A stretch of 29,947 nucleotides of DNA from a virus: the IMG/VR virus record IMGVR_UViG_3300025125_000006, positions 1-29,947 of that record; one strand, given 5' to 3'. Made by a program: the position numbers and the translations under genes. Each line of letters starts with the position of its first letter. The stretch's first letter is position 1. Positions 1-29,947 of the stretch are shown here, piece by piece. Under the pieces are notes generated by a model. It did no database searches and was not told where the DNA came from. It saw only the letters and a list, made by a program, of their open reading frames with translations.

Positions 1-34
1 CAATAGTCAGGTCAGGTTGTTCTGTTGTATACAT
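1..34 (-). CDS. Start of a gene running off the left edge (11 codons visible)
   Basis: An ATG whose first base overlaps the TGA of the gene before it (TGATG arrangement) opens a frame reading MYTTEQPDLTI up to the window edge. A purine-rich AGGAAAGG lies just upstream inside the end of the preceding gene and could serve as ribosome binding site. Only 11 residues are visible, so no function can be given. The overlap and spacing match the coupled style of the other minus-strand genes. Confidence 0.45.
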   Translation of the reverse strand, partial: MYTTEQPDLTI

Positions 35-276
35 CACGCCTTTCCTTTCTTATTGTTACTATTGGCCAGCTTTTTAAACTGGCGTTCGGCAAGCCTCTTC
101 ACCCTGCGCATCGTCTTGGGCGATGCGTAGGCATACTTGGCTGCCTTACTCAGAAGGTGCGTCACCTTCTTGGCTGATTTCGCATCCTTGATCTTCTCAA
201 TGATGCCTTTTTCTTTTGCTTTCATAACGCTACTTGGTTCTAGGTTAAGCCCCACTGCACCCGTAGCATGGCGCAT
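34..276 (-). CDS. Small basic protein, unknown function
   Basis: An 80-residue, very lysine-rich protein. From residue 18 (MKAKEKG) onward it is almost entirely charged helix (EKIKDAKSAKK, RRVKRLAERQFKK). A second start at that methionine (position 225) would give a 63-residue protein and is just as plausible, because neither ATG has a clear Shine-Dalgarno site. No signal peptide, membrane segment or known motif is visible. The charge suggests nucleic-acid binding, which is inference only. It lies 20 bp after the preceding minus-strand gene and touches the next one. Confidence 0.6.
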   Translation of the reverse strand: MRHATGAVGLNLEPSSVMKAKEKGIIEKIKDAKSAKKVTHLLSKAAKYAYASPKTMRRVKRLAERQFKKLANSNNKKGKA

Positions 277-296
277 GAGGCAGATTGTTATTCAGT

Positions 297-674
297 TTAC
301 TTATCCTTTTTAAGGGGATCCAGATCAAACAGATCCGCGACCTCCCGTGTGAGTTGAGGGCTAATATACTCACTGCCCTCATCCCCGTAGCGAATGCCTA
401 CCGTGAGGTAGAATTTGTCACCCCCATAGTCACCATCGTAGATGCGGTAAGCATCCAGCTTATTACCTGTCTGCGTGTAATGCCTTGTCTTCTCCAGGAG
501 AGACTCTTCGGTAATCAAGAAGTCAGGATCTAAGGGGCATGTTTCTGGAGTCAGGTGGTTGTTACACCAGAGGTCTCTATTACTCTGAGCAGTCACCGCC
601 CGTATCAATTCCCCCAGGTCTATGGGGACTGCATCTAGGTAATGTTCTGTAGTCCAGTATGTTTTACTTTTCAT
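297..674 (-). CDS. Hypothetical protein, 125 aa
   Basis: I do not recognise this protein. It is acidic and soluble, begins MKSKTYWTTEHYLDAVP, has an aromatic and glycine-rich middle (YDGDYGGDKFYLTVG) and a charged C-terminus ending DPLKKDK. Its size and composition suggest a small folded cytoplasmic protein. An AGGA about eight bases before the ATG is a reasonable ribosome binding site. It follows the 100-aa gene upstream by about 10 bp, so the two are probably on one transcript. Confidence 0.65.
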   Translation of the reverse strand: MKSKTYWTTEHYLDAVPIDLGELIRAVTAQSNRDLWCNNHLTPETCPLDPDFLITEESLLEKTRHYTQTGNKLDAYRIYDGDYGGDKFYLTVGIRYGDEGSEYISPQLTREVADLFDLDPLKKDK

Positions 675-683
675 AAGTCATTC

Positions 684-986
684 CTACTTAATGAGGACCC
701 CTTCAATAGAGGCAGGGTCAGGAAGCACAACATCAATGTCGCCGGCTTCCGTTTCCATAAGCTCAAGCCCTTCCACATCCAGGTATTGCTCAATGGGGAC
801 AACTACCAAACCCATACCCATGCAAGCATGGGTGTTGTGGTAAAGGAATTGTCTTGTGGCATACCGCGCCGTGTTAGGTTTATCATGCTTGATTGTTACA
901 AGCACGGGTTCATACCCATCCCATTTGGAATTGGTACACATCATTACATATCTCCTGCTTGGAGATATCACTTCATCTTGGTTCAT
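684..986 (-). CDS. Hypothetical protein, 100 aa
   Basis: The ATG at 986 is chosen because AGGGGT lies about 10 bases upstream; a GTG four codons earlier (998) is possible but would sit against that site. The protein (MNQDEVISPSRRYVMM...) has a middle segment HNTHACMGMG with closely spaced Cys, His and Met, and an acidic C-terminal half. No family is recognised. Its leader reads CCTTAACCAATAACAGGGG, a diverged relative of the repeated leader found before other genes in this block. Confidence 0.6.
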   Translation of the reverse strand: MNQDEVISPSRRYVMMCTNSKWDGYEPVLVTIKHDKPNTARYATRQFLYHNTHACMGMGLVVVPIEQYLDVEGLELMETEAGDIDVVLPDPASIEGVLIK

Positions 987-1013
987 AATACAAAGCACCC
1001 CTGTTATTGGTTA

Positions 1014-1049
1014 AGGCAACAGGCGCAGGGCGCATGGTGCATGTTGCCT
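1014..1049 (-). other. Intergenic hairpin (GGCAAC/GTTGCC)
   Basis: AAGGCAAC and GTTGCCTT pair across a GC-rich loop that itself contains short dyads. It lies between the 57-aa gene and the 100-aa gene. There is no U-run on either side, so it is not a standard intrinsic terminator; it may pace translation or protect the message. Confidence 0.4.
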
Positions 1050-1054
1050 TTGCT

Positions 1055-1228
1055 TTACTTGCCGTTACCGGCGACCTTGAATGCGAGCTTCAGTGAGAAG
1101 CCCTTTGCTCCTGCTATCACTGGCTCTTCCTTTGGTGGCACATCTCCTTTGTCTTTAACGTGCCGGTCCCAGTCTGCTGGGGTTTGCTTATCCAGTATAC
1201 CCTGGAGTCTAGTTGGCTCATCAGCCAT
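1055..1228 (-). CDS. Hypothetical protein, 57 aa
   Basis: A 57-residue frame (MADEPTRLQG ... KVAGNGK) starts at an ATG eight bases after a perfect AGGAGGTGA Shine-Dalgarno, within copy A of the repeated leader. The sequence is acidic and basic in turn, with TPADWDRHVKDK in the middle and PPKEEP before a short hydrophobic C-terminal stretch (GFSLKLAFKVAG). No family is recognised. The strong start signal, and the same leader before neighbouring genes, make it a convincing gene despite its length. Confidence 0.7.
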   Translation of the reverse strand: MADEPTRLQGILDKQTPADWDRHVKDKGDVPPKEEPVIAGAKGFSLKLAFKVAGNGK

Positions 1229-1275
1229 ACCTGTTCACCTCCTTCCTAATAGTTAAGGTTATACATTCCACGTTT
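1229..1275 (-). repeat. Repeated leader, copy A
   Basis: Read on the minus strand: ACGTGGAATGTATAACC, then TTAACTATT, then AGGAAGGAGGTGAACAGGT and the ATG of the 57-aa gene. The stop of the upstream gene lies at its outer edge, so the whole intergenic space is this element. Confidence 0.85.
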
Positions 1276-1444
1276 AGATGCTGTAGTTGGGTTCACCCCC
1301 AATCTTCTGGATCAATTCAGCAATCCTTTCTTCCTGACGTTCTATCACCTCCCTGCAATACTTAATGCTGTCGCTTGGGGTCACTCTGGGAAAGCACGTC
1401 AAGTTCCTATATTCTCTAGCTTCTGCTTCTGCTTTTGTTTCCAT
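1274..1444 (-). CDS. Hypothetical protein, 56 aa
   Basis: A 56-residue frame begins METKAEAEAREYRN, continues through CFPRVTPSD, and ends in a charged helix (REVIERQEERIAELIQKIGG) that looks like a short amphipathic or coiled-coil segment. It starts behind copy B of the repeated leader with an AGGAGGTGA Shine-Dalgarno at good spacing. No family is recognised. The helical C-terminus suggests oligomerisation, which is inference. Confidence 0.7.
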   Translation of the reverse strand: METKAEAEAREYRNLTCFPRVTPSDSIKYCREVIERQEERIAELIQKIGGEPNYSI

Positions 1445-1491
1445 ACCTGTTCACCTCCTTCCTTTTAGTTAGGGTTATACATTCCACGTTT
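1445..1491 (-). repeat. Repeated leader, copy B
   Basis: Minus-strand sequence ACGTGGAATGTATAACC, CTAACTAAA, then AGGAAGGAGGTGAACAGGT. It differs from copy A only at a few bases in the middle and fills the whole gap between two genes. Confidence 0.85.
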
Positions 1492-1702
1492 ACTTGCTGG
1501 CTTGCTTTGCAATTGCAATTGCTCTTTGGGCTGTCCCAAGGAGTACAAGAATTGCAACGCGCTCATCAAACGAGCAGATGTCATCCCCATGCTCCATGTG
1601 GTGTGCATCTACTTTATCAAGTAGGTCCGCATCATTGCGGCTGATTGCATATGCTATTGCTTTTATCATACCTGCCGTTGATGTGATTTCTTCTACAGTC
1701 AT
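1490..1702 (-). CDS. Hypothetical protein, 70 aa
   Basis: The protein begins MTVEEITSTAGMIKAIAYAISR, passes through an acidic and histidine-containing stretch (DKVDAHHMEHGDDICSFDER) and ends in an alanine and leucine-rich helix (ILVLLGTAQRAIAIAKQASK). It is probably all-helical. The HHMEHGDD cluster could bind a metal, but no family is recognised. It is preceded by the inner half of the repeated leader (copy C) with a perfect Shine-Dalgarno. Confidence 0.7.
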   Translation of the reverse strand: MTVEEITSTAGMIKAIAYAISRNDADLLDKVDAHHMEHGDDICSFDERVAILVLLGTAQRAIAIAKQASK

Positions 1703-1737
1703 ACCTGTTCACCTCCTTCCTTTTAGTTAGGGTTATA
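1703..1737 (-). repeat. Repeated leader, truncated copy C
   Basis: Only the inner part is present: TATAACCCTAACTAAA followed by AGGAAGGAGGTGAACAGGT and the ATG. The outer ACGTGGAATG block is missing, and an intrinsic terminator for the upstream gene sits in its place. Confidence 0.8.
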
Positions 1738-1772
1738 AAAAAGCCCGCCGGTTTACATGAAACCGGCGGGCT
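1736..1772 (-). terminator. Intrinsic terminator after the 82-aa gene
   Basis: On the minus strand AGCCCGCCGGTTT pairs perfectly with AAACCGGCGGGCT over 13 bp with a 5-nt loop, followed by a run of six T. It lies 27 bp after the stop of the 82-aa gene and immediately before the leader of the next gene. Transcripts from upstream should largely end here, so the next gene would need its own promoter. Confidence 0.9.
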
Positions 1773-1798
1773 GTGATCTGCTGACTGGTTGCCAGCAG

Positions 1799-2047
1799 TT
1801 ATGCTTTCGGGAAGGTAACCGAAGTGCCTTCCTTGTTGTTCAGGTAGAACGTCTTGTTCTTACCTGAGTAACGGATGTCTGTGTATCCGTTGCTTGTCCA
1901 GTAGCTGCGAAGTTCTGCCTTCGTCTGAGGCAGGGGCTTCGGCCAAACAGTGAACCCGTTGTCAACCTTTACCTTGATAAGGTAACGAACAACAACACGC
2001 TTCAACTGTCCAAGGTTGTGCAACCTTATCCACAATGTTCTGATCAT
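1799..2047 (-). CDS. Hypothetical basic protein, 82 aa
   Basis: An 82-residue, strongly basic protein. The N-terminus (MIRTLWIRLHNLGQLKRVVVRYLIKVKV) is amphipathic and probably forms strands or a helix. The C-terminal half (AELRSYWTSNGYTDIRYSGKNKTFYLNNKEG) looks like a small beta-rich fold. No family is recognised; the charge would suit nucleic-acid binding. It starts behind copy D of the repeated leader with AAGGAG about nine bases before the ATG. It is followed by the strong terminator at 1736-1772. Confidence 0.7.
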   Translation of the reverse strand: MIRTLWIRLHNLGQLKRVVVRYLIKVKVDNGFTVWPKPLPQTKAELRSYWTSNGYTDIRYSGKNKTFYLNNKEGTSVTFPKA

Positions 2048-2094
2048 ATCTATTTATCTCCTTCCTAATAGTTAAGGTTATACATTCCACGTTT
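2048..2094 (-). repeat. Repeated leader, copy D
   Basis: Minus strand: ACGTGGAATGTATAACC, TTAACTATT, AGGAAGGAG. The last bases before the ATG (ATAAATAGAT) diverge from copies A-C, so conservation covers the outer block and the Shine-Dalgarno but not the final spacer. Confidence 0.85.
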
Positions 2095-2103
2095 ACTTGT
2101 TGG

Positions 2104-2442
2104 CTATTGCCCACAAAGAGGGCAAGCGAGGGGTCTACTAAGCATGTAGTTCCTGCATAAAGAGATCAGTGACCCCTTAAAGGTCATCTGTTTCTCATCT
2201 TCCCATGCCTTGACCCGCTTCAACAGTTCCTTGAATGCAAGGTCCTGTTCTGGGGTGGCTTCTACCTTCACTGGATTGCTCGCCCAGTTAAGCCCTATGT
2301 CATACCTGGGATTGTCCCATGTATGCTCATGATAAAGAGAGCATTCGCAATTCCAGAGGGGGTTCCAGTTATCATGCATACTTGTCATGTCTTCCTGGCG
2401 CTCTACCAATGTGAACTTCTCTAATGTTTTTATTCCTTCCAT
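2104..2442 (-). CDS. Hypothetical protein, 112 aa, cysteine-containing
   Basis: The protein begins MEGIKTLEKFTLVERQEDM. It contains a tryptophan-, cysteine- and histidine-rich segment (WNPLWNCECSLYHEHTWDNP), a basic helix (FKELLKRVKAWEDEKQ) and a C-terminal CPLCGQ knuckle. CxC plus CxxC with nearby histidines could form a zinc site, but the order fits no family I recognise. It is expressed from copy E of the repeated leader and precedes the gap holding copy D. Confidence 0.7.
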   Translation of the reverse strand: MEGIKTLEKFTLVERQEDMTSMHDNWNPLWNCECSLYHEHTWDNPRYDIGLNWASNPVKVEATPEQDLAFKELLKRVKAWEDEKQMTFKGSLISLCRNYMLSRPLACPLCGQ

Positions 2443-2487
2443 ATTAATACCTCCTTTCTAATAGTTAAGGTTATACATTCCACGTTT
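2443..2487 (-). repeat. Repeated leader, copy E
   Basis: Minus strand: ACGTGGAATGTATAACC, TTAACTATT, then AGAAAGGAGGTATTAAT and the ATG. Both the outer block and the Shine-Dalgarno are retained, while the final spacer differs from the other copies. Confidence 0.85.
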
Positions 2488-2662
2488 ACTTATCGTTCTC
2501 GTCTCTCCCCAGGTTGAGGATGTCGAGTGCTTTCCATGCCTCAGTGGGCTGGTGCGGGGGCTTATGCTCCTCGTCTACTACCTTGGCAGTATTACCTGTG
2601 AAATCATACACAGGTCTGCCGGCTGTTGTCCCTACTCTGTAGGGGTTGGTGTCTCTACTCAT
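2486..2662 (-). CDS. Hypothetical protein, 58 aa
   Basis: A 58-residue frame (MSRDTNPYRVG ... LGRDENDK) whose ATG overlaps the TGA of the upstream gene (ATGA), which implies translational coupling. It is hydrophilic, with GRPVYDFTGN in the middle, a proline and histidine-rich EEHKPPHQPTEAW, and a short helix KALDILNLGRDEN. No family is recognised. The overlap and the leader element starting exactly at its stop support a real gene. Confidence 0.65.
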   Translation of the reverse strand: MSRDTNPYRVGTTAGRPVYDFTGNTAKVVDEEHKPPHQPTEAWKALDILNLGRDENDK

Positions 2663-2871
2663 GAGATTGGTTTGTTGAGTTCTATGGATGCCTTCTCATC
2701 TATGTGGAAGGATCCCTTGCGGTTTTTCTCCGGTCCTGTGGGGGGCTTGCAATCTGTGAAGCCGGATGCGGTTCCGCTTGTGAGCGCCTCTTGCTCTGCC
2801 TCCTTATAGGCTCGCTTGTCCCTGGCGCTGGGCTTGTGATAGATGAACATGATTAGGGGCGTCCATGCCAC
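2659..2871 (-). CDS. Hypothetical protein, 70 aa (GTG start)
   Basis: The start is a GTG at 2871 with GAGGAG seven bases upstream; it lies inside the end of the coiled-coil gene before it (19 nt overlap). The protein reads MAWTPLIMFIYHKPSARDKRAYKEAEQEA, then a polar GTASGFTDCKPP and a charged KNRKGSFHIDEK. An internal ATG at codon 8 is an alternative start. The N-terminal hydrophobic patch is too short to be a clear membrane segment. No family is recognised. Confidence 0.6.
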   Translation of the reverse strand: MAWTPLIMFIYHKPSARDKRAYKEAEQEALTSGTASGFTDCKPPTGPEKNRKGSFHIDEKASIELNKPIS

Positions 2872-3029
2872 ATGGCACTCCTCAATTCCTTGTTATCCGC
2901 CTGGAGTTCTTCAACTTTCTTCCGCAATCGCCGGCACTCCTTCTGCCGTGCGTTCCAATTGCGGAAGAGTGATCGTGCGTAGTCGATCATTTCACTCTTG
3001 CTGAGTTTGTTAGGGTCTAGTCCTATCAT
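2853..3029 (-). CDS. Small coiled-coil protein, 58 aa
   Basis: A 58-residue frame (MIGLDPNKLSKSEMIDYARS ... SAMWHGRP). The central and C-terminal part (QKECRRLRKKVEELQADNKELR) has clear heptad spacing of leucines and should form a short dimeric coiled coil; the N-terminus resembles a small helical cap. The ATG follows AAGGAAAG, and the leader AACCTAAACAAAAGGAAAG is a degenerate form of the repeated leader. No function is recognised; a dimeric regulator is possible but unproven. Confidence 0.65.
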   Translation of the reverse strand: MIGLDPNKLSKSEMIDYARSLFRNWNARQKECRRLRKKVEELQADNKELRSAMWHGRP

Positions 3030-3554
3030 ATGCTTTCCTTTTGTTTAGGTTCACTTTCACCAGGTGCGCCCGCTATCATATTGCTGGCACACCTGTCGAA
3101 AGGCGGGCAGCCACACAAGTGGCATGACTGCCCGCACTAACGAGTTAGGTTTCGCCCTGCTGTCAGGACCAGGTTGCATTCCATTCCGCACCTGGTCTTT
3201 CGACTAGATGCCTTTTGTGCAAGGGTCCATAACCCATGTGTCATGTTGCGTGTGCATGGCACATGGCACATGGTGCAGGACGTTCTGCGTTTGTTCTTTT
3301 CGGATGCGTGACCATAGGTCAAGCCTATGCGCCCCCTTGCCTAGTCGCTGCTCTGCGACGAACTAGCCCTCTGGCACTGGCCCCCTATTGCGCTATACAA
3401 TAGAATTGCCAGCCCTAACCACATCACAAGGGCGTAAATCTTGCGTGTTTTAATGACTGTTGTTTTGGCTATGTCCAAAGACGTTAGTGGACATATTTAT
3501 CAATTGAGTAATTCAAGCTCAAGATTTGGCAACCCGCTTACCATATGGCAAGCT

Positions 3555-3606
3555 CATAGGATGCATCCAAGCCCTGACGGGTCATTGCTTGGCTGTAGAG
3601 CCTATG
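3555..3606 (-). repeat. Two-tier hairpin unit A
   Basis: Outer stem CATAGG/CCTATG encloses inner stem CCAAGC/GCTTGG, which closes the 14-nt loop CCTGACGGGTCATT (plus-strand reading). The inner dyad TGAC-GG-GTCA lies within the loop. The same loop recurs in units B and C on stems of different sequence. Confidence 0.85.
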
Positions 3607-3640
3607 CTCATAGATTGCATGACGTATACGCCATGAGAAT

Positions 3641-3691
3641 GGCTTTTGAATAGGGCTTGCCCTGACGGGTCATTGCAAGCCATTTAAAGCC
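3641..3691 (-). repeat. Two-tier hairpin unit B
   Basis: Outer stem GGCTTT/AAAGCC, inner stem GGCTTGC/GCAAGCC, identical loop CCTGACGGGTCATT at 3661-3674. Relative to unit A the inner stem has changed on both sides while pairing is kept. Confidence 0.85.
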
Positions 3692-3699
3692 TACCCGTG

Positions 3700-3747
3700 C
3701 CACCTGATGGGGCTTGCCCTGACGGGTCATTGCAAGCCCTGTGGTGG
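3700..3747 (-). repeat. Two-tier hairpin unit C
   Basis: Outer stem CCACC/GGTGG, inner stem GGCTTGC/GCAAGCC, identical loop at 3718-3731. The inner stem matches unit B, while the outer stem is unrelated to those of A and B but still pairs. Confidence 0.85.
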
Positions 3748-3761
3748 AGACGTCGCGACAT

Positions 3762-3787
3762 CCAAGCCCTGACGGATCATTGCTCGG
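3762..3787 (-). repeat. Two-tier hairpin unit D (variant loop)
   Basis: Inner stem CCAAGC/GCTCGG and loop CCTGACGGATCATT. The two differences from unit A are A-C or C-A mismatches on the plus strand but G-U pairs on the minus strand, which hints that the minus strand is the RNA. The outer stem is weak (GAC/GTC at best). Confidence 0.75.
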
Positions 3788-3800
3788 CTGTAGTCAATCA

Positions 3801-3852
3801 TTCACGGAATGAAGCCCTGCCAGCCGTAGCTGACAGGGCTAGGTTCCGTGAA
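3801..3852 (-). repeat. Two-tier hairpin E, same layout, different loop
   Basis: Outer stem TTCACGGAA/TTCCGTGAA (9 bp), inner stem AGCCCTG/CAGGGCT (7 bp) and a 14-nt loop CCAGCCGTAGCTGA containing the dyad CAGC/GCTG. The layout and loop length match units A-D although the sequence does not. Confidence 0.8.
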
Positions 3853-3867
3853 CGCTTAAGCGTTCAC
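3848..3867. other. Perfect 20-bp palindrome after the 125-aa gene
   Basis: GTGAACGCTTAAGCGTTCAC is a perfect dyad starting 10 bp after the stop of the minus-strand gene. It shares GTGAA with the outer stem of hairpin E, so the two structures are mutually exclusive. No T-run follows, so it is not a standard terminator. Confidence 0.8.
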
Positions 3868-3877
3868 ACTTAGTTGC

Positions 3878-4255
3878 CTATGACTGGAGCTTGTTCAAAG
3901 TATCAAGCTTGTCAACCATGACGGGAATGGCAAGCTTGCCAGCCCTTTCAACGGCTGTGGCTTTCTTGTAGTCAGCCTTTGCCTTGCGCCCATCCTCAAG
4001 AGTGCAAGCCCATTCACTGGCATCCAAGAATACCTTTTTGCCGTGTTCCAGTTCTCCACCGCTAGCGGTGAATGTTTCGGGCATGGTTTCAATGGCGGTA
4101 ATGCCAAGATTGACACAATCCTTCCACTTGTTCATGCTCATTGTTCTACTGAGGTCAGCAAACACTGTTGCCAGTGTTGTTACGATCAGCGTTTTAATGG
4201 TAGCAACGTTAGTTGCCTTATCTGTCTGCTCTGTGGCAGTCTCGTTCTTCTTCAC
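3878..4255 (-). CDS. Hypothetical protein, 125 aa, first gene of the leftward block
   Basis: The frame starts at a GTG (MKKNETATEQTDKATN...). The N-terminal 20 residues are polar and probably disordered, followed by a largely helical protein (IKTLIVTTLATVFADLSR, WKDCVNLGITAIETMPE) and a C-terminus with DKLDTLNKLQS. No Shine-Dalgarno is visible, and a candidate -10 hexamer ends only six bases before the GTG, so the message may be leaderless or the true start may be further in. I recognise no family. As the first minus-strand gene from the divergent control region it is probably expressed early. Confidence 0.65.
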   Translation of the reverse strand: MKKNETATEQTDKATNVATIKTLIVTTLATVFADLSRTMSMNKWKDCVNLGITAIETMPETFTASGGELEHGKKVFLDASEWACTLEDGRKAKADYKKATAVERAGKLAIPVMVDKLDTLNKLQS

Positions 4256-4261
4256 GACACT

Positions 4262-4290
4262 ACATTAACCTATCATTCACTGTTTGTAAA
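4262..4290 (-). promoter_or_regulatory. Candidate leftward promoter
   Basis: On the minus strand TTTACA and TAATGT are separated by 17 bp. The expected transcription start falls at or next to the GTG of the 125-aa gene. This is the best sigma70-like match between the two divergent genes, but it is short-motif evidence only. Confidence 0.4.
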
Positions 4291-4360
4291 CCCCTTGGCA
4301 ACCTTATAGGTGACAGTAAAACAACCTATTTTCCTTTATTCTAAAGGCAAACCGGCTTCA

Positions 4361-4402
4361 TTGACCATGCACAATTGACCATAAGCCATTGACCATTAAC
4401 CA
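4361..4402. repeat. Three 14-bp direct repeats with TTGACCAT core
   Basis: TTGACCATGCACAA, TTGACCATAAGCCA and TTGACCATTAACCA follow each other without gap, starting at 4361, 4375 and 4389. The 14-bp period is not a whole number of helical turns. They lie in the middle of the divergent control region, where operator sites or origin iterons would be expected. Confidence 0.75.
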
Positions 4403-4477
4403 GTTAGGACGCCACCGGTCTTCGACCTCTTTTTATATTAGCGAACCACCTATATATATGTGAGCGTGTGAAAAAAT

Positions 4478-4506
4478 TTGACAAGGGCTGGAATGCAGAT
4501 TTAATC
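4478..4506 (+). promoter_or_regulatory. Candidate rightward promoter
   Basis: A consensus TTGACA is followed after 17 bp by TTAATC, a weak -10. The ATG of the small basic protein begins four bases later, so a transcript from here would be leaderless or nearly so. Confidence 0.4.
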
Positions 4507-4510
4507 CGTC

Positions 4511-4738
4511 ATGGACCCAGAAAAGAAGAAAGAGTATTACCTAAACAACAGAAATACTCGACTGAACTACCAGAAAAAATATTACCATAAAAATAAAAAA
4601 TGGATCAAAAGAAAAAGGGCCTTAAAACAAGAGAACAGCCCTGCCTGGAAGGAAGAACAGCGCGAGTATAACCGGCTTTATTATCTCAGAAATAGGGAGC
4701 AGATTCGGGCGCAGCGGGCTGAAAAAGCCAATCTCTGA
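4511..4738 (+). CDS. Small basic protein, 75 aa
   Basis: A strongly basic, tyrosine and asparagine-rich protein (MDPEKKKEYYLNNRNTRLNY, KKYYHKNKKWIKRKRALK) with a repeating YYxxNR pattern at both ends (EYYLNNRN and RLYYLRNREQ). Such arrays are common in small DNA-binding or nuclease-associated phage proteins, but no catalytic motif is present. It is the first rightward gene after the divergent region and has no Shine-Dalgarno. Its stop lies inside a hairpin carrying one copy of the AACCGCTCAGAGATT element, suggesting feedback control; this is inference. Confidence 0.65.
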   Translation: MDPEKKKEYYLNNRNTRLNYQKKYYHKNKKWIKRKRALKQENSPAWKEEQREYNRLYYLRNREQIRAQRAEKANL

Positions 4739-4756
4739 GCGGTTATGCGCTCAGAG
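4730..4756. repeat. AACCGCTCAGAGATT element 1 (inverted) and hairpin
   Basis: The element runs on the minus strand at 4730-4744. Together with CGCTCAGAG at 4748-4756 it forms a perfect 9-bp hairpin (CTCTGAGCG/CGCTCAGAG) around the stop codon of the 75-aa gene. Confidence 0.75.
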
Positions 4757-4782
4757 AGCGTTTTCAAAGACATTGACGGGAA

Positions 4783-4798
4783 AACCGCTCAGAGATTC
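4783..4798 (+). repeat. AACCGCTCAGAGATTC element 2
   Basis: Exact 16-bp match to element 3, in the gene-free stretch between the 75-aa gene and the next gene. Possible protein-binding site. Confidence 0.75.
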
Positions 4799-4871
4799 AA
4801 TTTCGAGCTAAAACGGCTTAATTTGCATCTAACCACCATAGTTGTCATTATCGCTCCGGTGAGCGAGACTG

Positions 4872-4944
4872 AAAACTTTCCCCAGAGGAAAGAATAATTA
4901 ATTCTGTAATAGAATTAATTATTCTTCCTCCTTAAGAAAGTTTT
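4872..4944. other. 73-nt near-perfect inverted repeat
   Basis: Three nested stems share one axis: AAAACTTTC/GAAAGTTTT (outer), AGGA/TCCT with a single bulged A, and AGAATAATTAATTC/GAATTAATTATTCT (14 bp) around the loop TGTAATA. After it comes ATATAGGGGG, not a clean T-run. It could extrude as a cruciform or end transcription in both directions. The rest of the 240-base gap (4739-4978) holds only the repeat elements listed. Confidence 0.85.
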
Positions 4945-4978
4945 ATATAGGGGGTAGCGTCAGTTTCTTTTCTGTGCT

Positions 4979-5476
4979 ATGCTCGCTTTTTACAACCGCT
5001 CAGAGATTCCCATGACCGCTCAGATATTTAAATCCGACAAACGACTTCCGCTCCCCGACACCAAGAACTACGAAATTGATGAGTATGGGTTTGTTTACCG
5101 CAATGACAAACGCATACGCTTACAACGACAGCATAGCCGGTGGTATGCGCAGGTTTACACTGTAGCCGGCAAGAAGCTCCGGTTCGACTCTGAACGGTTG
5201 GCCCGTGCCATGTTCGGTGAAAAGGAATACTCGCTCCGGCGCAGGGATATTGAGCAGAACTATGATGTACGAACTGTGCCTGAATTCCCACGCTATGTAG
5301 TCACCTCCTACGGAGCCGTGTATTGCATTGATCCACCCAAGCGGGGTCCCAACGCTGGACAATGCTACTTGGTCAGTGCGACATTGCCCAGAGACAAGCC
5401 CTATGTGACCTTATACAGGGCGGATGGCACATGTCGCAAGAAGCAGGTTAAATGGGTAACAGACTCTGCTTGGTGA
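4979..5476 (+). CDS. NUMOD4-like DNA-binding protein, 165 aa
   Basis: The C-terminal part (about residues 105-160: PRYVVTSYGAVYCID, then YVTLYRADGTCRKKQVKWV) follows the NUMOD4 pattern seen beside HNH nucleases in phages. The part before it (KNYEIDEYGFVYRNDKRIRL, then FDSERLARAMFG) looks like a second, diverged copy. No HNH or other catalytic motif is present, so a DNA-binding protein rather than an active homing nuclease is likely. The start may instead be the ATG at 5012; neither has a Shine-Dalgarno. Two copies of the AACCGCTCAGAGATT element overlap the region between these starts and the first codons, suggesting autoregulation. Confidence 0.65.
   Translation: MLAFYNRSEIPMTAQIFKSDKRLPLPDTKNYEIDEYGFVYRNDKRIRLQRQHSRWYAQVYTVAGKKLRFDSERLARAMFGEKEYSLRRRDIEQNYDVRTVPEFPRYVVTSYGAVYCIDPPKRGPNAGQCYLVSATLPRDKPYVTLYRADGTCRKKQVKWVTDSAW
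4994..5028 (+). repeat. AACCGCTCAGAGATTC elements 3 and 4
   Basis: Element 3 (4994-5009) is identical to element 2. Element 4 (ACCGCTCAGATATT, 5015-5028) differs at one base. They are 20 bp apart start to start, about two helical turns, and bracket the second possible ATG of the NUMOD4-like gene. Confidence 0.7.
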
Positions 5477-5486
5477 GGATTAGCCC

Positions 5487-5514
5487 TTGAAGCATGGGAA
5501 AAAAGCCTTAAATT
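5487..5514 (+). promoter_or_regulatory. Candidate promoter before the portal gene
   Basis: TTGAAG and TAAATT separated by 16 bp; the -10 ends nine bases before the portal ATG. No Shine-Dalgarno lies between. It matches the close promoter-to-start spacing seen for the two divergent genes. Confidence 0.35.
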
Positions 5515-5523
5515 TTTGGTTAC

Positions 5524-7746
5524 ATGCCATCTGACAAACTGGAAATAGAAGCTCTTGATGGATTGGCCTCCCTTGATGAGAAGGGGAAGCCATTCAAGAG
5601 TCGCCTGAAGGATGTAAAGAGTGCGCTTGCAATCTTTAGCAACCTACGCAAAGCCGATGAGGGGTCATCCGTTAACCGCGCACGGGTTGATGCAATGTTT
5701 GATGGTTCCAGTCCGTATGACCAGGCTGGCCTGAACCGCAGTGGTCAGGGCTTGAAGACGAACCTGAACTTCGGGGAGGCACAGCGGTTGCTGGACATTT
5801 CGATGTCTGCCTATGTTGACCTTTACTCATCCCTGGAGAAACTGGTTGAGGTGAAAGGAACAGAGGGAGAGGCAGCGGAGATTGGCCCGAAGGAGAGTAT
5901 TGTTTCTGAGGAGATCACGCACATGCTGCGCAGTTGGCCTGAGTTCCATTCCAGCTACCTGCGCCTTTGCAACACGTTCATTAAACATGGGGTAGGTGTC
6001 GCTTATTTTGATACCCCCGATGATTGGCGGTTCAGGGTTGGTAGCTTTGCTGATATCCTGATCCCCAGGCAGACGCCGGCATCAGAGGACATGATCGATG
6101 TCGCAGTGGGCAGGAGGAGCTACCACATGCATGAGTTGTTTGCCTTCATCAAGAACGAGAAGGCTGCCGCCCGTGTTGGCTGGGATGTTGAGGAAGTGAA
6201 GCGGGTGATCATGAAGAATGCCACTACGAGTGGGCGCAGTGGTTCCAATCGATATTCGGATTGGGAGACACTCCAGCAGGAGATGAAGAACAACGACATT
6301 CATGCCGGTTACCAGAACCCGACTGTGAGCGTCCTGCATTTCTGGGTCCGCGAGATGGACAGTTCAATTTCCCATTACATTTGTGCAGAGGATTCCCCGA
6401 AGGAATTTCTCTACAAGAAGATTTCCCGTTACGAGAAACCTGAACAGGCGTATGTCCTGTTTGCCTATGGGGTGGGTTCCAATGGCACATACCATTCGGT
6501 CAGGGGTTTGGGGCATAGAATTTTTAACCATGTCCAGACCAGCAATCGTTTGCGTTGCCAGATGATTGATGGTGCGATGCTGGGCAGTTCGGTAATGATC
6601 CAGCCTGAGAGCCAGCGTTCGCTGGACGAGTTGGGCTTTACTTATTATGGGGCGTATGCCGTCCTGTCCCCTGGGGTCAACATCATTGAGAAGGCGATCC
6701 CGAATCTAGGCACAGCCGTGCAACCTGCCTTGCAGGATATATCGCAACAGCTTGCGATGAACACGGACACGGTCAGCACCTATGGTTCTGAGAAGTCATC
6801 CCCTTACCGCAACCAGATGCAGGTGGTAGCCGACATGGATGTCAGCACCCGTTTGTCTGGGGCGAGCCTGAATCTTTTCTATGCAAGCTGGAACCGTCTC
6901 CTGCGGGAAGTCGTCCGGCGGGTTGTGCAGAACAAGCGTGGTGATGCAACCACGAAGGAATTTTACCAGCGGTGCGAAGCGCGTGGTATTCCTGAATCTT
7001 TTATCAAGTCCCTTGACACAGCCAGGACGAGGGCAGTCAGGTCGATTGGTAACGGCTCTTATGCCAATCGACTTGTGGCCTTGCGCGAGTTGCAGGGTAT
7101 TGCGGGTTCCTTCGATGAGGTGGGACGCAAAAACCTCACCCGTGATATTGTGTCAACTCGCGTGGGCCACGACCTCGCTGACCGGTATACCCCGCAGCAG
7201 CAGGAAGCCCGCCCGACCATAGACAACAAGATCGCTTTCTTTGAGAATCAGCAGTTGATGCAGGGATCCCCCGTTCCGGTAGTATCCAACGAGTTACATG
7301 GCGCACATCTACAGGCGCATGTTCCATCCTTGATGCAGATTATTGAGCAGCTTAACACTGGGGCTGCCGACCCGATACAGGCGTTGCCCGCGCTACAGGC
7401 ATTTTACCAGCACATTGCTGAGACCACCCAGTTCCTTGCCGGTGACCCAAGCCAGGCCCCAGCAGTGGGAGAAGCCAACCAAGCCCTGCAATATGCGGAG
7501 GAGATGATAAACAACACATCCAAGCAGGTGCAGAAGATGCAACGCGAGGGTGAAGGCGCACCTGAAGGGGGCGCACCTGAAGGTGGCGACATGGCCATGG
7601 ACGCCAAGGTGCAGGAACACCAGATGAAGATGCAGATGGCACAGCAGAAGGCGGAGCTTGACATGAGCTTAAAACAAGCCAAGTTCGATCAGGAACAGGC
7701 GATGCGGGATGCCAAGAATGCCTTGGAGATAAGGCAGACCCCATAA
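5524..7746 (+). CDS. Portal protein
   Basis: A 740-residue protein of the size and character of short-tailed-phage portal proteins (P22-like class), the dodecameric ring through which DNA enters and leaves the head. The first 60 residues are charged helix. The core (about 60-560) is mixed alpha/beta with the conserved-looking WEFHSSYLRLCNTFIKHGVG-type helix region near 140-155 in variant form. The C-terminus carries a Gly-Pro-Glu linker (GAPEGGAPEGG) and a long coiled coil rich in Gln, Met and Lys (about 690-735), typical of the portal barrel. It stands first in the virion module, before scaffold and capsid. Terminase, usually just upstream, is not in the window. Confidence 0.85.
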   Translation: MPSDKLEIEALDGLASLDEKGKPFKSRLKDVKSALAIFSNLRKADEGSSVNRARVDAMFDGSSPYDQAGLNRSGQGLKTNLNFGEAQRLLDISMSAYVDLYSSLEKLVEVKGTEGEAAEIGPKESIVSEEITHMLRSWPEFHSSYLRLCNTFIKHGVGVAYFDTPDDWRFRVGSFADILIPRQTPASEDMIDVAVGRRSYHMHELFAFIKNEKAAARVGWDVEEVKRVIMKNATTSGRSGSNRYSDWETLQQEMKNNDIHAGYQNPTVSVLHFWVREMDSSISHYICAEDSPKEFLYKKISRYEKPEQAYVLFAYGVGSNGTYHSVRGLGHRIFNHVQTSNRLRCQMIDGAMLGSSVMIQPESQRSLDELGFTYYGAYAVLSPGVNIIEKAIPNLGTAVQPALQDISQQLAMNTDTVSTYGSEKSSPYRNQMQVVADMDVSTRLSGASLNLFYASWNRLLREVVRRVVQNKRGDATTKEFYQRCEARGIPESFIKSLDTARTRAVRSIGNGSYANRLVALRELQGIAGSFDEVGRKNLTRDIVSTRVGHDLADRYTPQQQEARPTIDNKIAFFENQQLMQGSPVPVVSNELHGAHLQAHVPSLMQIIEQLNTGAADPIQALPALQAFYQHIAETTQFLAGDPSQAPAVGEANQALQYAEEMINNTSKQVQKMQREGEGAPEGGAPEGGDMAMDAKVQEHQMKMQMAQQKAELDMSLKQAKFDQEQAMRDAKNALEIRQTP

Positions 7747-7749
7747 ATT

Positions 7750-8055
7750 ATGCCAAAAGAAATAGCGTTACCTGTCCCATTGGACAGGTGGTTTAATGAT
7801 GTCAAAAAAATTGAGGAATTGCGAACTGTCTTGGATTCTGAGGCTTTCCAAACGGCATCAGCAACCCTTAAAGAAGTTGCCGGTCCCACCTATGCTTCCG
7901 TCAGCACGGACGCCGCGGCAAACAACGGCAGGTTTTCCTGGTATGCAGGATACCGTGATGCTTTTAATGATCTTTACAAACTAACCCGTATACAAGGAAA
8001 TAAACCAAATCCACACCAAGCTGAAGAATGGACACACATACAGAATCCGCAGTAG
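7750..8055 (+). CDS. Small virion-module protein, 101 aa
   Basis: A 101-residue protein starting four bases after the portal stop and overlapping the scaffold gene by 28 nt. It contains NNGRFSWYAGYRDAFNDLYKL near residue 58-78, an aromatic helix pattern often seen in small proteins encoded between portal and scaffold genes, followed by a proline and histidine-rich tail. I recognise no defined family. Position suggests a role in head assembly, but this is context only. Confidence 0.65.
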   Translation: MPKEIALPVPLDRWFNDVKKIEELRTVLDSEAFQTASATLKEVAGPTYASVSTDAAANNGRFSWYAGYRDAFNDLYKLTRIQGNKPNPHQAEEWTHIQNPQ

Positions 8056-9215
8056 CTGAAGCCCCCGCTGAAGAAGCATCCCCCGCTGTAGAGCAATTGC
8101 CTGATGCCCCAGAAGAACCCGCTAGTTTTTCCGACGCGCTGGAACAGGCGCTCCATAACCTTGAGACCCCTGAACCAGCACCAGAAGCTGCCCCAGAGGT
8201 TAAGGAGGTTCAGCCCGAAGAAGTCGTTAAGCCAGCGGAGGATCCGCCCCTTGCAGATGAGACCCAACAGGAAACGACTACACCTGAGAATCCCCTAGAG
8301 AGCCTGACAGAGGAAGTTGGGGACGACTGGACACCCAAGGCTGCCAACCGCTTTAAGCAAATTAAAGGTGAGCTAAAGAACAGCCAGTCTGAGTTGGAGC
8401 AATTGCGCCAGACGGTCAAGGTGCAGGAATCCAAGATGCAGGAGATGTCCGGCTTGGTGGAGAACCGCGACATTGACCAGTTACAGAAGACAGTTGCTGA
8501 TTACGAGTATGATAAGGCTTTCACTAACCTGGAGGATACTGCGGCATACCAGCAGTCGGTAACAGAGCCACTGCACAACCTCCTGAATTCCGCTAATGAG
8601 GTCGCAAGTAAATACAATGTAGATGCAGACACAATGGTGGATATCATTGCGATGGATGACCAGGAGGCACAGGATGAGGCTATCCTTGAGCATTTAACAG
8701 AGGCATCAGACAGGGACAGGGCGCAAATTTACCGCATAGTGGAGGAAGTCCGCCCAGTGCTTGCCCGCCGGCAGGAGTTATTCGAGAATGTGCATCAGGC
8801 GCTGAACGAGGCAAACATGCTGGAGGATCAACGCAACAACATGGCTGCTGCGGAACGCGCTGAGATACGCACCAATGTCACCCGCAACGTGATCCAGCGT
8901 GTAAATGAGAAGCTCCCCTTCCTGAGTGGGGTTGAGGGACTTAACATGGATGCCATCCAGGCGAAGGCCGCAGATGTAGACCCCAGCGTGGTACACCCCG
9001 TAGACTTCGCCTATAACGCTGTAGCCGCACAATTGTTACCTACACTTGTCCGTGAGTATATGTCATCCCGCAAAGAGGCTGAAGCACTTATGGGGAAACT
9101 GGCTGAGTATGAGGGTGCAGAACCTACTATGTCCGGCGCACCTGCTGGGGAAGGCTCTACCATATCATCAGACAAGTCTTTCATGGATGCTATTGATTCT
9201 GCCCTGGGCGGATAG
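8028..9215 (+). CDS. Capsid scaffolding protein
   Basis: A 395-residue acidic protein. The first 110 residues are Ala, Pro and Glu-rich and probably disordered (AEAPAEEASPAVEQLPDAPEE). A long coiled coil follows (about 110-150: RFKQIKGELKNSQSELEQLR, QTVKVQESKMQEM), then a helical body and a C-terminal GEGSTISSDKSFMDAIDSALGG. Composition, length and position immediately before the capsid genes fit a scaffolding protein, which templates procapsid assembly and then leaves. It overlaps the preceding gene by 28 nt. A fused protease domain is not visible. Confidence 0.75.
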   Translation: MDTHTESAVAEAPAEEASPAVEQLPDAPEEPASFSDALEQALHNLETPEPAPEAAPEVKEVQPEEVVKPAEDPPLADETQQETTTPENPLESLTEEVGDDWTPKAANRFKQIKGELKNSQSELEQLRQTVKVQESKMQEMSGLVENRDIDQLQKTVADYEYDKAFTNLEDTAAYQQSVTEPLHNLLNSANEVASKYNVDADTMVDIIAMDDQEAQDEAILEHLTEASDRDRAQIYRIVEEVRPVLARRQELFENVHQALNEANMLEDQRNNMAAAERAEIRTNVTRNVIQRVNEKLPFLSGVEGLNMDAIQAKAADVDPSVVHPVDFAYNAVAAQLLPTLVREYMSSRKEAEALMGKLAEYEGAEPTMSGAPAGEGSTISSDKSFMDAIDSALGG

Positions 9216-9219
9216 GTTC

Positions 9220-9420
9220 ATGTCATCCGACCATGAATCCCTGCGCGAGCAGAAGGTGCATTTACAGCATCGTTGTTCCAGCTACAGGCAGGGACTTACC
9301 AATGCCCTGAAGTGGCTAAAGGAGAACACCAACATGCATCCGGCTACCACGACCAGTAACTTGGCAGAGAATAGCGTGTGGGCGAAGCTAAGGATCAAGG
9401 ATGAAACTGGATTGGAATAA
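9220..9420 (+). CDS. Hypothetical protein, 66 aa
   Basis: The frame is open further upstream, but the ATG at 9220, four bases after the scaffold stop, is the natural start. The protein (MSSDHESLREQKVHLQHRCS...) is charged and helical, with heptad-like spacing in SLREQKVHLQHRCSSYRQGL and a Ser/Thr/Asn-rich middle. Its last 20 bases overlap the next gene. No family is recognised; it is probably a minor assembly protein. Confidence 0.6.
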   Translation: MSSDHESLREQKVHLQHRCSSYRQGLTNALKWLKENTNMHPATTTSNLAENSVWAKLRIKDETGLE

Positions 9421-9706
9421 GATTGTTTCAAGTGCTGTAACTGTCCTTGTTGCTACTGTCTTCATGGGGGCTGCGGTCCAATTATGGAATGGGGTGCAGA
9501 CCATTGATACCCGTATTGATTCCAATCTCGTAAAAATCAAGGCTACCCAGGAGGTTCTTTCTGAGCAGCTTGATGCCCTGTCTGGCCGGATGGCTGAGAT
9601 ATTGCCCCTCATTCTAAATGATGATACGTTCAAGGAACCTGAAAAAGGAACCAAGAACTTAATCGATGAGCGCGTCCAACAACAGATCCAACAGTTTAGA
9701 CCCTAA
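9401..9706 (+). CDS. Single-pass membrane protein, 101 aa
   Basis: The start overlaps the end of the previous gene by 20 nt. Residues about 9-28 (SAVTVLVATVFMGAAVQLW) form one transmembrane helix. Residues 32-70 are a heptad-patterned helix (DTRIDSNLVKIKATQEVLSE, QLDALSGRMAEIL), and the tail is polar with a Gln-rich end. One TM plus a long coiled coil recalls i-spanins or structural membrane proteins, yet it sits in the head module rather than with the lysis genes. Function unknown. Confidence 0.65.
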   Translation: MKLDWNKIVSSAVTVLVATVFMGAAVQLWNGVQTIDTRIDSNLVKIKATQEVLSEQLDALSGRMAEILPLILNDDTFKEPEKGTKNLIDERVQQQIQQFRP

Positions 9707-9986
9707 GTTCCTGATATCCTTGGGGGTAGGGTTAGCCCTGCAAGCCGCCGGTATTATTTGGTGGGCATCATCCCTGCAAAGCTCAGTGCAGCATAATGAC
9801 TTCCAAATCCAGATGATGGCGAAGGATGTGCAGGAAAACACAATTTTCACCCGTGATTGGCCCGCCGGCAAATGGGGGTCTGGATCTTTACCCTCTGATG
9901 TCAAACAAGACCTCAAAATTGGGATGCTGGAAAGTGACATGGATAAGGTGATGTCCAAGCTATATAATGGTCACCAGACCCCTTGA
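9666..9986 (+). CDS. Single-pass membrane protein, 106 aa
   Basis: Overlaps the preceding gene by 41 nt in another frame. Residues about 15-35 (LISLGVGLALQAAGIIWWAS) make one transmembrane helix. The rest is polar, with a C-terminal charged helix (LPSDVKQDLKIGMLESDMDK). It has the same topology as the gene before it, so the two may act as a pair. No lipobox and no family match that I recognise. Confidence 0.65.
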   Translation: MSASNNRSNSLDPKFLISLGVGLALQAAGIIWWASSLQSSVQHNDFQIQMMAKDVQENTIFTRDWPAGKWGSGSLPSDVKQDLKIGMLESDMDKVMSKLYNGHQTP

Positions 9987-10049
9987 AAATTCAGCAGTTG
10001 CGCTCTGTCCATAAGCTAGTTAATTTACCCTAGTTAACTACTTTGAAAA

Positions 10050-10907
10050 ATGCCCAGACCATCTATAGGAAGCCGTATTCGTAAATCCCGTAAAAAAGCT
10101 GGTAAAAGTGCGCCCCCACTCAAGACGAGCTTAAAGCGTGGCTCAAAGCAGTCTCCCCGCGCTGGTCAGAAATATTCCCGAAAGGCTTCCAGCAAGAAGG
10201 CTCCGGCTAAAAAGGCTCCGGCTAAAGCGCAACGCGAAGTGGGCATACCTAATTGGGGTCAGGCAGGTGATTACGGGGATCAGCTTACGGCGGCCTATAT
10301 GGCGGGGGTAGAGATACCTACCGCTGGTGTTGGTAAACCTTTGTCACCAGCCGCAAAGGCTCATTTAGCAGAAAATTTTAAAGGGGTTCCATTGCCCAGA
10401 GCAGGTTATTGGGGTGGTGGGGATTTACCCATTTCCCCCACACAGACTTATTCAGAGTCTGATAAACCTTTCACCCCTGCACCAGTAACAGCACCACCCG
10501 TTCGCCGCCTTGTTGAAGTTCTCCCAACGGGGGAGGCAATCCAAGCCCCAGGAGGCTCCCTGTTTGCCAATATTCAGGGAACCAGCGCCCCACAAGCCGG
10601 CGCAGTTTCTGTGGTCCCAGTCGAGACAGCACCACAACCCCCCGCTGAAGTAGCAATGATCCCAGCCGCAGATCTTGGGGAAGCCGATCCAATCGGTGAG
10701 ACTTTTAGTAATGACCCGTCTCTTGAACCGGCCGCCATGCAGGATCAGACTGAAAAGCTCAAAGGCATACTTTGGAGAGCAGTTATGAATCAGTTTGCAT
10801 CTCTACTTGCCGGCGGCAAGGCGGGCAGGACCCCCAGCGCCCCCGCCAAGGCTCCTGCCCCTGCCCAGGATCCAAATCTGGAGGGTGGCAGTTTCAGGTT
10901 CCCATAA
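10050..10907 (+). CDS. Histone-H1-like basic virion-module protein, 285 aa
   Basis: Residues 1-65 are extremely rich in Lys, Arg, Ser, Pro and Ala (RKSRKKAGKSAPPLK, KKAPAKKAPAKAQ), resembling the tails of H1-type and bacterial histone-like proteins. The rest (65-225) is low-complexity, Pro, Ala and Gly-rich, and a single helical segment (KLKGILWRAVMNQFASLLAG) precedes another Pro/Ala tail. Such a tail binds DNA non-specifically. Because the gene lies between scaffold and capsid, a DNA-associated or packaged internal protein is a fair guess. A promoter, if any, would lie in the 63 bp before it, which contain CTAGTTAA twice. Confidence 0.6.
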   Translation: MPRPSIGSRIRKSRKKAGKSAPPLKTSLKRGSKQSPRAGQKYSRKASSKKAPAKKAPAKAQREVGIPNWGQAGDYGDQLTAAYMAGVEIPTAGVGKPLSPAAKAHLAENFKGVPLPRAGYWGGGDLPISPTQTYSESDKPFTPAPVTAPPVRRLVEVLPTGEAIQAPGGSLFANIQGTSAPQAGAVSVVPVETAPQPPAEVAMIPAADLGEADPIGETFSNDPSLEPAAMQDQTEKLKGILWRAVMNQFASLLAGGKAGRTPSAPAKAPAPAQDPNLEGGSFRFP

Positions 10908-11235
10908 AATAGGTTCTTACTTGGGAAGAACCCTAGGGGCAAAAAGGCTAAAAATTAGCCATTGACCCCCCACAAAAATCCCTTTACCTTTATACACGTT
11001 ACAGGAACTAGGTTGCTCTAGCCGTTCAATATTAGTTCAGGTTCCTGTAATAACATATCCAAGAAGCCTGTGTGGTTGCTCTAGCCCGACCTAAGTAGTT
11101 CTAAGTAACAGGTTTCACACTGAACTAGGCCGTTTCCGGTTAAAGGAGACGGTTTGCACCTAACATTATTACCAAACAGGCTGCTACGCATATGCGGGAG
11201 CGGTCTGTCTATAACACTTAACCATATTTAATAAC
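10908..11235 (+). promoter_or_regulatory. Structured leader before the capsid gene
   Basis: This 328-base gap holds no gene. It contains hairpins GGTTCTT/AAGAACC (10912-10932), GGCTAA/TTAGCC (10946-10960), TTACAGGAAC/GTTCCTGTAA (10999-11050) and CCGTTTCC/GGAGACGG (11130-11152, with one G-T pair on the plus strand). GGTTGCTCTAGCC occurs twice (11011-11023 and 11074-11086). No clear promoter or Shine-Dalgarno was found; the ATG follows an AT-rich stretch. It probably boosts or stabilises capsid mRNA. Confidence 0.55.
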
Positions 11236-12627
11236 ATGGCTGATAGCTTTGCATTACCACATACTTTTGAAACCAATGCTGGAGCTTCGATTGACGTAGT
11301 CCTTACGCAAGAAGCAAACCGCATTGGTCAAGATATTCACCGCCAGACTTTACACACAAGTCCCTGGCTCGACCTTATTAAGCAGACCACCTTCCCCGAA
11401 GGAATGGGTCACACACTGAGTACCCTCGTTTATGACCGCGCTCTTCCGCTTCAAGCCGAAGGCATTAACCTTACTGAAACTGTAGCAGGACTTGGATCAA
11501 ACTGGCGGGCAATGGGAACCACCTACGGAACTTCCGTAAATGGCATGACCGCAGGTCAGCAAGACCAAGTTGGAACCGCAGACGGTTCCGGTGGTCAATA
11601 CTATAGCTCTGGAGAAGCCTCCGGCGATGTCAACTTGATTGACTTTACCAAGACTCTCAAGAGCTACAGCCTTGAGCGGTCAATCATCGAATCCCCGCGC
11701 ATCAGCGTTGAGGAACTTCGTTTTGCCGCCCACCGCACTGAGCAACTCCGTGCAATTATGGATCTCCTCAAGGAGGCTACCCGTAATACATGGGAGAATC
11801 GCTACCGTGAACAGTATGGCAAGCAATGCGACAACATTGTCTATTGCAAGACTGCTACTTCAGTCACTGCTTCTGGTAAGGAAGGCGTATCCCTGACAGA
11901 CCTTGATGTTGATGATGAAGCCACAGGAGGAGCCGGTGGTGCTGCTTCGGGTGACGGAACTGAGGACAACGTCCTTGATGTTACCGCAAACATCTCCAAC
12001 AAGATTCTTGATGACATCTACTTCAAGCTCGTTCGCGCTGGCGCAGGTTCCAATGCCTATGGCCGCGAGAATGGTCGTCCGGTGTTCTCCATTGTCCTTT
12101 CGTCTGAGGCTTCCTACCAGTTGATGACTGAGGCTGGCTTCCGCGACGATGTTCGTTACAACAATGCAAAGGTTAGCGATCTGATTGCACCACTTGGTGT
12201 TGAGAAGTCCTTCAGGGGTTTCTACCACCTGTGTGATGATCTTGCTCCTCGCTTCAGCGGTATTAGTACTGATAAGCTCGTAGAGGTTCAGCCTTACACG
12301 GTGACAGCCACTGGTGGTTCCGCAACCAACAAGGTTATCACTAACACTGCTTATGATACTGCCACTTATGAGGCAGCCTTCATTCTTGTTGATAACGTGA
12401 TGGAGTCCTTGATTCCTGCGCCAATCACCAATGCAAGTGGACTGAAGTTCGATCCTGTTAACTACAAGGGCGAGTTCAAGTGGACCAACATCCCTGATGT
12501 TACCCTGAATCCCGATGGAACTATTGGCTTCTTCAGAGGCATCCTTGCTTCTGCTTCCAAGCCGATTAAGACCAACTTTGGTTACATCGTTCTGTTCAAG
12601 CGCACCAGCACTACTCCTGCTGCTTAA
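11236..12627 (+). CDS. Major capsid protein
   Basis: A 463-residue protein with the length, composition and position (after scaffold, before minor virion genes) expected of an HK97-fold major capsid protein. The N-terminal 60 residues contain a helix (EANRIGQDIHRQTLHTSPWL) that could be the N-arm. The middle has a long spine-like helix (RISVEELRFAAHRTEQLR through LKEATRNTWENRYREQYG, about 155-200). A Gly, Ala and Asp-rich loop (about 225-245) precedes beta-rich domains. No cleavage site is evident. It has its own long leader and is followed by a strong hairpin, consistent with high separate expression. Confidence 0.85.
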   Translation: MADSFALPHTFETNAGASIDVVLTQEANRIGQDIHRQTLHTSPWLDLIKQTTFPEGMGHTLSTLVYDRALPLQAEGINLTETVAGLGSNWRAMGTTYGTSVNGMTAGQQDQVGTADGSGGQYYSSGEASGDVNLIDFTKTLKSYSLERSIIESPRISVEELRFAAHRTEQLRAIMDLLKEATRNTWENRYREQYGKQCDNIVYCKTATSVTASGKEGVSLTDLDVDDEATGGAGGAASGDGTEDNVLDVTANISNKILDDIYFKLVRAGAGSNAYGRENGRPVFSIVLSSEASYQLMTEAGFRDDVRYNNAKVSDLIAPLGVEKSFRGFYHLCDDLAPRFSGISTDKLVEVQPYTVTATGGSATNKVITNTAYDTATYEAAFILVDNVMESLIPAPITNASGLKFDPVNYKGEFKWTNIPDVTLNPDGTIGFFRGILASASKPIKTNFGYIVLFKRTSTTPAA

Positions 12628-12634
12628 TTCTAAA

Positions 12635-12662
12635 GCGGGGTTCCTGTAACAGGGAACCCCGC
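12635..12662 (+). terminator. Strong hairpin after the capsid gene
   Basis: GCGGGGTTCC and GGAACCCCGC pair over 10 bp around the loop TGTAACAG, eight bases after the capsid stop. The following ATAATCTT is only weakly T-rich, so it may be a partial terminator or an mRNA 3' stabiliser. Confidence 0.65.
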
Positions 12663-12697
12663 ATAATCTTAACATATAAAATTTACCATATACGATT

Positions 12698-13270
12698 ATG
12701 CCAACTTTAGATGATACACCAACACTCGCTAAAAACGTAGCTGTTGCAGCTAATGATGCTGTTTGCATTTCAAACTTCGATTTAGATGGAGGGACGAAGA
12801 TTCAACAAGTTCCTGCTGCCCTTATCGGGCATGGGTTCACCCATGCTTGGGTTCTTAATTATAACAACGCAGAAGTGGCGGACCAGGATGGAACCAACAC
12901 CGACGAAGCAATCTCGTTGATTACGATTTCCGCTTACTCGGTCGTCACTAAAGCGATGTTCGTAGTTACAGAAGCCTTTGCTGGTCTAACAGCCTGTAAT
13001 GCTTTCTTGGGAAGAAGCGATAATGTAAATGGCTACATTGAATCAACATCTCTATTAGCTAAAATAGCGAAAGTTAACGTAGCTGGAGACAAGATTGATG
13101 CCTTTGGCGAGGTTGATTTTATTGGAAACGAATCTGACCAAGACGTAGTTGTTACCTTCGATCCGCATACAAACGGGGAGAACCTTCAAGGGTTAACTGC
13201 GGGGCAACTTGTAGTTCTTGTTGCTCTTACTGAAATTGCTGACTTTAAAGATATCGTTCCTGCAACGTAA
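12698..13270 (+). CDS. Putative capsid-associated beta-rich protein, 190 aa
   Basis: A protein with alternating hydrophobic residues that predicts mostly beta structure (SLITISAYSVVTKAMFVVTE, GQLVVLVALTEIADFKDI), no signal peptide and no membrane helix. It follows the capsid gene and is closed by its own terminator, so it is probably made in quantity. A decoration or head-stabilising protein is the natural guess, but I recognise no family. Its start lacks a Shine-Dalgarno and lies in an AT-rich leader. Confidence 0.65.
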   Translation: MPTLDDTPTLAKNVAVAANDAVCISNFDLDGGTKIQQVPAALIGHGFTHAWVLNYNNAEVADQDGTNTDEAISLITISAYSVVTKAMFVVTEAFAGLTACNAFLGRSDNVNGYIESTSLLAKIAKVNVAGDKIDAFGEVDFIGNESDQDVVVTFDPHTNGENLQGLTAGQLVVLVALTEIADFKDIVPAT

Positions 13271-13298
13271 TCAGTAACAATCCATAATTCACAATAAT

Positions 13299-13342
13299 CC
13301 CCGATCCTCTTGAAAAAGAAGGGGATCGGGGTTATTTATTTA
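13299..13342 (+). terminator. Intrinsic terminator after the 190-aa gene
   Basis: CCCCGATCC pairs with GGATCGGGG, extended inward by CTT/AAG, and is followed by TTATTTATTTAT on the plus strand. Stem and T-rich tail together make a convincing terminator, isolating capsid and 190-aa transcripts from the downstream minor virion genes. Confidence 0.85.
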
Positions 13343-13357
13343 TAACCAATTGATACC

Positions 13358-13816
13358 ATGCCGATAGATCCGAATACAGGAGAGAGATTAAGAGATGAAG
13401 CAGGGAATGTTGTCCTTTATGAAGGAGAAACCCCTGAACAAGCTGAAGCAGAAGCTGCCGCGATGGGGCAACCCGTAATGGATGAAGAAGCTGCCCTTGA
13501 GGAGCTTCTCGCCCAGATACCAATGGCGGGTGAAGAACCCCCCGCTGAAGAAGCTGGCGAAGAGTTGCCAGAGGAATCCCCCATTGTTATGCCAGAGGCA
13601 GGGACCATGGCAGAGTTATTCGAGGTTATCTTCGGGGACTCTTTCGATGCTGAAGACCCCAATGACGCAGAGCGCATGACCCAGGTTGAGGCTTTGCTTT
13701 CGGCTGACCCCGTGCTTGCAGAGGCAGTCGCTGCCGGCGAGATCAGTTTAACTGAGGTAGCCCTTCAGTTTTACCGCGCACTTAACGCAGGAACCACTTC
13801 GGAGGAAGTATTATAA
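13358..13816 (+). CDS. Acidic virion-module protein, 152 aa
   Basis: A very acidic, alanine-rich protein. Residues 20-90 are Glu, Pro and Ala-rich and probably disordered (EGETPEQAEAEAAAMGQP, GEEPPAEEAGEELPEESP); the C-terminal half looks folded and helical (TMAELFEVIFGDSFDAEDPN, VEALLSADPVLAEAVAAGE). No known motif is present. Its stop abuts the ATG of the next gene with no gap. Its acidity beside another acidic protein suggests a joint assembly role, such as a chaperone or minor scaffold; this is inference. Confidence 0.65.
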   Translation: MPIDPNTGERLRDEAGNVVLYEGETPEQAEAEAAAMGQPVMDEEAALEELLAQIPMAGEEPPAEEAGEELPEESPIVMPEAGTMAELFEVIFGDSFDAEDPNDAERMTQVEALLSADPVLAEAVAAGEISLTEVALQFYRALNAGTTSEEVL

Positions 13817-14179
13817 ATGCACGGTTACGACAACATGGTTTCGGTTGACTCCCCTGCTGCAAAGGGTGGTCACAATAGCGATGATTCAAACCCCTCTGAG
13901 GACACTGAAGTGTCTGATGGGGATGCACTCCATTCCGCCCATGAGAAGGCTTGCGCCCTGGTCAAGTTGGCTGAAGCCGGCGACCTTAACGAGAAGTTCT
14001 CTGAGGACTGGGTAAAGGCCAAGGTTGATGCCGCCAACAAAAACTTAACCGCCATCCATGACTATATTGTCAATGACAAGAAGGCCGCCGATTCTGATGA
14101 GCATGGGGATGACGGAGGGGACGGTGGCGATATGGGTGGCGGTTTTATAATTTCGATTGAACGCGCATTAGGCAATTAA
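13817..14179 (+). CDS. Acidic virion-module protein, 120 aa
   Basis: The ATG directly follows the stop codon of the previous gene. The protein has a Ser/Asp/Glu-rich N-terminus (SDDSNPSEDTEVSDGDALHS), a central amphipathic helix pair (EKACALVKLAEAGDLNEKF, WVKAKVDAANKNLTAIHDYI) and an Asp/Gly-rich stretch (DEHGDDGGDGGDMGGG) before a short C-terminus. No family is recognised. It could be a small assembly factor; the Asp/Gly stretch might bind divalent cations. Confidence 0.65.
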   Translation: MHGYDNMVSVDSPAAKGGHNSDDSNPSEDTEVSDGDALHSAHEKACALVKLAEAGDLNEKFSEDWVKAKVDAANKNLTAIHDYIVNDKKAADSDEHGDDGGDGGDMGGGFIISIERALGN

Positions 14180-14180
14180 C

Positions 14181-14732
14181 ATGACCTTATCTAATATCAA
14201 GTTGTTACAAAAGCTGTCCGCTAATGTTTCTTCTACGGGTTCGCTTAGAAGCTCTATACTTGTTGGCGGAAGCAATACAACAGCTTTAACAACATCTGAG
14301 GCGGATATTATCTACGGATTTACAATTATTAGTGGCGACACTAATAATGATGTTAAGTGGCACTTGGCAGACAGCACTTTGGAAGATGGGGCGCATGGTG
14401 ACGCACTTACTGATTTAGTTTCGACACAAGAAATAGGTACATCTGCTACAGCTATACTAGATGTTAACGGGGTTGCCGTCCCTACTGCAACGACTATTGT
14501 TGCACTTTATTATGAGACTGATAAAGCTAATGACGGGGATGTTACAATAACTACAGCAGGAACCAGTGGGGCAAAGTTGGGCGGAACTTTTACCTTGGAC
14601 GGGGATAATGGAACCAGCGCAAGGTCTGCCTTGTTTATACCAAGATTTGCGGCGGCGGGGACTTACGTCAACTTTACTTGGACGGCAACTACTGATATTA
14701 TAAGAGTTGTCTGTCTTGCCAAAGATGCCTAG
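14181..14732 (+). CDS. Beta-rich virion protein, 183 aa
   Basis: A Thr, Ser, Gly and Asp-rich protein with the alternating pattern of beta-sandwich virion proteins (SILVGGSNTTALTTSEADII, GVAVPTATTIVALYYETD, GTYVNFTWTATTDIIRVVCL). No signal peptide or membrane helix. It is similar in style to the 190-aa protein after the capsid gene, although I see no clear sequence match. A decoration or tail-completion protein is plausible. It starts one base after the preceding stop with no Shine-Dalgarno. Confidence 0.6.
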   Translation: MTLSNIKLLQKLSANVSSTGSLRSSILVGGSNTTALTTSEADIIYGFTIISGDTNNDVKWHLADSTLEDGAHGDALTDLVSTQEIGTSATAILDVNGVAVPTATTIVALYYETDKANDGDVTITTAGTSGAKLGGTFTLDGDNGTSARSALFIPRFAAAGTYVNFTWTATTDIIRVVCLAKDA

Positions 14733-14735
14733 CCC

Positions 14736-16226
14736 ATGCCTATATCCTCCAACAGAAGGCAACGGGTAATTGAGTATGCGACCCCGAAGGTTGCTGACCT
14801 TGTTGTTGTCGAGCGCGTTGATTGCAGTAAGAACGTAAGTTCTGCGGATGCCGCTGATGATACTTATGGTTCCGACTATGGTGATGCACACCCCGATGCT
14901 ACTAATTTCTCTGGTTTCAATTTAGCCCTCATCAAGAATGGGGACAACGACCAGGGACAGTTCCAGGATTGGTATTATGTAAAAGACCGCGCCGACCAGG
15001 ATGATTACAACTGGGAGTTCCAGGCTGCCGGCGCAAGCACCCCGCGCTTCGATACCGTTGTCAGGACGTATGTGACTTTGCGCTCTGCTTTTGATGAGTA
15101 TTCACCCGCTATTGGCAACGCTAATGGAATGCCCACAGTGGCGGATGATCCGTTTACTGATGCGGGGAGTGGTTATGATACTGCCTATGTCTTCTTTGAA
15201 AAGAAGCAAGTGCGCTCCGGTGATGAGACATTGGACACGCTCTATGTGGTCGAGCAACACATTTTCGTTAAGCGTGTTACTATTGTAAGCGTGGATGCGG
15301 ATAAGCAGTTCCCTTACAATGATTCTAGTATTGCTGGTGAACCTTATGGTGGATTAATTTCAAAAGAGACTCTTTACTACAAAAATGAGGTTGTGTATGC
15401 AACAACCGATTTTTCTGATGCCGACGAGGATACAGCGGGCATACAGACCACAGGTTACCGTGTATTTTCAGTGTATGACGCCGCCGCTAATAAGACGAAG
15501 GCTGAATATGTGTTCACCAACAATGCCGCAGTTTACCAGTATTCTACTGGTGGCTCTCCTGATACATACAACTTTTGGGGGGTGGACAACCTTGGAGTCA
15601 TGCGCGAGGGCAAGCAGTTGTCTGAAAACTGGTATGTCCTTTCTGAGAGGCAGGTTATCCGGTTAGGCACAAATGGTTTGGTCGCCTCATACACGACAAA
15701 TCAAAACGTATCATGGCCCCCCGTATTTGGCGGATTATATGCCCAAGTTTGGAACCGCAGGGATGGTGGTCGCCAAACGAATGTATACCCCGTGTTCAAG
15801 CGTGAGGGGTATTCCGGCCCCACCAAGGTGCTTATCCAGCAGTATTGGCGGAAACTCCCGTATTTAGCCCCAACCGATGTAACAGGCTCTACTATTAAAT
15901 TGACCTTGGTTAAGCCAATGGAAGCCTTGCCAATGGAATTTGCGACTCCGAATTGGCGGGTAAAGGTTAAGCCCAGTCTGCATAATTTAGTGGAACTAAC
16001 CTATACTAATGGAACCGAAGACCCTGTATGGGTTTACGGGGGTTATGTAGCATCATGGAAGGCTACCAATTATACTGATTGGCAGACCCTTGTAATCCAA
16101 GATTCACAGGAACCTCTCAGGGGTGGCTATCTCCGCACAAAGGTTACGGCATATGAGCCACATATAGACCGTTCTGATACGGATACTGATTTTGGTGTCC
16201 CCCCAGCCTTAGATGAAGAGGATTAG
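14736..16226 (+). CDS. Large structural (probably tail) protein, 496 aa
   Basis: A soluble, beta-rich, aromatic protein (FQDWYYVKDRADQDDYNWEF, VYQYSTGGSPDTYNFWGVDN, LTYTNGTEDPVWVYGGYVAS). It has no coiled coil or membrane segment and lacks the length of a tape-measure protein. With the next gene it forms the largest part of the module after the capsid. A tail-tube, nozzle or baseplate-like component of a short tail is the likely role, judged from size and position only. It starts three bases after the preceding stop. Confidence 0.6.
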   Translation: MPISSNRRQRVIEYATPKVADLVVVERVDCSKNVSSADAADDTYGSDYGDAHPDATNFSGFNLALIKNGDNDQGQFQDWYYVKDRADQDDYNWEFQAAGASTPRFDTVVRTYVTLRSAFDEYSPAIGNANGMPTVADDPFTDAGSGYDTAYVFFEKKQVRSGDETLDTLYVVEQHIFVKRVTIVSVDADKQFPYNDSSIAGEPYGGLISKETLYYKNEVVYATTDFSDADEDTAGIQTTGYRVFSVYDAAANKTKAEYVFTNNAAVYQYSTGGSPDTYNFWGVDNLGVMREGKQLSENWYVLSERQVIRLGTNGLVASYTTNQNVSWPPVFGGLYAQVWNRRDGGRQTNVYPVFKREGYSGPTKVLIQQYWRKLPYLAPTDVTGSTIKLTLVKPMEALPMEFATPNWRVKVKPSLHNLVELTYTNGTEDPVWVYGGYVASWKATNYTDWQTLVIQDSQEPLRGGYLRTKVTAYEPHIDRSDTDTDFGVPPALDEED

Positions 16227-16228
16227 TA

Positions 16229-17383
16229 ATGGGTAAAGAAGATTTTAAAGAGTTCACTCCATCAGGGGCAGATGAAGTGGGTAAAATTGATAAGCAGGAT
16301 TGGGAATTACCTCATTCTGTATCCGCGCCCCCCGAAGGTTTTTCCACAAATGTGGAGTCTACCTCCTATGATGGGTATGGTGAGGAGCATACAACAGACT
16401 ACCACCCACCCGTTGAGCAGGGTGAGTTTCTACACCCCTTCAAGGTGAACCGCTACAAAAATGAAGACGACGAGTCAGAGGTTCGTGTCCGGCTTGGGCG
16501 TTTATTTTATAATGCAGGTGGTTTGAGTATGTCCAAAGTCGAACCACACGGGCCTCATGGAGAAGTGCAAAATGTTTTGGATAGTGGTGGTAGTGCAACA
16601 GGCGATACAACAGCAGGAACGACCCCTATGATAGGGGCTAACAACTCTTCTGACGATGGCAATACAAATGGCCTTTGGCCTCAAGCAGATAAGCCCTCTG
16701 TAGATGCTAGTGAATATGCGGCTGGCCTTTGGGCACTTGAGTCTGCTTATGGGGATACTCATGTTGCTAACTTTGGAACAGCCGCTTTACTCACCGGAGA
16801 AGGACATATACCACTACAGTTTTATGGCCCTGCCGCTGGCGACCCCCCAAGTTTTCGTAATGGGGATAAAAAGATGTTTGCTACACTACCAAGTTTTGAT
16901 GGGGTTTCTTCGGTATGGCTCATGTATTTAATATATCCCCCTGCGGAGCTTGGGGTTCCTGCCATATACTCAGGAGGGGGTTCAGGAAGGGAAGGGGTTC
17001 AGTTGGTGCATGTAGAAGGGACTTCTGCACCAACTACTCTCGCTGAATTAGCCCAAGCTGGAGCCGCAAGGGCACTTGGTACTGATAGAAAAGAATTGAT
17101 GTGGCAAAATCCTAGGAATGAGGGTGAAGCAGGGAATAGGGTGGCTGATTTCAAAGCACTTGAAGACCTTTCAAGCACATCAGATTCCGATGCGCGTAAG
17201 ACTGGGGTTTTCTATTTAAAAATAGCCGAACTAGCCGCCATTGATGACGAGGATTCAGAACCAGTAGATCAAATCATCCATGATAATATTTACCTAACCC
17301 CCACTTGGTTCACTCTAGGGGTTAACAACACATCAGGAACTTCAGGCAACGGGCTTGGTTACAATGGAGCCGCCCCAGCATAA
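16229..17383 (+). CDS. Structural protein, 384 aa
   Basis: The first 75 residues are polar and probably disordered (ESTSYDGYGEEHTTDYHPPV). A Gly, Ser and Thr-rich region (SGGSATGDTTAGTTPMIGAN) follows, then a beta-rich body with PSFDGVSSVWLMYLIYPPAE and a C-terminal tail ending SGTSGNGLGYNGAAPA. No recognised family. Its ATG follows the previous stop by two bases, so the two are probably co-translated. Low-complexity linkers and the body suggest an extended tail or fibre-attachment component, but that is inference. Confidence 0.6.
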   Translation: MGKEDFKEFTPSGADEVGKIDKQDWELPHSVSAPPEGFSTNVESTSYDGYGEEHTTDYHPPVEQGEFLHPFKVNRYKNEDDESEVRVRLGRLFYNAGGLSMSKVEPHGPHGEVQNVLDSGGSATGDTTAGTTPMIGANNSSDDGNTNGLWPQADKPSVDASEYAAGLWALESAYGDTHVANFGTAALLTGEGHIPLQFYGPAAGDPPSFRNGDKKMFATLPSFDGVSSVWLMYLIYPPAELGVPAIYSGGGSGREGVQLVHVEGTSAPTTLAELAQAGAARALGTDRKELMWQNPRNEGEAGNRVADFKALEDLSSTSDSDARKTGVFYLKIAELAAIDDEDSEPVDQIIHDNIYLTPTWFTLGVNNTSGTSGNGLGYNGAAPA

Positions 17384-17427
17384 CCAGCCCCTTGAAATAG
17401 CCCCCAAAACCCCTATATTAACGAGTC

Positions 17428-18114
17428 ATGCCAACGGGACAAGTAGGAACATTAAAGGGTAAATACAGCCAGTATCTGGATGCGGGAGCCGCTACCGATG
17501 CTGATTGGTATAAGGCTTTGAACGAGGTCATGCCCCGTGTTTTCCATATGGGGTTTTGGCGGGATATGATGACCACGCTTGAGGAGCAGGATGTCAGCAG
17601 TGGGTATTTTACATTACCTGCCGACGATGCTTCAACGGGTGTCGGCTATGATAGTATTCTCCATGCTATCCTGGATGACAGCCCAACGGCTTTATTCTCC
17701 ATTTGGCATGATTACCGGCTCTTTGGGGAGCCTAGTGCAACTGCTGCGGCTGATGTCACCTCCCTGTCAGTAGGTGTATATGATGATGGATACTCAGGAG
17801 CCGGAGGCCGAAGGAGGTATAGGGTTTCCCCTGTTGATTCCAGCACAAAGGCTACATTCCTCATGAAGAGAAAATGGGTGGACGTTGCTATAGATGACCA
17901 CTTAGTGTTCCTTCCTAATGACCCATCAGTCATCAAACACGCCCTCCTGGGCAAGCTCGCGGAAGACAATGCCGATGTCCAACGCGCTGAATACCATTGG
18001 CAAACGGCACAAAAGCTCATTGACGCTGACCTTGACTCATACAGGGGTGGCGCAAGACCAAGACCTTATATTGCCCCAAGCGGTCCTGGTGGTAGGGTAG
18101 TGGGCATGTATTAA
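17428..18114 (+). CDS. Putative head-to-tail adaptor (tail-tube-A-like), 228 aa
   Basis: The N-terminus (KYSQYLDAGAATDADWYKAL, NEVMPRVFHMGFWRDM) and the C-terminal helical region (DPSVIKHALLGKLAEDNADV, QRAEYHWQTAQKLIDADLDS) follow the pattern of adaptor or tail-tube-A proteins of short-tailed phages, in which C-terminal helices line a ring below the portal. A beta region lies between (YRVSPVDSSTKATFLMKRKW). The length is typical. It has a 44-bp leader with TATATTAA before the ATG and no Shine-Dalgarno. Assignment rests on pattern and position. Confidence 0.6.
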   Translation: MPTGQVGTLKGKYSQYLDAGAATDADWYKALNEVMPRVFHMGFWRDMMTTLEEQDVSSGYFTLPADDASTGVGYDSILHAILDDSPTALFSIWHDYRLFGEPSATAAADVTSLSVGVYDDGYSGAGGRRRYRVSPVDSSTKATFLMKRKWVDVAIDDHLVFLPNDPSVIKHALLGKLAEDNADVQRAEYHWQTAQKLIDADLDSYRGGARPRPYIAPSGPGGRVVGMY

Positions 18115-18140
18115 TTTCAAAACAAACAAGATAATTAGCT

Positions 18141-18467
18141 ATGGCTACAACAAATATAGACAAACAATCCTTCGGTCAGGCCGGAGCGGTATATGAATCA
18201 GGCACAGATAATAGAACAGGTGAGTTTTGCGCCCTTACTATTACGGAAGACACCAAGTTTGAATATTTGGAGTGGGACGAGTTAGATGACGAAGGCCAGG
18301 ATGTGGGCGCATTGAGGGTCGCAGGTGATTCACACAACGCTGCCAGAAGACTTGCACACACCACAGAAGGAACCGCTGATACAATACCTGCTGGTATAAC
18401 CATCTATGGGCAAATTTCCCGCTTCAAGTTACACAGCGGGGCTGTTCTTGCCTATCTATCCGCCTAA
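18141..18467 (+). CDS. Small beta-rich virion protein, 108 aa
   Basis: A compact acidic protein with beta patterning (FCALTITEDTKFEYLEWDEL, AGITIYGQISRFKLHSGAVL). It starts after GATAATTAGCT with no Shine-Dalgarno and ends six bases before the lectin/glycosidase-like fibre gene. Small proteins like this before fibre genes often cap or connect tail parts. No family is recognised and the role is inferred from position. Confidence 0.6.
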   Translation: MATTNIDKQSFGQAGAVYESGTDNRTGEFCALTITEDTKFEYLEWDELDDEGQDVGALRVAGDSHNAARRLAHTTEGTADTIPAGITIYGQISRFKLHSGAVLAYLSA

Positions 18468-18473
18468 AAAACA

Positions 18474-19439
18474 ATGGCTCCCCGTTTAGGATTAGGTGGC
18501 GGTGTAACGGCTAACCCCGCGAGTGGGTTGTTTGCCAACCTGTTGCTGGATGATTACCCTGATGCGATGTTCGCGTATTCGGTGCGTAAGTTATCGAATG
18601 ACTATTCGGGGTATGCGATGAAGGTCAGGGAGTCTGATGGTGATGAGGAAGCCGATGTTGGTTTCGATGCGGCAGGGACTATTTCATTAAGCTCCCCTAT
18701 TGCTAATGAAACGGGTGGTTCCGGCCCCACTTTGGGGGATTTTGTGGATGCGGGTGGAGATGATAATGGTGCTTATGTTACTACTTGGTATGATCAGTCA
18801 GGTAACGGACGGAATGCCACTAACACCACCGATGCTTATCAACCGCATATTGTCGTAAGTGGGGCTATAAATACGCAGAACTCAAAACCTGCGATTGATT
18901 TTAACCTGCGCGGAGGTGACTCCACCAAGGTTAATTTATCGAATACTGGTTGGGCAACAGTATCCCAACCGTTTACCCTGACTGTCGTAGCTACGGCAGA
19001 TGAATCTGGAGGATCATCTAACCAACAGTTATTAGATGGTGATGATAGCACTTCATCGAATAGGGTAATTCTAGGCTTTTTATTTGGCGCATCGCTTATG
19101 CAGGGGGCATATGCGGGAAGCACTAAGTATTTAGTAGCACCGGCAGATTCAGCAAACACTGATCAGCAACATTGGTTTGCTGTATATAATGGTGATCCCC
19201 CTGACAGCCTAATGTCATTTAATGGCTCTGATGTTGTTGACCCAGAGGCGGGACTCCCAAGCTCTCAAGTTTGGGGGTTGCATACTAATGCGATGGAGGG
19301 GTTTCGGCTGGGGGCAAGGTATAGCCAGACTTATGGCTGGAAGGGTGATGTCCAAGAGTTTGTGGGGTGGCCTAGTAGTCAGTTAGCTAATCAGGCGGGG
19401 CTAACCGCCAACTCAAATTCTTACTTCTCAATTTACTAA
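18474..19439 (+). CDS. Tail fibre/receptor-binding protein with arabinofuranosidase-B-like domain
   Basis: Residues about 30-150 match the pattern of the catalytic/lectin domain of GH54 alpha-L-arabinofuranosidase B (PF09206-type): FAYSVRKLSNDYSGYAMKVR, a DVGFDAAG turn, VTTWYDQSGNGRNATN, then QPHIVVSG and KPAIDF. A concanavalin-like beta sandwich probably follows (about 150-320, ending FRLGARYSQTYGWKGDVQEF). Domains of this kind occur in phage tail proteins that bind or trim surface glycans. Whether the enzymatic residues are kept cannot be judged here. The next gene overlaps its stop by one base (TAATG). Confidence 0.75.
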   Translation: MAPRLGLGGGVTANPASGLFANLLLDDYPDAMFAYSVRKLSNDYSGYAMKVRESDGDEEADVGFDAAGTISLSSPIANETGGSGPTLGDFVDAGGDDNGAYVTTWYDQSGNGRNATNTTDAYQPHIVVSGAINTQNSKPAIDFNLRGGDSTKVNLSNTGWATVSQPFTLTVVATADESGGSSNQQLLDGDDSTSSNRVILGFLFGASLMQGAYAGSTKYLVAPADSANTDQQHWFAVYNGDPPDSLMSFNGSDVVDPEAGLPSSQVWGLHTNAMEGFRLGARYSQTYGWKGDVQEFVGWPSSQLANQAGLTANSNSYFSIY

Positions 19440-19702
19440 TGAGCTATTTACTATTTACCACCGAAGCAGAAGCCGTAGCTCGCACTGATCAGGCGGGGGC
19501 GGACAAGGGTTTAGCTTATCATGCTCATAATGAGCCTGACGGCACACGTTATGTGTGGGGTGTCCACGTTGAAGAAACAGAGACTAATCCCCGCGCATTC
19601 CTTGATATAAATGGCTACAAGTTAGGCTTACTAACTCCCACCGAAACATCAGCCTTGGTCGATGAACTACCCACCGATTGGACGCACTCTGAAGACCCAT
19701 GA
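19439..19702 (+). CDS. Small fibre-associated protein, 87 aa
   Basis: Overlaps the fibre gene by one base (TAATG), so it is translationally coupled to it. The protein (MSYLLFTTEAEAVARTDQAG...) has an aromatic middle (DGTRYVWGVHVEETETNP) and ends LVDELPTDWTHSEDP. Small proteins encoded directly after phage fibres are often chaperones or fibre caps, and that is the best guess here. The holin-like gene overlaps its stop. Confidence 0.6.
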   Translation: MSYLLFTTEAEAVARTDQAGADKGLAYHAHNEPDGTRYVWGVHVEETETNPRAFLDINGYKLGLLTPTETSALVDELPTDWTHSEDP

Positions 19703-19878
19703 ACACCAGTGAAATTTTAACGAAGGGAGCAACAGGAGTCGCTGGATCGATCATCGCTGTTGTGTCACCTTACCAAGAGCAGGTGGAGTGGACAATACAA
19801 ATCATGGGAGGGTTATTAGGAATTGCAGTCGCTGTAGTTTCGCTCTACCATCTGTTAAAGAACAAACGAAAAAAATGA
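19699..19878 (+). CDS. Holin-like protein 1, 59 aa
   Basis: An ATGA overlap with the preceding gene begins a 59-residue protein with two hydrophobic segments (about 11-23, GVAGSIIAVV, and 36-53, MGGLLGIAVAVVSLYHLL) joined by a short charged loop (PYQEQVEW), ending in a basic tail KNKRKK. Size, two membrane helices and basic C-terminus fit a small holin. The gene ends inside the start of a second holin-like gene (ATGA). Function is inferred from topology and its place before the spanin and endolysin genes. Confidence 0.75.
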   Translation: MNTSEILTKGATGVAGSIIAVVSPYQEQVEWTIQIMGGLLGIAVAVVSLYHLLKNKRKK

Positions 19879-20042
19879 GCAAAGATGCAATTCTTGGAAT
19901 TATTCGTCATATTTGCACCTTCGGGGGCGGATTTGTGGCTGAAAAGGGGCTGGCATCCTCTGATGAGGTGACTACGGCTGTTGCCGCACTTGTGACCCTT
20001 GTCGGACTTGTCTGGTCAGTGCTGAATAAGCGGAAGAAGTGA
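19875..20042 (+). CDS. Holin-like protein 2, 55 aa
   Basis: The ATG at 19875 overlaps the stop of holin-like protein 1. The protein has a weak first hydrophobic segment (DAILGIIRHICTFGGGFVAE), a polar turn (KGLASSDEV) and a strong second helix (AVAALVTLVGLVWSVLN) with basic tail NKRKK, resembling phage holins of the Pam3-gp28 kind. The tail resembles that of its neighbour, so the two could be a holin/antiholin pair derived from one gene or two cooperating pore formers. The next gene begins with GTG in its stop. Confidence 0.7.
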   Translation: MSKDAILGIIRHICTFGGGFVAEKGLASSDEVTTAVAALVTLVGLVWSVLNKRKK

Positions 20043-20224
20043 AGTTCTTCCGGCTTATTACAGCCGCGCTGGAAGCATACATAGCGTATGCCGACTGGCG
20101 CAAAAGAACCTACGCCTATGACCTGGAAGATGAAATTGATCGCCTTGCTGCCGATGGTAGCCCTGCTGCAAAGTTGCGGCTTGAAAGGCTCGCGCCGCGC
20201 CTTGAACGAGAGCGCGATGTATGA
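20039..20224 (+). CDS. Putative i-spanin (Rz-like), 61 aa
   Basis: A GTG start overlaps the stop of the second holin (GTGA). Residues about 3-18 (FFRLITAALEAYIAYA) could be an N-terminal membrane anchor; the remainder is a charged helix (DLEDEIDRLAADGSPAAKLR, LERLAPRLERERD). A membrane anchor followed by a coiled coil is the i-spanin design, and a lipoprotein gene is nested in the +1 frame of its 3' half, as with Rz/Rz1. The anchor is weaker than usual, so confidence is moderate. Confidence 0.6.
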   Translation: MKFFRLITAALEAYIAYADWRKRTYAYDLEDEIDRLAADGSPAAKLRLERLAPRLERERDV

Positions 20225-20354
20225 TCCCCCGACAGTTACCCTCATCGAAGGATTTAAGTATCCTTTCGTTGAGGGGACACTGATGGGCAGGGGGCAGAAG
20301 TTCCATTCTGATTACAGCTACCGGCGGGCTATTGTTATAGGGGGCGGGAAGTAA
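20118..20354 (+). CDS. Putative o-spanin (Rz1-like) lipoprotein, 78 aa
   Basis: From the ATG at 20118 the protein begins MTWKMKLIALLPMVALLQSC, a lipoprotein signal peptide whose lipobox LQSC gives a lipidated Cys at residue 20. The mature part (GLKGSRRALNESAMYDPPTV...) is short and soluble. Embedded in another frame of the candidate i-spanin, it matches o-spanins, which link outer and inner membranes and disrupt the outer membrane at lysis. This is the main evidence for a Gram-negative host. An ATG at 20130 would also give a signal peptide. Confidence 0.7.
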   Translation: MTWKMKLIALLPMVALLQSCGLKGSRRALNESAMYDPPTVTLIEGFKYPFVEGTLMGRGQKFHSDYSYRRAIVIGGGK

Positions 20355-21055
20355 TGCCTGAAGAAGCCAGCAAGAAACACTTCCCAGAGGACGAGGGGTG
20401 GGGTGTGTTGAGACCAGATGCACTAGACGAGGAAACGCGACTGCGCCGTATGCAGCAAGAGTATCCTAAATTTGAACCAGACGGTGAAGGGTATGACTAT
20501 AAAACGGCTGATAAGCTTATAGATGAACGTCCATTGACAATGCCCAAGCCACCCATACCCAGTTATGGGGAACGGGCAACTGGAGTAGCCCCACAAAGTA
20601 ATGAAGGGGCTTTTCAGTCTTGGCAGTGGCATGAGGATGAGCAAGATTGGGGGATACACTGGCCTAGTAGAGACCCAGATACAGGGCTACTCCTTAAAGG
20701 TAGGGGTCATGAAACCTGGGACTTACTGGAGAAGGGAGAAGCTGAAGCTGGATATCATATATATCAAGACCCCAAAACGAAAAGGTATAAGTCAGAGAAA
20801 ATAGGACCACCTTTTCTTGAACAAGATGAACCCCAGTCCGAAGCTCCTAACCCTCTCTCTACACCACAGCCATTTGATATTGAGACCATTGAACGAGGGT
20901 TTAAGGCTCCAGGAGAGGAAGCCCCCCTCCACATACCTAGACCGCAGCCAATTAATATTGAGGCTATTGAACGAGAGTTTGAGGCGGTTCCGGCTCCCCT
21001 TGGAATACTTGCCAAAGCCAAGAAGCAGGGGAAGCGCCGGAAATTCTTCTCTTGA
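20354..21055 (+). CDS. Hypothetical protein with a repeated short motif, 233 aa
   Basis: The ATG overlaps the spanin stop (TAATG). The protein is hydrophilic, with a probably disordered N-terminus, an aromatic middle (FQSWQWHEDEQDWGIHWPS, GYHIYQDPKTKRYKSEKIG) and two copies of PQP-[FI]-[DN]-IE-[TA]-IER-[GE]-F near residues 171 and 197, spaced 26 residues apart. It ends in a very basic AKKQGKRRKFFS. It lies between spanin and endolysin genes but lacks muralytic motifs. The paired motif is probably a binding site for a partner protein. Confidence 0.65.
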   Translation: MPEEASKKHFPEDEGWGVLRPDALDEETRLRRMQQEYPKFEPDGEGYDYKTADKLIDERPLTMPKPPIPSYGERATGVAPQSNEGAFQSWQWHEDEQDWGIHWPSRDPDTGLLLKGRGHETWDLLEKGEAEAGYHIYQDPKTKRYKSEKIGPPFLEQDEPQSEAPNPLSTPQPFDIETIERGFKAPGEEAPLHIPRPQPINIEAIEREFEAVPAPLGILAKAKKQGKRRKFFS

Positions 21056-21071
21056 ACAACGAATGGCCTAA

Positions 21072-21185
21072 ATGATCTTCCGCATCGTAAACACAGTGAT
21101 CATCATAGCCATAATCCTATTGGCTATCGCAGCCTTGTTCATTGTCCCCTTAACCTCAATCCTATTTGGAATAGGTCCCACATGA
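21072..21185 (+). CDS. Single-TM peptide, 37 aa
   Basis: The frame MIFRIVNTVIIIAIILLAI... is almost entirely hydrophobic (residues about 5-33), with a basic residue at position 4 and Pro/Gly near the end. Its TGA overlaps the ATG of the endolysin (ATGA), so it is probably translated and coupled to the endolysin. It could be a third holin-like or pinholin-like peptide. Evidence is the frame, the hydrophobicity and the coupling. Confidence 0.6.
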   Translation: MIFRIVNTVIIIAIILLAIAALFIVPLTSILFGIGPT

Positions 21186-21736
21186 TAGCCCTTTGCGTAG
21201 GACACAGCCGCCAGGGTGACAGCGGAGCCTCATCAGTGGATGGGACTACTGAGTGGGACTACAACTGCGATTTAGCTGGAAAGATAGCGTCCAAGACCCG
21301 CCAAGATGTACGAATATATAGTGCATATGAGGGTAACGGTTACACCAGTGCCATGCGCGGGCTTGCCAAGAAGCTCAAGAAAGATGGAGCAGAGTTTGCC
21401 GTAGAGTTGCACTTCAATGCCGCCAGCCCGTCTGCCACTGGACATGAGTGGCTCTATTGGAATAGTAGTGAAAAAGGAAGGCTCCTGGCCCGTTCTCTAC
21501 GGGATTCTATGGAAGATTCTTTCCCCCAACTTACCAGCAGAGGCATCAAGGCGCGGGCGAAGGGGTCTCGCGGAGCCAGTTTCCTGCGCCTGACCCATTG
21601 CCCTGCTTGCATTGCAGAGCCTTTCTTTGGATCCAATACGGACGACTGGCAACTGGCTACAGCCCATAAGGACGGGTTGGCTACAGCGATTACAGGTGGT
21701 ATAGTTCTTTATAACGAGTTAGCCAGCCAATGGTAG
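21182..21736 (+). CDS. Endolysin, N-acetylmuramoyl-L-alanine amidase (Amidase_3-type)
   Basis: A 184-residue protein covering one Amidase_3 domain. Zinc ligands fit H8 (LCVGHSRQG), E24 (TEWDYN) and H77 (VELHFNAAS), and the catalytic acid fits E146 (CIAEPFFGSN). The enzyme cuts the bond between N-acetylmuramic acid and L-alanine in peptidoglycan at the end of infection. There is no signal peptide, so it depends on a holin to reach the wall. It overlaps the 37-aa TM peptide upstream and is followed by six bases and the next gene. No separate cell-wall-binding domain is visible. Confidence 0.85.
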   Translation: MIALCVGHSRQGDSGASSVDGTTEWDYNCDLAGKIASKTRQDVRIYSAYEGNGYTSAMRGLAKKLKKDGAEFAVELHFNAASPSATGHEWLYWNSSEKGRLLARSLRDSMEDSFPQLTSRGIKARAKGSRGASFLRLTHCPACIAEPFFGSNTDDWQLATAHKDGLATAITGGIVLYNELASQW

Positions 21737-21742
21737 CCTACC

Positions 21743-22051
21743 ATGAAATTTCCCAAGACAATCACAATCGCCGGACGGCGCATCAAAGTGGTTATTGGGG
21801 CGTTCAAGGGAGCCGATAGCGACACCTTTGGGGAGTATTTCCACGATGACAAGCTGATCCAGATCAACACAGGTCTAAATGACAAGGTAGCGTTAGAGAC
21901 ATTGCGCCACGAAGTGATGGAAGCCGCGCTGCTCATATCCGGTGTAGGGTTTTCAGAGAGATACGAACAGGAAGCCGTTGTCCGGTGCATGGAGGAGATA
22001 TTTTTCCCCGCCTGGGAAGTCATACTAAAGCGTATAGATTTCGATAGATGA
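21743..22051 (+). CDS. Putative metallopeptidase-like protein, 102 aa
   Basis: The central helix ETLRHEVMEAALLISG contains an HExxE arrangement in the place of the HExxH of small phage metallopeptidases, with downstream acidic helix residues (SERYEQEAVVRCMEEIFFPA) in the position of a third ligand. N-terminal strands (FPKTITIAGRRIKVVIG) and a YFHDDKLIQINTG hairpin match the usual layout of such proteins. Because the second histidine is a glutamate, catalysis is uncertain. The gene follows the endolysin closely and is coupled to the next gene by ATGA. Confidence 0.55.
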   Translation: MKFPKTITIAGRRIKVVIGAFKGADSDTFGEYFHDDKLIQINTGLNDKVALETLRHEVMEAALLISGVGFSERYEQEAVVRCMEEIFFPAWEVILKRIDFDR

Positions 22052-22395
22052 TAAAGTTTATCCTCATCCTGCTGGCTTCACTGGGTGTTGCATTGGCGGA
22101 ACCACCCCCGTTACCACAACTGGTAACATTCTTTGATAGGGACGAATTTGTATTTGGGATGTGGTGGGTAAGCGCGGGGGCGGGATACAACTACATACTA
22201 GAAGTCAATGAACTCGACGGCTGGGGGTGGTTTGAGGTTGCCGTTTGGGAAGCACCCCCGAAGGGAGCCGTCATGTCTGGCTACACATTTACTTCTGGTG
22301 AAGCAATTGGTCGTGTTCGCGTTGAGCGTGTCGAGCCTCAACCTTCTCCTCGCGGAGCCATTAATTGGCGTATATTGACCCCAGTTAGATTCTAA
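22048..22395 (+). CDS. Secreted beta-rich protein with signal peptide, 115 aa
   Basis: The N-terminus MIKFILILLASLGVALAEPP is a clear Sec signal peptide with a cleavage site after ALA. The mature part is rich in aromatic residues and strands (FVFGMWWVSAGAGYNYILEV, NELDGWGWFEVAVWEAPPKG), resembling a small fibronectin-like fold. It is exported to the periplasm. No family is recognised. It is coupled to the preceding gene (ATGA). A role at the host envelope, such as superinfection exclusion or lysis, is possible but unproven. Confidence 0.65.
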   Translation: MIKFILILLASLGVALAEPPPLPQLVTFFDRDEFVFGMWWVSAGAGYNYILEVNELDGWGWFEVAVWEAPPKGAVMSGYTFTSGEAIGRVRVERVEPQPSPRGAINWRILTPVRF

Positions 22396-22400
22396 ATATT

Positions 22401-23228
22401 ATGGCTAATAGACAATTTTTCACACCAAGAAACACGGAGCTTGCCCAATCTGAAGTTGGGATATTCATGACAGATGAAGACCCCTACGGTGTGGGGGCAA
22501 TAAGTACCGGTAAGGGGGATTTGGGGGGCAAGTCTTATGGGACTTTCCAGATGCCAAGTAATCCGTCTTCCCCAGGAGAACAATCTAAAGCCCAGCGTTT
22601 CGTAGAGGAGGGGATTCCTGAGAATTACCAGCAATATTTCAAGGATGATAAAGGCCAGTTCCATAAGGCAGGAACCCCTGGGTTTGATGCTGCTTGGAAA
22701 TCTTTAGAGAGATTTGCCAACCAAGGGTTTGGGGAAGCCCAGCAGAGTTACATCTATAAGGGAGATTCTAAAAATGTAGGGCTTGATAAGTATCTTACGG
22801 GCTTTAAAAGCACCACTGGGAGGGGTATCGATGAGTATGGTGATAAAGCCCGCAATATAATAGAGGGGGGTTATAATCAATATGGGGGGTTGCACCACAG
22901 CCATGTTAAACAGGCGGTGGCTGAACGAGACGCAGCCATCAAAAACAAAAAGACATTTACCGAAGACGATTTTATGCGGTCTTTGATAAAGTCAAAACTG
23001 GGGAAGGTGGAGGTGAATTTCAAAAGCTCCCCTAAAGTTTGGAAAGGTGTGCGTAACCGGTTCACGGGGGAGTTGGCAAAGTTCCCAGTTACAGCGGCTC
23101 CGGCTCCAGCCAAGACTTCTGGGCGGAAAGCTACAAGAACTGCTCCTGCCCCTGCTCCCGCTCCTGTCCGAAAGGCCACCAGAAGGAGACCCTTTCTGCA
23201 AGCTATAGAAGATAGGTTTAGCAGGTAG
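22401..23228 (+). CDS. Putative peptidoglycan hydrolase (lysozyme-like), 275 aa
   Basis: Residues about 14-55 (AQSEVGIFMTDEDPYGVGAI, STGKGDLGGKSYGTFQMPSN) match the active-site region of phage lysozyme-like muramidases or transglycosylases, with a glutamate near the start and the STGKGDxGGxSYGTFQ signature. The domain runs to about residue 210. The C-terminal 60 residues are Ala, Pro and Lys/Arg-rich (KTSGRKATRTAPAPAPAPVR) and highly basic. A virion-borne wall-drilling enzyme or a second lysis enzyme fits. Its position after the lysis genes and lack of signal peptide leave this open. Confidence 0.7.
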   Translation: MANRQFFTPRNTELAQSEVGIFMTDEDPYGVGAISTGKGDLGGKSYGTFQMPSNPSSPGEQSKAQRFVEEGIPENYQQYFKDDKGQFHKAGTPGFDAAWKSLERFANQGFGEAQQSYIYKGDSKNVGLDKYLTGFKSTTGRGIDEYGDKARNIIEGGYNQYGGLHHSHVKQAVAERDAAIKNKKTFTEDDFMRSLIKSKLGKVEVNFKSSPKVWKGVRNRFTGELAKFPVTAAPAPAKTSGRKATRTAPAPAPAPVRKATRRRPFLQAIEDRFSR

Positions 23229-23237
23229 CCTGAGTGT

Positions 23238-23777
23238 ATGAGCCGCCCGCGCAGAGGAAAAAAGCGGTTCAAACATCTGGAAGACCTTGTCGTTTTCACA
23301 CCGTCCAGCGATGATATAGCGTTGGCTCATGAGCGATCATGTGCCATGGGCATCCTCCCTGGTTCCTATATGCGTGGCATGGGGAACTTAACAGGTTGTC
23401 TGGGCGAGATTGCGGTTAAGGCATACCTGCCCCGCAGCCGGTATGTGGGGGATAAGGTCTTTACCCATGATGTTGTCTACAGGAAGCAGAAGGTTGAGGT
23501 AAAGTCCAAGACCTGTAGTGGGCAACCTAAACCGGAGTTCAGCGCCTTTGTAAATTGTAAAAAAGACATCATCCCTGAGAATGATGTCTTTTTCTTTACC
23601 CGTGTAAGGCGGGATCTTGCGCGGGTTTATCTGGTTGGTTGGTTATTGGCTCCCATTTTCTTCGATGAAGCCACATTCAGGAAGGTAGGGGATAAGGATG
23701 ATACGGGGTTTACATTCAAGTCCAATGGTTATCAAATAACTATCGGGGAACTAAGCCCGCCGGCTCAGTTTAAATAA
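23238..23777 (+). CDS. PD-(D/E)XK nuclease-like protein, 179 aa
   Basis: The motif order of restriction-endonuclease-like nucleases is present: a helix with E57 (GCLGEIAVKAYLP), then D78 (FTHDVVYRKQ) and E87-V-K89 (VEVKSK). The N-terminus is basic (MSRPRRGKKRFK), which suits DNA contact. Likely jobs are DNA degradation, recombination or resolving packaging intermediates; the exact role is unknown. A strong hairpin terminator lies inside this gene at 23560-23593, encoding KKDIIPENDVFFF. It is the last plus-strand gene and overlaps the convergent minus-strand gene by 8 bp. Confidence 0.7.
   Translation: MSRPRRGKKRFKHLEDLVVFTPSSDDIALAHERSCAMGILPGSYMRGMGNLTGCLGEIAVKAYLPRSRYVGDKVFTHDVVYRKQKVEVKSKTCSGQPKPEFSAFVNCKKDIIPENDVFFFTRVRRDLARVYLVGWLLAPIFFDEATFRKVGDKDDTGFTFKSNGYQITIGELSPPAQFK
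23557..23597. terminator. Bidirectional intrinsic terminator inside a gene
   Basis: AAAAAGACATCAT and ATGATGTCTTTTT pair perfectly over 13 bp around CCCTGAGA. On the minus strand the stem is followed by TTTTTTAC and on the plus strand by TTTTTCTTT, so it should work both ways. It lies about 180 bp after the last minus-strand gene and inside the last plus-strand gene. No other terminator is visible at the convergence point. Confidence 0.85.
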
Positions 23778-24036
23778 GCGTGTGGATGAATATTGGGGCG
23801 CTTTCACAGTCTTCTGTGGCTCCTACAACATTCCCCCAGAATTGGTCCTCTGCATCAGAGGTAGACAACCCTTGGTTGGTGAGTGCATCAATACAGAGTT
23901 CAATGCTGTAGACAGCCCTGGGTGGCTCAAGGGAGGCTCCGATAAAGGCTCTGTCAAGACCATCAGCCAGGATGACCTCTTCAGCCTCTTTGCCAAGTTT
24001 GTCCTCAAGGAATTCAATTACTTCGTCGGCTGTCAT
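23770..24036 (-). CDS. Small acidic protein, 88 aa, end of the replication operon
   Basis: The ATG overlaps the stop of the helicase gene (ATGA). The protein (MTADEVIEFLEDKLGKEAEE...) is acidic and largely helical, with a C-terminal FWGNVVGATEDCESAPIF. No motif is recognised. The coupling suggests it acts with the helicase or is needed in similar amounts. Its end overlaps the oppositely oriented nuclease-like gene by 8 bp, and a terminator inside that gene ends its transcript. Confidence 0.65.
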   Translation of the reverse strand: MTADEVIEFLEDKLGKEAEEVILADGLDRAFIGASLEPPRAVYSIELCIDALTNQGLSTSDAEDQFWGNVVGATEDCESAPIFIHTLI

Positions 24037-26213
24037 AGGGGTACTTTTTCTTTAACAGGTGCTTGAATCATTGGTTCCTTGTCTATATCAAATTTTGAGT
24101 CTAAGTCAATCTCCCATATCTTACCTCCCCCGAAGCCTATGGACTTTATAGGTCGCGCTTTCTTGTTGCTATTGCTGGTTTCCTCCAGTGTCAGGAAACC
24201 TCTCCTCACGAATTCCATGTTGCCGGACACTCCTATATTCCGGCCCCCGTTGAACTCAAGGATGCTCCCCTGGAACTCAGTCAGGGTCCCCCGCCATATG
24301 GGGTTGGTAAAATACTCCCGCGCCCTCTTGACGAAGAACTCAACCAGTTCAGCCACAGTGGATCGACTTGAGTTGTCATAAGCTGCTGATGCAATTGTCT
24401 TGTCGATGTAGCCATACACACCAAAGCGTGAGTCCCCTTTAACCTCCTTTGGGACCTTCCAGTCCAACAGCCAACGAGCCAGGTGGGGCAATTCATTTGT
24501 TATGGTTTCCTCAAGCTCATCATTGGGCGGAAACTTTGTTGTTGCCTCATCACTCATGCGCAAGGCCATTAACTTATCCCTGTTGGATGAGTCAAGGCTT
24601 GGGATCACACTGAGGCTGTTGGCATCCATGTTCAGGGACATGACTACCCGCCCGGTCCATGGGACGCTGATTGCATCAACATACTTCGCGTGATATTCCA
24701 TTCTTGGGTTGGCTACACTTTTCTTTATAAGTTCTGTCGCCCTCCGCTGATCCTGAAAGGAGGCCGCAGAGGTCGTGTCATCCACAACCCAGGCAGCAAC
24801 CCGTGCAAGATCCTTGTTAAAGTTTGTCTGGCCGGATAGATAGTCCGAAGCATCAGCGAAACCACCAACCAAGGCTGAGATGACCTTGTTGGACAGTAGG
24901 GATTTACCAACACTGGTTGGCCCAACTAGAAGGAGTGCATGTCCCTGTTTACGTTTACGTTCCAAGACGGCTATATAGAATCTCTTCATCCAAGCAAAGA
25001 AATACAGGACAGTTCCCTGCTCCACACTGTCCGCGAATAACTGGTGGAGCCATTTATGCAGGAAAGGCCACTTGGAGGGATCCCCATCCTCTGCCGGTTG
25101 CACTGGGTCTATGTTGGCAGTGTTAAGTATCCGGTGACTGTTGTAAGAGACAACCCTGTCTGAACTGAATACAACAGGTGCTATTTCATCGATCCGGTTA
25201 TCATTCGCAATTGTAACCAGTGCTGTTTCCAGTTCCGATAAAGGCTGCCCCCTTCTAGGGCGCGGGGAAAAACCGGCTTGGCGAAGCTCAAGGCACAACT
25301 GATCCTTGGGTATTGAATGAGCCGCACCGTGTAACAACTTGTAGTGCATTTTCCCATTAAACCAATATTGGTCTAACAGGCTACCCATTTTCTTGACCTC
25401 GTAGTCCTCGACAAACTTCGCGCCGAAGATTTCCCGCCATGTGATGAACCCTTTACCGGCACGGACGCTGTAACAGATTATCCCCTCGTCAGAGACCTGA
25501 CACCCAATGCGTTCAATGTCATCATCGATCCAAAACAGGGGACCACGCGCTCCTATTGTGAAGTCCCCCTCCCAACGATTGGGGAAACGCTCATGGACTT
25601 CTTTTTCAATTACATCAATTGGTATTGTCGATTGAGTTGTCTGTGGTGGGTTGGTGTTGGCAACCTTGAATAGGGTTGTCCTGTAAATCTCCTTGGGTAT
25701 TGGCTCCCCTATCTTGACCCAGTCCTCCCCTATAGCGAAGACCTGACTCGCCCTGTAGGAGGACTCATCAAAGCCAGCGAAGAGCCTTTCCACTTTAAGC
25801 TGGTTTCCCAGACGCTTTATAAAGGCGTCATACATATCAGGGGAGATGAGGAGCTTTTCCTCAAGCTCCCACACCAGGCGTATGTACCCTGAAAATGTCC
25901 TTGAGCGCCAAGTCGGCAGGAGTTCTTTACATTGCGTGTGGATTAGTTTGTCAACGGCATCCCAGTCCAGCGGGGCATCATAATCTATGGCCAGACCATG
26001 GACTGCATTTATGGGGTTACTCTCCGAAATTCGGAGGTTGGGGTTGTCTCCTTCACACAAGGTGTAGAAAACATATTTAGTGTCTTTCTCTCCACACCAT
26101 TCCTTGAAGTGTGCCTTGGACTTTAGGGATGGCTTGAACTTGGCCAGCCCAGACATATCATCAGTCTTATTAGTTTTCTTTTCTTGGAGGTTTTTAATAT
26201 ATCTGTATTTCAT
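24033..26213 (-). CDS. Primase-helicase: PrimPol-like N-terminus and SF3 helicase
   Basis: The 726-residue protein has an N-terminal region (about 20-180) with DYD at 77-79 (GLAIDYDAPLDW) and FSGYIRLVWE at 107-116, resembling archaeo-eukaryotic primase-polymerase motifs, though the expected histidine of motif II is not obvious. The C-terminal half is a superfamily 3 helicase: Walker A GPTSVGKS (431-438), Walker B WVVDD (475-479) and a motif-C-like RVVMSLNMD (522-530). It would synthesise primers and unwind DNA ahead of the phage polymerase, whose gene overlaps it by ATGA. Family assignment is firm for the helicase and less so for the primase. Confidence 0.85.
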   Translation of the reverse strand: MKYRYIKNLQEKKTNKTDDMSGLAKFKPSLKSKAHFKEWCGEKDTKYVFYTLCEGDNPNLRISESNPINAVHGLAIDYDAPLDWDAVDKLIHTQCKELLPTWRSRTFSGYIRLVWELEEKLLISPDMYDAFIKRLGNQLKVERLFAGFDESSYRASQVFAIGEDWVKIGEPIPKEIYRTTLFKVANTNPPQTTQSTIPIDVIEKEVHERFPNRWEGDFTIGARGPLFWIDDDIERIGCQVSDEGIICYSVRAGKGFITWREIFGAKFVEDYEVKKMGSLLDQYWFNGKMHYKLLHGAAHSIPKDQLCLELRQAGFSPRPRRGQPLSELETALVTIANDNRIDEIAPVVFSSDRVVSYNSHRILNTANIDPVQPAEDGDPSKWPFLHKWLHQLFADSVEQGTVLYFFAWMKRFYIAVLERKRKQGHALLLVGPTSVGKSLLSNKVISALVGGFADASDYLSGQTNFNKDLARVAAWVVDDTTSAASFQDQRRATELIKKSVANPRMEYHAKYVDAISVPWTGRVVMSLNMDANSLSVIPSLDSSNRDKLMALRMSDEATTKFPPNDELEETITNELPHLARWLLDWKVPKEVKGDSRFGVYGYIDKTIASAAYDNSSRSTVAELVEFFVKRAREYFTNPIWRGTLTEFQGSILEFNGGRNIGVSGNMEFVRRGFLTLEETSNSNKKARPIKSIGFGGGKIWEIDLDSKFDIDKEPMIQAPVKEKVPL

Positions 26214-27970
26214 TTTTCATACCTATCTAATATTTTGCCTTCCGCTGCCAGCGGGATATCCGGTATCCAGCTAGGTGCTTCAGACATGCTTTCAATTACG
26301 TCTGTTAGAGTTTTTTCTGCTTCCCCCTCATTTGCCTCAATAACAAATTCATCGTGGACATGGAAGATGATCCTAGCCCCCGCAGCCTCAATGCGGAGTA
26401 GCATGTTGGCGAAGATATCCCGTGCCAGTGCCTGAGATACATTCTCTGCCAGCAAACCACCCCACAGGCGCATTGGGATTTTCTTGGAGTTCCTGGTGAT
26501 CATGGCGATGTAGTTACGCCTACCTTCCTGCAAAGCAGTAGTGATTTTTCCGTAATTTAACTCTCTTCCTGATGGCAATCTCAGGATGAAGTCCTCCCCC
26601 TTGGTGTACGCAATATGCATTTTCCTCTGGAGGGTATTCCAGAGCCTTACTACCCTGTTCAGCTTGTTGCGGTACAGCAATACGGCTCCATGTGCTTCCC
26701 GTAAGGACATCCCTGAGATCATTGAGAACTTGTTAGCGGATGCCCCATAGCCACAACCCAGGACCATCTGCTTAACCATGTGTCGCAGCTTTGGGTTTTC
26801 TTCTTTCAAGACCCCTGAATCACTGGACCATTTGCCAAATCGAACGGCAAAGGCTTCATAGATATCATCGCTCTTCTCAATTTCCGCCAGAGTCTCCTCA
26901 TCTTCTGCCAGCCAGCATAATGTACGGACTTCAATCTGTGACAAGTCAGCAACTATGAGTTTTTTGCCTTTCTCAGGTGAGATCAGATGCCGGAGGTTCA
27001 CGCCAAACAGGTCACCTCTTGGAAGGTTTTGCAGATTCAGGTTTCCACCGGATCCTGACCAGCGCCCCGTATGAGCGCCAAAATACATCAAGCCCCCGTA
27101 GAAACGCCCATTAGATAAAGTCGCATGGTCGAATGAGTCCAGCTTGCGTTTCAGTGCGTTGATACGCCGGTAATCCCGAACAGCTTCAATCCAAGGATAG
27201 TCTTTACCATGTAAACACACCCATTCGTTAGCCTCCTCACTGGACAGCGCGAGGCTTGCCGGCGGCTCTATATCTATTTTACGGCACTCTTCGTTAAACG
27301 CCTTGCGTGACAGTGGAGGGGAATCTTCAATCCAAGGGATGCTGTTCTCAGCTTCAAATCTTTTCTTGGAAATTGCTTCCCGCTGTTCTTTTAACAGGTG
27401 AGTATCAATAGGAATGCCCCGCTGGATGCCCCTACGGCTGATACTGCTTATTTCACGCTCTTGGGGTGACCATTGGTCACTAAGCCCCTGCCACAGCCTT
27501 AGACACAATTCTGAGTCCTTTAAGGCATAAGCACTGACTTCCACCTTGAACTCCTGGGACATGTCCTCCCAACGCTTTCCCTTCATGCTGTCGCGTGTAT
27601 CCTTGGAAATCTCCAGATTAAAGAGTTCCCCAGTTGCCCCCTTTAGGGAGCGCGGTAGCCCGCAGTAGGCTGCTAGATCAGCGGTGCAGTGCCACAGGGC
27701 GTAATCAACATTAGGCCACCAGCCTTTCTTCACTCCAAAGAGGTAAAGGGTCTGGTCAAAGGATGCATTATGGGAGAGGACTTGTTGCCCCTCCAGGGTT
27801 GCCCAGTTGAAATCTTTTGGGTGACCCACAAAGCTGGTCCCCTCGTCCCCGACAATTGAGACCATGTAGGCATCGAAATCGGGGTGGGCAAAGTAACCCA
27901 ACGGTCCCAGTGTCTTTATGGAGCAAGACTTATCATAGTAAGTCTCATAGTCCAGAGCATAGGTATTCAT
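26210..27970 (-). CDS. Family A DNA polymerase with 3'-5' exonuclease
   Basis: A 586-residue polymerase. Exonuclease motifs are intact: LDYETYY with D7/E9, SHNASFD with N68/D72, and YALKD with Y148/D152. Polymerase motifs are TGRWSGSGGNLNLQNLPRG (301-319), motif A DLSQIEVR (342-349), motif B from R396 through K400 to YG408-409, and motif C HDE (539-541). It lacks a 5' nuclease domain, as usual for phage enzymes. It replicates the phage genome together with the PrimPol/helicase, whose ATG overlaps its stop. A two-part hairpin lies just upstream of its start (27986-28029). No strong Shine-Dalgarno is visible. Confidence 0.95.
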   Translation of the reverse strand: MNTYALDYETYYDKSCSIKTLGPLGYFAHPDFDAYMVSIVGDEGTSFVGHPKDFNWATLEGQQVLSHNASFDQTLYLFGVKKGWWPNVDYALWHCTADLAAYCGLPRSLKGATGELFNLEISKDTRDSMKGKRWEDMSQEFKVEVSAYALKDSELCLRLWQGLSDQWSPQEREISSISRRGIQRGIPIDTHLLKEQREAISKKRFEAENSIPWIEDSPPLSRKAFNEECRKIDIEPPASLALSSEEANEWVCLHGKDYPWIEAVRDYRRINALKRKLDSFDHATLSNGRFYGGLMYFGAHTGRWSGSGGNLNLQNLPRGDLFGVNLRHLISPEKGKKLIVADLSQIEVRTLCWLAEDEETLAEIEKSDDIYEAFAVRFGKWSSDSGVLKEENPKLRHMVKQMVLGCGYGASANKFSMISGMSLREAHGAVLLYRNKLNRVVRLWNTLQRKMHIAYTKGEDFILRLPSGRELNYGKITTALQEGRRNYIAMITRNSKKIPMRLWGGLLAENVSQALARDIFANMLLRIEAAGARIIFHVHDEFVIEANEGEAEKTLTDVIESMSEAPSWIPDIPLAAEGKILDRYEK

Positions 27971-27985
27971 ATGGATAAAGTTGCC

Positions 27986-28029
27986 CTGGTGGCTAAGAGG
28001 AAGAAAGCATAAGACCTCAAAGCCACCAG
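27986..28029 (-). other. Hairpin in the polymerase leader
   Basis: CTGGTGGCT and AGCCACCAG pair perfectly (9 bp), and after an AA/AA internal loop GAGG/CCTC extends the stem. It begins 15 bases before the polymerase ATG. The 110-base gap here has no gene; the structure may limit polymerase translation. No T-run follows, so termination is unlikely. Confidence 0.6.
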
Positions 28030-28080
28030 AGCGGGTTGGCTAAACCAAGGAGAACGGAAAACCCTCAGTCTGCCACGGCA

Positions 28081-28290
28081 CTATGAACTGGAACTAAGTT
28101 CCAGCTTTGTTTGGTCCATGTCAACATCCTTCAAGGATCCTAGTTGCTTACCCAATGCCTCAATAAGGACATCAAAGTCGTCCCGTTGGCGGGTTAGCAA
28201 TTCAATCTTTTCAGAATAGTCCTTTTGAAGATTTTGGAGTTCTTCAATATGGGCATCCAATATCTTTACTTCTTTTTTAGCAATAGTCAT
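28081..28290 (-). CDS. Coiled-coil protein, 69 aa
   Basis: The ATG at 28290, four bases after the upstream stop, is preferred; a TTG at 28317 inside the previous gene is the other option. Most of the protein is a coiled coil (VKILDAHIEELQNLQKDYSE, KIELLTRQRDDFDVLIEALG), ending in LELSSSS. The last codons contain the perfect hairpin CTGGAAC/GTTCCAG. Its place between the putative ssDNA-binding protein and the polymerase suggests a replication accessory factor. No family is recognised. Confidence 0.6.
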   Translation of the reverse strand: MTIAKKEVKILDAHIEELQNLQKDYSEKIELLTRQRDDFDVLIEALGKQLGSLKDVDMDQTKLELSSSS

Positions 28291-28294
28291 AAAG

Positions 28295-28948
28295 CTAAGA
28301 AGTGAAGTTTTGAACAAATTCTACCACGGCATCAGGGGCTTCCCCTTTTGCAACGGTAAATGTGGCGTTGTACCATTCGGTCTTGCCCCTGCTGTCATAC
28401 TCGGTCTTGAATGTCCAAGTCTTCTTCATAAGGGGAACCGCTGGGTTGAACTTAGCAAAAGTACAGAGGCGCATATAAGTGCCTCTATAAGACTTATTCT
28501 GCACATCCAGCTTGCCCATTGCATATGTCTCATCCCCAATTGGGAACTGATAAGCATCGTCATCTGCGCCCTCCGGTTTGGGGATCAGGAATGTGATGTC
28601 CGCAAAGGGCAGGACTTCATATTCTGAGTCTGCTGCAAGAGCAATACTTTCTTCTTCTGTCCTGGCAATTCGCCCCCTTATACCTAGTTGGTAGTCAATT
28701 TTCTCTCTCCACGCTTTTACGGCGCTGACGACGATTACATCCGTCGTTGTCCCCTCCTTGACTACCACATGCGACTTGTCGATGACAAGGTCGCCAAACT
28801 CACCGGCATCATATTCCGATGATTTTTGCCGGATGTTATAGCGTGGGATATCAATATCCGTTGCTGCAATCTCCCACTTGGGGGTTCCTGCTAACTCCTG
28901 CTTTTCTACTTCTACTACTTCTTGTTTTTTCTCTTTTGTCTTTGGCAT
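28295..28948 (-). CDS. Putative ssDNA-binding protein (DUF2815-like), 217 aa
   Basis: A beta-rich protein with a charged N-terminus (MPKTKEKKQEVVEVEKQEL) and a body containing FADITFLIPKPEGADDDAYQ and KTWTFKTEYDSRGKTEWYNA. In many phages a DUF2815 protein, thought to bind single-stranded DNA, lies between a DUF2800 nuclease and a family A polymerase; length and position fit here. The acidic C-terminal tail typical of SSB is not seen. The match is by synteny and character, not by a firm motif. It is followed by the coiled-coil gene after four bases. Confidence 0.55.
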   Translation of the reverse strand: MPKTKEKKQEVVEVEKQELAGTPKWEIAATDIDIPRYNIRQKSSEYDAGEFGDLVIDKSHVVVKEGTTTDVIVVSAVKAWREKIDYQLGIRGRIARTEEESIALAADSEYEVLPFADITFLIPKPEGADDDAYQFPIGDETYAMGKLDVQNKSYRGTYMRLCTFAKFNPAVPLMKKTWTFKTEYDSRGKTEWYNATFTVAKGEAPDAVVEFVQNFTS

Positions 28949-28969
28949 TACTGCTACTCTGTTTATGGT

Positions 28970-29947
28970 TTAGGACAGCGTGTATCGCGTGTCCGATTGG
29001 TTAATTATGTCTGCTGCTTCTACAGCATCCATAAAATCTCTGGCTTTCTGGCCCTGCTCCCCTTCTGGGGCTGACCTACCTACGGCCTCTGCAATTTTTT
29101 TCAAGGGAAAGTTGGCTATATTGACAATATCTTCACCTTGCAGGTCAAAATCACTGACGATTTCCATCAGCTTTGTGTTGTCATTGCATTTTCGAGTCGC
29201 TCCCAGGGATCGTAGGCGCAATGATGGGAACTCCTTACCATCCCGTGCAACAGCAATTGCCTTTGCTCTTATACGGGTAGCCCAGTTTGTAACAATCTTA
29301 GCAATAGGCCAAAGGTGTTCCAGGGTTTCGGGGTCATCAGGGTCAGTGATATCAACCCCTGGCAATGTGTTTTCTGCAACCCTGTTGGCTATCTCAATTG
29401 CGATTGCCCCCAGAGCCGGACAGCGTTCCTCGTATGCGCAGAACCGGCAGTTAACATTAGGGGTTAGGTCCCTGAGTTCAGGAGTTCCCTCATCCCATTT
29501 GGGCCGGATAAGTTCGCCGGATTTGATGACGTAGGATAGCTCCTTGATTAACTCAGGAAGTTCTTTCCTCTTGAATTCACTATGGAGAACCTCACCCCGA
29601 ACGGGAATATAGAACACAAAAGTAATTGTCTGGATATCAGGGAATCTCTGGAAAGCCCCAACCGTATATGCCTTGGCTTGCCAGTTGTCCCTTGGGGCAT
29701 CAATGATACTGATGCCCGTCTTGTAGTCCCCCATGACAGCCTTGTTGCCATAGAGGGTTAGCCGGTCACAAGTCCCCCAGGTGCTTGTCCGGTCCAATTC
29801 GACATCAACAAGCACCTCATTGTATTCAGTGCGTTCTGCATCGCCAATAACAGTTTGCAGGAACTCATCCTCATCCTTGACGATCTGCTCATATATCTCG
29901 ACTTCCCCTTCGTCGTGGAGCGCGGAAGAATCCCGAACCTCCAGGGC
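28970..29947 (-). CDS. RecB/Cas4-like nuclease (DUF2800-like), N-terminus outside window
   Basis: The frame stays open to the window edge, so only the C-terminal 325 residues are seen; a GTG at 29815 is not needed as start. A PD-(D/E)XK core is visible: a strand with TSTWGTCDRL (first Asp) followed by MGDYKTG (D-x-K). A cysteine cluster CRFCAYEERC further on recalls Cas4/AddB-type iron-sulfur nucleases; a fourth, distant Cys may lie upstream. DUF2800 phage proteins have this layout and occur beside DUF2815 and polymerase genes. It probably acts as a recombination or replication exonuclease. Confidence 0.75.
   Translation of the reverse strand, partial: ALEVRDSSALHDEGEVEIYEQIVKDEDEFLQTVIGDAERTEYNEVLVDVELDRTSTWGTCDRLTLYGNKAVMGDYKTGISIIDAPRDNWQAKAYTVGAFQRFPDIQTITFVFYIPVRGEVLHSEFKRKELPELIKELSYVIKSGELIRPKWDEGTPELRDLTPNVNCRFCAYEERCPALGAIAIEIANRVAENTLPGVDITDPDDPETLEHLWPIAKIVTNWATRIRAKAIAVARDGKEFPSLRLRSLGATRKCNDNTKLMEIVSDFDLQGEDIVNIANFPLKKIAEAVGRSAPEGEQGQKARDFMDAVEAADIINQSDTRYTLS

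Follow-up and report, generated by a model that had tools for sequence, protein, structure and literature searches.

A candidate large structured noncoding RNA with four repeated capped hairpins in an uncultivated marine phage

Our analysis of a 29,947-base sequence from an uncultivated marine tailed phage (IMGVR_UViG_3300025125_000006; "the window" below is this whole stretch of DNA) identified a structured noncoding element of about 850 nt. Its folded shape is kept while its sequence changes, and it is therefore most likely, as judged from comparison with related sequences, a large structured RNA of a kind not described before. The element contains four units in which near-identical caps sit on differing stems, an arrangement that is not due to chance. 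The initial annotation had placed the element at 3555-3787; this extent proved too narrow, as the units are part of the longer structure (Table 1). We consider it probable that the element is a leftward RNA whose four cap modules serve one partner and whose 3′ hairpin is an end or processing point.

The window phage encodes a family-A DNA polymerase, a primase-helicase and an endolysin. Small leftward genes occupy 1-4.3 kb and rightward genes, structural by their position, follow from 4.5 kb. Relatives of the putative portal gene were found at 56 loci in IMG/VR, and a search of INPHARED returned none. The element sits between two leftward reading frames, the 125-aa gene and the 58-aa ORF. Several repeats and candidate signals were also observed in the surrounding DNA. 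Five copies of a ~59-nt element (at 1225, 1441, 1699, 2044 and 2437; span 1225-2495) lie between the leftward genes and read ...AAACGTGGAATGTATAACCTTAACTA...AGGAGGT on the minus strand; this repeat, also present in the related contig IMGVR_UViG_3300025151_000038 (L125), is apparently a promoter with a ribosome-binding site. At 4453-4484, ahead of the first rightward gene, TATATATGTGAGCGTGTGAAAAAATTTGACAA is kept in many relatives and is likely a phage promoter. Where the rightward genes start, positions 4730-5037 carry CCGCTCAGAGATT / CTGAGCGGT repeats in both orientations, as does the relative L127. In another relative, L128, the leftward half (L128:1-9050) carries short perfect palindromic hairpins, all differing in sequence and apparently within genes too, at a density of ~11 per kb over the locus and with an abrupt end as the rightward genes set in.

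Table 1. Features in and around the element (window positions unless stated; strands of RNA features are those predicted)
Feature	Position	Strand	Remarks
Structured noncoding element, ~840-850 nt	3035..3873, limits approximate	minus	Fold, divergence, no kept frame
58-aa ORF	2853..3029	minus	Just downstream of 3′ hairpin; preceded by AAAAGGAAAG
3′-terminal hairpin	3054..3102	minus	CUUUC-GA-CAG...CUG-GU-GAAAG
Heptamer-phased TGCA-type array	3228..3275; L125:5275-5370	.	~60 nt longer in L125
Unit A	3555..3606	minus	Inner stem 3567-3572/3587-3592, cap 3573-3586, outer stem 3555-3560/3601-3606
Unit B	3641..3691	minus	Inner stem 3654-3660/3675-3681, cap 3661-3674, outer stem 3641-3646/3686-3691
Unit C	3700..3747	minus	Inner stem 3711-3717/3732-3738, cap 3718-3731, outer stem 3700-3704/3743-3747
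Unit D	3759..3793	minus	Inner stem 3762-3767/3782-3787, cap 3768-3781
5′-end hairpins of predicted RNA	3796..3867	minus	Long stem 3796-3857, cUACGg (UNCG) loop
20-bp palindrome GTGAACGCTTAAGCGTTCAC	3848-3867		Overlaps 5′-end long stem; perfect in L125 too
125-aa gene	3878..4255	minus	Upstream of RNA, same strand; homologues in L125 and L129 only
Large gene, putative portal (from position and size)	5524-7746		No family match

The four two-tier hairpins are real and extend over 3555-3793, with the inner and outer stems of units A, B and C pairing as the initial annotation had described. Its account of a loop identical in three units and nearly so in the fourth also agrees with our counts: CCCTGACGGGTCATTGC occurs in three exact copies and one with a single mismatch and is absent from the rest of the window. 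The in-register copies lie at 3564-3598, 3652-3686, 3709-3743 and 3759-3793 (spacing 88, 57 and 50). When the 246 nt were shuffled, three hairpins with 14-nt loops and at least six Watson-Crick pairs were matched in only one of 2,000 cases (mean 0.06). The 14-nt loop is not open, as had been assumed, but folds on. On the minus strand the cap reads GC-AA-UGA-YCYG-UCA-GG-GC and forms an AA/GG 2x2 internal loop, a 3-bp stem (TGA/TCA) and a UNCG-like YCYG tetraloop; this apical stem covaries, from TGA/TCA in the window to TGC/GCA in L125.

The element as a whole is noncoding. Hidden ORFs of 45, 58, 61 and 70 aa are all disrupted in L125, with no frame kept, and the changes across their codon positions are flat, unlike those of the 125-aa control gene. 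Divergence between the window and L125 is 17% in the element, compared with 35% in the control gene and 28% in the other flank, so that the element has changed about half as much as the neighbouring gene. The minimum free energy of its minus strand is -356.5, and stability exceeds that of shuffled sequences in three genomes (z -9.3 in the window, -9.8 in L125 and -8.7 in a distant relative, L129), several of the shuffles being dinucleotide-block approximations. The copy number of the TGCA heptamer array differs strongly between the window and L125.

L125 aligns across the whole region with 77% identity and keeps all four units. Among the eight units of the two genomes, pairing is 100% and GCAAUG...CAGGGC is invariant, while two-sided changes occur at four of nine pairs, including an apical A-U to C-G exchange. 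The outer stem of unit A shows three two-sided changes in L125, and the 5′-end hairpins carry compensatory changes as well. Caps tend to resemble each other within each genome, which suggests that they evolve in concert. A fold predicted from the window only and scored on L125 gave 12 two-sided compensatory pairs (null mean 4.0, maximum 12), and 35 of its pairs were broken (null mean 54, minimum 39; 2,000 randomisations). Of the 242 pairs in the RNAalifold consensus of both sequences, 17 showed two-sided changes, whereas 0-1 did so when the partner was slid. L129 lacks overall sequence similarity to the units and carries three UGAUACGUCA-capped hairpins (UGA-UNCG-UCA) on the same strand and equally far from the portal gene. 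Moreover, the 20-nt framework CUUUCGACAG...CUGGUGAAAG of the 3′ hairpin is identical in the window, L125 and L129, and its distal (inner) stem covaries, with four two-sided changes. Together with the pairing kept across the units, these comparisons support the initial annotation's claim of a structure under selection; with one close and one distant homologue, the covariation is based on few sequences.

The RNA is probably encoded on the minus strand, as had been proposed from unit D. This unit folds at -8.7 kcal/mol (z 0.0) on the plus strand and at -14.5 kcal/mol (z -1.85) on the minus strand, where A-C mismatches of the plus strand become G-U pairs; unit C reaches a z of -3.96 on the minus strand. 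For the region 3500-3870, z is -7.5 on the minus and -3.9 on the plus strand. In helices conserved between the window and L125, which were sought with G-U and A-C treated alike, the non-Watson-Crick pairs comprise seven G-U on the minus strand and one A-C, and the corresponding ratio within single genomes is 4:1 in both the window and L125. Every non-Watson-Crick pair of the 3′ hairpin is G-U on the minus strand. However, a cruder test of all stems predicted from one genome, whether kept or not, revealed no strand bias (7 changes from Watson-Crick to G-T, 10 to A-C), so that the minus strand is probable and not certain.

The initial annotation had assigned the hairpins to no named family, and Rfam returned no match at the gathering score anywhere in the window, nor did GOLLD or ROOL match 3000-3900 at E-values up to 5. 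By our searches, the distribution of the element is narrow, the 56 related loci yielding one close homologue and a distant one: pairing is conserved in L125 and L129, but in these two only. A covariance model built from the units recovered the window and L125 among 57 loci but no other locus. Searches with the unit pattern, with a pair of conserved 17-mers and with the 125-aa protein (as single sequence and as alignment) found nothing beyond L125 and L129. IMG/VR was searched with exact patterns. The CCTGACGGGTCATT pattern gave more than 100 single matches, which is the chance level, and those checked lacked similarity in the noncoding region; the 3′ hairpin pattern matched genome contigs 59 times where ~50 are expected by chance, and three additional viral matches fold differently. 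L127:7640-8300 folds strongly, but was left out of the RNA set because it contains a plausible ORF for a 110-aa membrane protein (7894-8226, minus). UNCG hairpins on the minus strand ahead of the portal gene showed a weak clade-wide surplus, and we make no claim from it. At the same promoter-proximal slot, L169:6060-6860 (minus) holds, at 6080-6830, an unrelated, noncoding-looking stretch of ~750 nt without a match in Rfam. Its predicted fold (z -4.3) is that of an ornate RNA and includes three cUUCGg tetraloops.

In the reading we favour, the phage would transcribe the element leftward together with its small early-type genes, from the interval that separates the 125-aa gene from the following cistron. 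The hairpins, four paralogous copies, would be repeated modules that combine one conserved cap with interchangeable stems. They would most likely offer the same recognition surface four times to a single protein or RNA partner, and the RNA could thereby act as a multivalent scaffold or sponge. Directly ahead of the next ribosome-binding site, the 3′ hairpin may mark the end of the RNA or a processing point. More tentatively, the element may possibly belong to a new class among the large ornate RNAs of phages, made of repeated capped-hairpin modules and located promoter-proximally in the leftward operon of a marine phage clade. Unrelated ornate RNAs, such as the one predicted in L169, would share this slot, which is kept while the RNA in it is exchanged or diverges fast. 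Large structured phage RNAs are few and their functions open; our reading, if true, would add a further candidate class, one in which a module is repeated within the RNA. Such a module is useful for finding the partner, as one RNA offers four near-identical baits, and the defined genomic slot in this uncultivated clade is a place to seek more such RNAs.

Could the element instead be a stretch of a polycistronic leftward mRNA, intercistronic or untranslated, whose hairpins serve RNase III-like processing, stability or attenuation rather than forming an RNA of their own? We regard this as rather unlikely, although the genes on both sides lie on one strand, neither a clear promoter nor a clear terminator was found to bound the RNA, its 3′ hairpin directly precedes a ribosome-binding site, and two-tier hairpins with internal loops recall the RNase III sites that separate early genes in phages. 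Yet 850 nt with ~20 helices and four paralogous modules would far exceed the needs of processing, and the gene that follows the hairpin differs between the window and L125 while the RNA stays.

Less likely is a role at the DNA level, as a replication origin or protein-binding repeat array with the units as cruciforms or iteron-like operators. An origin was among the roles suggested in the initial annotation, next to a decoy and a regulatory RNA, and the sequence by itself does not separate the three. A GC-skew minimum and the divergent gene switch lie close to the element, but the skew tracks gene orientation. The TGCA heptamer array looks like a DNA-level feature, the 20-bp palindrome at 3848-3867 is still a perfect dyad in L125, and a TGAC-GG-GTCA dyad is present within each cap. 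However, iterons keep their sequence, whereas here the stems vary with pairing maintained and only the cap is conserved, and the non-Watson-Crick pairs of conserved helices are mainly G-U on the minus strand. Proliferation of selfish or hypervariable palindromes without specific function appears highly improbable. The leftward module is hairpin-rich in relatives, with 111 perfect hairpins in L128 where 8.5 are expected, but those hairpins lack a G-U bias (11:8) and are unrelated in sequence, while the element is more conserved than adjacent coding DNA, shows compensatory changes and maintains the order of its units and their caps.

Compared with known systems, the large structured RNA that we propose resembles the type III antitoxin ToxI in having several structured RNA repeats of ~35 nt close to a small gene. 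ToxI repeats are contiguous and followed by a ToxN-like toxin gene, whereas the units here lie 50-88 nt apart and a ToxN-type toxin would need a longer downstream ORF than the 58 aa present, so that identity with ToxI fails on both spacing and neighbouring gene. RNase III processing hairpins of the T7 type are located between early genes; the 3′ hairpin is similarly an irregular two-tier structure with an internal loop just upstream of a cistron, but unlike such sites the window has four paralogous copies inside an 850-nt noncoding element. Nearest in kind are GOLLD and ROOL, of which the element is no member. They often lie near phage tRNA islands, whereas ARAGORN detected no tRNA in the 30-kb window, and homo-oligomeric nanocages are a feature of these two families. 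In further contrast to both, the element matches neither covariance model, is restricted to few marine phages and has no demonstrated multibranch core. GOLLD and ROOL are large, ornate phage or prophage RNAs of unknown function, and many GOLLD members exceed 800 nt (PMC12286853); like them, the predicted RNA is phage-encoded, several hundred nucleotides long and rich in helices.
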